Assembly (NCBI RefSeq): GCF_913774235.1
Contig: NZ_CAJYDW010000018.1
Location: 186,001-250,000, forward strand
DNA: 64,000 bases
Direction of reading: 5' to 3'
Source: an uncultured Pseudomonas sp.
GTDB lineage: Bacteria > Pseudomonadota > Gammaproteobacteria > Pseudomonadales > Pseudomonadaceae
A program made the position numbers and the translations under genes. The first letter of the stretch is position 1, and every line of letters starts with the position of its first letter. Under the pieces are notes generated by a model. That model was given only the letters and a program-made list of their open reading frames with translations. It made no database searches and was not told the origin of the DNA. This document shows, piece by piece, positions 1 through 64,000 of the stretch.

Positions 1-1
1 C

Positions 2-619
2 GAATTCGCCATCCCGGCGGCGTCGCCGAACATCATCGAGTCCAAGTCGTTCAAGCTGTATCTCAATTCCCTGAACCAGTCGGTGTTCGCCTCCTGGGCC
101 GAACTCGAAGCCATTCTGGTCAGGGATCTGAGCGCAGCCGCTGGCGCCCCGGTCGGGGTCACGCTGCTCTCGCTGGACGACTGGGCCGCCCGGGGTATCC
201 AGCGGCCAGCCGGCCAGTGCATCGACGACCTGGATATCACTGTTGACCGCTATGCCGAGCCACAGGTGCAGACCTTGGCCGTTGGTGAAGCGCGGAACAG
301 CCAACGCTTCTTTAGTCATCTGCTGAAGTCGAACTGCCCGGTTACCGGTCAGCCGGACTGGGGTACTGTTGTCGTCGAGTACGAAGCAGGGCTAGCGCTG
401 GACCCAGCGAGCCTGCTGCGTTACCTGGTCGCCTTCCGCCAGCACGCCGACTTCCACGAGCAGTGCGTGGAACGCATCTATCTGGATCTCTGGCAGGTAC
501 TGGAGCCGGCACGGCTCACGGTTTTCGCCCGCTATGTACGGCGGGGTGGGCTGGATATCAATCCCTACCGCAGCAGCGACGATATCCAGCCCGGGTCCGA
601 ACGTTACGTTCGGCAGTGA
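2..619 (+). CDS. queF: NADPH-dependent 7-cyano-7-deazaguanine reductase QueF (5'-truncated)
   Basis: This enzyme reduces preQ0 to preQ1 in the cytoplasm, a step of queuosine tRNA modification. The reading frame is open from base 2, so the gene begins before the window. The visible part opens with [13 protein letters not shown], which is the conserved QueF substrate-binding stretch, and also carries [13 protein letters not shown] and FHEQCVERI. The length fits the C-terminal three quarters of the long, two-domain (YqcD-like) QueF; the N-terminal part is outside. The convergent DUF4404 gene starts its stop codon immediately after this stop. Confidence 0.93.
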
Positions 620-889
620 TCAGATGCCCATGCTGCTCAGGCTGTTCATGATGGACCTGAGCGTACCGGCCATGGTGGGGTGACTGACTTCGAAACGCTC
701 TACCGCCAGATTGACGCCATCCACCAGGCTGCTGTCGCTGGTATGGGTGGCGTCTTCGTTGGCCAGCTGAAACTCGATGTCACGGATCAGGAGCTCCAGG
801 CTTTCCCGGTCCTCGGGCGAAGACGGCGGATCCTGATCCAGCTGGTGGCGGAGTTCGTCGAGTTGTTCCTGCAGATGAGACGTGGTCAT
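620..889 (-). CDS. DUF4404 family small protein
   Basis: An 89-residue, acidic, probably helical cytoplasmic protein of the DUF4404 family, known from pseudomonads without an assigned function. It begins MTTSHLQEQLDELRHQL with a heptad-like pattern and has a conserved-looking C-terminal stretch (FEVSHPTMAGTLRSIMNSL). The start is supported by an AGGAG about 7 bases upstream. It is convergent with queF and abuts its stop codon. Family assignment is from recognition of the sequence, not a search. Confidence 0.75.
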   Translation of the reverse strand: MTTSHLQEQLDELRHQLDQDPPSSPEDRESLELLIRDIEFQLANEDATHTSDSSLVDGVNLAVERFEVSHPTMAGTLRSIMNSLSSMGI

Positions 890-1032
890 GGCGTTTCTCC
901 TGTGTCCGGACTCTTTGACCGCAACGACGGGTCAAAGATCGAGTGACTGAGTTCGGCCACTGAGCCAAAGTAGCAAAGCTATGACTATAATCGGCGCCTT
1001 TCAGGCGTCTGAGTGCAACTAGGAGAGAAGCG

Positions 1033-1734
1033 ATGACGGTCGAGCGACGGGGTTCCAGGGTCTGGGGCGCGCTGCTGGCGACAGCCCTGACGTTTGCCGG
1101 TCAGGCGATGGCGGCGGAAGCCGAGAATCCCGATCCGTGGGAGGGCTTCAACCGCAAGATCTTCGTGTTCAACGACACCCTGGACACCTATGCCCTCAAG
1201 CCGGTCGCCCAGGGCTACCAGCGCTTCACGCCGGGCTTCGTGCAGACGGGCGTGAGCAACTTCTTCAACAACCTGGGGGACGTGCGCAACCTGGTCAACG
1301 ACCTGCTGCAGGGTAAGGTGGAACACGCCGGGGTCGATACCGCGCGGCTGCTGATGAACACCACCCTGGGCGGCCTCGGCCTGGTGGACGTGGCCACCAA
1401 GGCCGGTCTACAGCGCAACGACGAGGATTTCGGCCAGACCCTGGGCAAGTGGGGCGCGAGCAGCGGTCCCTACCTGGTGCTGCCGTTCTTCGGTCCCAGC
1501 AGCGTACGTGACGGCCTCGGCCGTATCCCGGACAGCTACACCAGCGCCTATCCCTATGTGGACGACGTGGCGGTCCGCAACAGCGCCTTCGCTCTCAGCA
1601 CCGTCGACACCCGCGCCGGGCTGCTGCAGGCCGAGCGCCTGATCACCGGCGACAAGTACGTGTTCATCCGCAACGCCTATCTGCAGACCCGGGAATTCAA
1701 GGTCAAGGATGGCCACGTGGTGGACGATTTCTAG
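1033..1734 (+). CDS. mlaA: MlaA/VacJ family phospholipid-retention protein
   Basis: MlaA sits in the outer membrane and removes mislocalised phospholipids from the outer leaflet for retrograde Mla transport. The 233-residue product has an N-terminal signal (hydrophobic segment ending AMAA) followed by the family hallmark NPDPWEGFNRKIFVFND and later GPSSVRDGLGRIPDSY. No lipobox cysteine is visible at the cleavage point, unlike the E. coli lipoprotein, so anchoring may be by the embedded ring alone. An AGGAG precedes the ATG. A strong terminator follows the stop. It is a single gene, separate from an mlaFEDCB operon. Confidence 0.92.
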   Translation: MTVERRGSRVWGALLATALTFAGQAMAAEAENPDPWEGFNRKIFVFNDTLDTYALKPVAQGYQRFTPGFVQTGVSNFFNNLGDVRNLVNDLLQGKVEHAGVDTARLLMNTTLGGLGLVDVATKAGLQRNDEDFGQTLGKWGASSGPYLVLPFFGPSSVRDGLGRIPDSYTSAYPYVDDVAVRNSAFALSTVDTRAGLLQAERLITGDKYVFIRNAYLQTREFKVKDGHVVDDF

Positions 1735-1754
1735 CGCACGACACGGATGAAACG

Positions 1755-1784
1755 AAAAAGGCAGCCCTGAGGCTGCCTTTTTTC
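1755..1784. terminator. Bidirectional rho-independent terminator
   Basis: A perfect 7-bp stem, GGCAGCC (1760-1766) with GGCTGCC (1771-1777), a CTGA loop, an A-run before and a T-run after. It separates mlaA from the convergent PilZ gene and can serve both. Confidence 0.9.
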
Positions 1785-1797
1785 ATTGCTATGGCGT

Positions 1798-2097
1798 CTA
1801 GCGCATCTCGAGCACCGACAGCCCGAGCAATTGCTTGCCCAAATCGGTGGCCTGGACGCGCAGCACCTCGGCATCCGCTTCCAAACCCTTGAGTTCGGGA
1901 TGACTGGAGGGAATGATCACCGTCACCCGGTCACCGACCGAGAGCGCGGTTTCCGCTTCGATCTGGAAGCCGGTGCTGGACATGTCCACGCAGCGGGCAT
2001 CGAAACTCTGGTCTCCCACCTTGAGGATGGCCTGGGAATCGACATTCATGCGAATGAAGTCGCGCTTTTCACTGTAAGAGCGGTCACTGGTACTCAT
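1798..2097 (-). CDS. PilZ domain protein
   Basis: A 99-residue protein made of a single PilZ domain, the common c-di-GMP receptor fold. The ligand motifs are visible: an RxxxR-like pair in EKRDFIRMNV near residues 11-17 and DMSSTGF (about 38-44) matching D/NxSxxG. Such stand-alone PilZ proteins pass c-di-GMP levels on to partner proteins in the cytoplasm. It lies beside the rssB-rssC pair, a neighbourhood seen in P. aeruginosa. The partner process cannot be told from sequence. Confidence 0.9.
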   Translation of the reverse strand: MSTSDRSYSEKRDFIRMNVDSQAILKVGDQSFDARCVDMSSTGFQIEAETALSVGDRVTVIIPSSHPELKGLEADAEVLRVQATDLGKQLLGLSVLEMR

Positions 2098-2300
2098 GGC
2101 AATCCTACTGCGTGGGAGGATGGATAGCGTTAGGCTTGAGGTATAAACTCAAGAAAGGCACCCTGTAAAGAAAATCCATCCCGTTGGCAAGCTTGAACGC
2201 CTGGGTGGATGGGAGTAGTGTCTCGCCGTGTCGTAATCACCGTGGCCCGTGTCGGATAGCGTCCGCCGGTTAGCCGTTCGGGTGCATGCCTGGATCCTCT

Positions 2301-3485
2301 ATGTCTAATACGCCTGCCACGCTCTTGATCATTGACGATGACGAGGTGGTTCGCCTCAGCCTCGCCGACTATCTCGAGGACAGTGGCTTCAATGTCCTGC
2401 AAGCCAGCAATGGCCAGCAGGGCCTGCAGATCTTCGAGCGTGAACAGCCTGATCTCATCATCTGCGACCTGCGCATGCCGCAGGTCGATGGGCTGACGCT
2501 GCTGCGCCGGATCAGTGAGCTCTCCATCGATACGCCCGTGCTGGTGCTGTCCGGCGCGGGGGTGATGAGCGATGTCGTCGAGGCCCTGCGCCTGGGCGCC
2601 GCCGATTACCTGATCAAACCGCTGGAAGACCTGGTGGTGCTCGAGCACTCGGTGAACCGGGCGCTGGATCGTGCCCGGCTGCGCCTGGAGAACGATCGCT
2701 ACCGGGTCAAGCTGGAGAATACCAATCGCGAGTTGCAGGCCAGCCTGAGCCTGCTGCAGGAAGACCAAAACGCCGGTCGCCACGTGCAGATGAACATGCT
2801 GCCGGTGACACCCTGGGAAACCGAGGGGCTGAAGTTTGCCCACGAGATCATCCCGTCGCTTTACCTGTCCGGCGATTTCGTCGACTACTTTCGTATTGAC
2901 GAGCATCGGGTCGCCTTCTATCTGGCGGACGTTTCCGGACATGGCGCCTCATCGGCGTTCGTCACGGTGCTGCTCAAGTTCATGACCACCCGGCTGCTGT
3001 ACGAGTCCAAGCGCAACGGGACGCTACCCGAATTCAAGCCGTCGGATGTGCTCGGCCACATCAATCGGGGTTTGCTCGATTGCAAATTGGGCAAACACGT
3101 GACCATGCTGGGCGGGGTGATCGACGAGACCACCGAGACCCTGAGCTACAGCATTGGTGGGCACCTGCCCTTGCCGGTCCTGCACACGCCGGACGAGACC
3201 CGCTTCCTGGAAGGCAAGGGGTTGCCAGTGGGCCTGTTCAAGGAGGCCACCTACAATGACTACCAGATGGCCTTGCCGGAGCGCTTCAGCCTGACCCTCT
3301 TTTCGGATGGCATCTTCGATCTGCTGCCGGGAGATAATTTGAAAGAGAAAGAAAGCAGCCTGCCCGATCACGTTCGCCGCGCCGGCGGTACACTGGCAGG
3401 CCTGAGTGAAGCCCTTGATCTGGCAGCGGTCAATGACATGCCTGACGATATCGCTTTGCTGGTGTTGAGCAGGAATCTGGCATGA
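2301..3485 (+). CDS. rssB: RssB-type response regulator with PP2C/SpoIIE phosphatase output
   Basis: The N-terminal receiver domain has acidic residues D12-D14, phospho-acceptor Asp56 (IICDLRMP) and the LIKP lysine. A coiled linker (about residues 125-160) leads to a PP2C-like SpoIIE domain (YLSGDFVDYF, DVSGHGASSAF, FSDGIFDLL). Pseudomonas proteins of this type act in partner switching: the phosphatase dephosphorylates a STAS anti-sigma antagonist, here the overlapping next gene, and so tunes RpoS or other sigma output. An ATG at 2286 is also in frame, but the ATG at 2301 has the better upstream GGA. Translation is coupled to rssC by a 4-base overlap. Confidence 0.88.
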   Translation: MSNTPATLLIIDDDEVVRLSLADYLEDSGFNVLQASNGQQGLQIFEREQPDLIICDLRMPQVDGLTLLRRISELSIDTPVLVLSGAGVMSDVVEALRLGAADYLIKPLEDLVVLEHSVNRALDRARLRLENDRYRVKLENTNRELQASLSLLQEDQNAGRHVQMNMLPVTPWETEGLKFAHEIIPSLYLSGDFVDYFRIDEHRVAFYLADVSGHGASSAFVTVLLKFMTTRLLYESKRNGTLPEFKPSDVLGHINRGLLDCKLGKHVTMLGGVIDETTETLSYSIGGHLPLPVLHTPDETRFLEGKGLPVGLFKEATYNDYQMALPERFSLTLFSDGIFDLLPGDNLKEKESSLPDHVRRAGGTLAGLSEALDLAAVNDMPDDIALLVLSRNLA

Positions 3486-3964
3486 GCACCGGAAAAATCC
3501 AATTTGCCGAGCAGGACGGTACCTTTGTCCTGAAATTCACCGGCGAGGTGCGCCTGACCCTCTGCTCGGCGCTGGATGCGACCATCGAGCACATCTTCTC
3601 GTCGCTGAATTTCTCGTCCATCGTCATCGACCTGACCGAGACGCAGAGTATCGACAGCACCACCCTGGGCCTGCTGGCCAAGCTGTCGATCCTCTCGCGG
3701 CAGCGCATCGGCCTGCTGCCCATGCTGACGACGAACAACCCGGACATCCTGCGGCTGCTGGATTCCATGGGCTTCGATCAGGTGTTCAATATCGTCGAGA
3801 CCGTGCTGCCTTGCCCGGAGTGCCTGACCGACCTGCCACCGCAGGACCAGTCCGAAGCCGAGGTGCGCAGTCGTGTGTTGGAAGCCCATCGGGTGTTGAT
3901 GGGCCTGAATGAATCCAACCGCAATGCCTTTCGCGATCTGGTCAGTGCCCTGGAAAGGCACTGA
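3482..3964 (+). CDS. rssC: STAS-domain anti-sigma factor antagonist RssC
   Basis: The N-terminal STAS domain (about residues 5-105) carries the site DLTETQSIDSTTLGLLAKL, whose serine/threonine is the usual phosphorylation position of SpoIIAA-like antagonists. A C-terminal helical extension (about 110-160) is typical of the Pseudomonas RssC form. It is expected to bind an anti-sigma or adaptor protein when dephosphorylated by the upstream RssB. The ATG overlaps the rssB stop (ATGA), so the two are co-translated. The pair followed by a convergent tal is the P. aeruginosa order. Confidence 0.85.
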   Translation: MSTGKIQFAEQDGTFVLKFTGEVRLTLCSALDATIEHIFSSLNFSSIVIDLTETQSIDSTTLGLLAKLSILSRQRIGLLPMLTTNNPDILRLLDSMGFDQVFNIVETVLPCPECLTDLPPQDQSEAEVRSRVLEAHRVLMGLNESNRNAFRDLVSALERH

Positions 3965-3976
3965 CCGCGTCGGCTC

Positions 3977-4903
3977 TTAGCGCTTGCCGGGCAGCAGCAC
4001 TTCCAGCTTTTCCTGATCACGCGCGAATTGGCGAATACCTTCGGCCAGCTTCTCGGTGGCCATGGCATCCTCATTGTGCGCCCAGCGGAAGGCCGCCTCG
4101 TTCAGTTGCTGCTTGGGCTCACCGCCCTTGCTGTCGGCGGTCAGCACGCGCGGCAGGTCGCCCTGGGCGTCCGACAGCTGCTGTAGCAGCTCGGGACTGA
4201 TGGTCAGGCGGTCGCAGCCAGCCAGTTGCTCGATCTGGTTCAGGTTGCGGAAGCTGGCGCCCATGACTACGGTCTTGTAGCCGTTGGCCTTGTAGTACTG
4301 GTAGATGCGGGTCACGGACTTCACGCCCGGATCTTCGGCGCCTTCGTAATCACGGCCTTCGGCCTTCTTGTACCAGTCGTAGATCCGGCCGACGAAGGGC
4401 GAGATCAGGAATACGCCGGCGTCGGCGCAGGCTGCGGCCTGGGCGAAGGAGAACAGTAGGGTCAGGTTGGTCTGGATGCCTTCCTTCTCCAGTTGCTCGG
4501 CCGCGCGGATGCCTTCCCAGGTGGAGGCGATCTTGATCAGCACGCGGTCCTTGCCGATACCGGCCTTTTCATAGAGTTCGATCAGGCGATGGGCGCGCTC
4601 CAGGGTGGCGGCGGTGTCGAACGACAGGCGCGCGTCCACCTCGGTGGAGATGCGGCCGGGAATCAGCTTGAGGATCTCGCCACCCACGGCCACGGCGAAA
4701 CGGTCGCAGGCCAGGCCAATGTCGCCACCGGCGCCGCTGAAGGCGGCCTGCAGATGGTCTTCGTAGCGGGGCAGGGCGGCCGCCTTGAGCAGAAGCGAAG
4801 GGTTGGTCGTGGCGTCGTAGGGCTTGAGGCGGGCAATGGCGTCCAGGTCGCCGGTGTCGGCAACGACCGTGGTGTATTGCTTGAGTTGTTCCAGCTTGCT
4901 CAT
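3977..4903 (-). CDS. tal: Transaldolase
   Basis: A 308-residue class I transaldolase (TalB type) of the non-oxidative pentose phosphate pathway. It moves a dihydroxyacetone unit from sedoheptulose-7-phosphate to glyceraldehyde-3-phosphate. Diagnostic stretches are [23 protein letters not shown] near the N-terminus, the Schiff-base lysine region [13 protein letters not shown] (about 128-140) and [10 protein letters not shown]. The length matches the TalB family. It is transcribed divergently from nothing nearby and convergent with rssC; dusA lies upstream in the same direction, 47 bases away. Confidence 0.96.
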
Positions 4904-4950
4904 GGCAGGTCTTTCCTTCGGTTAACGAATGGACATCGTGGAGACGTGAC

Positions 4951-5961
4951 TCAATGGCCTCTGAGAAGTTCAGTGGCCTCGTCGTACAGGCGCAGCGGAT
5001 CAGGGCTGCGATGCAACTCGGTGGACAACAGTTGACGAAAGCGCCTGGCGCCAGGAAAACCCTGTGCCAGGCCAAGAACATGCCGAGTGACGTGATGGAC
5101 GACGCCACCCTGCTGCAGATGCGCCTCGACGTAGGGGCGTAGCTGCAGCATGACCTCATGCCGGCTGATCTGCGGATGATCCGCGCCATACAGCGCGGCG
5201 TCCACTTCGGCCAGCAGGTAAGGGTTCTGGTACGCCTCACGGCCCAGCATCACGCCATCGAAGACCTGCAGCTGCTCGCGGCAGGTCTCCAAAGTCTTGA
5301 TGCCGCCATTGAGGATGAACTCCAGATCCGGGAAATCCTGCACCAGCTGCGCGGCCACCTCGTAGCGCAGCGGCGGGATCTCGCGATTCTGCTTGGGCGA
5401 AAGCCCTTCGAGGATGGCGATGCGGGCGTGGACGGTGAAGCTGCGGCAACCAGCCTCGGCGACCTGGCCGACGAAGTCCCGCAGCGCGTCGTAGCTGTCG
5501 CGGCCGGAGATCCCGATGCGGTGCTTGACCGTCACCGGAATGGCCACGGCATCGCGCATCGCCTTGACGACGTCCGCCACGCGCTCGGGATAGGCCATCA
5601 GGCAGGCGCCGATCAGGTTGTTCTGTACCCGGTCGCTGGGGCAGCCAACGTTCAGATTGATCTCGTCATAGCCCGCCTGCTCGCCCAGCCGTGCCGCCGC
5701 GGCCAACTCCTGTGCCACGCTGCCACCCAGTTGCAGGGCAACGGGATGCTCGGTCCGGTCATGGCGCAGGAAGCGCTGGGCATCGCCATGCAACAGGGCG
5801 CCGGTGGTGACCATCTCGGTATAGAGCAGGGCATGTTGCGAGAGCAGGCGATGGAAATAGCGGCAGTGGCGGTCCGTCCAGTCCATCATCGGCGCCACGG
5901 AAAAGCGGCGGGAGGGCTCAGGGCGCGTGGTTACTGGGTTTGAGGCGGTTTCGGCAAGCAT
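4951..5961 (-). CDS. dusA: tRNA-dihydrouridine synthase A
   Basis: A flavoenzyme that reduces uridines 20/20a of tRNA to dihydrouridine. The 336-residue protein has RRFSVAPMMDWTDRHCRYF at the N-terminus, the catalytic-cysteine region NLNVGCPSDRVQNNLIGACLM, and VTVKHRIGI and ILNGGI for FMN binding. The ATG at 5961 lacks a good ribosome site, but residues before RRFSV are variable in the family. The dusA 5' end is a known integration target of temperate phages and islands; a phage-gene remnant does lie just upstream of it here. Confidence 0.95.
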   Translation of the reverse strand: MLAETASNPVTTRPEPSRRFSVAPMMDWTDRHCRYFHRLLSQHALLYTEMVTTGALLHGDAQRFLRHDRTEHPVALQLGGSVAQELAAAARLGEQAGYDEINLNVGCPSDRVQNNLIGACLMAYPERVADVVKAMRDAVAIPVTVKHRIGISGRDSYDALRDFVGQVAEAGCRSFTVHARIAILEGLSPKQNREIPPLRYEVAAQLVQDFPDLEFILNGGIKTLETCREQLQVFDGVMLGREAYQNPYLLAEVDAALYGADHPQISRHEVMLQLRPYVEAHLQQGGVVHHVTRHVLGLAQGFPGARRFRQLLSTELHRSPDPLRLYDEATELLRGH

Positions 5962-6289
5962 TCGGAAACTTCGTTTGTAGCACTGTTCTGCCCGGTTTCA
6001 GCGTGCTTTTCCTGGCTCAGTGCTGAGTTCGAGCACTCGGAAAAACGTCTAACACTCGGCAGCAGACTGGAAGGATGGCACGGCGAGAACGCGCTAGGGC
6101 GTGAATGTTTATGCCCAGATCAGGCTGCGCCGCGAGAGGGAAACAGTCTATCAAGAATCCCAGGTTTCTGAGCGGGCGGCGACCGTCCCAGCTGCTGTGG
6201 TGAACAGCTGAAGCGACTAATGCGATGGGAGCCCCAGATTTTTAACAGCGTGACTGCGCGCCGACATTTTCGCTGGCTATCGGTTTGCC
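5962..6289. other. Intergenic stretch between dusA and the phage remnant
   Basis: About 330 bases with no convincing gene, tRNA or repeat. It holds the dusA leader and probably degraded phage-derived or island DNA. Short open frames here have no recognisable protein features. Confidence 0.5.
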
Positions 6290-6651
6290 CGGCGCACTTA
6301 CGCTGCTGATCTATTCCCTGGTGGTTGAGCGGACCGACGATGCTGATGCCGTCGTGGCTGGTCAGGTCGGTGACGCCGCCTGCGCGATCGCCGTTGGCCG
6401 GCAGCTGCTGGCTGAACAGGCCGCAGGGCACGGATGCCCTGGGCGGTCTGGCCGCTGGGGCTGAAGATGACGACCTGCTCGCCCACGGTGGGCGGATCCC
6501 ACTCGCGACTCTTGCCGGTGCGCAGGGGGAGCCAGGGCAGTTGGCCGGTCAGCAGGGCGCTGGTCGGTGAGACTGCCATGGTCGACCTCGGCGATGGTGC
6601 CGAGGCGGATCAGGTTCTCGATGGGCGGGCGAGGGCGGCGGTGTCGGTCAT
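6290..6651 (-). pseudogene. Remnant of phage baseplate assembly protein V (gpV family)
   Basis: Three short reading frames on the minus strand read in turn as one protein. From an ATG at 6651 it starts MTDTAALAR, shifts frame to IENLIRLGTIAEVDHG, shifts again to LLTGQLPWLPLRTG and EWDPPTVGEQVVIFSPSGQ, and shifts once more to GLFSQQLPANGDRAG. This order and wording match P2-like/Mu-like baseplate spike protein V. At least three frameshifts and loss of the C-terminal part make it dead. It is isolated, with no other tail genes beside it, so it marks a decayed prophage or pyocin-like island next to dusA. Confidence 0.8.
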
Positions 6652-6758
6652 GCTGCGGAGGAGCAGTTAGGATGCAGCTAGCGACATTTGTGGCGAAATT
6701 TCCTACAAATGAAGGTCTCGTGAGCAATAAGGATCTACCAGAGCGCTGACGTCAGACG

Positions 6759-8291
6759 CTACATGCTTACTTCAATACGGTTTCGACCAGCTGCTTTCGC
6801 AGCATACAGCGCTTGATCAGCTTTCTTGGTTATCGAACTGATAGGCTGTCCATAAGAGAACTCGGTAATTCCCAGGCTAATGGTGACCTTGCGTTTTATT
6901 GGGAAATCATGGCTTTCTACAGCTTGGCGTAACTTTTCGCCAAGTACCATGCAGCCTGTGATGCTGGTGTCTGGACATACTATAGAGAACTCCTCTCCGC
7001 CTGTTCTGCAAAAGACGTCCTTGGTCCTAAGGTTGTTAGATATGAGGGTGGTAAGCTCGGATAGTATTTCATCTCCCTTATCGTGGCCGAAGGTATCATT
7101 TATTGATTTGAAATGATCGACATCAAAAGCCACGATTCCGTGCTTGATGAAAATTGGATGAATGGCGTTGGTTAAGCTTTCCATGGTTTCATTGAAGTGA
7201 CGTCTGTTATAAATCCCCGTCAAAAAGTCCGTTCGGTTGATTACGTCGAGCTCATGGGTTTTCTTGAGGACGAGATACGAGGTCTTGCGGTTTTGATTGG
7301 CAAGAAAAAAGAACATCAGGGATAGAAGGCTGCTGACAATAGTGCTCAGTGCAATCAAATAGGAGCTCTTGAACTCTTCACCTTGTGACAGTAGAAAGGC
7401 GTCCGATGCCGCGATAGTCATGACGTATTGAAAGTCGTCCATAACCAGAGTTTTAGTCTGTATCAGGCCTTCCTGCTTTGCAGGTGGGATGCCGTTGGTG
7501 TAGACGGTGGACGAGACTCCGTTGCTACCGATGAAAGTCAGACCTATTGCCATTTGACCGGAGCTGGAGGCTGGGATGTCGGCCTCCATGAGCTCGCTCA
7601 GAGGTACGATGGAGGCAACAAAGGCTGCATTTTCTTCACAGTTTCTGCTGACGCAACCTATTGGGCTGATAAAGAATGCTTGGTGTTTTCCGGGTTCCAG
7701 TTCGGTGGGGGACGACACTGTGGTCGTGCCCGTTTCGCGAGCCCTTCGGAAGCTATTAAATAGACTTTCGTTTGAACTTAGGTCAAATCCCGTGCGATAT
7801 TCGGAACTTGGGGTTGTGGAAAATATAATTGTCAGTGCGGTGCTCTTGCTTTGATTTATCGGTTCTTTGTTTGGCGGGCTGGAGTAGGTTTGATAGTTGA
7901 ATGGCGAAGATTGATGGATTGCTTGTCTTTTTTTATCTATTGTTTCGGTGTCGATGAATCTGGCAAGGATGTAATTGCCATATGTCTGGCGGAAGGGCAA
8001 GGTAAAGCCATTGAACTCCGACTCCGTGGTAATGTCGGAATTTTCTATGAATCTCTTAGTGCTGGTAACTCGTGCCAGCTCGGAGCGAAACCTGGTCTGA
8101 ACTCTGCTTATACGCTCGTCAGCCAACATTCTAAAATTTGCAGAGACTGCTGTATTTGATTTTTTTTCAACTTGTAGGCACATGTAAAACAAAACGCCAA
8201 ATGTAGTCAAAAAAACTATCGCTGAGGAAATTACGGTTTGCAGTGGAGTCTTGTCCGAGCTGACTGCATTACTGTCGGGTCTGAATGGCAT
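6759..8291 (-). CDS. Membrane CHASE-domain diguanylate cyclase (GGDEF)
   Basis: The product has a transmembrane helix near residues 17-37, a periplasmic CHASE-like sensor (ADERISRVQTRFRSELARV onwards), a second transmembrane helix near 310-330 and a C-terminal GGDEF domain. The active site reads GGEEF, with DVDHFKSINDTFGH as the metal/GTP-binding stretch, so it should make c-di-GMP from GTP. The ATG at 8291 is chosen; a TTG at 8309 would add six residues. It has clearly lower GC than the flanking genes and sits beside a phage remnant, which suggests horizontal acquisition. A small gene of unknown function lies just upstream in the same direction. Confidence 0.85.
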   Translation of the reverse strand: MPFRPDSNAVSSDKTPLQTVISSAIVFLTTFGVLFYMCLQVEKKSNTAVSANFRMLADERISRVQTRFRSELARVTSTKRFIENSDITTESEFNGFTLPFRQTYGNYILARFIDTETIDKKRQAIHQSSPFNYQTYSSPPNKEPINQSKSTALTIIFSTTPSSEYRTGFDLSSNESLFNSFRRARETGTTTVSSPTELEPGKHQAFFISPIGCVSRNCEENAAFVASIVPLSELMEADIPASSSGQMAIGLTFIGSNGVSSTVYTNGIPPAKQEGLIQTKTLVMDDFQYVMTIAASDAFLLSQGEEFKSSYLIALSTIVSSLLSLMFFFLANQNRKTSYLVLKKTHELDVINRTDFLTGIYNRRHFNETMESLTNAIHPIFIKHGIVAFDVDHFKSINDTFGHDKGDEILSELTTLISNNLRTKDVFCRTGGEEFSIVCPDTSITGCMVLGEKLRQAVESHDFPIKRKVTISLGITEFSYGQPISSITKKADQALYAAKAAGRNRIEVSM

Positions 8292-8329
8292 GGTCGGGTG
8301 TCTCGACAATTGGCTAATAGGCTGAAAAC

Positions 8330-8584
8330 CTAATCGGTGATCTTAGGTAAAGGGTCAAGAGAAGAGGTGACAATGTCTGAGCATTGCTCTCTTAGGATTG
8401 CCCATTGAAGAAGTGCGGTATCCCCTGGTTGCTTGTCATTACCGGTACATCTTTCTCGCAATGCCTCAATAAGCTTTCTTCGGAATTGCGTGTCTTTGTC
8501 TGTCCAGTCAAGTAAGCTTGAGCGATTAAATTCAGAGAGCGCGGATAGTCGCTCGGAAAGCGATTTATCATCGAAAGAATCCAT
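8330..8584 (-). CDS. Small protein of unknown function upstream of the diguanylate cyclase
   Basis: An 84-residue, charged, soluble protein not recognised as any family. It has a good AGGGA ribosome site before the ATG and lies 38 bases upstream of the GGDEF gene on the same strand, so the two are likely one operon. No signal peptide, membrane segment or metal motif is visible. Its AT-richness matches the GGDEF gene, suggesting both arrived together. A role in controlling the cyclase is only a guess from position. Confidence 0.6.
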   Translation of the reverse strand: MDSFDDKSLSERLSALSEFNRSSLLDWTDKDTQFRRKLIEALRERCTGNDKQPGDTALLQWAILREQCSDIVTSSLDPLPKITD

Positions 8585-9036
8585 TGATGTCCCTAGTTTT
8601 CGATATAGCTTTTGTATCTGCTAGATGTTGCATATCGTCGCGGGAGTAAAAAAATTGACAATAAGAAAATGTGTGATGTGCGTCACATGGCTGCCAGTAT
8701 CATGACCATTTGGTCGAAAGGCTAATCTAAATAGTGATCATTTAATTTTTGGTGAATCGATTGTTCTTGGTCAATTGACAATAAAATCACAAAGCTTTCG
8801 TAAACCTTTCAACTCGGGTTGGCTCTGCGGTCTCGGGGCCCAACTGCCGTGGTTGATCTTTGAGTTGATGGTTAATAACCGTTGCTTTGGATGCTAGACA
8901 TTGTTTCGCAAATGCAATGTCATAGTCCGCATGCGCACGTAGCCGAGTTGATGCCTTAGCTATCAATTGCCTGATCGTAGAGGCGGCTGTTTCCTACTTG
9001 CGTTTGCAGACTGTATGCCTGAAACACCTATAGTCT
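8585..9036. other. AT-rich non-coding region upstream of the 8330-8584 / GGDEF pair
   Basis: About 450 bases, markedly AT-rich with many short A/T runs, and no open frame of note. It probably contains the promoter for the minus-strand pair ending at 8584. AT-rich spacers like this are typical binding ground for H-NS-like silencers such as MvaT, but no specific site can be claimed. Confidence 0.4.
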
Positions 9037-9408
9037 TTATGTCTGATCTAGTTCGTTCTGAAGATCCGAGGCGAGGAGGCTCATCGAGCTAATGTCCAAC
9101 ACCTCTCTGACGGTTGCCGAGAGGTGAGCTGATCGGCGTCGGGACCGGTCAATGACGGTAATTCGGACAGGTCCGTGGCTCGACTCCTGAATGGAGATCT
9201 CGACCTGGTAATGCCATGGAAAAAAGCCTGCGACATAAGCCTTCGTTCTGCTGCTCTGCACCGTGTTACCTGATGGGTTAAGCCTATGAGGGGGCAGGGC
9301 CCAGTCTGCGCTCGACGGGTACGCTTCGCTCAATGGTATCGGGCGCAATCCCGCTCGACGGCGATGGATGGCCTGCCAATTTTCAAGAGGGTGTTCATAG
9401 ACGCTCAC
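9037..9408 (-). CDS. Hypothetical protein
   Basis: A 123-residue open frame starting MSVYEHPLENWQAIHRRRAGL. It has no signal peptide and no recognised domain. The middle (GFFPWHYQVEISIQ, GPVRITVIDRSRRR) looks beta-rich, which argues for a real protein, but overlapping frames exist on the other strand and codon evidence is weak. It sits in the accessory stretch between the GGDEF pair and the fasciclin gene. Confidence 0.4.
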   Translation of the reverse strand: MSVYEHPLENWQAIHRRRAGLRPIPLSEAYPSSADWALPPHRLNPSGNTVQSSRTKAYVAGFFPWHYQVEISIQESSHGPVRITVIDRSRRRSAHLSATVREVLDISSMSLLASDLQNELDQT

Positions 9409-9570
9409 AGGCCGGCGTTCAGGCGTTGGCTAAGGCGTCAACGAACGGGCTGGAAGAGGTCAGAGCTACAAATTTGCTACGAAGCGCAACGGGAGGCTCT
9501 GGAGGCCGCACCAGACGGGCTTTTCGGCCTCGGTCGGCCCGATCCGTCATGGGCAGCCTCAGTACCTGGT

Positions 9571-9603
9571 GGATGCGGATACCCCTTGCAGGTATCCGCA
9601 TCC
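9571..9603. repeat. 13-bp perfect inverted repeat after the fasciclin gene
   Basis: GGATGCGGATACC (9571-9583) pairs with GGTATCCGCATCC (9591-9603) around a 7-base loop, 10 bases beyond the fasciclin stop. It lacks a T-run on the minus strand, so it is an mRNA 3'-end hairpin or a weak terminator. Confidence 0.7.
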
Positions 9604-9613
9604 CGCCTACCCG

Positions 9614-10177
9614 TTACTTCGGCATCAGCACGGTATCGACCACATGGATCACGCCGTTGGACTGCATCACATCGGCGATGGTGACGGCGGCCTTGCCGCC
9701 CTTGGCGTCGACCAGCCAGAGCTTGCCGTCGTGCAGCTTCACGGTGAGATCTTCGCCCTGGACGGTTTTCAGCTTGGTCATGCCGCCATGCATCTTGGCC
9801 TCGGCCATCAACTGCTTGGCGGTGTGGGTACCGGGCACTACGTGGTAGGTCAGGATCTTGGTCAGGTCGGCCTTGTGCTCGGGCTTGACCAGGGTATCGA
9901 CGGTACCGGCCGGTAGCTTGGCGAAGGCTTCGTTGGTCGGGGCGAAGACGGTGAAAGGGCCGCTACCGTTGAGGGTGTCGACCAGACCCGCTGCCTTGAC
10001 GGCAGCCACCAGCGTGGTGTGGTCCTTGGAATTGACCGCGTTCTCGACGATGGTCTTGGATGGGTACATGGGCGCGCCGCCGACCATGACGGTATCCGCG
10101 GCGAAGCTGAGCGGGGCGGTGGCACCTAGGATCGCGAGACTGGCTACAACGGCGATACGCTTGAGCAAGGTGTGCAT
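9614..10177 (-). CDS. Secreted fasciclin-domain protein
   Basis: A 187-residue protein with a Sec signal peptide (LLKRIAVVASLAILGATAPL, cleavage near SFA-A) and one FAS1 domain: the H1 box TLNGSGPFTVFAPTNEAFAKL, a central YHVVPG and the H2 box NGVIHVVDTVLMP. FAS1 proteins are extracellular or periplasmic adhesion-type proteins. The start is the ATG at 10177, preceded by AGGAG; an upstream in-frame extension lacks a signal. It lies directly downstream of an anti-sigma and an ECF sigma gene in the same direction, and is their probable regulatory target. Confidence 0.9.
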   Translation of the reverse strand: MHTLLKRIAVVASLAILGATAPLSFAADTVMVGGAPMYPSKTIVENAVNSKDHTTLVAAVKAAGLVDTLNGSGPFTVFAPTNEAFAKLPAGTVDTLVKPEHKADLTKILTYHVVPGTHTAKQLMAEAKMHGGMTKLKTVQGEDLTVKLHDGKLWLVDAKGGKAAVTIADVMQSNGVIHVVDTVLMPK

Positions 10178-10251
10178 GTTGCGTCTCCTGAGTTCTTCGG
10201 CCCTCCGGATGAGGGTGATGAATGTACGGAGCAGCCCGGCAAACGGATGCA

Positions 10252-10959
10252 TCAAAGCGCGATTATTTTTCCTTGAGCGATGACCGGTCCCGTTGGCGAG
10301 CCGGTCGGCGAACCGGCCCGTGGTTCAAGGGAGACCGCCAGTACCGCCCCTGGCGTCAGTGCCGGTGCGAGTCCGGCGGGTACCGTCAAGGTCACGGCCG
10401 TATCGTCCTGAAGCAGGCCCAGCGAGTGGGGCTTGCCGTCCGCCGTGATGATCCAGGCCTCGGCGCTCCTGTCTGGCCAATTGGACTTGCCAACGGGTAC
10501 GAACAGTAGTTGCCGGCCGTCCCCTTGCAGGGTGACGCTGAACGCCAGGCTGCCATTGCTCTGTTCCAGGCGGGCGAGCAGGGCGGGCGCCTCGACCTGG
10601 ACCGGGCGCAGCAGCACGAGCACCGCCAGCACGAAGGCCGCGGCTAGCGCCAGCCCCGTCGTCCAGCGCCATAGGCGCGGGTTGTTCCAACGGCGGATCG
10701 GCTCGGGTGCCGATTCCTTCGTGGGGAACAGCCGTTGCTGGATACCTTGCCAGACGTGAGCCGGCGGTTCGACGACCGGAAACTCGGGTAGCCAGTCGGC
10801 GAAATGCCGTTGCCAGGCCGCCAACTGCTCCTGGTAAGCAGGCTCCTGCCGCACGAGCTCCTCCACCTGCAGGCGTTCTTCGGCGGACAGTACGCCCAGG
10901 GCGTACTCCGCGATGAGCAGCGACTGCCGGTCAGTAGAAGGGATCTCCTTGTCGTTCAT
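10252..10959 (-). CDS. RskA-like membrane anti-sigma factor
   Basis: A 235-residue protein with an N-terminal cytoplasmic anti-sigma domain (SLLIAEYALGVLSAEERLQ and the paired helices to about residue 75), one transmembrane helix (about 98-118, WTTGLALAAAFVLAVLVLL) and a periplasmic RskA C-terminal domain (ALLARLEQSNGSLAFSV, FVPVG, AWIITADGKPHSLG). It should hold the co-translated ECF sigma factor at the membrane. The ATG at 10959 overlaps the sigma stop by four bases. No zinc-binding HxxxCxxC is seen, as in other RskA-type proteins. Confidence 0.87.
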   Translation of the reverse strand: MNDKEIPSTDRQSLLIAEYALGVLSAEERLQVEELVRQEPAYQEQLAAWQRHFADWLPEFPVVEPPAHVWQGIQQRLFPTKESAPEPIRRWNNPRLWRWTTGLALAAAFVLAVLVLLRPVQVEAPALLARLEQSNGSLAFSVTLQGDGRQLLFVPVGKSNWPDRSAEAWIITADGKPHSLGLLQDDTAVTLTVPAGLAPALTPGAVLAVSLEPRAGSPTGSPTGPVIAQGKIIAL

Positions 10960-11531
10960 AGGCCCAGGCACGCTCGTAGTTGCAGGAGGCCACGCCGAAT
11001 CCAGCTTTTCATCGTGCCGAGCGCGATGCTGTGGCGGGCAGCCAGTTCGGCATAGGAGTAGCCCTCGAAGAAGGCGACCCGGATATAGGTCTGCTGATCC
11101 TTGCCCAGGGTTTTCAGACAGTGATCGATCTGGCGACTCTGGCGATGGGCTTCGAAGTCTTCGGCGACTGACTGGGTTGCCGGCTTCTCGGCGAGGCTGT
11201 CGAGCGACTCGTGGCGATGTTGGGCGCGGCGTCGGTCGATGGCCTTGTGCCGCGCCAGCGTCGCCATCCAGGTCAGGGCGCTGGAAAGCCTGGCATCGAA
11301 GGTATCGGCCTTGAGCCAGATGGCGGTATAGGCCTCCTGCAGTACCTCTTCCGCCTCCGCGCGATCTCCCACGTACTGCAGGCATACGCCGAACAGCCTG
11401 CTCGAAGTCACGCGGTAGAGCGTTTCGAAGGCCAGGCGATTACCCTGGCCACAGGCCTGCAGCAGGACATTGAGCGCGACGGGCTCGGGATTGGGTTCAG
11501 GGGTGGCCGATGCGGCGGATCTGCTCGTCAA
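10956..11531 (-). CDS. ECF sigma factor (SigK-like)
   Basis: A 191-residue group 4 sigma factor. Region 2 reads AFETLYRVTSSRLFGVCLQYVGDRAEAEEVLQEAYTAIW and region 4 reads FEGYSYAELAARHSIALGTMKSWIRRGLLQLR, the usual helix-turn-helix. It should direct RNA polymerase to promoters of its own operon and the fasciclin gene. The only start the frame allows at its 5' end is TTG at 11531, because a stop codon lies just before; a later start is possible. Co-translated with the RskA-like anti-sigma. The SigK/RskA/fasciclin combination parallels the mycobacterial sigK-rskA-mpt70/83 system. Confidence 0.88.
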   Translation of the reverse strand: MTSRSAASATPEPNPEPVALNVLLQACGQGNRLAFETLYRVTSSRLFGVCLQYVGDRAEAEEVLQEAYTAIWLKADTFDARLSSALTWMATLARHKAIDRRRAQHRHESLDSLAEKPATQSVAEDFEAHRQSRQIDHCLKTLGKDQQTYIRVAFFEGYSYAELAARHSIALGTMKSWIRRGLLQLRACLGL

Positions 11532-11877
11532 GGATGGCGTTCCGAAAGGAGGCGCAGCAGTATTTTATTGTTGCCCGGCAATGGCTGCGCTGCGATGAGC
11601 TCTGAAGTGCTGGTCCTGACGGCTTCACTCCCCAGCCAACTGGAAGAGCGACGGGCGATGGGTTCGATTTACCATCGAATCGACGGTTTCGCAATCGCGA
11701 TTACCGACGTGCGCGAACGCCCTCTCGACTGGCGGGTGGCTGGATGCCTGGCTGGCTCCCTTTGCGTATCCACCCCTTGACCACCTTTACACAAGCCTAC
11801 ATACCAATCCATAGCTGCCTCGCGGGCTGAGCGGCTAGCATGCAGCTCCAGATCGTCTGACTGTTCAGGTAACCCCG
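11532..11877. other. Divergent promoter region
   Basis: About 345 bases between the minus-strand ECF operon and the plus-strand response regulator. Both promoters must lie here. Short open frames in it show no protein-like features, and I could not pick a convincing -35/-10 pair or sigma autoregulation motif. Confidence 0.4.
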
Positions 11878-12618
11878 ATGTCGCTTCCATCCGAATCCCC
11901 GCGCTGGACGTCCCGCATTCTGCTGGTGGATGACGATCCGCCGATTCGTGAGCTGATCTGCGGGTATCTGGCGCGCTTCAGCATCCAGGCGCGGGGGGTG
12001 GGCGATGGGCGGGAGATGCGTCAGGCGCTGGCGGAGGAGACGTTCGACCTGGTCGTGCTGGATCTGATGCTGCCAGGAGAGGATGGCCTGTCGCTCTGCC
12101 GGGCGCTACGGCGGGACAGCGGCATTCCAATCCTGATGCTGACCGCCCAGTGCGAACCCGCCGATCGGATCATCGGCCTGGAGCTCGGCGCCGACGACTA
12201 CATGGCCAAGCCGTTCGAGCCGCGGGAGCTGGTGGCCCGTATCCAGTCGGTGTTGCGGCGGACGCAGGACAATCGCCACGCCCCGCGCAAGGCGCCGCGG
12301 ACCTGTGTCAGCTTCGATGGGTGGAAGCTGGACGGGGTCCTGCACCAGTTGCATTCGCCGGCGGGGGTGATGGTGCCCCTGTCCAATGCCGAGGTGCGGC
12401 TGCTGTGGGTGTTCATCGAGCACCCGCGCCATGTCCTGAGTCGGGAGCAATTGCTGGATGCCACGCGGGGGCGGGCCATCGAGGCCTTCGATCGGAGCAT
12501 CGACCTGCAGGTGTCCCGCTTGCGGCAGAAGCTGGGGGATGATCCCCGCGCGCCACAACTGATCAAGACGGTGCGCGGAGAAGGCTATCTGTTCGATGCC
12601 AAGCAGATAGGTGCCTAG
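11878..12618 (+). CDS. OmpR-family response regulator
   Basis: A 246-residue regulator. The receiver domain (about residues 13-128) has the DDD acidic pocket, phospho-acceptor Asp in LVVLDLMLPG, the switch Thr (MLTAQ) and Lys (MAKPF). The winged-helix DNA-binding domain (about 140-240) ends RSIDLQVSRLRQKLGDDPRAPQLIKTVRGEGYLF. It is closest in style to OmpR. The sensor kinase gene starts two bases after its stop, so they form one operon. The stimulus is unknown. Confidence 0.92.
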   Translation: MSLPSESPRWTSRILLVDDDPPIRELICGYLARFSIQARGVGDGREMRQALAEETFDLVVLDLMLPGEDGLSLCRALRRDSGIPILMLTAQCEPADRIIGLELGADDYMAKPFEPRELVARIQSVLRRTQDNRHAPRKAPRTCVSFDGWKLDGVLHQLHSPAGVMVPLSNAEVRLLWVFIEHPRHVLSREQLLDATRGRAIEAFDRSIDLQVSRLRQKLGDDPRAPQLIKTVRGEGYLFDAKQIGA

Positions 12619-12620
12619 CC

Positions 12621-13688
12621 ATGCGGCGCCTGGATACCTTGTTCGCGCGGCTGTTCGGGGTGTTTCTGCTGGCCATCCTGCTCGGCCACCTGCTGGCGTT
12701 CTTCTGGTTCCGCCATGAGTTCGGCGACCGCCCGCCGCCCCGGCCGCCGCTAGCGATGCGGGAAGCGCCCTTTGAGCCGCCACCGCCGTTTCGGGATCAC
12801 TTTGCCGACGGTGAGCCCAGTTGGTGGCGACGGGTGGAATGGCTACTGGGCGGCCCCCTGGTGTTCCAGCTCAGCTCCCTGGTGATCGCCGCCTGGCTGG
12901 GCGCCCGTTTGCTGACGCGGCCGTTGCGCCAGCTGACGCAGACCGCGGAGCATCTGAGCCACAATCTCGATGGCTCGCCCATTCCGGTCACCGGTCCCTG
13001 GGAAACCCGCGAGGCTGCCCGGGCGCTCAATCGCATGCACCAGCACCTGCTCGAGCAGATCCAGCAGCGCGGCCGCATGCTCACCGCCATCTCTCACGAC
13101 CTGCGCACGCCCCTGGCCCGGGTGAAGCTGCGCATCGAAGACATCGACGATCCGCGGCTGCATGCCCGGGTCAGCCAGGACGTGGACGACATGATCGCCT
13201 TGCTCGACGGCACCCTGAGGTATCTGCGCGAACAGCATCGCGAGGAGTGCCCGGTGCTGTGCGATGTCCAGGCGCTGGTCGAGGCCATGGCCGAGGATGC
13301 CGAGGAGGAGGGCGCCCAGGTGTCCGTCGAGGGGACCTGCGTGCCCTTGTGGGTGGCACCCATGGCGCTGCGTTCGTGCCTGACTAATCTGCTGCAGAAT
13401 GCCCTGCGCTACGCCGGGCACGCGGAAATCCGCCTGGTGGAACGACCCGATCGCCTGATCATTCGTATCGTCGATCATGGCCCGGGCATTCCCGCGGCCT
13501 TGCATGAGGCGGTCTTCGAGCCCTTCTATCGCCTCGAAGGCTCACGCAACAGATCGTCCGGTGGCACGGGGCTGGGGCTGGCCATTGCCCGTGAGGCTGC
13601 GGCGCACATGGGCGGCGAGCTGAATCTCGAGGAAACGCCCGGGGGCGGCCTGACCTGCCAGGTGACGTTGCATCGCTCGCCACCCTAG
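12621..13688 (+). CDS. EnvZ-type sensor histidine kinase
   Basis: A 355-residue inner-membrane kinase: a transmembrane helix near residues 8-28, a short proline-rich periplasmic loop (RPPPRPPL and FEPPPPF), a second helix near 72-95, HAMP, a HisKA box AISHDLRTPLARVKLRIED with the phosphorylated His near residue 158, and an HATPase domain (NLLQNALRYA, DHGPGIP, GTGLGLAI). It should phosphorylate the upstream OmpR-like regulator. The tiny periplasmic loop argues against a large-ligand sensor; signal may come through the membrane or a partner. Confidence 0.92.
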   Translation: MRRLDTLFARLFGVFLLAILLGHLLAFFWFRHEFGDRPPPRPPLAMREAPFEPPPPFRDHFADGEPSWWRRVEWLLGGPLVFQLSSLVIAAWLGARLLTRPLRQLTQTAEHLSHNLDGSPIPVTGPWETREAARALNRMHQHLLEQIQQRGRMLTAISHDLRTPLARVKLRIEDIDDPRLHARVSQDVDDMIALLDGTLRYLREQHREECPVLCDVQALVEAMAEDAEEEGAQVSVEGTCVPLWVAPMALRSCLTNLLQNALRYAGHAEIRLVERPDRLIIRIVDHGPGIPAALHEAVFEPFYRLEGSRNRSSGGTGLGLAIAREAAAHMGGELNLEETPGGGLTCQVTLHRSPP

Positions 13689-13790
13689 TGTGTCGGTGGG
13701 CATACAAAGGCGGTAAATCGCCGATACGTGGCGACTGGATACTGGAGCGTGCGGGATACCTACGTCCCGCATCTTCCAGGAGAAATTCCC

Positions 13791-14366
13791 ATGATCAGCG
13801 GAATAGGCAGTGGCTACTCCAGCTACTACGGCAGTGCCAGCGCGATCAAAGGCAACTGCAGCAATAGCGGCAGCGCGGACCAGAGCATCAGTGGCAGCGA
13901 TGACGACAATCCGCTGAAGAAGCTGTTCAGCAAGCTCGATAGCGACGGCGATGGCACCATCAGCAAGAGCGAGCTCACTACCGCCGCCAGTGCGGCCAGT
14001 GACAGCCAGGACAGCGATGCTGCGAGCGGTGACATCGACGTCGACAAGCTCCTCGGCATGCTCGATCAAAACGGCGATGGCAGCGTGGGCGAGAGCGAAT
14101 TCGCTTCGGTATTCGCGCCGCCGCCCACGGGTGAAGGCCAGGGCTCCGGTGAGGGCTTGGCCAGCAGCGAAGGTAGCGACGGACGCATGCCGCCACCCCC
14201 ACCGCCGAAGCCTGGCGCGGCTCAGTCCTCGTCCAGCGACACGACCAGCCAGACCACCTCGACTCCCTACGATCAGTTGGTCCAGGCAGTGTTGCGTCAG
14301 TACCAGAGTATTGGCAGCTATGGCACTTCCAGCAGCTCCAGCAGTGGGCTGAGCGTCGCCGCCTGA
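13791..14366 (+). CDS. EF-hand calcium-binding protein, low-complexity (XopAW-like)
   Basis: A 191-residue protein with two canonical EF-hand loops, DSDGDGTISKSE (residues 50-61) and DQNGDGSVGESE (92-103), so it should bind Ca2+. The N-terminus (MISGIGSGYSSYYGS) and the C-terminal third are Ser/Gly/Thr-rich, with a proline run near 130-136. There is no classical Sec signal. Such proteins are often named XopAW-like effectors in databases, but no type III secretion gene is present here and secretion is unproved. The ATG at 13791 has AGGAG upstream, which decides it over an upstream in-frame start. Confidence 0.75.
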   Translation: MISGIGSGYSSYYGSASAIKGNCSNSGSADQSISGSDDDNPLKKLFSKLDSDGDGTISKSELTTAASAASDSQDSDAASGDIDVDKLLGMLDQNGDGSVGESEFASVFAPPPTGEGQGSGEGLASSEGSDGRMPPPPPPKPGAAQSSSSDTTSQTTSTPYDQLVQAVLRQYQSIGSYGTSSSSSSGLSVAA

Positions 14367-14588
14367 TCGAGCCGCCGCGAGGGTGGGTGGTGCGTTCGGG
14401 CGTTGTGCCATCCTCCCGCGGTGCTCGACGGTTCGCGCTTGGGTTCGTTCCAGGCGTCGGTCGCACTGCTGATCACCTCGCTCGGCCTTCGTTGGACGCG
14501 CTCGCGCAGCGGGGGCGGCCGACCTCCCAGAAAACGCTGTTGTTTCAGGATGTTGCGCGGGCACGCATCTAACGTATCTCAAGAAATT

Positions 14589-14601
14589 GTTATGATATAA
14601 C
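14589..14601. promoter_or_regulatory. Zur-box-like operator upstream of the ABC importer
   Basis: GTTATGATATAAC differs at one position from the 13-bp core GTTATANTATAAC of the gammaproteobacterial zinc uptake regulator box, and a GAAAT lies just before it. It is about 180 bases upstream of the substrate-binding protein gene. The rest of the 14367-14779 gap holds no convincing gene. If real, Zur would repress the importer and porin when zinc is plentiful. Confidence 0.6.
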
Positions 14602-14779
14602 GTGCGCCTTTCGTCGGATGGCTCAGGCGCAAGCCGCTAGCCGGATCGCCTGAGGGCGGTTTGCAGCCTGAGGGGCGTGCAGCGCCGTCAGCCATCCTGG
14701 ACCCGCAGAACCCGCCGCGTTGCGCTTCCTGCTATCGCGGCTCGGCGCTGCGCTGAGACAGTCGCTCGTAAGGAACACC

Positions 14780-16312
14780 ATGTTTATCCCGCGCTCCTTC
14801 CGCTCCGCCGTTACCGCTTCGACGTTGACCCTTCTAGCCTTGCCAGGTGCCTTCGCCCAGGACCGGGTGTTCGACGTGGTCGGCCCCTTCGAGATCGGCG
14901 GCCTGGATCCGTCGATCTCCGGCTTCGTCTTCCAGCGCATGCAGATCGCGGAGACCTTGCTGGAGGCGGATGCCCAGGGGCAGCCTGCACCTGGGCTGGC
15001 GGAGAGGTGGCAGGCGTCGGCGGATGGCAGGACCTGGCGGCTTTCCCTGCGCCAGGGGGTGAGCTTCCATGATGGCAGCCCGCTCACGGCTGCGGCTGCC
15101 GCCGCTGCCTTGAACGCTGCGCGGGGCAAGCCCGGCGTGCTCAGGCAGGCCGGCATAGAGTCGGTCGACGCGGAAGGCAACGAGGTGGTGATCCAGCTCG
15201 CCAGGCCCTTCCGGCCGCTGCTGGCGCTGTTGGCCCATTCCTCCACCAACATCCTCGCGCCGGCGGCCTACGATGCGGAAGGCAAGGTGCAGAAGATCAT
15301 CGGCACGGGGCCTTATCAGCTAACCCTGCTGGAACCGCCCCAGCGCCTGGCTGCGGAGCGTTTCGCCGGTTACTGGGGAGCCAAGCCGGAGATCGCCAGG
15401 ACGACCTACCTGGCCGCTGGCCGCGGCGAGACCCGTACCCTGATGGCCGAGAGTGGGGACGCCGAACTGGTGTTCCAGCTGGATCCGCCGAGCATCGCCA
15501 AGCTCAAGCGCTCTAGCAGCCTCAAGGTGCTGATCGAGCCGGTTCCCCGAGTGGTACTGCTGACTCCTAACTCCGCTGCCGGGGCCACCGCGCCGGTCGA
15601 GGTTCGTCAGGCGTTGAGTCTGGCCATCCAGCGCGAGGGGGTAGCCGCCGCCGTGCTGCGTGCACCGGGTACCGCAGCGACCCAGCTGTTCGCCAAGAAC
15701 GTGCCTGCCTGGCATGACCCTGAGCTGGCGCCGCTGGCCTACGATCCCGCGGCTTCGCGCAAGCTGCTGGCCGGGCAGGGCTGGACGCCGGGCAGCGATG
15801 GCATCCTGCAAAAGGACGGCACGCCGCTCAGGCTCAAGCTGCTGACCTACTCCGATCGTCCGGAACTGCCGCTGATCGCCACGGCGCTGCAGGCACAGTT
15901 GCGTGAGGTGGGGGTGGACGTGGAGGTCGCCGTGCAGAACTCCAGCGCCATTCCCGCCGCCCATAACGATGGCTCGCTGCAGTTGGCGCTCTATGGTCGT
16001 AACTTCGCGCTGGTGCCTGATCCCCTGGTCACGCTGCTCAACGATTTCAGTCACGGCGGGGCCGAGTGGGGGCCGTTGGGCTGGCAGAACCCCACTTTCG
16101 ACCAGGCACTGGCGGCTCTGTTGACCACCAACGACCCTGCCGAGCAGCAGCGGCATCGCCGCATCGCCATGGCCCAGGTGCAGCAGGAACTGCCGGTAAT
16201 TCCGGTGGCCTGGTATCGACAGACCCTCGCCGTGTCCACTGCCGTTGAAGGGGCGGCCATCGATCCCTTCGAGCGGACCTTCGGCCTGAGCAAGCTGCGG
16301 TGGGTCGAATGA
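14780..16312 (+). CDS. ABC importer substrate-binding protein, NikA/DppA family (SBP_bac_5)
   Basis: A 510-residue periplasmic binding protein with a Sec signal (FRSAVTASTLTLLALPGAFA, cut before QDRVFD). It is of cluster C: GLAERWQASADGRTWRLSLRQGVSFHDGSPLTA near the N-terminus and GTGPYQLTLLEPPQ in the middle are typical. This family binds nickel or zinc chelates, peptides or opines. The ATG at 14780 has AAGGA upstream. It heads a five-gene set (binding protein, two permeases, fused ATPase, porin). A Zur-like site upstream makes a metal complex the leading idea; a peptide ligand remains possible. Confidence 0.88.
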   Translation: MFIPRSFRSAVTASTLTLLALPGAFAQDRVFDVVGPFEIGGLDPSISGFVFQRMQIAETLLEADAQGQPAPGLAERWQASADGRTWRLSLRQGVSFHDGSPLTAAAAAAALNAARGKPGVLRQAGIESVDAEGNEVVIQLARPFRPLLALLAHSSTNILAPAAYDAEGKVQKIIGTGPYQLTLLEPPQRLAAERFAGYWGAKPEIARTTYLAAGRGETRTLMAESGDAELVFQLDPPSIAKLKRSSSLKVLIEPVPRVVLLTPNSAAGATAPVEVRQALSLAIQREGVAAAVLRAPGTAATQLFAKNVPAWHDPELAPLAYDPAASRKLLAGQGWTPGSDGILQKDGTPLRLKLLTYSDRPELPLIATALQAQLREVGVDVEVAVQNSSAIPAAHNDGSLQLALYGRNFALVPDPLVTLLNDFSHGGAEWGPLGWQNPTFDQALAALLTTNDPAEQQRHRRIAMAQVQQELPVIPVAWYRQTLAVSTAVEGAAIDPFERTFGLSKLRWVE

Positions 16313-17244
16313 CGCGCCTGTTGACCTTCCGTCTGCTACAGGCAGGCCTGGTGGCCTTGCTGGTGGGCGCTCTGACGTTCCTCTTCATGAGTCTGCTGCC
16401 GGGCGATGCCGCCTACCGGATCGCCGCCGGCCGCTATGGCTACGATCTGGTGGATAGCGCCGCCGCCGAGGCGGTGCGTGCGGAGCTCGATCTCGACCAG
16501 CCGCTGCTGTGGCGCTTCCTGGCCTGGATCGGCGCGCTGCTGACCCTGGATCTCGGCCATTCGCTGGTCTCCGGCAAGCCGGTGATCGAGGTGGTCGCTC
16601 ACGAGCTGGGCAGCTCCATTCGCCTGGCGATTGGCGCCGTCTGCGTATCCTTGCTGATCGGCCCGCCGCTGGGGGTGCTGGCCGGGCTGCGACCGGGCCG
16701 CCTGCTGGATCGTTTCGTGCTGGTGCTGACCACGGCGATCCGGGCGCTGCCGCAATTCGTGCTGGGGGTGATCTTCGTGCTGCTGTTCGCCATCTCCTGG
16801 CAGCTGTTTCCGGCGGCCGGGCATGGCACCTTCTGGCACAGCGTGTTGCCGACCTTGACCCTGGCCCTGGGGCTGGCATCGGTGTCGTCCCGGGTGGCCC
16901 GGGATGCCACCGTCGAGGTGGCCGCCTCGGCCTACTACGGCTTCGGCCGCCTCAAGGGGCTGCGCGGTGCCAGCGTCTTCCTGCGCCATGGGCTGCGCAA
17001 CATCGGTGTGCCGGTGGTGACCTACCTGGGCGTGCAACTGGTGTATCTCATCGAGGGCGTGGTGGTGGTGGAGACGCTGTTCGCCTGGCCGGGCATCGGC
17101 CATGGCCTGGTCCACGCCATCGTCCAGCGCGACGTACCCATGGTCCAGGGCACGGCCCTGGCGATGGGACTACTCTTCGTCATCCTCAATACGGTCGTCG
17201 ATCTCGCCAACCATCTGCTCGATCCGCGCGGGAGGAACGTATGA
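16309..17244 (+). CDS. ABC importer permease, NikB/DppB family
   Basis: A 311-residue inner-membrane permease with about six transmembrane helices. It starts TRLLTFRLLQAGLVALLVGALTF and has the long periplasmic region after helix 1 typical of DppB/NikB, and an EAA-type loop (ASAYYGFGRLKGLRGASVFLRHGLRNIGVP) that contacts the ATPase. The ATG overlaps the stop of the binding-protein gene, and the next gene overlaps this one by four bases, so the operon is translationally coupled. Confidence 0.92.
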   Translation: MTRLLTFRLLQAGLVALLVGALTFLFMSLLPGDAAYRIAAGRYGYDLVDSAAAEAVRAELDLDQPLLWRFLAWIGALLTLDLGHSLVSGKPVIEVVAHELGSSIRLAIGAVCVSLLIGPPLGVLAGLRPGRLLDRFVLVLTTAIRALPQFVLGVIFVLLFAISWQLFPAAGHGTFWHSVLPTLTLALGLASVSSRVARDATVEVAASAYYGFGRLKGLRGASVFLRHGLRNIGVPVVTYLGVQLVYLIEGVVVVETLFAWPGIGHGLVHAIVQRDVPMVQGTALAMGLLFVILNTVVDLANHLLDPRGRNV

Positions 17245-18062
17245 ATCTGGACAGTAGCGTCGTTCTGGCGGCGCCACCGGAGCGTGCAGCGGCACGCTGG
17301 TTGGGGCTGGGCCTGCTGGCGGTGCTGATCGCCTTCGCGGTGCTCACGCCGCTGCTCTGGCAGGGGGACATCGCGCGTCAGGACTACAACGCCATCCTCT
17401 CGCCGCCGAGCAGCGCCTATCCGTTCGGCACCGATCACCTGGGGCGCGACATGCTCGCGCGGCTGTCGGTGGCCATTCGCTTCTCCCTGGGGCTGGCCTT
17501 CATCAGCGTCTGCACCGCCGCCATTCCCGGCGTGCTGCTGGGCACTCTCGCCGCCTGGCAGGGTGGGGTGGTGGACAAGCTGCTGGGCGGGCTGGCCGAG
17601 CTATTCCTGGCCCTGCCGGGTCTGCTGCTGGTGCTGCTGATCGTCGCGGTGTTTCCCGGCTCCTTCGTCGCCCTCTACAGTGCCGTCGCGCTGGTGTTGT
17701 GGGTGGAGTACTTCCGCATGACCCGGGCACTGTCGCGCACCGTGCTGGCTTCGCCGGCGGTGTCTGCCAGTCAGTTGCTGGGGTTCGGACCGGTCTATAT
17801 CGTCCGCCGGCACCTCTGGCCGCAACTGGCGCCAGTCCTGCTGACCATCGCCGCCTTCGGCGCGGCCTCGACCATCATGGCCATCGCCGCGCTGGGTTTC
17901 GTCAGCATCGGCGTGCGGCCGCCCACCGCCGAGCTGGGGCTGATGATCACCGAGTTGCTGCCTTATTACGCCGAGGCGCCCTTCGTCATCGCCCTGCCGA
18001 TCTGCGCGATCTTCCTGACCGTGCTGGCGCTGCTGCTCATCACCGGAGGCCGTAAGCCATGA
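17241..18062 (+). CDS. ABC importer permease, NikC/DppC family
   Basis: A 273-residue permease. The N-terminal cytoplasmic stretch, one helix, the conserved YPFGTDHLGRDMLARL and the EAA loop (ASPAVSASQLLGFGPVYIVRRHLWPQL) mark it as the DppC/NikC partner of the preceding protein. The start is the ATG at 17241, preceded by GGAGGAA and overlapping the upstream stop; longer upstream frames are out of register with the permease family. Overlaps the ATPase gene by four bases. Confidence 0.92.
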   Translation: MNLDSSVVLAAPPERAAARWLGLGLLAVLIAFAVLTPLLWQGDIARQDYNAILSPPSSAYPFGTDHLGRDMLARLSVAIRFSLGLAFISVCTAAIPGVLLGTLAAWQGGVVDKLLGGLAELFLALPGLLLVLLIVAVFPGSFVALYSAVALVLWVEYFRMTRALSRTVLASPAVSASQLLGFGPVYIVRRHLWPQLAPVLLTIAAFGAASTIMAIAALGFVSIGVRPPTAELGLMITELLPYYAEAPFVIALPICAIFLTVLALLLITGGRKP

Positions 18063-19516
18063 CTACCTTGCTGAGCACCGTGGCGCTGGAAATCCGCACC
18101 TCTGAAAGGCAATTGGTGGAGCCGCTGTCCATCAGCCTGGCGCCAGGGCAGGTGCTGTCGATCATCGGCGAGACCGGCTCGGGCAAGAGCCTGTTCGCCC
18201 AGGGTGTCGTCGGTAACCTGCCGGCCGGTCTGCAGGCCCAGGGCCAGATCACCTTGGCGGACGGCTTCAGCGAAGAAGGCCGCCAGGCCGGGCGTCGTCG
18301 GCACTGGGGCAAGGGGTTGGCGGTACTGCCCCAGGAGCCCTGGCTGAGCCTGGACCCGACCATGAGGGCCTTGGCCCAGGTAAGCGAGACCTACACCCAG
18401 GTGGTGGGGCTCACGGGCACCAAGGCGCGGCAGAAGGCAACGGTGGATCTCGCGCGGCTGGGCCTGGCGGGCGCCGAGCGCAAGTATCCCTTCCAGCTGT
18501 CGGGCGGCATGGCGCAGCGACTGGCCTTCGCCGCTACCCACGCTGGCGGCGCGCCGGTGCTGATCGCCGACGAGCCCACCAAGGGGTTGGACCGCGACCG
18601 CATCGACGAGGTGATCCAGCTGCTCCAGGCGCTGCTGGCCGAGGGTGGCAGTCTGCTGATCATCACCCATGACCTGGAGGTGGCGCGGCGACTCGGTGGC
18701 GAGGTGATGATCATGCTCAAGGGGCGGGTGATCGAATCCGGCCCGGCGGAGCAGGTACTTGGCGAGCCCCGGCACGCCTATACCCGGCAACTGCTGGCGG
18801 CCGATCCCGCGCGCTGGGCCCGGCGTCCGCAACGCCAGGCCCAGGGCGAGCCGCTGGTAACGGTCGAAGGCCTGAGCGCCAGCCGCGGGGGGCGGCCGCT
18901 GTTCGAAGGCTTGTCCTTCGCGGTCAGACCGGGAGAGATCCTCGGCGTGACCGGGCCGTCCGGCTGTGGCAAGTCCACCCTCGGCGACATCCTGCTTGGC
19001 CTTGCCCCGGCCAGTGGCGGTCGCCTGCGGCGCAAGGATGGCTTGAGCCGCTTTGCCTTCCAGAAGCTGCACCAGGATCCGGTGGCGGCCTTCGCCCCTA
19101 GGGTGACGATTCGCCAACTGCTGGTGGATCTGGTCCGCTTGCACCGGCTGGATGCCGCGCGCATCGGTCGGCTAATGCAACGACTGCGCCTCGACGAGCG
19201 CCTTTTGGATCGATTGCCCGGCAACATTTCCGGTGGTGAGCTGCAGCGCTTTTCCCTGCTGCGGGTACTGCTGCTAGAGCCCGCGCTGATCTTCGCCGAC
19301 GAGCCCAGCTCGCGACTGGACCTGATCACCCAGCAGGAAATGATCGAGCTGCTGGTGGAGACGGCGGAGGAGGCCGGCACGGCCATCCTGCTGGTCAGTC
19401 ACGACGAAGACCTGGTCAAGGCCGTAGCCGACCGCCGCCTGCAATTGAGCGATCCGGCTAGCGGTGTCCAGCGGCCGTCCGCGTCAACCGAGCGACTCGC
19501 CGAAGCCCTCACCTGA
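18059..19516 (+). CDS. Fused dual ABC ATPase (NikDE/DppDF-like)
   Basis: A 485-residue protein with two nucleotide-binding domains in one chain. The first has Walker A GETGSGKS, signature LSGGMAQR and Walker B VLIADEPTKGLD; the second has GPSGCGKS, ISGGELQR and LIFADEPSSRLD. Most Nik/Opp importers carry two separate ATPases, so this single gene can complete the transporter. Both Walker sets look intact; the second D-loop reads SSRLD. A terminator follows, then the OprD porin gene in the same direction. Confidence 0.92.
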   Translation: MTTLLSTVALEIRTSERQLVEPLSISLAPGQVLSIIGETGSGKSLFAQGVVGNLPAGLQAQGQITLADGFSEEGRQAGRRRHWGKGLAVLPQEPWLSLDPTMRALAQVSETYTQVVGLTGTKARQKATVDLARLGLAGAERKYPFQLSGGMAQRLAFAATHAGGAPVLIADEPTKGLDRDRIDEVIQLLQALLAEGGSLLIITHDLEVARRLGGEVMIMLKGRVIESGPAEQVLGEPRHAYTRQLLAADPARWARRPQRQAQGEPLVTVEGLSASRGGRPLFEGLSFAVRPGEILGVTGPSGCGKSTLGDILLGLAPASGGRLRRKDGLSRFAFQKLHQDPVAAFAPRVTIRQLLVDLVRLHRLDAARIGRLMQRLRLDERLLDRLPGNISGGELQRFSLLRVLLLEPALIFADEPSSRLDLITQQEMIELLVETAEEAGTAILLVSHDEDLVKAVADRRLQLSDPASGVQRPSASTERLAEALT

Positions 19517-19530
19517 CCTGAGAAAGCACC

Positions 19531-19559
19531 TCGCCCCAGGTACACGGGGGCGAATTTTT
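19531..19559 (+). terminator. Terminator or attenuating hairpin between the ABC operon and the porin
   Basis: TCGCCCC (19531-19537) pairs with GGGGCGA (19547-19553), followed by ATTTTTG. It may end or reduce transcription from the ABC operon before the porin gene. Confidence 0.65.
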
Positions 19560-19633
19560 GCACTTTTTTCTGCAAACCGGGCGGCCGTCCGCCCCGGTTC
19601 GCACGCGGCTATCCGCGATTTGGATCCATCGCC

Positions 19634-19641
19634 AACAATAA
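19634..19641 (+). promoter_or_regulatory. CA motif (putative Hfq/Crc site) in the porin leader
   Basis: AACAATAA is an exact AAYAAYAA match, 12 bases upstream of the porin ATG and overlapping the ribosome-binding region. Motifs of this kind in this position are bound by Hfq/Crc to block translation in pseudomonads. Confidence 0.5.
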
Positions 19642-19653
19642 CCAGGGGAAATC

Positions 19654-21006
19654 ATGCAACGCTCAAGTCAACAGGCGGTAACAGGCGTCAACGCTCACCG
19701 GCCCGGTCTCGGCAGGCTGTTCGGTCCGCTGGCGTTAGGGGTAGTCGGCGGATACGCACTACTGGGGAGTGGCGAGGAGGCGCTAGCCGAGGGGTTCGAG
19801 GAGGACAGCAAGCTCACGCTGACCGCGCGCAACTACTACTTCGGCAGCGATCGCCGCAATGGTCGTCTGGATCAGCAAGACTGGACCCAGGGTTTCCTGC
19901 TGGACTATCAGTCCGGCTTCACCCAGGGCAGCGTGGGACTCGGGGTCGATGCCTTCGGCTATTTGGGCCTGAAACTCGACGGCGGTCCTGGGCGGCGGGG
20001 GACCGGTAACCTGCCGGTGCATGCCGGTAACCAGCCTGCCGACGAATACTCTCGCGCCGGCGCGGCGGTAAAGCTGCGGCTGGCCAAGACGGTGGTCCGC
20101 TATGGCCAGCAGGCGCCCAGTGCACCGGTGTTCGCCATCAGCACCAGTCGATTGCTGCCGCAAACCGCCACCGGCTGGAGCCTGGCGAGCACCGATATCG
20201 CCGATCTGTTGCTGGAAGCCGGGCATTTCACCTCGGCGACCGATCAGGTCAGCACCAACCGCGATGGCGATCTTTGGGCCGGTTACGCGCGGCAGCGCGC
20301 CGACCACCTCGACTTCGCCGGCGGCAAGTACAGTCCGATCAAGGGTGTGAGCCTGTCCCTCTATGCCGCGCAACTGGACGACATCTGGAACCAGTACTAC
20401 GGCAATTTGAATCTGGTGAAGTCGCTGTCCAGTACCCAGGCGCTGACCTTCGACGCCAACCTCTACCGAACGCTCGACAGCGGCGCGGCCAAGGCCGGTC
20501 CGATCAACAATACCGCCTATAGCCTCGCCGCGGCCTACAGCCTGGGGTCCCAGACCTTCACCCTCGGCTGGCAACGGATCGACGGCGATACGCCCTTCGA
20601 CTACGTCGGCCTGGGTGACAACGGTCGCGTCGGGGGCGGCCTGTTCCTCGGCAATGCCTCGATGTTTTCCGACTTCAACGCACCAGGCGAACGCTCCTGG
20701 CAGGCGCGCTACGACCTGAACTTCAAGACCCTGGGCGTGCCGGGACTCAGCCTGATGACTCGCTATATCAAGGGCACCGACATCGACGGCAGCGACCTGC
20801 AGGCCAACAGCGCCTATCGAGGTCGCTATGGCGCCGACGACCGCGAGCGGGAGCTCAACCTGGAGGGTCGCTACATCGTCCAGTCCGGCTCGGCGAAGGG
20901 GCTTTCGATCCGGGTGCGCCAAGCCTGGCACCGGGGGTCACTGTCCACCGGTGGCTCGGTCGACCAACTGCGTGCGATCGTCGACTATCCGTTGAGATTG
21001 CTATGA
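19654..21006 (+). CDS. OprD-family outer membrane porin
   Basis: A 450-residue outer-membrane channel. After an N-terminal export signal ending near EALA, the mature protein begins GFEEDSKLTLTARNYYFGSDRRNG, the OprD family start, and ends in a beta-strand with a terminal Leu (YPLRLL) suited to BAM recognition. OprD proteins pass small substrates such as amino acids, peptides and aromatic acids. Placement behind the Nik/Opp-type importer suggests it admits the same substrate. An AGGGGAAA precedes the ATG. Confidence 0.88.
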   Translation: MQRSSQQAVTGVNAHRPGLGRLFGPLALGVVGGYALLGSGEEALAEGFEEDSKLTLTARNYYFGSDRRNGRLDQQDWTQGFLLDYQSGFTQGSVGLGVDAFGYLGLKLDGGPGRRGTGNLPVHAGNQPADEYSRAGAAVKLRLAKTVVRYGQQAPSAPVFAISTSRLLPQTATGWSLASTDIADLLLEAGHFTSATDQVSTNRDGDLWAGYARQRADHLDFAGGKYSPIKGVSLSLYAAQLDDIWNQYYGNLNLVKSLSSTQALTFDANLYRTLDSGAAKAGPINNTAYSLAAAYSLGSQTFTLGWQRIDGDTPFDYVGLGDNGRVGGGLFLGNASMFSDFNAPGERSWQARYDLNFKTLGVPGLSLMTRYIKGTDIDGSDLQANSAYRGRYGADDRERELNLEGRYIVQSGSAKGLSIRVRQAWHRGSLSTGGSVDQLRAIVDYPLRLL

Positions 21007-21137
21007 ATAATTAAAGTATGACTATAAAGAGAGGCCTACCATTGGAGACGACTCGCTGACCGCTGATCACTCCCGACTCAAGGCTGTGGAGTGCCGTCGA
21101 TAGCCCTTTAGTCAATCTATCTCAGGGATGTCGCTCT

Positions 21138-22763
21138 ATGAGTCTGCGTAGTCTGAAGGTCGCACCGCGTGCTCTGCTGTTCTTTTCGGTCATCGTGCTG
21201 ATCGTTTTCGCCCTTGGCGCTGTGGCCGTGGTGCAGATGAATCGGCTGTACGACGCTGAGCAGGATGTCGAGACCAACTGGCTGCCAGGCAACCAGCTCG
21301 CCGCCCGTATGGGCAGCGGGCTGCTGCGGCTGCGTCTGGAAAGCCTGAGGGGCACCACCACGCCCGACGCCACCCTGCGTGAGCAGACCATCAACGCCTT
21401 TCCCGGTTATCGCAAAGCTTTCTTCGATGCCGTGAAGGGCTACGAAGCCACCGTGGCCAACGATGAGGATCGCCGGCTGTATGCAGCCGTCGTCAAGGGG
21501 GCCGAGAGCTATAGCCAGTTGCTGGACGCCTTCGAACCCAAGTTGCGCGCCGGTGACAATGCTGGCGCGGTCGCCCTGATCAATACTTCCATCCGTCCGC
21601 TCACTAACGCCCTGGAGAAGAACATCGCCGACCTGATGGCCTTCAACGAGCGGGGCGCCCAGGCTGCCGGGGTGGCCGCCGGAACGACCTTCAGCAGTGG
21701 TCTGGCCTGGGTCTACGGCTTGATTGGCCTGACTATCCTGGCCACCGTGGTATTGGCGCTGCTGCTGGTGCGCAGCATCACCCGACCCGTGGGTGAAGCG
21801 CTCCGCATCGCCGAGCGCATCGCCCGCAAGGACCTGACCGAGCGGATCACCGTGGTCGGTCGTGACGAGGCCGCCGGGTTGCTCCAGGCCCTGGCCCAGA
21901 TGCAGGGCAATCTGCGCCAGACCGTTTCCCACATCGCCGACAGTTCGACCCAGCTGGCCTCCGCCGCGGAAGAGATGACGGCCGTGATCGACGAGGCCAG
22001 TCGTGGCCTGATCCGCCAGAACGACGAGGTCAACCAGGCCGCCAGCGCCGTGACCGAGATGAGTTCGGCGGTGGACGAGGTGGCGCTCAACGCCGCCGAT
22101 GCCGCGACCACCTCTCGCCATACCCAGGACCTGACCGAGGAAGGCCTGGACAAGGTGGCGCGCACCGTCCACTCCATCGAAGCCCTGACCCGCAACGTGC
22201 TCAGCACCAGCGAGCAGGTACGGGCGCTGTCGTCCCGCGCCCAGGACATCAGCACCGTGGTCGAGGTGATCCGCTCCATCGCCGAGCAGACCAACCTGCT
22301 GGCGCTGAACGCGGCCATCGAGGCGGCGCGGGCCGGCGAGCAGGGCCGTGGCTTCGCCGTGGTAGCCGACGAGGTACGGGCACTGGCCCATCGTACCCAG
22401 CAGTCGACCCGGGAAATCGAGCAGATGATCGGCGCCATCCAGGAGGATTCGTCCCAGGCCGTACGGGCCATGGAACAGAGTCAGCAACTGGCTGGCGATT
22501 CCAGCGCGGTGGCGCAACTGGCCAATGCTTCGCTGGAGCAGATCGCCGGCTCCATCGGCCAGATCAACGACCGCAACGCCGTGATCGCCACCGCGGCGGA
22601 AGAGCAGGCTCAGGTGGCGCGAGAGATCGACCGCAACATCACCAGTATCCGCGATCTCGCGACCCAGAGCGCGGCGGGTGCGACCCAGACCGCCACGGCC
22701 AGCGCCGAAGTGTCGAGGCTCGCCGTCGGCCTGAATCGGATGGTGCAGGAGTTCGCCGTCTAG
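21138..22763 (+). CDS. Methyl-accepting chemotaxis protein with four-helix-bundle sensor
   Basis: A 541-residue chemoreceptor: transmembrane helix 1 (about residues 13-34), a periplasmic 4HB_MCP-type sensor of roughly 155 residues, helix 2 (about 192-213), HAMP, and the cytoplasmic signalling tip [32 protein letters not shown]. No CheR-binding pentapeptide is seen at the C-terminus. Its 3' end overlaps the convergent catR by four bases. A role in sensing aromatic compounds is suggested only by location next to cat and ben. Confidence 0.92.
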
Positions 22764-23650
22764 TCCGAGGCAGCCGGCACGGGCGCGAGTTGCTGCAACT
22801 CCGCCAACACCTCCAGCAGCATCGCCGAGCCGTCGCCGGTGCGGTGGCTGACGACGATGGGCGAGGTCGCCTGGGAGTCCAGCAGGGCGGTGTAGCCGAT
22901 GTCGTCGCGGTGCAGGCGCTGCACCGAGGCCGGCACCAGGGTCACGCCGACGCCGGCCGCCACCAGACCGATGGCGGTCTGCAGCTCGTTAGGGGTCTGG
23001 GCCACATGGATGCTCAGGCCTTCGCTGGCGAACAGCTTGAGCACGTGATCCGCATAGCTGGGGCGGGGCGAGCCGGGGTAGAGGATGAACGGCTGCTCGG
23101 CGAGCTGGGCCAGGCTCACCGGCCCCGCCAACAGCGGATGACCCTGGGGCAGTACGGCCACCAGCGGGTCTTCGCGTAGCACGAACTGGGTGATGGCCGG
23201 GTCGTCGAGGAAGATGCGACCGAAGCCGATGTCGATACGCCCGGTTTTCAAGGCCTCGATCTGCTGCAGGGTGATCAACTCGGCGAGGTTCAGCTCGATG
23301 TCGCCATGGGCGCGCAGACGGCGAATCAGTTCCGGCAACTGGCCATACAACGTCGAGGGCGCGAAGCCGATGCTGAGGAAGCGGCGGCTGGCCGCACTCA
23401 TGCGTCGGGTATCGGCGCAAAGGCGTTCGAACTGTTCGAGCAGTTGCGAGGCCTGCTCGTTGAAGAAGCGCCCGGCATCGGTCAGCTTGAGCGGGCGCCC
23501 GCGCTCCACCAGCGTCACCCCGAGTTCCTCTTCCATCTGCTGGATCTGCCGGCTCAGCGGTGGCTGGGCGATATGCAGCAGCTCGGCGGCGCGGGTGAAG
23601 TTCAGGGTGTTCGCCAGGACACGAAAATAGCGCAGCTGCCGCAGTTCCAC
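22760..23650 (-). CDS. catR: LysR-type regulator CatR
   Basis: A 296-residue LysR protein with an N-terminal helix-turn-helix ([37 protein letters not shown]) and an effector domain. It is divergent from catB, the classic catR-catBC layout, where muconate acts as inducer. The GTG at 23650 is the start: it has a perfect GGAGGT five bases upstream and gives the usual LysR N-terminus. An inverted repeat overlaps that ribosome site, implying autorepression. Confidence 0.93.
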
Positions 23651-23651
23651 G

Positions 23652-23666
23652 ATACCTCCAGGGTAT
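23652..23666. promoter_or_regulatory. CatR operator-like palindrome in the catR-catB gap
   Basis: ATACC-N5-GGTAT is a perfect inverted repeat with the LysR T-N11-A geometry. It overlaps the catR ribosome-binding site and lies 86 bases upstream of the catB start. Confidence 0.65.
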
Positions 23667-23723
23667 GAAGCCAGACCTAATCCATATTGGACGGAGGTCT
23701 TCCGGCGCGTCAATCTCGGCTCA

Positions 23724-23731
23724 AATAACAA
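23724..23731 (+). promoter_or_regulatory. CA motif in the catB leader
   Basis: AATAACAA is an exact AAYAAYAA match ending 20 bases before the catB ATG. It is a candidate Hfq/Crc binding site. Confidence 0.45.
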
Positions 23732-23751
23732 CGCGCATCGGTACAAAGCCC

Positions 23752-24873
23752 ATGGCCCGTCCTACTTTCGAACGGCTGGAGACCTTGATCGTCGACCTGC
23801 CGACCATCCGCCCGCACAAGCTGGCCATGCACACCATGCACGGTCAGACGCTGGTGATCCTGAGGCTCCACTGCAGCGACGGTATCGTCGGCCTGGGTGA
23901 GGCCACTACCATCGGCGGCCTGAGCTATGCCGGGGAAAGCCCGGAAAGCATCAAGACCAATCTCGATACCTGGATCGCCCCCCTGCTGCTGGGCCAGGAC
24001 GCCACCAACCTCAACGCCGCCATGCAGCGCCTCGACCGTAGCGTAAGGGGCAACACCTTCGCCCGCAGTGCGGTCGAGACCGCCATCCTGGATGCCCAGG
24101 GCAAGCGCCTGGGCCTGCCGGTAGCCGAATTGCTCGGCGGACGGGTACGCGACGGCGTGGAATGCGCCTGGACCCTGGCCAGCGGCGATACCGCCCGCGA
24201 TATCGAAGAGGCCGAGCGGATGCTCGATCTGCGCCGCCACCGTCACTTCAAGCTCAAGATCGGCAGCCGAACCCCGGCGCAGGACGTCGCCCATGTCGGC
24301 GAGATCAAGAATGCCCTCGGCGACCGGGCATCCGTCCGGGTCGACGTCAACCAGGCCTGGAGCGAGGCGGTGGCCATCAAGGCCGCGCGTGAATTGGCCG
24401 AGGTAGGCGTCGAGCTGATCGAGCAGCCCCTGCCGCGCCATGATCGCCTGGGCATGGCCCGCCTCAACGCCCATAGTCCGATCCCGCTGATGGCCGACGA
24501 AGCCATCGAATCGGTGCCGGATGCCTTCGCCCTGGCCCAGGCCGGCGTCGCGCCCATCTTCGCCCTGAAGATCGCCAAGACCGGTGGTCCCCGCGCCGTG
24601 CTGCGCGCGGCCGCCATCGCCGAAGCCGCGGGCATCGGCCTCTACGGCGGCACCATGCTCGAAGGCAGCATCGGCACCCTGGCCAGCGCCCATGCCTTCG
24701 CCACCCTGGACCGCCTGGAATGGCACACCGAACTCTTCGGCCCACTGCTGCTGACCGAGGACATCCTCGTCGAGCCGCCGCGCTACCAGGATTTCCACCT
24801 GCTGATACCGTCCGCGCCCGGCCTGGGCATCGCCCTCGACGAAGAGCGCCTGGCGCGCTTCACCCGTCGCTGA
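23752..24873 (+). CDS. catB: Muconate cycloisomerase
   Basis: CatB converts cis,cis-muconate to muconolactone in the catechol branch of the beta-ketoadipate pathway. The 373-residue enolase-superfamily protein has the KxK catalytic pair (HFKLKIG), metal ligands in RVDVNQAW, ELIEQPLP and LMADEAIES, and the end-of-barrel ALKIAKTGG. The ATG at 23752 is preferred over an upstream in-frame start because it gives the family N-terminus. catC follows after 26 bases, then catA. Confidence 0.95.
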   Translation: MARPTFERLETLIVDLPTIRPHKLAMHTMHGQTLVILRLHCSDGIVGLGEATTIGGLSYAGESPESIKTNLDTWIAPLLLGQDATNLNAAMQRLDRSVRGNTFARSAVETAILDAQGKRLGLPVAELLGGRVRDGVECAWTLASGDTARDIEEAERMLDLRRHRHFKLKIGSRTPAQDVAHVGEIKNALGDRASVRVDVNQAWSEAVAIKAARELAEVGVELIEQPLPRHDRLGMARLNAHSPIPLMADEAIESVPDAFALAQAGVAPIFALKIAKTGGPRAVLRAAAIAEAAGIGLYGGTMLEGSIGTLASAHAFATLDRLEWHTELFGPLLLTEDILVEPPRYQDFHLLIPSAPGLGIALDEERLARFTRR

Positions 24874-24899
24874 TCACCTTCGAGAGAGGAGTCTTCGAG

Positions 24900-25190
24900 A
24901 TGCTGTTCCATGTCCGCATGACCGTGAAGCTACCCACCGACATGCCCGCCGAGCAGGCCGCCCGGCTCAAGGCCGACGAAAAGGAGCTGGCCCAGCGCCT
25001 GCAACGCGAAGGCACCTGGCGTCACCTCTGGCGTATCGCCGGGCTCTACGCCAACGTGAGCCTGTTCGACGTACCCGATACCCAGGCGCTGCACGACACC
25101 CTGATGCAATTGCCGCTGTATCCCTACATGGAGATCGAGGTCTCCGCGCTGTGCCGACACCCGTCGTCGATTCACGCCGACGATCGCTGA
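24900..25190 (+). CDS. catC: Muconolactone delta-isomerase
   Basis: A 96-residue enzyme that turns muconolactone into beta-ketoadipate enol-lactone. It has the short ferredoxin-like family sequence MLFHVRMTVKLPTDMP and GTWRHLWRIAGLYANVSLFDV, and full family length. A GAGAGGAG lies upstream of the ATG. It is the middle gene of catBCA. Confidence 0.96.
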   Translation: MLFHVRMTVKLPTDMPAEQAARLKADEKELAQRLQREGTWRHLWRIAGLYANVSLFDVPDTQALHDTLMQLPLYPYMEIEVSALCRHPSSIHADDR

Positions 25191-25217
25191 TCACGCTGTA
25201 CCTTGCCTGACTGCCTG

Positions 25218-25230
25218 ACAAGAACAATAC
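25218..25230 (+). promoter_or_regulatory. CA-rich motif in the catA leader
   Basis: ACAAGAACAATAC contains AACAATAC, one base off AAYAAYAA, just before the GAGG of the catA ribosome site. It is a possible Hfq/Crc target, weaker than the benR and benA motifs. Confidence 0.4.
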
Positions 25231-25243
25231 GAGGACGCTCACC

Positions 25244-26173
25244 ATGACCGTACGCATCGCCCAGACCGCCGACGTGCAGAAATTCTTCGAAACCGTCAGT
25301 GGTTTCGAGCAGGCCGGCGGCAATCCGCGCATGAAAGCCATCTTGCATCGGGTGCTGACCGACACCATCAAGATCATCGACGACCTGGACATCACCACCG
25401 AGGAATTCTGGGCCGCCGTGCACTACCTCAATGTGCTAGGGGCCCGCCAGGAAGCAGGGCTGGTGGTGGCCGGCCTGGGCCTGGAGCACTACCTGGACCT
25501 GCGTCTGGATGCCGAAGACGCCGCACGCGGCCTGGTCGGCGGTACTCCGCGGACCATCGAAGGTCCGCTGTATGTGGCCGGGGCGCCGCTGTGCGAAGGG
25601 AGTGCGCGCCTGGATGACGGTACCGACGCCGGTACACCGCTGTTCATGCAGGGTGTGGTCCGCGACGTGAATGGCCAACCGCTGGCCGGCGCCATCGTCG
25701 ATGTCTGGCACGCCAACACCGGCGGCACCTATTCCTACTTCGATCCAAGCCAGTCCGAATTCAACCTGCGCCGCCGTATCGTCACCGACAGCGAAGGACG
25801 CTATCGTTTCCAGAGCATCGTGCCGTCCGGCTACGGTTGCCCGCCGGATGGCCCCACCCAGCAGTTGCTCGATCAGCTCGGTCGCCATGGTCAGCGTCCG
25901 GCCCACGTGCACTTCTTCATCTCCGCACCGCAGCACCGGCACCTGACCACCCAGATCAACCTGGCCGGCGATCAGTACCTGCACGACGACTTCGCCTATG
26001 CCACCCGTGACGAATTGATCGCCGAGATCACCTTCAGCGAAGACCCGGCCCGTGCCGAGGCCCTGGGCGTGTCTGGCCGTTTCGCCGAGATCGAGTTCGA
26101 CTTCGAGCTGCAGCCCGCCGCCGAGCCGGCCGCCGAAGGACGTCGCGAGCGGGTGCGTGCGCTGGAGGCCTGA
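25244..26173 (+). CDS. catA: Catechol 1,2-dioxygenase
   Basis: An intradiol dioxygenase that cleaves catechol to cis,cis-muconate with non-haem Fe(III). The 309-residue protein has the helical N-terminal dimerisation domain and the catalytic beta-sandwich; iron ligands are Tyr163 (GTYSYFD), Tyr197 (SGYGCP), His221 and His223 (PAHVHFF). Length fits CatA. It ends the catBCA operon and is followed by a strong terminator, separating it from the ben regulator. Confidence 0.96.
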   Translation: MTVRIAQTADVQKFFETVSGFEQAGGNPRMKAILHRVLTDTIKIIDDLDITTEEFWAAVHYLNVLGARQEAGLVVAGLGLEHYLDLRLDAEDAARGLVGGTPRTIEGPLYVAGAPLCEGSARLDDGTDAGTPLFMQGVVRDVNGQPLAGAIVDVWHANTGGTYSYFDPSQSEFNLRRRIVTDSEGRYRFQSIVPSGYGCPPDGPTQQLLDQLGRHGQRPAHVHFFISAPQHRHLTTQINLAGDQYLHDDFAYATRDELIAEITFSEDPARAEALGVSGRFAEIEFDFELQPAAEPAAEGRRERVRALEA

Positions 26174-26192
26174 GCCAGTTCCGATCCATTGA

Positions 26193-26222
26193 AAGCCCGG
26201 GGCGTCTTGCGTCCCGGGCTTT
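26193..26222 (+). terminator. Terminator of the catBCA operon
   Basis: AAGCCCGGG (26193-26201) pairs with CCCGGGCTT (26213-26221) around an 11-base loop, followed by a short T-run only. It ends 43 bases before the benR ATG. Confidence 0.75.
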
Positions 26223-26244
26223 GCCGTTCGCCTCGACTGAATAG

Positions 26245-26256
26245 AACAACAAGAGG
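26245..26256 (+). promoter_or_regulatory. CA motif in the benR leader
   Basis: AACAACAAGAGG contains an exact AACAACAA fused to the Shine-Dalgarno of benR, 9 bases before its ATG. In P. putida benR mRNA is a documented target of Crc-dependent translational repression. Confidence 0.7.
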
Positions 26257-26265
26257 GGTTCTGCC

Positions 26266-27234
26266 ATGACCTTGCTCAGCGAGCGCAGCCTGGTGTTCGC
26301 CCAGGCCGATGCGGCTACCGTATCGGCCTACGTCAACGAGCACGTCGGCCAGCATCGCATTCGCCTGCCGGTGCGCAGCCGGCCGCAGGCGAGCATTCTG
26401 CACCGGAGCTTTTCCAGTCTCGATCTTTGCCGCCTGAGCTATGGCGGGCAGGTGCAGGTCACCAGTCCGGCGCTGGAAAGCGTCTTTCACCTGCAGGTGT
26501 TACTCCGAGGGCGCTGCCTGGCGCGCGGGGCAGGGCGGGAGCGGGTGTATGCGCCGGGGCAGATGCTGCTGATCAATCCCGACGAGCCGGTCGACCTCAC
26601 CTACTCGGAAGACTGCGAGAAATTCATTCTCACCCTGCCCGTGCGGGTGCTGGAGACCGCCTGCCTGACCCAGGGGTGTCCACTCCCCGCCACGGGTGTG
26701 CGCTTCGAACCCCGGGCCGGTGGCGCTGCCGCCGTGGGCAGCTTCCTGGCACTGCTGGAGCTGCTGTGCCAGGAGGCGGAGGAGGTGGCCACGCCCGGCA
26801 TCTCGGCGCTGTACGAGCGCCTGGTAGCCAGCAAGCTCCTGGCGCTGGTGGAGAACAGCACCTGGTCGATGCCTGCCGTGTTCGCCACCAGCGGCCAACG
26901 CTTCGAGCGGCTGCAGGCCTTCATTGACGAACACCTCGCTGAAGAGATCAGCGTCGAGCGCTTGATGCAGGTAGCCAACGTCAGCCGGCGCACCCTTTAC
27001 AGCCTGTTCGAGCGCCACGTCGGTATCGCGCCGGGAGATTACATCCGCCAATGCAAGCTGGAACGCGTGCGGCAACGGTTGCTGGACCCGCGCGCCAGCA
27101 GTGTCACCGTCGTGGCCCTGGATCTTGGTTTCGTGCACCTGGGGCGCTTCGCCGAGCTTTATCGCAAGAGGTTCGGCGAGCTGCCCTCGGCCACCTGGAA
27201 GCGCGGGCGCGAGGAGGGCGCACACGGCGGATAG
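26266..27234 (+). CDS. benR: AraC-family activator of the ben operon
   Basis: A 322-residue AraC/XylS protein with an N-terminal ligand/dimer domain (AraC_binding_2 type) and two C-terminal helix-turn-helices (about residues 220-312; VERLMQVANVSRRTLYSLFERHVGIAPGDYIRQ and VVALDLGFVHLGRFAELYRKRFGELPS). BenR binds benzoate and activates benABCD, which starts 86 bases downstream. The sequence and position both fit. Its leader carries a CA motif. Confidence 0.92.
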   Translation: MTLLSERSLVFAQADAATVSAYVNEHVGQHRIRLPVRSRPQASILHRSFSSLDLCRLSYGGQVQVTSPALESVFHLQVLLRGRCLARGAGRERVYAPGQMLLINPDEPVDLTYSEDCEKFILTLPVRVLETACLTQGCPLPATGVRFEPRAGGAAAVGSFLALLELLCQEAEEVATPGISALYERLVASKLLALVENSTWSMPAVFATSGQRFERLQAFIDEHLAEEISVERLMQVANVSRRTLYSLFERHVGIAPGDYIRQCKLERVRQRLLDPRASSVTVVALDLGFVHLGRFAELYRKRFGELPSATWKRGREEGAHGG

Positions 27235-27295
27235 CGATCCGCACGCCTCGGCTATTGGCTGGGGTACCGCCGCTTCTACCCTGGGTTGGCCTGAT

Positions 27296-27307
27296 ACAAC
27301 AACAACC
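27296..27307 (+). promoter_or_regulatory. CA motif in the benA leader
   Basis: ACAACAACAACC contains AACAACAA and lies 13 bases upstream of the benA ATG, touching its ribosome site. It is a strong candidate for Hfq/Crc binding. Confidence 0.6.
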
Positions 27308-27320
27308 GAGGGTGAATCCC

Positions 27321-28697
27321 ATGATCAGCATACTCGACCGCCTCGCCCGGCAGGTTGCCGACGCCGTCGAAGACGACCCTGCCCGTGGCGTCTTCCGCTG
27401 CCGCCGCAGCGTCTTCACCGATCCCGAGCTGTTCGAACTGGAGCTCAAGCACCTCTTCGAAGGTGGCTGGGTCTACCTGGCCCACGAAAGCCAGTTCCCC
27501 GAGATCCATGACTACTTCACCACCTGGATCGGCCGCCAGCCGGTAGTGATCACCCGCGACAAGCAGGGCGAGCTGCACGGCCTGGTCAACGCCTGCGCCC
27601 ACCGCGGTGCCATGCTGTGCCGGCGCAGGCAAGGCAACAAGAGCTCCTTCACCTGTCCCTTCCACGGCTGGACCTTCAGCAACAGCGGCAAGTTGCTCAA
27701 GGTCAAGGATGGCAAGCACGGCGCCTATCCGCAGCAGTTCGACTGCAACGGCTCCCATGACCTGACCCGCCTGGCCCGCTTCGAGAGCTATCGCGGCTTC
27801 CTGTTCGGCTCGCTCAGCGCGGCGGTGCCCGAGCTGTCCGACTACCTCGGCGAAACCCGCGTCATCATCGACCAGATCGTCGACCAGGCGCCCGAAGGTA
27901 TCGAGGTGCTGCGCGGCAATTCCACCTACACCTACGACGGCAACTGGAAGCTGCAGATGGAGAACGGCGCGGACGGCTACCACGTCAGCTCCGTGCACTG
28001 GAATTACTCCGCCACCATGCAGCGGCGCAACTACGAAGCCGAGGGCACCCGCACCGTGGACGCCAACGGCTGGTCCAAGAGCGTCGGCGGTGTCTACGGT
28101 TTCGCGCACGGCCACCTCCTGCTCTGGACCCAGTTGCTCAATCCCGAGGTGCGTCCGGTGTACCAGCACCGCGAGGCGCTTCGGGAGCGGCTCGGTGCGC
28201 AACGGGCCGATCTCATCGTCGGCCAGACCCGCAACCTGTGCCTGTATCCCAACGTCTACCTGATGGATCAGTTCTCCACCCAGATCCGGGTGGTGCGGCC
28301 CCTGGCGGTCGACAAGACCGAGGTGACCATCTATTGCTTCGCCCCCAAGGGCGAAAGCGCCGCCGACCGCGCCCTGCGCATCCGCCAGTACGAAGACTTC
28401 TTCAACGTCAGTGGCATGGGTACGCCAGACGACCTGGAGGAATTCCGCGCCTGCCAGAGCGGCTACCAAGGCAATACCGATCTGTGGAACGACCTTTCCC
28501 GCGGCGCGCGGCACTGGCAAACGGGCGCGGACGACAACGCCCGGGCACTGGGCATGACGCCGCTGCTGTCTGGTCCCCGCACCGAGGACGAAGGCCTCTT
28601 CGTACGCCAGCATGCCTACTGGGTCCAGGCCCTGGGACAGGCCATCGAGCGGGAGCGCGCCAAGCTGGTCGCTACCGATGGGGAGAGCGCCGCATGA
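27321..28697 (+). CDS. benA: Benzoate 1,2-dioxygenase large (alpha) subunit
   Basis: A 458-residue Rieske oxygenase alpha subunit. The [2Fe-2S] Rieske ligands are Cys92, His94, Cys112 and His115 (ACAHRGAMLC and TCPFHGWTF); the mononuclear iron site has DGYHVSSVHW. With BenB and BenC it adds O2 to benzoate, giving 1,2-dihydroxy-1,2-dihydrobenzoate. The ATG at 27321 gives the family N-terminus; a longer upstream frame is not needed. Overlaps benB by four bases. Confidence 0.96.
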   Translation: MISILDRLARQVADAVEDDPARGVFRCRRSVFTDPELFELELKHLFEGGWVYLAHESQFPEIHDYFTTWIGRQPVVITRDKQGELHGLVNACAHRGAMLCRRRQGNKSSFTCPFHGWTFSNSGKLLKVKDGKHGAYPQQFDCNGSHDLTRLARFESYRGFLFGSLSAAVPELSDYLGETRVIIDQIVDQAPEGIEVLRGNSTYTYDGNWKLQMENGADGYHVSSVHWNYSATMQRRNYEAEGTRTVDANGWSKSVGGVYGFAHGHLLLWTQLLNPEVRPVYQHREALRERLGAQRADLIVGQTRNLCLYPNVYLMDQFSTQIRVVRPLAVDKTEVTIYCFAPKGESAADRALRIRQYEDFFNVSGMGTPDDLEEFRACQSGYQGNTDLWNDLSRGARHWQTGADDNARALGMTPLLSGPRTEDEGLFVRQHAYWVQALGQAIERERAKLVATDGESAA

Positions 28698-29182
28698 ACA
28701 CCACCCCCTGCCAGCTTCTCGATTTCGTCCACCGCGAAGCGCGCCTGCTGGATGATCGCCAGTGGGACGATTGGCTCGCCTGCTACAGCCCCCAGGTGCA
28801 GTTCTGGATGCCCGCCTGGGACGACAACGACCAGTTGGTTGAGGACCCCCAGGCGCATATCTCCCTGATCTATTACCCCAATCGTGAAGGGCTGGAGGAT
28901 CGCATCTTCCGCATCAAGACCGAGCGCTCCAGTGCCAGCACCCCGGAGCCGCGTACGGCCCACTTCATCGCCAATCTGGAAGTCTTGGCGATGGATGGCG
29001 AGACGGCCGAGCTGCGCTTCAACTGGCAGACCCTGAGCCATCGCTATCGCACCACCGACGTCTACTTCGGTACCTCCTTCTATGGACTGGATCTGCGCGG
29101 TGAACAGCCGCTTATCACCCGCAAGAAGGTAGTGCTGAAGAACGACTACATCCACCAGGTCATCGACATCTACCACTGCTAG
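28694..29182 (+). CDS. benB: Benzoate 1,2-dioxygenase small (beta) subunit
   Basis: A 162-residue beta subunit of the oxygenase, with the NTF2-like fold and the family stretches FVHREARLLDDRQWDDWLA and RTAHFIANLEV. It is structural in the alpha3beta3 complex. The ATG overlaps the benA stop (ATGA), so translation is coupled; benC follows after 12 bases. Confidence 0.96.
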   Translation: MNTTPCQLLDFVHREARLLDDRQWDDWLACYSPQVQFWMPAWDDNDQLVEDPQAHISLIYYPNREGLEDRIFRIKTERSSASTPEPRTAHFIANLEVLAMDGETAELRFNWQTLSHRYRTTDVYFGTSFYGLDLRGEQPLITRKKVVLKNDYIHQVIDIYHC

Positions 29183-29194
29183 AAGGACGCCGCC

Positions 29195-30217
29195 ATGAGC
29201 TATACCCTGGCCCTGACGTTCGAAGACGGCGTCACCCGCTTCATCGACTGCAACCCCGGCGAGACGGTGCTCGACGCCGCCTACCGCCAGCGTATCAACC
29301 TGCCCATGGACTGCTCCGACGGCGTCTGTGGCACCTGCAAGTGCCTTTGCGAGAAGGGTGACTATGCCCTCGGCGAGGACTACCTCGAAGATGCCTTGAG
29401 CGCCAGCGAAGCCGCCGAAGGCCGGGTGCTGACCTGCCAGATGACGGTGACTTCAGATTGCGTCCTGCGCATCCCCGTCCCCGCGGCCCGTTGCAAGACC
29501 GGCGTCGCCACCTACCAGGCCAGCGTCGCCGAACTCGAGCAACTGGGCGACGCCGCAGTTGTTCTGCGCCTGACCCTGGAGCGTGCGGCGGACTTCCTTC
29601 CAGGGCAGTACATGAACCTGGAAGTGCCGGGTAGCGGCCAGACTCGGGCCTACTCCTTCAGCAGCCGGCCCGGAAAGATGGCGGCCAGCTTTCTCATCAA
29701 GCAGGTGCCTGGCGGACTCATGAGCGGCTGGTTGGCCCAGGCGCGTGTCGGCGAACAGTTGCGCCTGAGTGGCCCCCTGGGCAGCTTCTTTCTGCGCGAA
29801 GTCAGCCGGCCGTTGCTGTTCCTAGCCGGCGGTACCGGGCTCGCGCCCTTCCTGTCGATGTTGGCGGTGCTGGCCGAGCAGGGCTGCCAGCAGCCGATCC
29901 AGCTGCTCTACGGCGTGACTCGCGACGAGGACCTGGTACTGGTCGACGAGCTGGAATCCTTTACCCGCCAACTGCCCGGACTGCGCATCCTGACCTGCGT
30001 CGCGGACCCCCGAACCCGGCATCCGCGTCAGGGCTACGTGACCCAGCACCTGCCGGCGCAGGCACTGAACGGCGGCGAGGTCGATATCTACCTCTGTGGC
30101 CCGCCGCCCATGGTGGATGCGGTTCGTCATTACCTGGGCGAGCAGGGCATCGAGCCCGCCAGCTTCCACTACGAGAAATTCACGCCCACGGTCGTGACTA
30201 CCGGCAATGCCGCCTGA
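29195..30217 (+). CDS. benC: Benzoate dioxygenase reductase
   Basis: A 340-residue NADH:ferredoxin reductase that feeds electrons to BenAB. The N-terminal plant-type [2Fe-2S] domain has ligands Cys40, Cys45, Cys48 and Cys81; the FAD domain has RAYSFSSRPG; the NAD domain has LAGGTGLAPFLSML and YLCGPPPMVDAV. The ferredoxin domain at the N-terminus is the BenC order. It lies between benB and benD. Confidence 0.96.
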   Translation: MSYTLALTFEDGVTRFIDCNPGETVLDAAYRQRINLPMDCSDGVCGTCKCLCEKGDYALGEDYLEDALSASEAAEGRVLTCQMTVTSDCVLRIPVPAARCKTGVATYQASVAELEQLGDAAVVLRLTLERAADFLPGQYMNLEVPGSGQTRAYSFSSRPGKMAASFLIKQVPGGLMSGWLAQARVGEQLRLSGPLGSFFLREVSRPLLFLAGGTGLAPFLSMLAVLAEQGCQQPIQLLYGVTRDEDLVLVDELESFTRQLPGLRILTCVADPRTRHPRQGYVTQHLPAQALNGGEVDIYLCGPPPMVDAVRHYLGEQGIEPASFHYEKFTPTVVTTGNAA

Positions 30218-30227
30218 GGAGAACCCC

Positions 30228-30989
30228 ATGAATGGCCGATTTTCCAACAAAGTCGCGGTGGTGACCGGCGCGGCGCAAGGCATAGGGCGAGCGGTGGCTG
30301 AACGGTTGCGGGTGGAAGGGGCGCGGCTGGTGGCCATCGATCGTTCGGAGCTGGTCCATGAGTTGAGGGATGACTTCAGCCTGACCCTCACCGCCGATCT
30401 CGAGCGCGCCGAAGAGTGCCAGCGGGTCTTCGGCGAGGCGCAGGCCTGGCAGGGACGAATCGATGTGCTGATCAATAATGTCGGGGGCACTATCTGGGCC
30501 AAGCCCTTCGAGCATTACCAGATCGAAGAGATCGAAGCGGAAATCCGTCGCTCGCTGTTTCCCACGCTCTGGTGCTGCCATGCGGTGCTCCCGCTGATGC
30601 TGGCGCGAGGGCAGGGCGCCATCGTCAATGTGTCGTCCGTTGCCACCCGCGGTATCAACCGGGTGCCTTATGGCGCTGCCAAGGGCGGTGTGAACGCCCT
30701 GACCGCCTGCCTTGCCTTCGAGACCGCCGGTCGCGGTATCCGCGTGAATGCCACCGCGCCGGGTGGTACCCAGGCGCCCCCACGGCGTATCCCGCGCAAT
30801 GAGCAGGCGGAGTCGGCGCAGGACCGCCAGTGGTATCGGCAGATCGTCGACCAGACCTGCGAAAGCAGTCTTATGGGGCGCTACGGCACTCTGGCCGAAC
30901 AAGTAGGGGCCATCCTCTTCCTGGCCTCGGACGACGCCTCCTACATTACCGGGACCGTCCTGCCCGTCGGGGGCGGGGATCAAGGTTAA
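30228..30989 (+). CDS. benD: 1,6-dihydroxycyclohexa-2,4-diene-1-carboxylate dehydrogenase
   Basis: A 253-residue short-chain dehydrogenase that oxidises and decarboxylates the benzoate dihydrodiol to catechol. It has the NAD motif TGAAQGIG (13-20), Ser137 and the catalytic pair Tyr148/Lys152 (YGAAK). The ATG at 30228 has GAGGAGAA upstream. It ends the benABCD run; no benK or benE transporter or benF porin follows, so benzoate uptake must be coded elsewhere. Confidence 0.95.
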   Translation: MNGRFSNKVAVVTGAAQGIGRAVAERLRVEGARLVAIDRSELVHELRDDFSLTLTADLERAEECQRVFGEAQAWQGRIDVLINNVGGTIWAKPFEHYQIEEIEAEIRRSLFPTLWCCHAVLPLMLARGQGAIVNVSSVATRGINRVPYGAAKGGVNALTACLAFETAGRGIRVNATAPGGTQAPPRRIPRNEQAESAQDRQWYRQIVDQTCESSLMGRYGTLAEQVGAILFLASDDASYITGTVLPVGGGDQG

Positions 30990-31223
30990 GGCTGCCGAGC
31001 AGCGAGACAATGTACGCCGTCTCCTATCGGTCAGGGCGCGAATGACCAATGAACGAGGACCACGGCAGCCACCCTTCACGCACCGCTCTAGCGTCGGCGT
31101 TTCATGTTAAGGTTACCGCTGTTGGGGCAGTTTGCATTCGGTTACAGCCCCCGTCTGCACGGTGAGAGAACGAATCGGCGCTTGGCCTGCCTAAACAGTG
31201 TCCAATCAACCCGGAGTCTCACC

Positions 31224-31436
31224 ATGAACGCAAAGAAAACCGCTGCTCTGATGTTTGCTGGTCTGATCGCCGTCAGTGGCGCCGCCTTCGCTGCCGAAAC
31301 CGCGGGTAATCCGCCGAAAGCCAACAGCGCTGGCATGGGCACCCCGGCCGGACAGAAGACCGGTGAGGGCGCAGGCGCCGCGACCGGTGCCGGCAAGACC
31401 ACCCTCAACGAGCAAGGCCAGAAGAAACAGCAGTAA
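31224..31436 (+). CDS. Small exported protein of unknown function
   Basis: A 70-residue product with a clear Sec signal (KKTAALMFAGLIAVSGAAFA, cut before AETAG) and a mature part of about 47 residues that is rich in Gly, Ala, Thr and Lys and looks disordered (GMGTPAGQKTGEGAGAATGAG). No cysteines. Not recognised as a named family. It stands alone between benD and a response regulator and is followed by an inverted repeat. Confidence 0.7.
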   Translation: MNAKKTAALMFAGLIAVSGAAFAAETAGNPPKANSAGMGTPAGQKTGEGAGAATGAGKTTLNEQGQKKQQ

Positions 31437-31441
31437 TGGCG

Positions 31442-31470
31442 ACAGGCCGCCGGTACCGCCGGCGGCCTGT
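31442..31470. repeat. 12-bp perfect inverted repeat
   Basis: ACAGGCCGCCGG (31442-31453) pairs with CCGGCGGCCTGT (31459-31470) around five bases, six bases after the small exported gene. It has no T-run, so it is a stable mRNA end rather than a classical terminator. Confidence 0.75.
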
Positions 31471-31523
31471 AACTACTGCGATGAGTTGGAACTTTACGGG
31501 TCTCTTGGGTCCAAGGGAGCCGA

Positions 31524-31928
31524 ATGCGTGCGTACAGGGGTTCGATGGTGAGTGTGGAAACGGGCAAGGTGGTGCTGGTCGTCGAGGATGAGCCGCAGAT
31601 ACTGATGATTCTGGCGGACTATCTTTCTGAACTGGGCTACGTCGTTCTCCAGGCACCTTCTTCCGTAGAAGCCTTTCGCATCCTCGCCGGCAGACCTCGC
31701 CTCGATCTGCTCATCACCGATTTTCGGCTACCCGATGGCGTATCGGGGGTCATGATTGCCGAGCCGGCGCTCAAGCTGCGTCCTGATCTCAAGGTCATGT
31801 TCATCAGCGGTTATCCCGCCGAGATCATCGATACCGGCTCTCCGCTTTTGGGCCGCGTCCCTCTGCTTACCAAGCCTTTCTCTCTGGAACGCCTGCATCA
31901 GCAAGTGCAGAAGCTGCTCGGCAACTGA
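31524..31928 (+). CDS. Single-domain response regulator
   Basis: A 134-residue protein made only of a receiver domain: acidic pair EDE in VLVVEDEPQIL, phospho-acceptor Asp in LLITDFRLPDG, and Lys in LLTKPFSLE. With no output domain it should act by protein contact or as a phosphate sink. The sequence style (FISGYPAE) is like receivers paired with hybrid kinases. The ATG at 31524 has AAGGGAG upstream; an ATG at 31545 is also possible. No kinase is adjacent. Confidence 0.85.
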   Translation: MRAYRGSMVSVETGKVVLVVEDEPQILMILADYLSELGYVVLQAPSSVEAFRILAGRPRLDLLITDFRLPDGVSGVMIAEPALKLRPDLKVMFISGYPAEIIDTGSPLLGRVPLLTKPFSLERLHQQVQKLLGN

Positions 31929-32021
31929 GCGCTTCACGCCATAGATCGTTTTCCCGCTTGCACAGTCTATTGATCAGGTGCGGCCAGTCCGGCCGCCGCA
32001 GGTTGGGAGACCAGGGCATCC

Positions 32022-32267
32022 ATGGCCATCAAGCACTTCACTCATCACGAAGCCATCTCGTCCGCTGTTCCGGCTGAGCAGGGATTCGCCGCGGTCATCG
32101 CGGTCAAGGCCCGCCAGGACGACGCGAAACCGACCTTCCACAAGGTCGCTACTGAGCGGCATTTCGATTTGGCCTCCGAAGCGGAAGAAGCCGCCGATGC
32201 TGCCCTCAATCGAGTCACCGAGATCGGCGACAACGACGAACTTCTCTGGGACGAGCAGGCCATCTGA
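32022..32267 (+). CDS. Small hypothetical protein co-transcribed with the FNT channel
   Basis: An 81-residue acidic soluble protein (MAIKHFTHHEAISSAVPAEQG onward, ending LLWDEQAI) with no recognised domain. Its stop overlaps the start of the FNT gene by one base, so the two are translated together. No membrane segment or signal is seen. Function unknown. Confidence 0.6.
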   Translation: MAIKHFTHHEAISSAVPAEQGFAAVIAVKARQDDAKPTFHKVATERHFDLASEAEEAADAALNRVTEIGDNDELLWDEQAI

Positions 32268-33130
32268 TGGACAATGACCAGGGAAAGGCCGAAGAGCCCC
32301 ACAAGGGCAAGGAACCGGGTCCGGATGACCCGGAGCTGACTCGGGAAGAAGAGGAGGACGTCGACGAGAACCAGTTGCCACGCGCCGTGGTGCTGCACGA
32401 GATCATCCGCACCCAGGGTGATCACGAATTGGAAAGGACCATCGCCGCACTGTTCTGGTCGGCGCTGGCCGCCGGCCTGACCATGGGGCTGTCGCTGATG
32501 GCGATGGGCTTGCTCAATGCCAATCTACCCGAGGGTGGCTATAGCAAGGTCATCGCCAGCTTTGGTTATTCGGCCGGTTTCCTGGCGGTGATCCTGGCGC
32601 GCCAGCAACTGTTCACCGAAAACACCCTGACAGCGGTGCTGCCGGTTATGAGCGCGCCCACCCTGCACAACTTCGGTCGCCTGGGGCGGCTGTGGGGCGT
32701 GGTGCTGCTGGGCAATCTCATCGGGACCATCCTGGTCGCTTACGTGATCCTCCACCTGCCACTGTTCGATGCCAAAGCCGACGCCAAATTTCTGGAGATC
32801 GGCACCAAGGTCATGGAGAACGACGCCTCGGCGATGTTCGCCAAGGGCATCGTCTCCGGCTGGATGATCGCCACCATGGTCTGGATGCTACCGGCGGCGG
32901 AACACGCCAGGATCTGGATCATTGTGCTCATCACCTACCTGATGGCCCTGGGTGACTTCACCCACATCGTAGTCGGCAGTCTGGAGGTGGCCTATCTGGT
33001 GTTCGCCGGAGAGGCGAGCTGGGGTGACTTCTGGCTGACCTTCGCCGGGCCGACCCTGGCCGGCAACATCGTTGGCGGCAGTCTGATCTTCGCGCTGATC
33101 AGCCATGCGCAGGTACGCAGCGACAGCTAA
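32267..33130 (+). CDS. Formate/nitrite transporter family channel (YfdC-like)
   Basis: A 287-residue FNT-family integral membrane protein with about six helices after a charged N-terminal cytoplasmic tail of about 60 residues (rich in E and D). Family signs are GFLAVILARQQLFTENTLTAVLPV and LGDFTHIVVGSLEVAYLVFAG. FocA/NirC members carry small monovalent anions; the long acidic tail and these motifs fit the YfdC branch, whose substrate is not established. Confidence 0.85.
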   Translation: MDNDQGKAEEPHKGKEPGPDDPELTREEEEDVDENQLPRAVVLHEIIRTQGDHELERTIAALFWSALAAGLTMGLSLMAMGLLNANLPEGGYSKVIASFGYSAGFLAVILARQQLFTENTLTAVLPVMSAPTLHNFGRLGRLWGVVLLGNLIGTILVAYVILHLPLFDAKADAKFLEIGTKVMENDASAMFAKGIVSGWMIATMVWMLPAAEHARIWIIVLITYLMALGDFTHIVVGSLEVAYLVFAGEASWGDFWLTFAGPTLAGNIVGGSLIFALISHAQVRSDS

Positions 33131-33135
33131 AAGCA

Positions 33136-33162
33136 GAAGGGCCGGCAAATTGCCGGCCCTTC
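33136..33162. terminator. Bidirectional terminator between the FNT gene and fabI
   Basis: GAAGGGCCGGC (33136-33146) pairs with GCCGGCCCTTC (33152-33162). It lies between convergent stops and can end both transcripts, though T-runs are short. Confidence 0.75.
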
Positions 33163-33186
33163 ACAGTGATCAGGCAACTGCCGCTA

Positions 33187-33987
33187 TCACTCGTCGTCGT
33201 TGAGCTGGCCCATCGCGGTGGTGTTGAAACCGCCGTCGACGTAGAGGATCTCGCCACTGATGCCCGAGGCCAGGTCGGAACACAGGAAGGCACCGGCGTT
33301 GCCGACCTCATCGATGGTCACGTTGCGACGCAGGGGCGTCTGGCGCTCGTTGGCGGCCAGCATCTTGCGGAAGCTCTTGATGCCCGAGGCGGCCAGGGTG
33401 CGGATGGGACCGGCGGACACTGCGTTCACGCGGGTGCCTTCCGGGCCGAGGCTGCCGGCCAGGTAACGCACGCCGGCTTCCAGGCTGGCCTTGGCCATGC
33501 CCATGACGTTGTAGTTGGGCATGGTGCGCTCGGCACCCAGGTAGGACAGGGTCAGCAGGCTGCCGTTACGGCCGCGCATCATCTCGCGACCGGCCTTGGC
33601 CAGGGCGACGAAGCTGTAGGCGCTGATGTCGTGGGCGATCTTGAAGCCTTCGCGGGTGGTCACGCTGGTGAAGTCGCCGTCCAGCTGGTCGCCGGGAGCG
33701 AAGCCGACCGAGTGCACGATGCAGTCCAGACCGTCCCACTTCTTCGCCAGCTCGGCGAACACGGCTTCGATCTGGGCGTCATCGGCGACGTCACAGGGGA
33801 AGCAAAGCTCGGGATTGGAGCCCCAGCCAGCGGCGAATTCCTCGACGCGGCCCTTGAGCTTCTCGTTCTGGTAGGTGAAGGCCAGTTCCGCGCCCTCGCG
33901 ATGCATGGCGGCGGCGATGCCGGAGGCGATGGACAGCTTGCTGGCGACGCCGACGATGAGAACGCGCTTACCGGCGAGAAATCCCAT
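33187..33987 (-). CDS. fabI: Enoyl-[acyl-carrier-protein] reductase (NADH)
   Basis: FabI catalyses the last reduction of fatty-acid elongation and is the triclosan target. The 266-residue protein has the atypical SDR start [20 protein letters not shown], the YX6K active site (YNVMGMAK), [10 protein letters not shown] and [17 protein letters not shown] lies upstream of the ATG. Single gene, convergent with the FNT gene. Confidence 0.96.
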
Positions 33988-34183
33988 GGTTTTTTCCTCT
34001 TCTGTGTTGAATCCGGAGCGACCGCCGCTAGGCTGGCGTCCGGGTTGGGCAGGGCTCTGCGCGGAGCAGAGCGAGACCTTGTCCGGGTCCCCCGGAGGGG
34101 CCAGGCACGGGTGGGGCGGTAAGGTAGCAGGTCGATACCTTCGACAAAAGCGCTGGATGACCGCTGCGGTGAGCGGTCGCGGC

Positions 34184-35764
34184 TCAGTTGAGGAACAGCG
34201 TCAGCGTCTGGCCCGGGGTCAGGGCGGACGCGATGCGCGGATTCCAGTCCTGCAGCGCCTGTACGCCGATGTTGTAACGCTTGGCGATCTGATAAAGCGA
34301 ATCGCCCGCCTTGACCCGATAGTAGGTCGGCGCGCCCTTGCTGTTCTTGGCGGTCTTGACCGTGTAGGAGGCCGGCACGGCGGCGGCGGTGGTGCGGGTC
34401 GCCACGGCGTTGCCGTGCAGCTTCAGGGTTTCACCCACCTTCAGGCCGCGCTTGCCGAGGTCGTTCCAGCGCTTGAGGTCGGCCAGTTCGACGTCGTTGG
34501 CGCGGGCGATGGACCAGAGGCTGTCACCGGTGCGGACCTTGTAGGTGCGCACCACCGGCTCTTCGGCCACGGCGATGGTCTCCAGCGGCGTGGTGGCGTT
34601 GCCGCTTTGCCGGCGCGGGATCATCAGTTCACGGCCAGCGGCCAGGCGGGTATTGCTACTGAGCTTGTTGAGCGAGGCGAGCTGTTCGATGCTGACCTTG
34701 TTGCGCTTGGCGATGGTGCGCAGGGTGTCGCCGCGGCGCACCCGGTACTCCTGCCATTGCACCTCGGCATCGGAGGCGATGGTGGGCAGGGTGGCCACCA
34801 GGCGCTTGGCCTTTTCCGCCGGCACCAGCAGATGCTTGGGACCATCCATGGCCACCCGCTGGGTGTAGGCCGGATTCAGCCGATAGAGTTCGTTGGCGTC
34901 CAGGTTGGCCAGCTCTGCGACCCGGGTCAGGTCCAGATGCTGCTTGATGTCCACCACTTCGAAGTAGGGTTCGTCCGGGATCGATTCCAGCGCCAGGCCA
35001 TAGGCGGCCGGGTTGCGCACGATCTGGGAGACGGCGAGCAGCTTGGGTACGTAATCCTGGGTTTCCGGCGGCAGCGAGGAGAGGTTCCAGTAGTCGGTCG
35101 GCAGGCCCAGTGATTGGTTACGCTCGATGGCGCGACTGACCGTGCCTTCGCCGGCGTTGTAGGCGGCCAGGGCCAGCAGCCAGTCGCCGCCGAACATGTC
35201 GTGCAACTTGCTCAGATAGTCCAGAGCGGCATTGGTGGAAGCGGTGATGTCGCGGCGGCCATCGTAGAAGCGGGTCTGGCGCAGGTTGAAGTAGGCGCCG
35301 GTGGTGGGGATGAACTGCCACAGGCCCGCCGCTGCGCTACGGGAGAGGGCATTGGGATTGAAGGAGCTTTCCACCACCGGCAGCAGTGCCAGTTCCAGTG
35401 GCATGTTGCGCTCTTCCAGCCGCTCGACGATGTAGTGCAAATAGGGCGCGCCGCGACTGCAGGACTGGGCCAGCGCGGCCTCGTGGCTGGCGTACCACAG
35501 CCGCTGGCGGTCGATGCGCGGGTTGGTGGTGTTCTCGCCCTGGCTCTGCAGTTGATAGCCGTCCCTTACCCGGTCCCAGATGTCACCGCTGGTGGCGGCC
35601 GCCGCTGGAGCCTTGCGCAGCCATTCTGGCGGGCGCTGCATCTTGTTGGGCGTCATTTCCAGATTGGCCTGGTAGGCGCTTTCCGGCTGTTGCTGGTTGC
35701 TTTGGCAACCGGCGAGGAAGAGAGCGAGGCACAGCGCGGAGACTTTGAAGGAGGTGGCCAGCAC
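34184..35764 (-). CDS. mltD: Membrane-bound lytic murein transglycosylase D
   Basis: A lipoprotein that cleaves peptidoglycan glycan strands. It has a lipobox (LFLAGC) at its N-terminus, an SLT family 1 domain with catalytic Glu in [22 protein letters not shown] and [12 protein letters not shown], and three LysM repeats in the C-terminal half (each with a YRVRRGDTL-like start). The GTG at 35764 gives a short lipoprotein signal; in-frame ATGs at 35800 and 35812 are alternatives. It sits beside gloB, the P. aeruginosa order. Confidence 0.9.
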
Positions 35765-35945
35765 GTCTATTTCGCGGGTTTTCGGCGTCGCTGGCGGCAT
35801 CGGTCTGGGCATTCCGGGATTTGGAGGATGGGCGATTCTAGGAACCACCTCCCGGGGGGTCAAGGAACAACCCACGAGCCTGTGACCTGTACGACGACGG
35901 AAAACTAGGCGCCACGGCCTCCTTACCGGGCCTCGTCATTGCGTG

Positions 35946-36725
35946 TCAGAACGTGTCCTTCCAGGCGCGCAGGGCGGCGAAGAAGGTATCCTCCGACGCG
36001 TCCGCCGCTACGCCACGCTCTTGCTGCAGACGCTGCCGAACATTGGTTTCGCCGCTACGCAGGAAGGGGTTGATGGTGCGTTCGCGGCCCAGGGTGCTTG
36101 GCAGCGTGGGCCGCTGGACAGCGCGCAGGCGCTGGGTTTCGACCGCGGCAGCCTGGATGGCGGCATTGTCCGGCTCCACCGCCTGGGCGAAGCGCAGATT
36201 ACTTTGGGTATATTCGTGACCGCAGTAGACGCGGGTCTCGTCCGGTAGGCTGGCCAGGCGGCGCAGGGAGTTCAGCATCTGCGCCGGGGTGCCTTCGAAC
36301 AGTCGGCCACAGCCTGCGGAAAAGAGGGTGTCGCCGCTGAACAGCAGTGGTTGCTCGCCCGGGACGTAGTAGGCGAGGTGACCAGCGGTATGCCCCGGTA
36401 CGCGGATGACCTCGAAGATCGCGTCCAGCACCTCCAGTCGATCGCCGTCCGCGAGTGGCAGGTCGACGTCGGCGATGGCTTCGTCGGCCGGCGCTGTGAC
36501 CCGGGCGCCGGTACGCTGCTTGAGCGCGGCGATGCCGCCGGTGTGGTCGTGATGATGGTGGGTGATGAGGATGTCGCTCAGTTGCCAGTCGGGATGACCA
36601 TCGAGCCAGGCCATGACCGGGCCGGCCTCGCCGGGATCGACGACGACCGCCCGTCTCGTCGAGGCGTCCTTGATCAGCCAGATGTAGTTATCGTTGAAAG
36701 CGGGCAGGGGAAGGATGTCGAACAT
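35946..36725 (-). CDS. gloB: Hydroxyacylglutathione hydrolase (glyoxalase II)
   Basis: A 259-residue metallo-beta-lactamase-fold enzyme that hydrolyses S-lactoylglutathione, the second step of methylglyoxal detoxification. The metal motif [10 protein letters not shown] (about residues 55-64), later HTAGH, the bridging Asp in FSGDTLF and YCGHEYT are all present. Length matches GloB. It is divergent from the methyltransferase gene. Confidence 0.95.
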
Positions 36726-36813
36726 GGGGGCAGCTCTCTGGTCGGACGCGAGTCACTAGGGTAGCAGTCTCGAGGACGGCGACGGTTTCGGCTTCTGTTA
36801 TGAGGACCAGGCG

Positions 36814-37590
36814 ATGCACGATGAATTCTCGGCCCAGGTGGATCCACGCTGGCTCAAGCTCATGAGTTCCGCCCGGGAGTGGATGGCCGGCCCTCTGGGG
36901 CAGTTGCTGCTGGAGCAGGAGCGGGTACTGATCGACGAGGAACTCAAGCGGCACTTCGGCAGCTATCTCGTTCACTACGGACCCCACCCGGCTGCGCCGG
37001 CCAATTGTGGCCAACTGCGGCATGCCGTACGCATCGGGCCGCCGCTGGGTGACGTCGATATCGTCTGCGAGGAGGGGGCCTGGCCGTTGGGGGAGCACGC
37101 CGCCGACGTGGTGCTGCTGCAACATGGGCTGGATTTCTCCTTGTCGCCGCACCGGCTGCTGCGCGAGGCGGCCCTGAGCGTACGGCCCGGCGGGCACCTG
37201 GTGGTGGTGGGTATCAATCCCTGGAGCCTCTGGGGCGTACGTCACTATCTGGCGCGTGACGCTCTGCGCAAGGCCCGCTGCTACGGGGCCAGCCGAGTCG
37301 CCGACTGGCTGTCGCTACTGGGCTTCGCGCTGGAGAAACGCCGCTTCGGGTGTTATCGTCCGCCGCTTTCATCCCACAAGTGGCAACAGCGCCTGGCCTG
37401 GATGGAGCAGGGGGACATCGATCCCCACAGCGAGCAGGCTGCGGGTGCGGGCTTCTATCTGCTGTCGGCCCGCAAGCTGATGTTCGGGCTGCGTCCCGTG
37501 CCCCAGGTCCGCAAGGAACCGCGCGGCAAGCTGGTGCCCATGCCGGTGGCCAAGATCGCCCGGCGCGAATCGAGTGAATCCAATGAGTGA
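36814..37590 (+). CDS. SAM-dependent methyltransferase
   Basis: A 258-residue class I methyltransferase of type 11. A clear glycine-rich SAM motif I is not obvious; later motifs are seen in [13 protein letters not shown] and [26 protein letters not shown]. The protein is conserved beside gloB and rnhA in pseudomonads but its substrate is not known. Its 3' end overlaps the rnhA start by eight bases, so the two are coupled. Confidence 0.85.
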
Positions 37591-38047
37591 CGACATCGTC
37601 GAGGTCTTTACCGACGGCGCCTGCAAGGGCAATCCCGGTCCGGGTGGCTGGGGCGCGCTGCTGAAGTTTCGTGGCGCGGAGCGCGAGCTCTGGGGCGGTG
37701 AAGCCAATACTACCAACAACCGCATGGAGCTGATGGCGGCGATCCAGGCCCTGGCAGCGCTCAAGCGGCCGTGCCGCATCCGCCTGACCACCGATTCCGA
37801 GTACGTGATGAAGGGCATTACCCAGTGGCTGGTGAACTGGAAGAAGCGCGGCTGGCAGACGGCGGCCAAGCAACCGGTCAAGAACGCCGAGCTCTGGCAG
37901 GCCCTCGACGAGCAGGTCCAGCGCCACGAGGTGGAATGGCGCTGGGTGCGCGGCCATACCGGTCACCCGGAGAACGAGCGGGCCGACCAGTTGGCCAACC
38001 GTGGGGTGGATGAAGTCCGACAGATCAAACAGGCCGCCAAGGCCTAG
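37583..38047 (+). CDS. rnhA: Ribonuclease HI
   Basis: A 154-residue enzyme that removes RNA from RNA-DNA hybrids. Catalytic acids are in [16 protein letters not shown] (Asp11), NNRMELMAA (Glu49), TTDSEYV (Asp71) and [10 protein letters not shown]. The start at 37583 lies within the end of the methyltransferase gene. dnaQ follows after 17 bases, the common rnhA-dnaQ pair. Confidence 0.96.
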
Positions 38048-38064
38048 CGGCGCGAGAGGTAACG

Positions 38065-38799
38065 ATGAGATACGTAGTTCTGGATACCGAAACCACCGGC
38101 ATGCCGGTCACCGATGGTCACCGGGTGATCGAAATCGGCGGCGTCGAGGTCATCGGCCGGCGCCTGACCGGGCGTCACTTCCACGTCTATCTCAATCCGG
38201 ATCGGCAGATCGACGAAGGCGCCATCGCTGTCCACGGCATCACCGATGAGTTCGTCGCCGACAAGCCGCGCTTCGCCGAGATCGCCGACAGCTTCTTCGA
38301 GTTCATCGAAGGTGCCGAGCTGATCATCCACAACGCGCCCTTCGACGTGGGCTTCATTAACGCCGAATTCGCCCGGCTGGGTAGCCATCCCGAGCGCGCC
38401 GACATCACCCAGCACTGCACGGTGCTCGATACCCTGGTCATGGCTCGCGGTCGCCACCCCGGCCAGCGCAACAGCCTGGATGCGCTGTGCAAGCGCTATG
38501 GGGTAGACAACTCCAACCGCGAACTCCACGGTGCGCTGCTCGACGCCGAGATCCTGGCGGACGTCTACCTCGCCATGACCGGTGGCCAGACCAGCCTGTC
38601 GCTGGCGGCCCACGGCCAGGAAGGCAACGGTGACGGCAACTATGTCATGCCGATCAGGCGGTTGCCGGCCGATCGTTCCCGTACCCGGGTGATCAGTGCC
38701 ACGACTGCCGATCTCGAAGCCCATGCGGTGCGCATGGCGGCCATCGAGAAGAGCTGCGGCAAGACGCCGCTCTGGCTCGCGGGTGAGCGCGCCGAATAG
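38065..38799 (+). CDS. dnaQ: DNA polymerase III epsilon subunit (proofreading exonuclease)
   Basis: A 244-residue DEDDh 3'-5' exonuclease of the replicative polymerase. Exo I (VLDTETTGM), Exo II (HNAPFDVGFIN) and Exo III (HGALLDAEIL) are intact. The C-terminal tail (about 185-244), which contacts the alpha subunit, is present. AGAGGTAA precedes the ATG. Operon with rnhA. Confidence 0.96.
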   Translation: MRYVVLDTETTGMPVTDGHRVIEIGGVEVIGRRLTGRHFHVYLNPDRQIDEGAIAVHGITDEFVADKPRFAEIADSFFEFIEGAELIIHNAPFDVGFINAEFARLGSHPERADITQHCTVLDTLVMARGRHPGQRNSLDALCKRYGVDNSNRELHGALLDAEILADVYLAMTGGQTSLSLAAHGQEGNGDGNYVMPIRRLPADRSRTRVISATTADLEAHAVRMAAIEKSCGKTPLWLAGERAE

Positions 38800-39218
38800 T
38801 CTTACGGCTCTCTAATCGGTCTTGGCGGGTGCAACCCGGGATGTCAGTGCCTACGCTCGTCCGAATAAACAGAAAGGCTTCACAATTTTCAGCTATCGTT
38901 CAACAAAGTTGGTGCACGCTGACCGTTTGGACCTGAATGAAGTACCGAATTTCGAGTCGTGTGGAACTTTGTTCACTTTCCGTATTCCTATAGCGAATCA
39001 CGTGATCGCTGTGCTTGTACGATCACAGCGCGGGCAACGGCAGAGGTAGCAGGTTCCGCTCGAACGCCTCCGCGGTGATGCGTAGGTGGAAAAAGACGGT
39101 TGGCGTGACCTGATCAGGACGATCCGGGTACCTTAGCTTCATCAGGAATAGCAAGCCTTTTATCCCGTTCTTGGGTGGCGTTTGCGAGGTTGTAATGGCG
39201 CAGGAGGCGTAAGGCACC
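38800..39218. other. Intergenic region between dnaQ and fimL
   Basis: About 420 bases with a more AT-rich patch near 38880-39010. It has a short imperfect palindrome (CGCTGTG at 39007 with CACAGCG at 39024) but no T-run and no clear RNA gene. A 75-codon open frame at 38822-39049 has no protein-like support. The fimL promoter must lie here. Confidence 0.4.
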
Positions 39219-40919
39219 ATGGTGACCGGAGCGAGAGCTTTGAGTTTGGTCCGCGAACAGCTGTTCGCGACCATCGAGGAAGCTGAATCCCATCTTGAAC
39301 GATTCATCGTCGAGCGGCATTGCAGCAGCCTCTTGCAACGTGCGGTCGAAAGCATCGGCCAGATTCGCGGCGCCCTGACGCTCATCGAGCTGTCAGGCGC
39401 CCAACTGTTGGCGCATGAAACGCTACAGATCGCCAATGACATCCCTGCCGGTGCCGGCCCCGAACACGACGAGCACCTGATGTCGATCTGCCGTGGTCTG
39501 CATGTGCTGCGTCGTTATCTCGAACAGCTGCGCAGCGGGCAGGATGAAATGCCCGAGCTGCTGCTGCCGGCCATCAATGCCTTGCGGCTGGCCGGTGGCG
39601 AGCCGGAATTGCCAGAAAGCTACTTCTTCAGCGTTCGCCTGGATCAGCGTCCTTCGATCAGCGCCACGACCCGGCTGGCCTATCGTGACCGCCAGAACCA
39701 GGCGCGCAGCATGCGACGGATGTACCAGATCGGTCTGCTGGGCTTCTTGCGCAACGTCAACACCGCCGCGAGCCTCAAGCTGATGGCGCGGGCGCTGGAG
39801 CGATCCGCGACCCTGTTGCACGACCATGTCGGCGGCTACCTGCCGTGGGTTGCCGCGGCCACTGCCGAAGGCTTCGCCCAGGGTCGCCTGACCGCCACCC
39901 GCGAGCGCAAGCAGCTGTTCGCCCGGGTCGACCGGGAATTGCGGCAGATGCTCGGCAACGAGTTGCACGAGCCGGCGCGCAGCACCCTGAAAGAGCTTCT
40001 TTACCTGCTGGCGCTCGCCGGTGTCGACAGCGAGCATCCGCGCCAGGTGATGGCAGCCTATGGTATCGAGCGCCTGGGCTTCACCGACGCCCAATTGGAG
40101 GCGGGCAAGAAGCGGCTCGCCGGCCCCGGCCATGCCGTCATGCATTCGCTGTCCGCGGCGATTCGCGAAGAACTGGAAACGGTCAAGGACCTGATCGACC
40201 TCATCGAAAACGAGGTCCGCGAAGGCTCCGATTCCGGCCGCTCGGCGGTGTCTGACAACTTCTCCCGGCTCTATGTCCAGGTCGGGGTGTTGGGCAAGAC
40301 GCTGGAAATGGTCGGCCAGCAAAACGCGGGCGAAGTACTGCAGCGGTGCCTGCCGACGCTTGCCCAATGGAAGGACAAATCCCTGACCCTGGAGGACCTG
40401 GTTCCTCTGGCGGACGCCTTGCTGCTGGTGGAGAGCCTGGTGGCGCAACCCGAGGGCCAGGGGAAGTTGCTCGACGTGCCGCTCGAAGCCGAGGACGTGC
40501 AGGTCAGTGTCGCCAACTACCAGTTGGGCGAGGCTCAGGCCCTGTTGCATCGCGAGGCCTACAACGGCCTGAACGAGGCCAAGCGGGCTATTGGTGCCTT
40601 CCTCGATTCGCGGGGCGATGCCCTGCATCTGGCCACCGTTCCCGCGCTGCTCGATACCGTGCGCGGAGCACTGTTCTTCCTGGGTAACCCCCGCGCCGCC
40701 GAGTTGGTACGTGCCTGCACCGGCTACATCCAGCGCTGCATGATCGAAGGTGGCCAGGCTTGCGAGCCCGCTACCCTGGAAGTCCTGGCGGACGCGCTGA
40801 GCAGTATCGAGTTCTTCGTCGAGAGCGGGGGTGCCGAGGGTCAGGACGGCACTCCGGAAATCCTCGACATCGCCGCCCAGAGCATTCGCGCCCTGGGCTG
40901 GACCTCGGCCGCCGCATGA
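39219..40919 (+). CDS. fimL: FimL, type IV pilus / cAMP regulatory scaffold
   Basis: A 566-residue soluble helical protein resembling the N-terminal part of ChpA but without phosphorylatable Hpt histidines. In P. aeruginosa FimL links FimV and PilG to adenylate cyclase CyaB and so controls cAMP/Vfr, twitching and virulence genes. The assignment rests on the sequence ([45 protein letters not shown]) and on nudC following directly with a four-base overlap, the same order as PA1822-PA1823. Confidence 0.8.
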
Positions 40920-41743
40920 CGGCGTGGCAGCCCGGCTGGTTCCAGACGACCCAGGCGTCGTCCGGCCTGCTGGTAGTCCACAGCGGTCAGGCCTTTCTCT
41001 GCAGTGGAACGGACGTGCTCTTCAGCGCGGACGATGCGCGCATCCAGAGACTGGAAGGCGATCGGCATGGCTTGGGCCACTGGCAATCCCAGCCGGTCAC
41101 TCTCCTGGAGCTGGATGCCCCAGGTGACTTCGAAGGCTGCAGCTGGCAGCCGCTGCGCCCTCTGATGCTGCAATCGCCCCATGCGCTGTTCAAGCTTCTC
41201 GGCTACGCCAACCAGATCGGCGTCTGGGCTCGGCAGCATAGATTCTGCGGCCAATGTGGCACTCGGACCTTCGCCCTCGACGGCCAGCGCGGCCTCTCTT
41301 GCCCGAATTGCCGACTCACCCAGTATCCGCGGCTATCGCCCAGCATGATCGCCTTGGTCACCCGCGGCGACGAGGTGCTGCTGGCGCGCTCGCCGCGCTT
41401 CGCGCCGGGGGTCTTCAGTACCCTCGCTGGATTCGTCGAACCTGGTGAGTCGGCGGAAGCCTGCGTGCACCGGGAGATCATGGAGGAGGTAGGGGTCACG
41501 GTCGGCAACCTGCGCTATCAGGGCAGCCAGAACTGGCCCTATCCGCATTCGTTGATGCTCGGCTATCACGTCGATTACCTGGCGGGCGAGATTCGCTGCC
41601 AGCCCGATGAGATCGAGGATGCCCGCTGGTTCGACCTACGGGACCTGCCACTGCTGCCGCCGCCGTTTTCCATCTCCCGCTATCTGATCGACCTGTATCG
41701 GGTCGAGCGGTTAGGCGGCGCCAAACCAGTGTTGCCAGATTAG
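40916..41743 (+). CDS. nudC: NADH pyrophosphatase / NAD-decapping Nudix hydrolase
   Basis: A 275-residue Nudix enzyme that splits NAD(H) to NMN(H) and AMP and removes NAD caps from RNA. It has a four-cysteine zinc site ([10 protein letters not shown] and LSCPNC), the Nudix box [22 protein letters not shown] and the NudC signature [11 protein letters not shown]. The ATG overlaps the fimL stop. Its 3' end overlaps the convergent TSUP gene by 33 bases. Confidence 0.95.
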
Positions 41744-42487
41744 TTTTACGGTCAGGGCCAACACCACGCAGATGAACACGGGGCGGATGAATTTGGCGCC
41801 GCCGGCGATGGCACTGCGGGCGCCCAGGTAGGCACCCAGGGTCAGCGACAGCCCCATGCTCAGCCCCAGCACCCAGAGCACCTGGCCGAGGACGATGAAC
41901 ATCGCCAGGGCGACGCCGTTGCTGACGAAGTTCATGGTGCGGGCGACGCCGCTGGCCTTGAGCAGATCGAGCGGGTAGAGCAGCAGGCTGCTGACCGTCC
42001 AGAAGGCGCCGGTACCCGGGCCGAAGACGCCGTCGTACATGCCCAGGGTGACGCCCTGCGGCCATTGCCGTCGTTGTGCCACGGGGGCATCGCTGAGTAC
42101 CGGGGCCTTGGGCGTACCGCCGAACAACAGGTAAAGGGCGCAGCTGAACACCACCACCGGCAACAACTGATTGAGGAAGTCCGCCGGTAGGTGATGAGCG
42201 ATCAGCGCACCCACGCCGGCCCCGACGGCCGTGGCGATCAGGCCGTTACGCCATTGGCGCGGCTGGAAGAGCTTGCGGCGATAGAAGGTATAGGCCGCCG
42301 TCGCGCTGCCGAAGGTGGAGCTGAGCTTGTTGGTGCCGATGGCCAGGTGGGGTGGCACGCCGGCCATCAATAACGCGGGGACCGTCAGCAGCCCCCCGCC
42401 GCCGGCGATGGCGTCTATGTAACCGGCGAGGAAGGCGACCCCGGCGAGCAGCAGCAGGGTCGTGGGGTCCAGAGCGAAATCGAGCAT
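41711..42487 (-). CDS. TSUP (TauE/SafE) family membrane transporter
   Basis: A 258-residue integral membrane protein with about eight helices. The TauE/SafE repeat signature is visible twice: [36 protein letters not shown] and the second-half [17 protein letters not shown]. Members export or import sulfite, sulfoacetate and related organic anions; the substrate here is unknown. The last codons overlap the convergent nudC. Confidence 0.88.
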
Positions 42488-42565
42488 GGGCAGGGCAGGC
42501 CAGGTGGAACGGGGGCGCCATCATGCACCAGTCGCGTGCCCGTCACCACCCGTGCCGAGCCCTGC

Positions 42566-43816
<1,251 letters not shown>

Positions 43817-43898
43817 TCACGACAGGGTAGTCAGCCCCTGAATACCTAAAATCTGGTACTTTTCGATGATTCGTGCGGCTATCGCCCGAGGTCGGATC

Positions 43899-44783
43899 AT
43901 GACTGACGCCTATCCACCCATCTTCAAGCTGTATGGCGAGGCTCAGGCCTGGCCCGATCCCGATCTGCTGCATTGCGAGACGATCGAGAGCCGTAGTCGC
44001 CTCCACGCCTGGAATATCGCGACCCATCGCCATGCCGACCTGGTGCAGCTGTTGTACGTCCGCCAGGGGCGGGTGAAGCTGCAGCTGGAGGATTGGCACG
44101 GCGCCCTGTTCGGGCCCTTGCTGGTGGTGCTGCCGGTCCTCTGCGTCCACGCCTTCGAGTTCGATCCGGCGGTGGAGGGCTTCGTCATCACCCTGCCGGT
44201 ACCCCAGGTCGAGCGTCTCAAGCTACGCTGCCAGCGGGCCGGCCAGGGGCTGTTCCAGAGCGCTGCGCGATTGCCGCTCGCCGCGACGGAAGCGGGGTGG
44301 ATCGATCAACTGGTCGGCCAATTGGTCGGCGAATACCAAGGGCGCAGACCCGGGCGCGAGGTGATGCTCGAAGCTCTGCTCGACAGCCTGGCCATCTGGC
44401 TGCTGCGCCAGCAGACCCGAGCGGTGGCCGCCACCCTGCCGCGGCGTGCCGAGCAACACCTGGGGCGCTTCCTGGCCCTGGTCGAACAGCACTATCGTGC
44501 CCACTGGAACCTGGGGCGTTACGCCGCGGCCCTGGGCATCTCCGGGGTACACCTGAACACCCTGTGCCGCGAGTTGGCCGGTGCCTCGGCCTTGGCGATC
44601 GTCCATCAGCGCCTGCTGCTGGAGGCGCGCCGCAGCCTGACCTTCACCCAGGCCCCGGTCGCGGAGGTCGCCGATGCCCTGGGCTTTGCCGATCCCGCCT
44701 ACTTCGCCCGCTTCTTTCGTCGCGGTACCGGCCAGAGTCCGCTCAACTATCGGCGTCGTGCCGGCGGGCAGGACCAGGGTTAA
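43899..44783 (+). CDS. pobR: AraC-family regulator of pobA
   Basis: A 294-residue AraC protein with an N-terminal cupin (THRHADLVQLLYVRQGRVKLQLE) and a C-terminal DNA-binding domain (LGRYAAALGISGVHLNTLCRELAG and [29 protein letters not shown]). Divergent from pobA across 148 bases, it is the expected 4-hydroxybenzoate-responsive activator. The ATG at 43899 has GAGG upstream; the ATG at 43866 does not. This is the AraC type, not the IclR-type PobR of Acinetobacter. Its 3' end overlaps the convergent kinase by 41 bases. Confidence 0.88.
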   Translation: MTDAYPPIFKLYGEAQAWPDPDLLHCETIESRSRLHAWNIATHRHADLVQLLYVRQGRVKLQLEDWHGALFGPLLVVLPVLCVHAFEFDPAVEGFVITLPVPQVERLKLRCQRAGQGLFQSAARLPLAATEAGWIDQLVGQLVGEYQGRRPGREVMLEALLDSLAIWLLRQQTRAVAATLPRRAEQHLGRFLALVEQHYRAHWNLGRYAAALGISGVHLNTLCRELAGASALAIVHQRLLLEARRSLTFTQAPVAEVADALGFADPAYFARFFRRGTGQSPLNYRRRAGGQDQG

Positions 44784-47700
44784 GGTCGGCATCCGCGGCG
44801 GCCAGGGTTTCCCCCACGCGGGCCGCCAGCACATCCAGGTTGAAGGGTTTGGCGATCAGGGTCATCCCCGGCTCCAGGTAGCCTTCCAGGTGAGCACCTT
44901 CGGCATAGCCGGTGGCGAAGACGACCTTGAGGCCGGGCCGGCGTTGGCGGGCGATCTCCGCCAGTTGGCGACCGTTCATGCCGGGCAGGCCGACATCCGA
45001 CAGTAGTAGATCGATGGGGCGCGAGCTTTCCAGGATCGGCAGCGCACCGCGGGCGTCCTCGGCTTGCAGGGTCGCATAGCCCAGTTCCCGCAGCAGCTCC
45101 ACCACCATCTGCCGGACCACGGGTTCGTCCTCGACCACCAGGATGGTCTTGCCGGCCCCGTTGGGCGTCACGGTCGAAGGCGTCGCACGCGGCACCTCGA
45201 CGTCGGCCCCCAGGTAGCGCGGCAGGTACAGACCCACGGTAGTGCCGCGCCCGGGTACTGAGTCGAGCCTGACGTGACCCTTCGACTGCTTGGCGTAGCC
45301 GTAGATCATCGACAGGCCCAGCCCAGTGCCCTGGCCGATGGGTTTGGTGGTGAAGAAGGGATCGAAGGCGCGCGCCATGACTTCCGGCGGCATCCCGGTA
45401 CCGTCATCCGTCACCAGCAGCGCGACGTAGTCACCGGCGCTCACCGCATCCAGGCCGTTGCCGCTTTCGTTCAGGTAGACGTTGCGCGTCTCGATGCGGA
45501 TCGTGCCACCATCGGGCAGGGCATCGCGGGCATTGATGACCAGATTGAGCAGAGCGCTTTCCAGCTGGTGGGCGTCCGTCAGAGCCTGCCAGAGGTCGGC
45601 ATGCAGATCCAGCACCAGGGCGATGTCGCCACGCAGGCTGCGCAGCAGCAACTCCTCCATGGAGCTTACGCTGGCATTGACCTGGATCGGTTGCAGGTCC
45701 AGCGCCTGGCGCCGGGAGAAGGCCAGCAGGCGCTGGGTGAGGGCGGCCGCGCGCTGGGCGGAGGTCAGGGCGGAGTTGAGGTACTGGTCGAATTTGTCCT
45801 GGCGCCCGGCCTTGTGATGGCGCTGCAGCATGTCCAGGCTGCCCATGATGCCGGTCAGCAGGTTGTTGAAGTCGTGGGCGATACCGCCGGTGAGCTGGCC
45901 GACCGCTTCCATCTTCTGCGCTTGGCGCAGCTGTTCCTGCAATTCCTGTTGTTCTGTGACGTCCCGACCCACGGCGTAGATGAGGCCGTCTTCGGCACTG
46001 GCCGTCCAGTCGAGGACGCGATAGCTGCCGTCACGGGCGCGGACGCGCGCCCTGAGGCTCGCAGCGCCTTGGCGCAAGCCCAGGCTGCGTAGGGTGTCGA
46101 AGACCAGGTGCTGGTCATCCGGATGGACCAGCTCGGTCAGTTGCAAGGTGGCGAGATCGGTCTCGCGGCGACCCAGCAAGCGGGTCGCCGCGCTGTTGAC
46201 CGTCTTCACCTCGCCGTCGGTATGGCAGATCACCATGAGGTCGTGGCTGATGCGCCACATCCGATCGCGCTCGCGGGTCCGCAGCTCGATCTGCTGTTCG
46301 AGTTCCTGGCGCGAGCGGGTGAGCACCTCACGGGCGTCCACGATGCTCTGGATGTCGGTGCAGGTACCGAACCACTGCTCGATCCGCCCCGTGGCGTCGC
46401 GAACCGGCTGGGCCCGACCGAGCACCCAGCGATAGCGCCCGGAGCGATGCCGCAGCCGGTACTCGATGTGATAGGGCTCGCCAGTGCTGAGGCTGTGGTG
46501 CCAGACCTTCCAGGTGCGTTCCTGGTCATCGGGATGAAAGACATTGGCCCAGCCATCACCTTCCGTGGACCCTTCGGGCACGCCGGTGAATTCGTACCAG
46601 CGGTCGTTGAAGTAGAAATGGTGACCATCGGGGCGGGTGGCCCAGACCATCTGGTCGATGGAGTTGATGATGGCGCGCAGCTGCGCTTCGTTGCGCGCCA
46701 ACTCCTGGGACTGCCGGCGATGGCCGCTGATGTCGATGAACAGCACGGCGAAGCGATCGCCTGGCAGGCGGTGCGCGCGTACCTCGTACCAGTGCTCGTG
46801 CGGCAGGTGCAGCAGGATATCGAACTGGATGAACTCCGCATCGGAGTTCATGAAGTCGGCATAGGCCGGCAACAGGTCCGCCTCCAACTGCGGCAGGGAT
46901 TCGCGCAGGGTCTTGCCCACCACCTGCTCCAGCGGCACCCCGGTGAGGCTGGAGAAGATGGGATTGACCTCCAGGAAGCGGAAGTCCTGCATCCGACCGA
47001 CGTCATCGCGGATGGCCTGGGCCATGTAGAAGCCCTCGCGCATGCCGTGGTAGAGCTCCTGCAGCCAGAGATCCCGTTCGGTGATGGCGGCCTCGTTGAG
47101 CTTGCGCTCGGTGATGTCGTAGCAGACCCCGAGGTAGCGTCCGGCGCCCTGGCCGGTCATCAGTTGGCCACGCCGGCCGAGCCAGCGCTCTTCACCGGTA
47201 TCGACGCGGCGAATGCGGTATTCGAGGTAGTCCAGGGCGTCGTCGTCGGGGGTGGCCGTCAGGGTCCGCAGACTGCTCACGTCGTCCGGGTGCAATTGCT
47301 TGACCAGTTCTTCCTGGCTATAGCTGCGCTTTTCCGGGAGCCCCCATAGCTGGCAGAAGCCTGGGGAGACCAGCAACCGGGATTCGCCCGGCAGCAATTC
47401 GAAGGTGCCCACCCGGCCGACCAGTTGGGCCAGGCGCACCCGCTCTTCAGTCACCAACTGTTCGCTGCGGTCCTGCAGGACGTGGACGAACCCCCTGAGC
47501 TCGTCGGCTTCCTTCAGGGCCGTCGTCGCCACCTCCACCCAGCGGGTTTCCCCGCTACGCACACCGATCCAGCCGGCCCCCCGGCCATGCTCCTCGATCA
47601 GCGCCTGATGCTGGGCCGTGGCGAGGAAGCTGCCATCCCGTTCCGCGACGAGCAAGTCGGAGAGTAGCCAGCCGAGTGTGTCCGTTGCCGACCAGCCACA

Positions 47701-47814
47701 GAGCAGCTCGGCTCCGCGATTCCAGCGCTCGATGCGCCCCTGGCGATCGGTGATGACCAGGGCGTGGGACGTCAGCTGCGCTAGCGCCTGCTGCTCGAGC
47801 GAAGAAATCGACAT
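44743..47814 (-). CDS. Soluble multi-PAS hybrid histidine kinase
   Basis: A 1023-residue protein with no membrane segment. It carries five PAS/PAC repeats (about residues 10-640), a HisKA box ([26 protein letters not shown]), an HATPase domain ([37 protein letters not shown]) and a C-terminal receiver (Asp in [13 protein letters not shown], Lys in IAKPF). It is a cytoplasmic sensor of unknown signal. An upstream GTG at 47853 is in frame but would run into aroA; the ATG at 47814 has AGGGAA upstream. aroA lies directly upstream. Confidence 0.88.
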
Positions 47815-47839
47815 CTGTGGCTTCCCTGTGACTGGCGCG

Positions 47840-49108
47840 TCAGGCTTCGACACCCTCGCTCAGTTGGACATTCAAACTGCGCAAGGCATTCCAGTACTCA
47901 GGATAGGTCTTGCCGACGCACTCGGGGTCGAGAATGCGAATGCCGGCGACCTTGAGACCCGCCAGGGCGAAACTCATGGCGATGCGGTGATCCGCGTGGG
48001 TTTCGATCACCGCATCGACCTGGCTGCCTGCGAGGGTCGGGTCGGCCGCGACCAACAGGTCGTCCCCCTCGACCGTCGCCAGGCCGGGGCGGATGGCGTT
48101 CAGGCCGTCGTGCAGGGCCGCGACGCGGTCGCATTCCTTGACGCGCAGGTTGGCCAGGCCGACGAAGCGCACCGGGGTCTCGTTGAAGGCCGCCAGCACC
48201 GCCAGGGTAGGGATGGCATCCTGCATCTGCGAGCCATCGATGACGGCCGGCAGCCGCGGGAAGGCGGCAATGAACTCGCGGGCCTTGGCATCGGGCTGGG
48301 TGAAGTCCGCGTCGGCCACCCCCAGGTCGATGGCGCCGCCGGTCAGGGCCTGGGCGGCCCAGAGATAGGTGGCGGCAGACGCATCCGGCTCGATGAAGTA
48401 GTCACGGGCGACGTAACCGGTCGGGGCGACGCGCCAGGTAGCCGCATCGAGCTGCTCCACCTCGGCACCAAAGGCGCGCATGGCGGCCACGGTGAGATCG
48501 ACATAGCCACGGGCGCCGATCTCGCTGCCGCGCAGGGCCACTTCCACGGGTTCGCTGCCCAGGGCGGCGAGCATCAGCAGGGCGGAGACGTATTGGCTGG
48601 AAAGACCGGCGTCCACCTCGAAGCGGCGCGCGTTCAGGCGACCCTGGCCCGCTACCGTCACCGGTGGGCACCCAGTGGGAGCGTCCACCTGGATGCCGTT
48701 GGCGCTCAGGGTTTCCAGCAGGGGACCGATGGGTCTTTTCTGCATATAGGCGTCGCCGGTCAGGGTCACCTCGCCGTCGACGGTCGCCACAGCCGCGGTG
48801 AGAAAGCGCACCGCGGTCCCTGCGTTACCGAGGAACAGGGGCTGCTCAGGGCGTTGCAGGCGACCTGAGCTGGTGACCAGGAAGGTAGTGGCGTTGGGTT
48901 CGTCGATGGTGACGCCCATTAGCCGCAACGCCTCGGACATGTGGCGGGTGTCGTCGCTCTTGAGCGCGCCGGTGAGACGGCTGGTGCCCTTGGCCAAGGA
49001 CGCCAGCAGCAGCGCCCGGTTGGTGATGGACTTGGAGCCGGGCGGGGCGATCCGACCCTGCAGCGCGATGTTGGGAGGGGTGACGGTGATGTAGGGTCTC
49101 GCGGACAT
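47840..49108 (-). CDS. aroA: Stand-alone 3-phosphoshikimate 1-carboxyvinyltransferase (EPSP synthase)
   Basis: A 422-residue EPSP synthase of the shikimate pathway. It has APPGSKSITNRALLLA (22-37), the inhibitor-contact loop LFLGNAGTAVRFLTA (91-105), LSSQYVSALLML and RVKECDR. At the position of E. coli Pro101 it has Phe102. In most pseudomonads EPSP synthase is the C-terminal half of a TyrA-AroA fusion, so this single gene is probably an extra copy of a different class. The ATG at 49108 has GGAG upstream; the longer frame starts inside the gap. Confidence 0.9.
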   Translation of the reverse strand: MSARPYITVTPPNIALQGRIAPPGSKSITNRALLLASLAKGTSRLTGALKSDDTRHMSEALRLMGVTIDEPNATTFLVTSSGRLQRPEQPLFLGNAGTAVRFLTAAVATVDGEVTLTGDAYMQKRPIGPLLETLSANGIQVDAPTGCPPVTVAGQGRLNARRFEVDAGLSSQYVSALLMLAALGSEPVEVALRGSEIGARGYVDLTVAAMRAFGAEVEQLDAATWRVAPTGYVARDYFIEPDASAATYLWAAQALTGGAIDLGVADADFTQPDAKAREFIAAFPRLPAVIDGSQMQDAIPTLAVLAAFNETPVRFVGLANLRVKECDRVAALHDGLNAIRPGLATVEGDDLLVAADPTLAGSQVDAVIETHADHRIAMSFALAGLKVAGIRILDPECVGKTYPEYWNALRSLNVQLSEGVEA

Positions 49109-49313
49109 GGGGGCTCCAGGCAACTTCGCGACAGCCATGGCGGCGGGTCGCAACAAAGTCGCCATGATGCCATTTCATGCCGTCCAGGCCCAGGCATGCC
49201 GGTGCGTAATACCACCCCTATAGCAGATAGGCTGTCTTTGGATACTCCTCCTTGTCACAAGCGGGTAATCAAGGCGGGGTAGTGCTAGGGCTTTTCCGCT
49301 GGAGGCACCTGCC

Positions 49314-50891
49314 ATGTCCCTGACCCGTCCCGATCGCCGTCGTGTCCTGCAAGGCCTGGGCGCTACGCTGCTGCTACCAGCCCTGGGCAGCCGTACCTGG
49401 GCGGCGGCCGGTGGGCGTCCCGCCATCACCGATGGCGTCCAGGCCGGTGATGTCACCCAGGATCGCGCCCTGATCTGGAGTCGCACGGACAAGTCGGCGC
49501 GCCTGTTGGTGGAGTGGGATACCCGGGAAAGTTTCGCCTCGGCACGCAAGGTCATCGGCCCCGTCACCACCGCGGCCCAGGACTACACGGCGCGCATCGA
49601 CCTGCGCGGATTACCCGCCGACCAGCGCATCTTCTATAGGGTCCGCTTCGAGGACGTGGATAGCGGTGCGCTCAGCGAGGCCGTCACGGGCCATCTGCGC
49701 GCGGCCCCGAGTCAGCGTGGCGATGTACGCTTCGTCTGGGGCGCCGACACCGTGGGCCAAGGCTTCGGCATCAATCCCGACATTGGTGGTATGCGGATCT
49801 ACACCGCCATGCGCGAACGCCGCCCGGATTTCTTCCTGCACAGTGGCGACACCATCTATGCCGATGGCCCAGTGCCGGCACAAATGACCGTGGAGGAGGG
49901 ACGCATCTGGCGCAATCTCACCACGGAGGCCAAGAGCAAGGTCGCTGAAACGCTGGCCGAATTCCGCGGCAACTACCGCTACAACCTGATGGACGATCAC
50001 CTCCGCCGCTTCAATGCCGAGGTGCCGCAGGTATGGCAGTGGGACGATCATGAAACCACCAACAATTGGTCGCCGACCAAGGAGCTGGATGAGCGTTACC
50101 AGGTGAAGGATATCGGCGTCCTGAGCCAGAGGGCGCGCCAGGCGTTCCTGGAGTACGCCCCTATGCGCGGCGTTTCGGCCGACGGGACAGGGCGCATCTA
50201 TCGGCAGATCGCCTATGGTCCGCTGCTGGACGTCTTCGTGCTGGACATGCGCAGCTATCGCGCGGGCAACGACAGCAACCAGGGCAGCGACGTCGGTGGG
50301 GCGGGGGCGTTCCTTGGGCGTGAGCAACTGGATTGGTTGAAGGGCCAGCTGCAGGCCTCGCGAGCTACCTGGAAGGTCATCGCTGCGGATATGCCCATCG
50401 GCCTGCAGGTGCCCGACGGCAAGGATGCCCAGGGGCAGGCGCGGTGGGAGGCGATCGCCAATGGCGATCCGGGTACGCCTAAGGGCAGGGAACTGGAGAT
50501 CGCGGAATTGCTGAGCTTCATCGCTCGCCAAGGCATCCGCAACACCGTCTGGCTGACGGGCGACGTGCATTACTGCGCGGCGCACCACTACCATCCGGAT
50601 CGCGCCGCTTTCCAGGATTTCGAACCCTTCTGGGAATTCGTCGCCGGCCCGCTCAATGCCGGCAGCTTCGGTCCCAATCCGCTGGATGCCACCTTCGGTC
50701 CCGAGGTAGTTTTTCAGAAGGCACCGCCCAAGCCCAATACTTCTCCCTTGTCCGGTTTCCAATTCTTCGGCGAGGTGGAGATCGATGGCCAGTCAGGCCA
50801 ATTGACAGTGACTTTGAGGGATCTGGATGGCAAGGCTCAGTTCACCCAGCTGTTGAGCCCCAAGGGAGGTAATACCACCCATGCAGTATAG
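49314..50891 (+). CDS. phoD: PhoD-type alkaline phosphatase/phosphodiesterase
   Basis: A 525-residue secreted metallophosphoesterase. The N-terminus RPDRRRVLQGLGATLLLPALG is a Tat signal. The mature protein has an N-terminal PhoD domain (GVQAGDVTQDRALIWSR) and metal motifs FLHSGDTIYADG, WDDHETTNNW and WLTGDVHYCAAHHY. PhoD enzymes use Ca/Fe and hydrolyse phosphodiesters and monoesters outside the cell to supply phosphate. GGAGGC precedes the ATG. No pho box was identified. Confidence 0.92.
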   Translation: MSLTRPDRRRVLQGLGATLLLPALGSRTWAAAGGRPAITDGVQAGDVTQDRALIWSRTDKSARLLVEWDTRESFASARKVIGPVTTAAQDYTARIDLRGLPADQRIFYRVRFEDVDSGALSEAVTGHLRAAPSQRGDVRFVWGADTVGQGFGINPDIGGMRIYTAMRERRPDFFLHSGDTIYADGPVPAQMTVEEGRIWRNLTTEAKSKVAETLAEFRGNYRYNLMDDHLRRFNAEVPQVWQWDDHETTNNWSPTKELDERYQVKDIGVLSQRARQAFLEYAPMRGVSADGTGRIYRQIAYGPLLDVFVLDMRSYRAGNDSNQGSDVGGAGAFLGREQLDWLKGQLQASRATWKVIAADMPIGLQVPDGKDAQGQARWEAIANGDPGTPKGRELEIAELLSFIARQGIRNTVWLTGDVHYCAAHHYHPDRAAFQDFEPFWEFVAGPLNAGSFGPNPLDATFGPEVVFQKAPPKPNTSPLSGFQFFGEVEIDGQSGQLTVTLRDLDGKAQFTQLLSPKGGNTTHAV

Positions 50892-50987
50892 ATAGATTTC
50901 AGACATAGCCTCGTGCCAAGTAATCAAAAGTAAGGCAATAAGGCGCTCAAATGCTACAATCTAGCTGTTATCTGGCTGGAGTCTGCA

Positions 50988-51932
50988 ATGTACGAAGACA
51001 TCAAGAGCGCCTTCGAAAACCTCCAGGCGAGTATCGTCGCCTTCAATGCGTTGTGGCCAAGCCGGGTAGTGGCGGCGAGAGTCTGGCGGCTGCCGCTGCT
51101 GGCACAACAGAGAGTGCCCGATCTCATCGAGGTTGAAGCCTTCGAGGGTAGTTCGGCAGTGGAGCTGACCCAGGAAGCCCTGTTGGCCTTCCACCTTCAG
51201 CCTGGGCAGGCACCCGGAACGGTAAGCCGCCTGCCGGGCTACATCGCCCTGAGCGAACCCCTGATGGCGGAAATCCTCGCCATCAATGCGTGCAAGCACG
51301 CCTTCAGCGCCGCCATCGAGCAGACCCGGCTGGAGTTGGAGCTGGCACCGGAAGCCCGGCCGCGGATCATGCGCAAGGCACTGGGCGGGGCCTTCAATAC
51401 CAAGCAGTTGATCCGCAAGGTGCACGGTTTCCCTGATCCGGTACGCCAGCTGACCTTCACCTGGGCCGGCCATACCGCCGGAGGCGAGAGGGTCACGGTG
51501 GCGAAGGTCCGCGAGCAACTCAAGACCCTGGCCCTGGCCCGAGCGGATCGAGAACACACTGCCCTGGATCGCACGCCGGAATGGCAGGAGCATCAGGCGC
51601 TGATCCGCATGGCGGATGACGACATCCTGGTCAGGCACAAGAAGATCGCGCCTCATCCCAGGGCCATGCTCTGGTTCGGTGAGGAGAGTCGTTACGACGC
51701 CATGATCCACGCCAACCTGCCGGTGTTCGTGGTCCCCGCGCAGGACGGCATGCAGGTGGTGGATCTGCGTGACTTCGACCGTACCCAGCGCGGCGCGCTG
51801 CGTCCCGACATCAAGCCCCGTCGCGAAGTGCTGGCCACGCGACTGCTGTACCTGCCCACGGACAATCCGGAACGGCCGGCTACCCAGCGCAACAATGAGG
51901 CCACCCTGAAGCGCTCCACCTACAGCCGCTGA
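50988..51932 (+). CDS. tus: DNA replication terminus site-binding protein (Tus family)
   Basis: A 314-residue protein with the layout of Tus: N-terminal FENLQASIVAFNALWPSRVVAARVWRLP, the middle RLPGYIALSE, TFTWAGHTAGGERVTVAKVREQL and the C-terminal HKKIAPHPRAMLWFGEES. E. coli Tus is 309 residues. Tus binds asymmetric Ter DNA and blocks replication forks from one side. GGAG precedes the ATG. A TACAAT -10-like box at 50955-50960 overlaps a TTGTAGC sequence on the other strand that loosely recalls the Ter core TTGTAAC. The dif site lies about 6 kb downstream. Confidence 0.8.
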   Translation: MYEDIKSAFENLQASIVAFNALWPSRVVAARVWRLPLLAQQRVPDLIEVEAFEGSSAVELTQEALLAFHLQPGQAPGTVSRLPGYIALSEPLMAEILAINACKHAFSAAIEQTRLELELAPEARPRIMRKALGGAFNTKQLIRKVHGFPDPVRQLTFTWAGHTAGGERVTVAKVREQLKTLALARADREHTALDRTPEWQEHQALIRMADDDILVRHKKIAPHPRAMLWFGEESRYDAMIHANLPVFVVPAQDGMQVVDLRDFDRTQRGALRPDIKPRREVLATRLLYLPTDNPERPATQRNNEATLKRSTYSR

Positions 51933-51975
51933 GCGAGGCGGGGAAGGCGATGGCGTTACCGAACACAGCCAGGTC

Positions 51976-52025
51976 GTAACGAGATCCTTCGTTGCCGAGT
52001 GAAAAGGTAACGAAATCTTCGTTAC
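51976..52025. promoter_or_regulatory. Tandem inverted repeats, putative CbrB-type enhancer sites
   Basis: Two related palindromes, GTAACGAGATCCTTCGTTGC (51976-51995, imperfect) and GTAACGAAATCTTCGTTAC (52007-52025, perfect arms), are nested inside AGCCAGGT (51967) / ACCTGGCT (52034). They lie about 65-115 bases upstream of a sigma-54 promoter, where an enhancer-binding protein would bind. CbrB is the known activator of crcZ-type genes. Confidence 0.55.
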
Positions 52026-52067
52026 GCCTAGTCACCTGGCTCGGTGTCATTTTATAAAATCCTTAAT

Positions 52068-52080
52068 TTTCAATAACTTA
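52068..52080 (+). promoter_or_regulatory. IHF-like site between enhancer and sigma-54 promoter
   Basis: TTTCAATAACTTA fits WATCAANNNNTTR with one mismatch, in an A/T-rich stretch just upstream of the promoter. IHF bending at this place is usual for sigma-54 promoters. Confidence 0.45.
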
Positions 52081-52086
52081 ATAATG

Positions 52087-52103
52087 TTGGCACAGTGCCT
52101 GCT
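52087..52103 (+). promoter_or_regulatory. Sigma-54 (RpoN) promoter
   Basis: TTGGCACAGTGCCTGCT has the -24 GG (52089-52090) and -12 GC (52101-52102) exactly ten bases apart, and TGGCAC intact. The start of transcription is expected near 52113-52114. Confidence 0.75.
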
Positions 52104-52112
52104 TTATTATTG

Positions 52113-52334
52113 GCACAAGAACAACAAGATGCGCCGCTACAAGCCCACAACAAGAACAAGACGGCTGAAGCTCGCGAACCGATCATTTTGGAGCTCCTTC
52201 GAGTGGCCAAAGTAATCTGTTCACTTCCCACCTCTTGGTGGGGCGTACTGACAATCGATGACGTTGGCGTCCGACAACAAAAACAAGAGGACAACGACGT
52301 ACCTGGATGAGGGAGCCCAAGGGCTCCCTTTTTT
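52113..52334 (+). ncRNA. CrcZ/CrcY-type small RNA (Hfq/Crc decoy)
   Basis: About 220 bases from the sigma-54 start to a rho-independent terminator, with no credible protein. It carries CA-motif clusters: AACAACAAGA (52120-52129), ACAACAAGAACAAG (52147-52160) and ACAACAAAAACAAGAGGACA (52274-52293). A CCCACC/GGTGGG hairpin lies near 52227-52242. In pseudomonads CrcZ, CrcY and CrcX have this build: CbrB and sigma-54 control, several CA motifs and a terminator, and they sequester Hfq/Crc to lift carbon catabolite repression. This one is shorter than the roughly 370-410-base CrcY and CrcZ and is not next to cbrB. Confidence 0.72.
52311..52334 (+). terminator. Terminator of the small RNA
   Basis: GGGAGCCC (52311-52318) pairs with GGGCTCCC (52321-52328), followed by a run of six T. 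It ends the CA-motif RNA. Confidence 0.9.
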
Positions 52335-52558
52335 CTTGCCTGCTGGAAAGCCTCGCCGGGTTGCCAAGCTACCCCCAGTACTGTGTATCAGCAGATAGCA
52401 GATATTGGGAATGTTCGTCATCGTCCTGATGATGGTCACCAAGCTCTATCCCCATCAGCTGCTGGCCTTCTTCGGCTAGCGTCGGCAGCGGCCTTCTTTG
52501 GCATGCCGCGGCACCTTGGACTAAGGTTTCCGCAACCCAACTCACTCTGGACGCTGCC

Positions 52559-53152
52559 ATGGACTCCGCGAACGCCCCGTCTCCCCTTTGGTTGAACGAG
52601 CCGCAACGCTGGTCCGAGACCGAGGGTTCGCTGCACGTCCGCACCGACGCCGACAGTGATTTCTGGCAGAAGACCCAGTACGGCTTCGCACGCGACAGCG
52701 GGCATTTTCTCGGCCATCCGGTGGACGCGGACTTCACTGCTCAGGTCAGGATCACCGGGACCTTCACCGCCCTGTATGACCAGGCTGGGCTGATGGTGCG
52801 TCAAAGCAGCGAGCAGTGGTGCAAGACCGGACTGGAGATCAACGACGGCATCGCCCATCTGGGCAGCGTCCTGACCCTGGGGCATTCCGATTGGGCATTG
52901 GGGGCGGTACCGGATGCGCTGCATGGTTTCTGGCTGCGGCTGACGCTGCAGGCCGAGGTGTTGCGCATCCAGTACTCGCTGGACGGCCAGGTCTGGCCGT
53001 TGCTGCGCCTGTGCCGCTTCGCGAAGGGCGAGGGCGGGGTCCTCCAGGTCGGGCCCTATTGCTGTTCGCCGCAACGCGAAGGCCTGGAAGTGACCTTCGC
53101 CGACCTGCGGATCGGTCCGGCGCTCGGCAAAGACCTGCACGACCTGAGCTGA
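52559..53152 (+). CDS. DUF1349 / concanavalin-like lectin-fold protein
   Basis: A 197-residue protein of the DUF1349 family (beta-sandwich, laminin-G/concanavalin-like), without a signal peptide. Typical stretches are DFWQKTQYGFARDSGHFL, YDQAGLMVRQSSEQWCKTGLEIN and QVGPYCCSPQREGLEVTFADLRI. Relatives are described as regulators or sugar-binding proteins, but function is not established. The preceding 52335-52558 stretch holds nothing recognisable except its promoter region. Confidence 0.82.
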   Translation: MDSANAPSPLWLNEPQRWSETEGSLHVRTDADSDFWQKTQYGFARDSGHFLGHPVDADFTAQVRITGTFTALYDQAGLMVRQSSEQWCKTGLEINDGIAHLGSVLTLGHSDWALGAVPDALHGFWLRLTLQAEVLRIQYSLDGQVWPLLRLCRFAKGEGGVLQVGPYCCSPQREGLEVTFADLRIGPALGKDLHDLS

Positions 53153-53163
53153 GGGCGCGTCGC

Positions 53164-53937
53164 TCAGCTCATCCAGTTGCCACCGTCGACGTTATAGGTC
53201 TGGGACACCACGTAGTCGCTGTCGCTGGATGCCAGGAACAGCGCCATGCCCACCAGGTCCTGCGCCGTGCCCATCCTGCCGTAGGGTACGGCATCGCCGA
53301 CCAGGCGTTTCTTCTCGCCCAGCGGCCGCTTCTCGTAACGCGCGAAGAGGGCGTCCACACCCTCCCAGTGCTCGCCGTCCACCACACCCGGGGCGATGGC
53401 ATTGACGTTGATACGGTGTTCGATGAGGTTGAGACCCGCCGACTGGGTGAGGCTGATCACCGCGGCCTTGGTCGCGCAATAGACCGCGACCAGGGCTTCG
53501 CCGCGGCGGCCGGCCTGGCTGGCCATGTTGATGATCTTGCCGCCATGGCCCTGGGCGATCATCTGCCGCGCGGCGGCCTGCAGGGTGAAGAGGGTACCGG
53601 CGACGTTGATGGCGAACAGCCGGTCATAGCTTTCGCGAGTGATCTCGACGATGGGTGCCAGGTCGAACAGCGCCGCGTTGTTGACCAGAATATCCAGCTT
53701 GCCGGTGGTGGCGACCACCTGGGCGATGGCGGCGTCGATGGCGGCCTGGTCGGTCACGTCCAGCGGCACGGCATAGGCGCGCTCACCCAGCTCCGCGGCG
53801 GTCTCGCGGGCCTGGTCGATGTTGATGTCGGCGATGGCCACCGTCGCCCCTTGCTCCAGATAGGCCTTGGCAAAGGTCTTGCCGATGCCGCGGGCCGCGC
53901 CGGTGATCAGCGCGCTCTTTCCTTCCAGTCTGTTCAT
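53164..53937 (-). CDS. SDR-family polyol (sorbitol/L-iditol) dehydrogenase
   Basis: A 257-residue classical SDR with TGAARGIG, NNAALFD and the active site Tyr/Lys in YCATKAAV. The wording LVNNAALFDLAPIVEITRESYDRLFAINV and VVDGEHWEGVDALFARYE is that of sorbitol dehydrogenase SmoS / L-iditol 2-dehydrogenase, which oxidises sorbitol to fructose. It lies 64 bases downstream of a polyol-type binding protein on the same strand, supporting a polyol substrate. GGAG precedes the ATG. Confidence 0.85.
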   Translation of the reverse strand: MNRLEGKSALITGAARGIGKTFAKAYLEQGATVAIADINIDQARETAAELGERAYAVPLDVTDQAAIDAAIAQVVATTGKLDILVNNAALFDLAPIVEITRESYDRLFAINVAGTLFTLQAAARQMIAQGHGGKIINMASQAGRRGEALVAVYCATKAAVISLTQSAGLNLIEHRINVNAIAPGVVDGEHWEGVDALFARYEKRPLGEKKRLVGDAVPYGRMGTAQDLVGMALFLASSDSDYVVSQTYNVDGGNWMS

Positions 53938-54001
53938 GTTCGTTGCTCCGCTGGGCAGCTTGGGGCCGCGGCGCTCCTGGGGCGCTGCGGCGGTCGGTCG
54001 G

Positions 54002-55309
<1,308 letters not shown>

Positions 55310-55340
55310 CCTGTCTCTCCATGGCTGCCGCAAGGGGCAG

Positions 55341-55352
55341 CTTGTTGTTGTT
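55341..55352 (-). promoter_or_regulatory. CA motif in the polyol binding-protein leader
   Basis: On the minus strand this reads CTTGTTGTTGTT complemented to AACAACAACAAG, an exact AAYAAYAA match about 32 bases upstream of the start codon. Candidate Hfq/Crc site. Confidence 0.5.
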
Positions 55353-55549
55353 CTGGATCGAGGACCGCCGATGGAAATTTGATGCGGTGTGGCGGCTGGC
55401 ACTGATTACAGCAGCAGCATCGAAGCCTTTGCTAACTGGCCATTGACCATTCGCTGATACTTTTTTGACGAGAAACGCCTGGTGCGGCGCAATCAAAAAA
55501 ACATTGGTAGACCGCGGCAGGTGAGGGCGGGCAGAGTGGTCCCACAACA

Positions 55550-56491
55550 ATGAACCGAGCAAGCGCCATGACGGTTTCCGCCTTCCTCGAAGCCCGGCCT
55601 GCCGAGCTGGAGGTGATCCTGGCCGAGCCAGACCAGAGCTTTCGCTGGTACGAGCATGACTATCCCTATGCGCTCGCCCGCTGGAATCATCACCCGGAGT
55701 ACGAGATCCATCTGATCCGCCAGGGCAGCGGACGACTGTTGGCCGGTGACTATGTCGGTCCCTTCGCGGCCGGTCATGTCGCCCTGATCGGCCCGGATCT
55801 CCCACACGACTGGATCGGTGATCTGCCGCCGGACCAGGTAATCGCCGGGCGCGACGTGGTCATCCAGTTCACCGGCGACTGGCTGCGCGCGCTGAGTGCC
55901 TTGGCTCCAGAGCTGGGCACCTATCTACCGCTGCTGGAACGGGCCAGGCGTGGCCTGGAGTTCAGCGGCGAGACCGCCCGGCAGGCCGCAGAGCTGATCG
56001 AGGCCATCGGCCAGGCGCGAGGTGCGGCGCGGTTGCTTACCTTGTTCCAGCTACTCGGCCGGCTGGCCGAAGCGCCGGCTAGCGAGGTGATGGTCCTCGC
56101 CAGTGCCTGTTATGCGCCGGCACTGGACGCCCGCAGCGCCGCGCGGGTCCACCAGGCCTTCGACTATCTCCTCAGCGAGCTGACCGAGGATATCCGCTTG
56201 CCCGAGATCGCCCGGCGGGTGGGCATGAGCGAGGCCGGCTTTTCCCGCTTCTTCAAGAAGGTCACCGGCCATGGTTTCATCGAGCTGGCACGCAAGTTGC
56301 GCATCCAGCGTGCCTGTCGTTTGCTGATGCAGGCGGAACTGTCCATCGCCACCATCTGCTTCGCGGTGGGCTATTCGAATCTGTCCAACTTCAATCGGCA
56401 TTTCCGCAACGAAATGCAGCAGACGCCGAGCGAGTATCGGCGTGGATTGCTGGTAGCCAGGCGCCAGGTGGGTGAGGGCGGGCGAGGGTAG
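55550..56491 (+). CDS. AraC-family regulator (MtlR-like)
   Basis: A 313-residue AraC protein: N-terminal cupin (HHPEYEIHLIRQGSGRLLAGDYVGPFAAGHVALIGPDLPHDW) and C-terminal double helix-turn-helix (LPEIARRVGMSEAGFSRFFKKVTGHGFIELARKLRI and ICFAVGYSNLSNFNRHFRNEMQQTPSEYR). It is divergent from the polyol binding-protein gene and resembles the mannitol activator MtlR. The start may be ATG 55550 or 55568; neither has a strong ribosome site. Confidence 0.82.
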   Translation: MNRASAMTVSAFLEARPAELEVILAEPDQSFRWYEHDYPYALARWNHHPEYEIHLIRQGSGRLLAGDYVGPFAAGHVALIGPDLPHDWIGDLPPDQVIAGRDVVIQFTGDWLRALSALAPELGTYLPLLERARRGLEFSGETARQAAELIEAIGQARGAARLLTLFQLLGRLAEAPASEVMVLASACYAPALDARSAARVHQAFDYLLSELTEDIRLPEIARRVGMSEAGFSRFFKKVTGHGFIELARKLRIQRACRLLMQAELSIATICFAVGYSNLSNFNRHFRNEMQQTPSEYRRGLLVARRQVGEGGRG

Positions 56492-56527
56492 CGGTGCCTC
56501 GCCCGCCGCTGGCGTCCAGATTGCTCT

Positions 56528-57565
56528 TTACTCGGCGCTCGACGGCTTGGCCCAGAGATTGATGTCGCCTTCGACCGCATGGGTATCGATCTCGGCCAGT
56601 TCTTCAGCGGTGAAGGCCAGATTGTCCAGCGCCGCCACGTTCTCCACGATCTGCTCCGGCCGGCTGGCGCCGATCAGGGCGCTGGTGATGCGTGGGTCGC
56701 GCAGGGTCCAGGCCAAAGCCAGCTGGGCCAGGCTCTGGCCGCGGCGCTGGGCGATAGCGTTCAAGGCGCGGACCCGCTGAAGGTTTTCGGCTGACAGATG
56801 ACCCTGCTGCAGCGACTGGCCACCAGGCTGGTTGACCCGGGCATCGGCGGGCACGCCATCGAGGTACTTGTCGGTCAGCAGCCCCTGAGCCAGGGGCGTG
56901 AAGGCAATCACGCCACTACCCAGCTCTTCGGTCGCGTCCAGCAGATCCTTTTCGATCCAACGGTTGAGCAGGTTATAGGCGGGCTGATGGATCAGCAGCG
57001 GAATCTTCCAGTCGGCCAAAAGCCTGGCCATTTCGCGGGTCTTGGTGCCTGAATAGGAGCTGATACCTATATAGAGGGCCTTGCCTTGCTGTACCGCAGT
57101 GGCCAGGGCACCGGCGGTTTCTTCCAGCGGCGTATGCTCATCGAAACGGTGCGAATAGAAGATGTCGACGTAGTCCAGCCCCAGGCGCTTGAGGCTCTGG
57201 TCGAGGCTGGCCAGGACGTATTTACGCGAGCCGCCACCTTGGCCATAGGGCCCGGGCCACATGTCCCAGCCAGCCTTGCTGGAGATGATGAGCTCGTCGC
57301 GGTAGGTAGCGAAGTCTTCGCGCATTAGCCGACCGAAATTGATCTCGGCGCTGCCATAAGGCGGACCGTAGTTGTTGGCCAAGTCAAAGTGATTGATGCC
57401 CAGATCGAAGGCGGTGCGCAGCAAGGCGCGCTGCCGATCCAGTGGCGTGCTGTCGCCGAAGTTGTGCCACAGCCCAAGGGACAGCGCCGGCAGCACCAGA
57501 CCGCTGCGACCCACGCGGCGGTAAGGAATACGGTCGTAACGATCGGAAGCGGCTTGATAAGCCAT
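56528..57565 (-). CDS. Aldo/keto reductase (L-glyceraldehyde 3-phosphate reductase, YghZ-like)
   Basis: A 345-residue NADPH-dependent aldo/keto reductase of the AKR14 type. It has YRRVGRSGLVLPALSLGLWHNFGD, the catalytic Tyr in FDLANNYGPPYGSAE, Lys in IISSKAGWDMWPGPYG and His in DIFYSHRFDEHTPLEE. E. coli YghZ reduces L-glyceraldehyde 3-phosphate and methylglyoxal. The ATG at 57565 has AAGGAG upstream. Convergent with the AraC gene. Confidence 0.9.
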   Translation of the reverse strand: MAYQAASDRYDRIPYRRVGRSGLVLPALSLGLWHNFGDSTPLDRQRALLRTAFDLGINHFDLANNYGPPYGSAEINFGRLMREDFATYRDELIISSKAGWDMWPGPYGQGGGSRKYVLASLDQSLKRLGLDYVDIFYSHRFDEHTPLEETAGALATAVQQGKALYIGISSYSGTKTREMARLLADWKIPLLIHQPAYNLLNRWIEKDLLDATEELGSGVIAFTPLAQGLLTDKYLDGVPADARVNQPGGQSLQQGHLSAENLQRVRALNAIAQRRGQSLAQLALAWTLRDPRITSALIGASRPEQIVENVAALDNLAFTAEELAEIDTHAVEGDINLWAKPSSAE

Positions 57566-57888
57566 GCAAAGCTCCTTTGGAAGAAATGGGAATCGGCGGG
57601 ACATGGAATCGGAAAGCTCCGCCCACCAAGGTATAGATGGTGACGTGGCGAAGGTGCCATCGGATTAGAGCTGCCGGTAACCACTTGTTCAAACCGGCGC
57701 GGGCATACGCCTGGAGTTCCAGCTAACGAAGAGCACAGGCGGAACGAGCACTCGGATTCTGCAGTGCCGGTGCATGAGCGTCTGTGACTGGCATCGCTTG
57801 GCGACGACCCTGGTAGGCTGGGCAACGAAGGAAGGTGGAGGTTCGAGCGTGAAAAGCGCGAGGCCCAGGGCCATCCCCCATAACCATA
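57566..57888. other. Intergenic region leading to dif
   Basis: About 320 bases with the promoter of the aldo/keto reductase and no convincing gene; overlapping short frames on the minus strand have no recognisable features. Confidence 0.4.
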
Positions 57889-57916
57889 ACTTCGCATAAT
57901 GTATATTATGTTAAAT
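57889..57916 (+). other. dif: Chromosome dimer resolution site dif (XerCD)
   Basis: A 28-base site: XerC arm ACTTCGCATAA (57889-57899), central TGTATA (57900-57905) and XerD arm TTATGTTAAAT (57906-57916). The centre, XerD arm and inner XerC arm (CGCATAA) match the E. coli dif exactly. XerCD with FtsK resolve chromosome dimers here, so the site places the window at the replication terminus. Confidence 0.93.
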
Positions 57917-58306
57917 TACGTATTACGCTGGCTTCTCTTCTGAGTCTTTTGCAGCGCTGATTCGATCATTCCGTGTTTGGCCTCCACTCTCTTTACCGCC
58001 ATGTCCTTCGTGTTTATGGCATGAGGTGACTGTCGGTGAGCGGATTCAGTGCCATTCTCATCCGGCTAGCACAAGCCCCTGCATGGGATGGTCTACCAAC
58101 GCCATTATCAAGTTAGTTCTAGCTAAGTAGCGCACCTTCGTGCGATCCATGTGTTGCCTAAATTTCTTACCCATGACTGTCGCCACGCTTTCACCGGCCG
58201 TATTCTCGCTCGCCTAAATCGAGCAGCGTGGGCATGACCTCAAGCGCGCAACGGACGAGCTGTGACGAGTCTGCGGAAGGTGAACTCAAAATAAAAATAG
58301 ATTAGA

Positions 58307-58348
58307 CTTTTGCCGATTCAGCTTGAAACCAAACTGAATCGGCAAAAG
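58307..58348. repeat. 15-bp perfect inverted repeat upstream of the NERD-helicase gene
   Basis: CTTTTGCCGATTCAG (58307-58321) pairs with CTGAATCGGCAAAAG (58334-58348) around a 12-base loop, followed by CTTTTG. It is terminator-like for either strand. The remaining 57917-58453 region shows no gene. Confidence 0.8.
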
Positions 58349-58453
58349 CTTTTGTTAATGAGGTGGCCCCATGCTTCGATAGAATCAGATAGAACCCTTA
58401 GAATAAATCTCTCTTATTTAGCCTGAGCGATGGGCAGGTTTTGGGTATTGAAA

Positions 58454-60955
58454 ATGGCAAAGATGATACCTAGTCAAGGTGCTATTGACACAAACAGCTT
58501 TGGTGAACGTACAGTCTTTTCCTTGCTGAGAGATGGCTTACCTGAAGAGTATACGGTCATTCATAGCCTCCCATGGCTCTGTTCTGCAATTAAAAAAATT
58601 GACTCCAGTTTCGCCCCCACTGGAGAAATCGACTTTCTTATCATTCATGAAAGCCTCGGCGTACTTGCTCTCGAAATTAAAAGTGGCGCCTACCGTGTTG
58701 AGGGATCAATTTTTGTACATGTGCGATCTCAAAGAGTATCCAATCCGGTTATGCAGACCCGGAAAAACTCTCACGGCCTAGCGAGATGGCTCGGCTGTGA
58801 TGAGAATTTACGGATAAGAATAGGATACGGGTTCGTTTTCCCGGACAGTAGTTTTGGAGAAAGCGACTTAGGTCCAGCTTTAACTGACCGCAGTACACCA
58901 CTGCCTTCCAAGATCTTTGTACACCATGATGAGATGGGCGCCCTATCATCCAGAGTTGTCGACATCATGAAATACTGGAAGGCTGCGCTTGGCAATCCTC
59001 CCCTAGGGAGGGAGAAAGCAAATGCTATCCTTTCAGCATTGTGCCCACAGTACGATGGAGCCTTGACATGGGGAGCAAGAATATTATTCGATAATCACAT
59101 GTGGTTACGACTAACTAAAGAGCAAGCCTCGGCTGTTGAAAGAGCTCTTAACAAGAAAAAAACGGTAATAACAGGCTGGCCGGGCACAGGAAAAACAATC
59201 ATTGGAATAGAGGTCGCTAGAAGATTTTCAAGCGAAGGAAAAAACGTCCTATTTCTTACATTTAATTCTTTGCTGGCAGAAAATATCAAGATTCATCTAA
59301 AAGATGCGGGAAAATGTACGGTATCGACCTGGCACACATTCTGCCATCAAGCAAAGAAGAAGCTTGGTGTAGCCGCAGATGAAAAAATAGAGCCACAGGA
59401 GTGGTTTCAAAATAAATGCTGTGAAGACCTTGCCCAAGCTATAAAAAAAGGTCTTTTAAAAGCATACGATGCAATAGTAGTCGATGAGGCGCAAGCTTTT
59501 AACATTTCTTGGCATAAAACTCTACTTGACTGGCTGGGCGATAAGCCCGCTGTTTTTTTTGCTGACGAATCGCAAGTATTTTCGTTTGAAAAAAACACAA
59601 CAGAACTATTAGGATTGTGCCATGAAGTAGGCACCGATTCACCTTACTACTTGACTTCGGTCATTAGAATGCCAAGACAGGTGACAAATCGGCTAATTGA
59701 AGCCAAGGACTGCGCCTACCAACTACACATTCCGCGACCCGAAGAGGACGACACTCTAAGAGAGATACTGACTTACGACTGGGCAAGCGATATCACTCTG
59801 CAGATTGATGAGTTGTGCTCAAGAGGCATGACAACAGAAGATATATTGATTCTCACTCGGCTTGAGCCGTCCGATCATCTTAAAAATCTTATTAGCACCT
59901 TAGGAGTAAAGCATGCGCTGGTCAGCCGCTATAGAGGCTTAGAATCCCCTGTGGTGATCATACTTGGCTGTGATGGAATGAGCGACCCCGAGCTGTTTTG
60001 CGCCTATTCCAGGGCAACCACTCTCTGCATAGCAATCTATATGATCGAAACCCTCACGCGGAAGATTGAGGGTGCATTTCAAAAAATCCTTGCCAAGGAC
60101 GACGCTAATGCGCAAGAAATAAGTCGAGCATACAACAACTCCCTCACCACAAATATTATACTTCGCAAGAATGACGTGACAAGATACGACCTACATACAG
60201 TCGACCTATACTGGTCGAAATCTTGGGCAAGTTGGCTTGTACATACACCTTCAGAGGGTAGCTCGCACGAATTATGGGCCGATTATTTAGTGCAGAATTG
60301 GCCATGGAAAGTGTATCTATGGAGTGGTGATGCTCGCCGAAAAATTAGCCTAATACTAAAAGATGATGATAAAGGGGAGCCATATGTAAGCAGAATGCTC
60401 TACAGTATTTTTTATTGTGATGATTGCAAAGAATGCACGCCGCACCATATTCACTCAGAGGAATGCAGCTTTTGCAAGAGCGGCAATTGTCTCGCTCGCT
60501 CACAGAGTTTTACTTTAGAAAGCAATGTGGTTTCTACCGTATCCATGTTGGATCAACTAGTTTATAAAGCTCTCGGCCCTCAAGTATCTCTCGATAGAGT
60601 CGAGCTACAGGTACTGCCTCTCCCCTTGGCCGCAATGGGGGCCAGGCTGTACTCCGAGCAACGGGTAACGCAGTTCAATTTAGATTTATTAGCCTTGCCA
60701 CCTGGCAAGTATTTTTACCGTTCTGCGCTTGCATTTGTCCAATCAAGAGCCCTACTACTAAAGCCGGGAAAGACCATTTCACATAGAAAGCTTGCAGAAG
60801 AGCTATATAGCCGCTACGAAGACTTAAAGCTTATAGGTGGAGCCTCATGGCAAACAAAAATAGCGCAAGCTCTTTCTACGTCATATGGGAAGGGACTTAT
60901 AGCAAAAATTGATAAGGGGATTTATGGTCCTCCAAAAGTTCCACATGACGGGTAA
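58454..60955 (+). CDS. NERD-nuclease / superfamily 1 helicase fusion, possible defence protein
   Basis: An 833-residue protein. The N-terminal NERD domain, a restriction-like nuclease fold, has GEIDFLI (Asp60) and LALEIKSG (Glu74, Lys76). A UvrD/RecD-like helicase follows: Walker A GWPGTGKT (241-248), Walker B VVDEAQ (342-347), and motif VI in the YSRAT stretch. A Cys/His cluster (CDDCKECTPHHIHSEECSFC) lies in the C-terminal third. The gene is AT-rich against its neighbours and sits just after dif, so it was probably acquired. Start 58454 (MAKMIPSQ) looks family-like; ATG 58430 is the alternative. DNA damage repair or anti-phage action is inferred, not shown. Confidence 0.8.
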   Translation: MAKMIPSQGAIDTNSFGERTVFSLLRDGLPEEYTVIHSLPWLCSAIKKIDSSFAPTGEIDFLIIHESLGVLALEIKSGAYRVEGSIFVHVRSQRVSNPVMQTRKNSHGLARWLGCDENLRIRIGYGFVFPDSSFGESDLGPALTDRSTPLPSKIFVHHDEMGALSSRVVDIMKYWKAALGNPPLGREKANAILSALCPQYDGALTWGARILFDNHMWLRLTKEQASAVERALNKKKTVITGWPGTGKTIIGIEVARRFSSEGKNVLFLTFNSLLAENIKIHLKDAGKCTVSTWHTFCHQAKKKLGVAADEKIEPQEWFQNKCCEDLAQAIKKGLLKAYDAIVVDEAQAFNISWHKTLLDWLGDKPAVFFADESQVFSFEKNTTELLGLCHEVGTDSPYYLTSVIRMPRQVTNRLIEAKDCAYQLHIPRPEEDDTLREILTYDWASDITLQIDELCSRGMTTEDILILTRLEPSDHLKNLISTLGVKHALVSRYRGLESPVVIILGCDGMSDPELFCAYSRATTLCIAIYMIETLTRKIEGAFQKILAKDDANAQEISRAYNNSLTTNIILRKNDVTRYDLHTVDLYWSKSWASWLVHTPSEGSSHELWADYLVQNWPWKVYLWSGDARRKISLILKDDDKGEPYVSRMLYSIFYCDDCKECTPHHIHSEECSFCKSGNCLARSQSFTLESNVVSTVSMLDQLVYKALGPQVSLDRVELQVLPLPLAAMGARLYSEQRVTQFNLDLLALPPGKYFYRSALAFVQSRALLLKPGKTISHRKLAEELYSRYEDLKLIGGASWQTKIAQALSTSYGKGLIAKIDKGIYGPPKVPHDG

Positions 60956-60996
60956 TAAGTACTACTAAAGCCCTATCTCTTTTTACGTAGGGCCAT

Positions 60997-61593
60997 TCAG
61001 CGCGCCAAACCGGCCAATACGGCAGCGACATTGCCCTCAGCCTGCGCAGCGGTTTCCGCGTACAGGCTCCTGCCATGGGCGTCGATGGCCACCACGGCGG
61101 GACCGAGCCCGTGCACCCGGATCTTCGATAGGCGGTAATGGGTCAGCATCTCGGACCAGCCAACCTGGATTACGGCTTCGATGGCGCGCGACAGCAAGGT
61201 GCAGCCACCGCCTAGAAATGACAGGTAGACGCAGCCCACGCGTTGCATGGCGCGTACGCTGTGTTCGTCCAGGCCGCCTTTGCCGCCCACCAGGCGTAGG
61301 CCGAAACCCTCGATGAGACGGGGCATATAGGGATTGAAGCGGGTGCTGGTGGTGGGATTGATGTAGAGCATTTCGAAGGCACCGCCCTCCCCTTGGCTGT
61401 AACCGCCGAGATGGAAGAAGGCCTGGCCGTGTAGATCCAAAGGCGGTGGCGTACCGCTTTCCAGGCACTCGAGCAGCCGCTGGTGGGTCGGCAGCCCGGC
61501 GGTGATGATCACTTCGCCGTCGACCGTTACCAGATCGCCAGCCTGGAGCGCGCGAACCTGGGCTTCATCGAAGGGCGCTGTCAGTCGTTTCAT
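60997..61593 (-). CDS. Class I fumarase / L-tartrate dehydratase beta subunit
   Basis: A 198-residue protein of the Fumerase_C family. It has the family stretches LQAGDLVTVDGEVIITAG and PYMPRLIEGFGLRLVGGKGG, and VYLSFLGGGCTLLSRAIEAV. It pairs with the [4Fe-4S] alpha subunit coded 11 bases upstream to dehydrate a hydroxy diacid. Separate alpha and beta chains are found in TtdAB and in two-subunit fumarases; the true substrate cannot be told from sequence. Confidence 0.85.
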   Translation of the reverse strand: MKRLTAPFDEAQVRALQAGDLVTVDGEVIITAGLPTHQRLLECLESGTPPPLDLHGQAFFHLGGYSQGEGGAFEMLYINPTTSTRFNPYMPRLIEGFGLRLVGGKGGLDEHSVRAMQRVGCVYLSFLGGGCTLLSRAIEAVIQVGWSEMLTHYRLSKIRVHGLGPAVVAIDAHGRSLYAETAAQAEGNVAAVLAGLAR

Positions 61594-61604
61594 GCTCGTC
61601 GTTC

Positions 61605-62477
61605 TCACTCGAAATAGTCGACACGGCCATCCGGATGAATCCGTGCGGAGCGCCGTCGGTTGATCCAGCAGTTGAAGCAGACAGCGACCGGGGTGAAGCC
61701 GTGACCGGCGGCGTAGTCGATGTGCACCGCCATGGTGGTGGCGTCGCCACCGGTCCCCATGGGGCCGAACCCCGTGGCATTGATCGCCTTGAACAGCCGC
61801 CCTTCCATCTCGGCCAGGATCGGCTCGGGATTCTGGCTGCCGATGGGTCTGAGGATGCCCTGCTTGGCGAGCTTGGTCGCGTAGTCGAAGGTGCCGCCGA
61901 TGCCCACCCCTACCACCACTGGTGGGCAATGCTGGGGGCCGGCCTTGAGCACCACGTCCATCACGTAGCGTTCGATGACGTCCAGCGTGGGAAAGGTGAA
62001 GATTTCCAGCGCCGCCCAGCGGCCCGAACCGAGCGCCTTGGGTGAACAGGTGATCTCGATGTAATCGGCATCGTCGAGCAATTCGAACGTGGTGATCGGC
62101 ATGTCCTTGCCGGCATAGCCCCGCTCCAGCGTCAGCGGATGGGTGACGTGCTGCAGCATCGGTGGCTGGATGCTGGCGACCAAATCGGCGAAGCCATCGA
62201 CGATGGCCTGCTTGACCGGACCATCGAAGTTGACGCGGGTGCCGACCTTCACGAAGTACACCGGCACCCCCGAATCCGAGCAGACGAAGTGGTTTTCCTC
62301 TTCGGCGGCGCGAGCACTGGCGATCATCACGCCGAGGGTTTCCCTGGCGGTAGCATTGCGCTCCACGGCACTGGCACTCGCCAACGCCGCCTTGGTGTCT
62401 TCGGGAATCTTCTTGAGCGAGCGCTCGTACAGTTCGGCTGTCACCTGGCGCAACAGCGTGGAAGAAATCGTACCCAT
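61605..62477 (-). CDS. Class I fumarase / L-tartrate dehydratase alpha subunit
   Basis: A 290-residue Fumerase-family subunit with the [4Fe-4S] cysteine in HFVCSDSGVPVYF (Cys66), a second candidate in EITCSPKALGSGR, and a third near AVCFNCW. VVVGVGIGGTFDYATKLAKQGILRPIG is family-typical. The ATG at 62477 follows the pcaF stop by two bases, so they are one operon. Its neighbours, pcaF and an MFS transporter, suggest a dicarboxylate or tartrate route. Confidence 0.87.
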   Translation of the reverse strand: MGTISSTLLRQVTAELYERSLKKIPEDTKAALASASAVERNATARETLGVMIASARAAEEENHFVCSDSGVPVYFVKVGTRVNFDGPVKQAIVDGFADLVASIQPPMLQHVTHPLTLERGYAGKDMPITTFELLDDADYIEITCSPKALGSGRWAALEIFTFPTLDVIERYVMDVVLKAGPQHCPPVVVGVGIGGTFDYATKLAKQGILRPIGSQNPEPILAEMEGRLFKAINATGFGPMGTGGDATTMAVHIDYAAGHGFTPVAVCFNCWINRRRSARIHPDGRVDYFE

Positions 62478-62479
62478 GG

Positions 62480-63724
62480 CTACCTCGACAGCTGAGTTGC
62501 ATCTTGGGGGGTGGATGGGGCGTCGAGCCGTTCCAATGCCAGCGCCAGGCCCTGACCCACGCCGACGCACAGGGTCGCCAGCCCCAGCCGGCCGCCGGAT
62601 CTTTCCAGTGCATGCACGGCGGTCAGGACCAGGCGCGCGCCGCTCATACCGAGCGGATGGCCCAGGGCGATGGCGCCCCCCTGGGGATTGAGCTGTGGGG
62701 CATCGTCCGCCAGGCCCAGGGCTCGCACCACGGCGAGGCTCTGGCTGGCGAAGGCCTCGTTGAGTTCGATGACGTCGAAGGCGGTGATGTCCAGCGCGAG
62801 CCGAGCCAATAGCTTGCGCACCGCCGGCACCGGGCCGATGCCCATGACCCGCGGCGCGACACCGGCGCTGGCCATGCCCAGGATCCGGGCCCGCGGCCTG
62901 AGTCCCTGGCGCTGCGCGGCCTCGGCACTGGCGAGGAATAGCGCTGCGGCGCCGTCGTTGACCCCCGAGGCGTTGCCGGCGGTCACGCTATTGCCGGCGC
63001 CGTTGACCGGCTTGAGCCTGCCCAAGGTCTCCAGGGTGGTGTCGGGACGCGGGTGCTCGTCCTGGGCGACGACCGTCTGCCCCTTACGGCTCTGAATCAC
63101 CACCGGCACGATCTCCTCGGCGTAGAAGCCGCTGGCCTGGGCGGCGGCGGCACGGGCCTGGCTCCGGCAGGCGAAGGCATCCTGGTCGGAGCGCGAGACC
63201 TCGTAGTCCAGTGCCACGTTGTCCGCGGTCTGCGGCATGCTGTCCACGCCATACCGCTCCGCCATCAGCGGGTTGACGAAGCGCCAGCCGATGGTGGTGT
63301 CTTCGAGCTGCTGGGTGCGGGCGAAGCCGGACTCCGCCTTGCCCATGACCCAAGGCGCTCGCGACATGGACTCCACGCCGCCAGCGATCGCCAGCTCCAT
63401 TTCGCCGCAGGCGATGGCGCGATAGGCGCTGCCGATGGCTTCCAGGCCCGAGGCGCAGAGCCGGTTGAGGGTAACGCCGGGGACCGAATCGGGGAGCCCG
63501 GCCAGGAGCGCGGCCATCCGCGCCACGTTGCGGTTGTCTTCGCCGGCCTGGTTCGCGCACCCCAGGAAGACTTCGTCGATGGCAGCGGGATCGACAGCGG
63601 GATTGCGCGCCAGCAAGGCGCGGATCGGTATGGCGGCCAGGTCGTCGGCACGTACCCCGGCCAGCGCGCCGCCGTAGCGGCCAATGGGGGTACGGATGGC
63701 GTCGCAGATAAATACATCACGCAT
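62480..63724 (-). CDS. pcaF: Beta-ketoadipyl-CoA thiolase
   Basis: A 414-residue thiolase that splits beta-ketoadipyl-CoA into succinyl-CoA and acetyl-CoA, the last step of the beta-ketoadipate pathway. The acyl-binding Cys is in TLNRLCASGLEAIGSAYRAI; the base pair is in NEAFASQ and GGAIALGHPLGMSGARL; and CVGVGQG is present. MRDVFICDAIRTPIGRYGGALAGVRADDLAA is the PcaF N-terminus. AAGGAA precedes the ATG. It serves both the cat and pob routes in this window. Confidence 0.93.
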   Translation of the reverse strand: MRDVFICDAIRTPIGRYGGALAGVRADDLAAIPIRALLARNPAVDPAAIDEVFLGCANQAGEDNRNVARMAALLAGLPDSVPGVTLNRLCASGLEAIGSAYRAIACGEMELAIAGGVESMSRAPWVMGKAESGFARTQQLEDTTIGWRFVNPLMAERYGVDSMPQTADNVALDYEVSRSDQDAFACRSQARAAAAQASGFYAEEIVPVVIQSRKGQTVVAQDEHPRPDTTLETLGRLKPVNGAGNSVTAGNASGVNDGAAALFLASAEAAQRQGLRPRARILGMASAGVAPRVMGIGPVPAVRKLLARLALDITAFDVIELNEAFASQSLAVVRALGLADDAPQLNPQGGAIALGHPLGMSGARLVLTAVHALERSGGRLGLATLCVGVGQGLALALERLDAPSTPQDATQLSR

Positions 63725-63753
63725 GAACGAGAATTCCTTCGCAGCGGGGTGGC

Positions 63754-64000
63754 CTAGTGAGTGGATGCCTTGGGCTTGCCGGTTTCCGGTGGGGTGCCGA
63801 GCACGATCATGGCGGCGCCGACCAGCATCAGTACGCCATAGGCGGCCTGGGACGCGGCCATGCTGCCGGTGAGGTCGATGAGCGCGCCGACGACGACCGG
63901 CATGAAGACATCGCCGACGCCTGCGAGGGTGGTGACCAGGGCGATGCTGCCCGCCGCCGCCTTGCCGGTGAGCAGGCTGCCTGGCAGGGTCCAGAAGGGT
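63754..64000 (-). CDS. MFS transporter, C-terminal part (truncated by window edge)
   Basis: The frame is open to the window end and reads as the last two membrane segments of a 12-helix major facilitator: PFWTLPGSLLTGKAAAGSIALV and then LMLVGAAMIVLG with a short tail (PPETGKPKASTH). The style (GVGDVFMPVVVGALIDLTG) is that of the ACS subfamily, which carries tartrate, phthalate or other organic acids. It heads the pcaF-hydro-lyase run, so it probably imports their substrate. Confidence 0.82.
   Translation of the reverse strand, partial: PFWTLPGSLLTGKAAAGSIALVTTLAGVGDVFMPVVVGALIDLTGSMAASQAAYGVLMLVGAAMIVLGTPPETGKPKASTH

Follow-up and report, generated by a model that had tools for sequence, protein, structure and literature searches.

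Does this stretch of a Pseudomonas genome encode a second, shorter member of the family of CrcZ, the small RNA by which Pseudomonas relieves the repression of second-choice carbon sources? A preliminary description of the window, by which we mean the entire 64,000 nucleotides of DNA analysed, had proposed such an RNA on the basis of a series of sequence elements, all of which are present. At curated cut-offs, the Rfam models reported nothing in the window. With the cut-off lifted, the CrcZ search that the preliminary description had called for returned an end-to-end match to RF01675 (positions 52115-52363, model positions 1-398, 63.6 bits, E = 5.9e-16), which overruns the terminator at its 3' end and lies below the gathering score of 95; the next-best Rfam family in the window reached E = 0.88. 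Positions 52112-52335 (+) are thereby identified, by the covariance model, as a diverged CrcZ-family RNA gene with a predicted product of ~224 nt. Annotation at the cut-off misses this RNA because its score falls below the curated 95, a value that we treat as an annotation threshold hard for a shortened copy to reach, and not as defining the biology. As set out below, we regard it as very probable that the locus is a second, shortened CrcZ-family gene, driven by CbrB and sigma-54, whose transcript would serve as a smaller Hfq/Crc decoy.

The search for other copies, which had also been suggested, located a normal crcZ in the same genome, on another contig (271.7 bits), directly downstream of cbrB; the short RNA, unlike CrcZ proper, is not found in this position. 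Upstream of the full-length gene lie a histidine kinase and then a sigma-54-type response regulator, and downstream of it a pcnB-like gene. We presume the names cbrA, cbrB and pcnB from the known gene order; NCBIfam gave only general models, below their cut-offs. The response regulator and the pcnB-like gene flank crcZ likewise in 7 of the 19 other loci checked. In addition, the genome encodes Hfq (first solved-structure match 1u1s, which we take to be Hfq from P. aeruginosa), Crc (first structure matches 4jg3 and 4f1r, Catabolite repression control protein) and RpoN. The covariance match, the core helix, the common promoter layout and the second, normal crcZ at cbrB together support the earlier suggestion that the short locus is a paralogue of CrcZ.

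For comparison, 13 genomes of the genus (the Pseudomonas oryzihabitans group) were sampled, counting matches at E <= 0.01. All 13 hold exactly two CrcZ-family matches: a crcZ scoring 264.9-293.6 and a second copy, which is short in 12 genomes (56.5-69.1) and full length in G001 (245.8). Ten of the 12 short loci, the window included, have a Tus-family gene directly upstream (hereafter Tus-linked), whereas tus was not found in the fetched 6.5 kb at the short loci of G004 and G012, nor at the long second copy of G001. The earlier statement that the RNA follows tus is thus correct here and in nine relatives, but does not extend to G004 and G012. Downstream of the Tus-family stop codon (51932-52340), four GTTAC/GTAAC sites, an A+T-rich spacer, TGGCACAGTGCCTGCT, the RNA and the terminator follow one another, and the features are as follows.

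50988..51932, +: Tus/Ter-family gene, context, outside the RNA gene (PF05472, 57.9 bits against a cut-off of 22)
51954..51959, +: CbrB-type forward subsite CGTTAC, -158 (at -157/-158 in 10/10 Tus-linked loci, window included)
51976..51981, +: CbrB-type reverse subsite GTAACG, -136 (at -135/-136 in 10/10 Tus-linked loci)
52007..52012, +: CbrB-type reverse subsite GTAACG, -105 (at -104/-105 in 12/12 short loci and 13/13 genus crcZ)
52020..52025, +: fourth GTTAC site (in 0/11 other short loci)
52068..52080, +: IHF-like site, one mismatch, weak evidence (by eye; the best match sits at -44 in 8/11 other short loci)
52088..52103, +: sigma-54 -24/-12 promoter box TGGCACAGTGCCTGCT (GG-N10-GC in 12/12 short loci)
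52112..52335, +: predicted short CrcZ-family RNA (Rfam CrcZ match, conservation profile, fold z -4.03)
52117..52128, +: A-rich (ARN)4 repeat 1 (sequence)
52149..52160, +: A-rich (ARN)4 repeat 2, predicted hairpin loop (sequence, fold)
52174..52191, +: core helix, 5' strand (helix comparison across the family)
52207..52224, +: core helix, 3' strand (loop of 15 nt, against 114 in the CrcZ of the same genome)
52276..52290, +: A-rich (ARN)5 repeat 3, predicted hairpin loop (sequence, fold)
52310..52334, +: intrinsic terminator, a strong hairpin then a T run (sequence and fold)

The letters of the CbrB-type sites were taken from PMC6296734, excerpts of which describe the CbrB subsites TGTTAC and GTAACA, an F1-R1-R2 layout and a dependence on IHF. 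GTTAC/GTAAC sites lie at 51954, 51976, 52007 and 52020. Such a cluster, four sites within 180 nt downstream of the tus stop, was matched by 1 of 5000 dinucleotide shuffles and by no other 180-nt stretch in the 64 kb (scan, step 5). Tandem inverted repeats had been described as running from 51967; the sites exist, but the first of them lies before that start, at 51954. Three of the four are found at the same positions in the nine other Tus-linked loci. Tandem inverted repeats do not, however, represent the conserved layout, because G004 and G012 are arranged otherwise (GTAACA at -147, TGTTAC at -137, GTAACG at -104) and the 52020 site recurs in none of the 11 other short loci. Counting against the proposed reading, the subsites are spaced 22 and 31 nt apart here, compared with 10 and 22 nt at the crcZ of the same genome, and differ in part from the 20-25 bp given for P. 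putida in an excerpted report. The forward subsite occupies -157/-158 in the Tus-linked short loci, -137 in the other two (G004 and G012) and -136/-137 upstream of crcZ, and GTAACG at -104/-105 together with GG-N10-GC is present in all 25 genus copies (12 short, 13 crcZ).

In line with the preliminary description, a GG-N10-GC box is found at 52088, where TGGCACAGTGCCTGCT has one mismatch to TGGCAC-N5-TTGCW, the sigma-54 consensus used for scoring. Taken alone this box proves little, because the window holds six equally good sites with one mismatch, and none better. The IHF-like site is also present as described, with its one mismatch, but by itself it is no better than chance: a motif with one mismatch or none turned up in 409 of 2000 simple shuffles, and an equal match lies at 52053. 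Candidate CbrB-type sites and a sigma-54 box are the promoter layout of the CrcZ family, kept in kind.

Within the RNA, the three motif clusters noted earlier correspond to three repeats of at least four ARN units, (ARN)≥4, a number equalled by one shuffle in 5000; elsewhere in the window, no stretch of 224 nt on either strand holds as many (step 10). Three such repeats are present in 11 of the 12 short loci (two in G008) and five in all 13 genus crcZ. The single-strand fold is stable (z -4.03), with 0 of 200 shuffles as good, and the strong terminator is as clear as had been claimed. When cut from promoter to terminator by one rule, the RNA measures 229 nt against 384 nt for the CrcZ of the same genome, or 60%, the proportion first estimated; by the same rule the 12 short RNAs range from 226 to 234 nt and the 13 genus crcZ RNAs from 379 to 385 nt. 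The short RNA is without ~100 nt between the strands of the core helix, and without two of the A-rich repeats.

The core helix (18 + 18 nt) closes a loop of 14-15 nt in the short RNAs and of 93-129 nt in 31 of 32 other sequences, the exception being G016b with 27 nt. The helix is supported by two-sided pair changes across 44 family sequences, in which one pair occurs as A-U, U-A or C-G and others as G-C and A-U. Against it stand mismatches across the same 44 sequences, at the third pair in 25, at the seventh in nearly all and at the eleventh in 27. Among the 12 short RNAs 99.4% of helix cells are paired, compared with 29.8-57.1% when the partner is slid; within this set both partners change in only one pair, and 154 of 500 shuffles show as many such changes. 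As 12 of the 14 helix pairs never vary among the 12 short RNAs, and the helix is retained in an RNA with two A-rich repeats fewer, one might suppose that this CrcZ-family RNA has drifted to another job, in which the core helix rather than the Hfq-type repeats does the work, the RNA binding another protein or base-pairing to specific mRNAs. The retention of three A-rich repeats in 11 of the 12 short loci, and of a CbrB-type promoter in kind, argues against such a drift, which we consider unlikely.

Conservation marks out the same unit. In 20-nt bins across the 10 Tus-linked loci, mean pairwise identity is 0.74-0.96 in the transcript and 0.09-0.50 after the terminator, while upstream the bin that holds the GTAAC site at -105 reaches 0.87 and the spacer 0.37-0.64; these sharp edges coincide with the predicted limits of the gene. 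All 12 short loci retain the promoter box, the subsite at -105, the core helix and a terminator hairpin. A decaying, functionless duplicate of crcZ would also be expected to be shorter than CrcZ, to score lower with the model and to have fewer repeats, as this RNA does, but the kept elements, the sharp edges at the transcript and the occurrence of a short copy in 12 of 13 genus genomes make decay very improbable.

A short-core pattern that finds 12 of the 13 genus genomes matched 1 of 385 other Pseudomonadaceae (G195), and its reversed control matched no listed genome. The G195 match lies opposite an apparent protein-frame start and was taken as chance. Outside this genus and genus g5, matches of a second pattern in G283, G369, G402, G331 and G021 gave no Rfam match at E up to 1, those in G021 and G331 being taken for coding sequence on reading; together with G195 they were dropped as chance because the reversed control of this second pattern matched 29 genomes, more than five. 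Short copies elsewhere may be missed, because the patterns demand exact letters, and the second picked up just 4 of the 12 short copies in the window's own genus. Separately, among the matches listed, four CrcZ-family matches per genome were seen in G020, G079 and G103 (genus g9) and in G242 (genus g14).

As for the surroundings, the order of tus then short core is found in 7/7 named records (four Pseudomonas oryzihabitans, P. rhizoryzae RY24 and two Pseudomonas sp.), which are the same data as seven of the genus genomes and thus not further evidence. The Tus/Ter-family gene (50988-51932) scores 35.1 with the NCBIfam equivalog model, whose cut-off is 323. Neither a tRNA nor a tmRNA gene was detected in the window, and plasmid records gave no match to 51900-52500. 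Calculated over 4 kb at a time, G+C is ~0.50-0.54 at ~6000-10000 and 56000-62000, compared with 0.58-0.67 elsewhere, and these may be islands. A leader RNA of the downstream DUF1349 gene was rejected because a terminator is present, the distance to the gene varies and the gene was not found in the DNA fetched for G010, which extends ~3 kb downstream. It is most improbable of all that the adjacent Tus-family protein binds the GTAAC repeats, with the RNA as a by-product of the region that controls its gene: the RNA gene does directly follow a Tus-family gene in 10 of the 12 short loci, and the E. coli Ter core includes GTAAC, but GTAAC sites of the same kind precede both the crcZ behind cbrB and the short RNA in G004 and G012, two loci with no tus in the fetched 6.5 kb, and the window contains no E. 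coli-type Ter core (up to 2 mismatches).

If the locus is a shortened CrcZ-family gene, from which CrcZ might it derive? The core letters GATCATTTT and AAAGTAAT (AAAATAAT once) are common to 12 short and 14 long copies of the genus, and occur in 0/18 sequences from other genera in the helix comparison. Because short and long copies have these letters in common, we prefer, as a judgement, an origin from the genus's own CrcZ. Trees disagree on the parent of the short RNAs, and the result depends on the rows included. A 44-row tree, from which L084 was omitted as a duplicate, does not keep the 12 short RNAs together and places the 10 Tus-linked RNAs next to G016 (genus g5; 90/89); it carries a long-branch warning. 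In a 37-row tree (without L084, L065, L066, L067, L072, L073, L074 and L075), the 12 come together in a single clade (92/85), which in turn groups with the long copies from the same genus (93/88), neither being starred. A 54-row tree (without L084, L065, L066, L067, L072 and L073, with L074, L075 and 15 further g5 rows, and lacking the transcripts of G150b, G177a and G177b, which could not be cut out) again places the 10 Tus-linked RNAs beside g5 sequences (85/54); here the 12 short RNAs are not recovered as one clade, yet such a clade is not rejected (p-AU 0.32), nor is a single origin of all 18 short RNAs (p-AU 0.249).

Genus g5 contains a second short form. Two CrcZ-family matches are present in 10 of its 37 genomes, and in 7 of the 37 (G016, G140, G154, G193, G204, G216 and G150; L074, L085-L090) the second copy is short, with a core loop of 26-27 nt where the measured full-length g5 copies have 115-129 nt; in G173 and G169 the second copy is full length, with a loop of 118 and 119 nt, respectively. 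In the 54-row tree, the six of these seven whose transcript could be cut out form a clade (100/99) nested among full-length g5 copies, the 15-row group that encloses it being supported at 98/82. Of these six, the five measured for repeats each have five (ARN)≥4 repeats, compared with six in full-length g5. Because the g5 short copies nest among full-length g5 copies and keep five repeats, the two genera probably lost the middle of CrcZ independently. In G177, two CrcZ matches (L091, L102) at opposite ends of a single contig resemble halves of one gene; by eye, the flanking ends look like those of an insertion sequence, which would have interrupted the central domain.

It is possible, though we put this forward tentatively, that CrcZ is modular: in two Pseudomonadaceae genera, probably independently, a duplicate would have shed the same ~100-nt central domain and kept the core helix and the outer repeats, so that the short RNA would be a separately tuned decoy and the helix an essential part with a role beyond holding Hfq. 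Were this true, that role could be stability or the placing of Hfq and Crc.

Decoy action is the most likely function predicted for the short RNA. On poor carbon sources CbrB would act at the GTTAC/GTAAC subsites and, with the help of IHF, activate sigma-54 RNA polymerase at 52088, yielding an RNA of ~224 nt that would end at the terminator (52310-52334). Hfq, together with Crc, would be captured at its distal face by the three (ARN)n repeats of this RNA, of which two lie in predicted hairpin loops, and the repression of catabolic mRNAs would thereby be relieved, in addition to the relief given by the genome's full-length CrcZ. Three repeats can suffice, because the first 151 nt of P. aeruginosa CrcZ, with three A-rich stretches, gave three Hfq-shifted bands according to an excerpt of PMC4063720. 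The gene itself most likely goes back to a duplication of CrcZ, the copy having lost the domain enclosed by the core-helix strands, along with two A-rich repeats.

This would extend the CrcZ/CrcY/CrcX decoys to a much shorter form overlooked by cut-off annotation. The short and long RNAs amount to a natural deletion experiment on the parts that evolution keeps and, with the core helix and three repeats surviving and the central domain gone, the reason for the length of CrcZ becomes directly testable. No paper came up when CrcZ was searched together with oryzihabitans or psychrotolerans, or as 'CrcZ-like', the subscription literature lying outside these searches, so that such an RNA may already have been mentioned in print. 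Additional copies of CrcZ were already known, and the surprise is moderate: the literature searched made no mention of one at 60% of the length, scoring under the annotation cut-off and probably paralleled in another genus.

Among known systems, the RsmY/RsmZ and CsrB decoys involve a different protein and motif from CrcZ. Their likeness to the short RNA is one of working principle, a many-site RNA that soaks up a translational repressor (excerpts of PMC4063720), and not a claimed kinship of sequence. CrcY and CrcX, like the short RNA, are additional CrcZ-family RNAs beside CrcZ, and are named in P. putida, A. vinelandii and P. syringae in the excerpted part of PMC8871633; six A-rich motifs are given for A. 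vinelandii CrcZ/Y in that of PMC6292655. Among the extra copies fetched from other genera that lie away from cbrB, which may include the published crcY/crcX, 11 are matched over 338-405 nt and have core loops of 96-120 nt, the exceptions being the g5 short copies. In the 37-row and 54-row trees the short RNAs stand apart from the extra g14 copies, and tus was found within the fetched DNA at 0 of the 19 other loci checked. From CrcZ itself the short RNA differs in length (~224 nt, against 379-385 in genus crcZ and the 407 nt reported for P. aeruginosa), in its repeats (three, against five in genus CrcZ and six (A-R-N)n repeats in P. aeruginosa, where Hfq binds the first 151 nt; both P. aeruginosa values from excerpts of PMC4063720), in its core loop of 14-15 nt rather than 93-129, in not lying beside cbrB and in scoring below the gathering threshold. 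With CrcZ (RF01675) it has in common the CbrB-type subsites, the sigma-54 box, the A-rich repeats, the core helix and the 3' hairpin terminator, and by sequence and structure it belongs to the same family.
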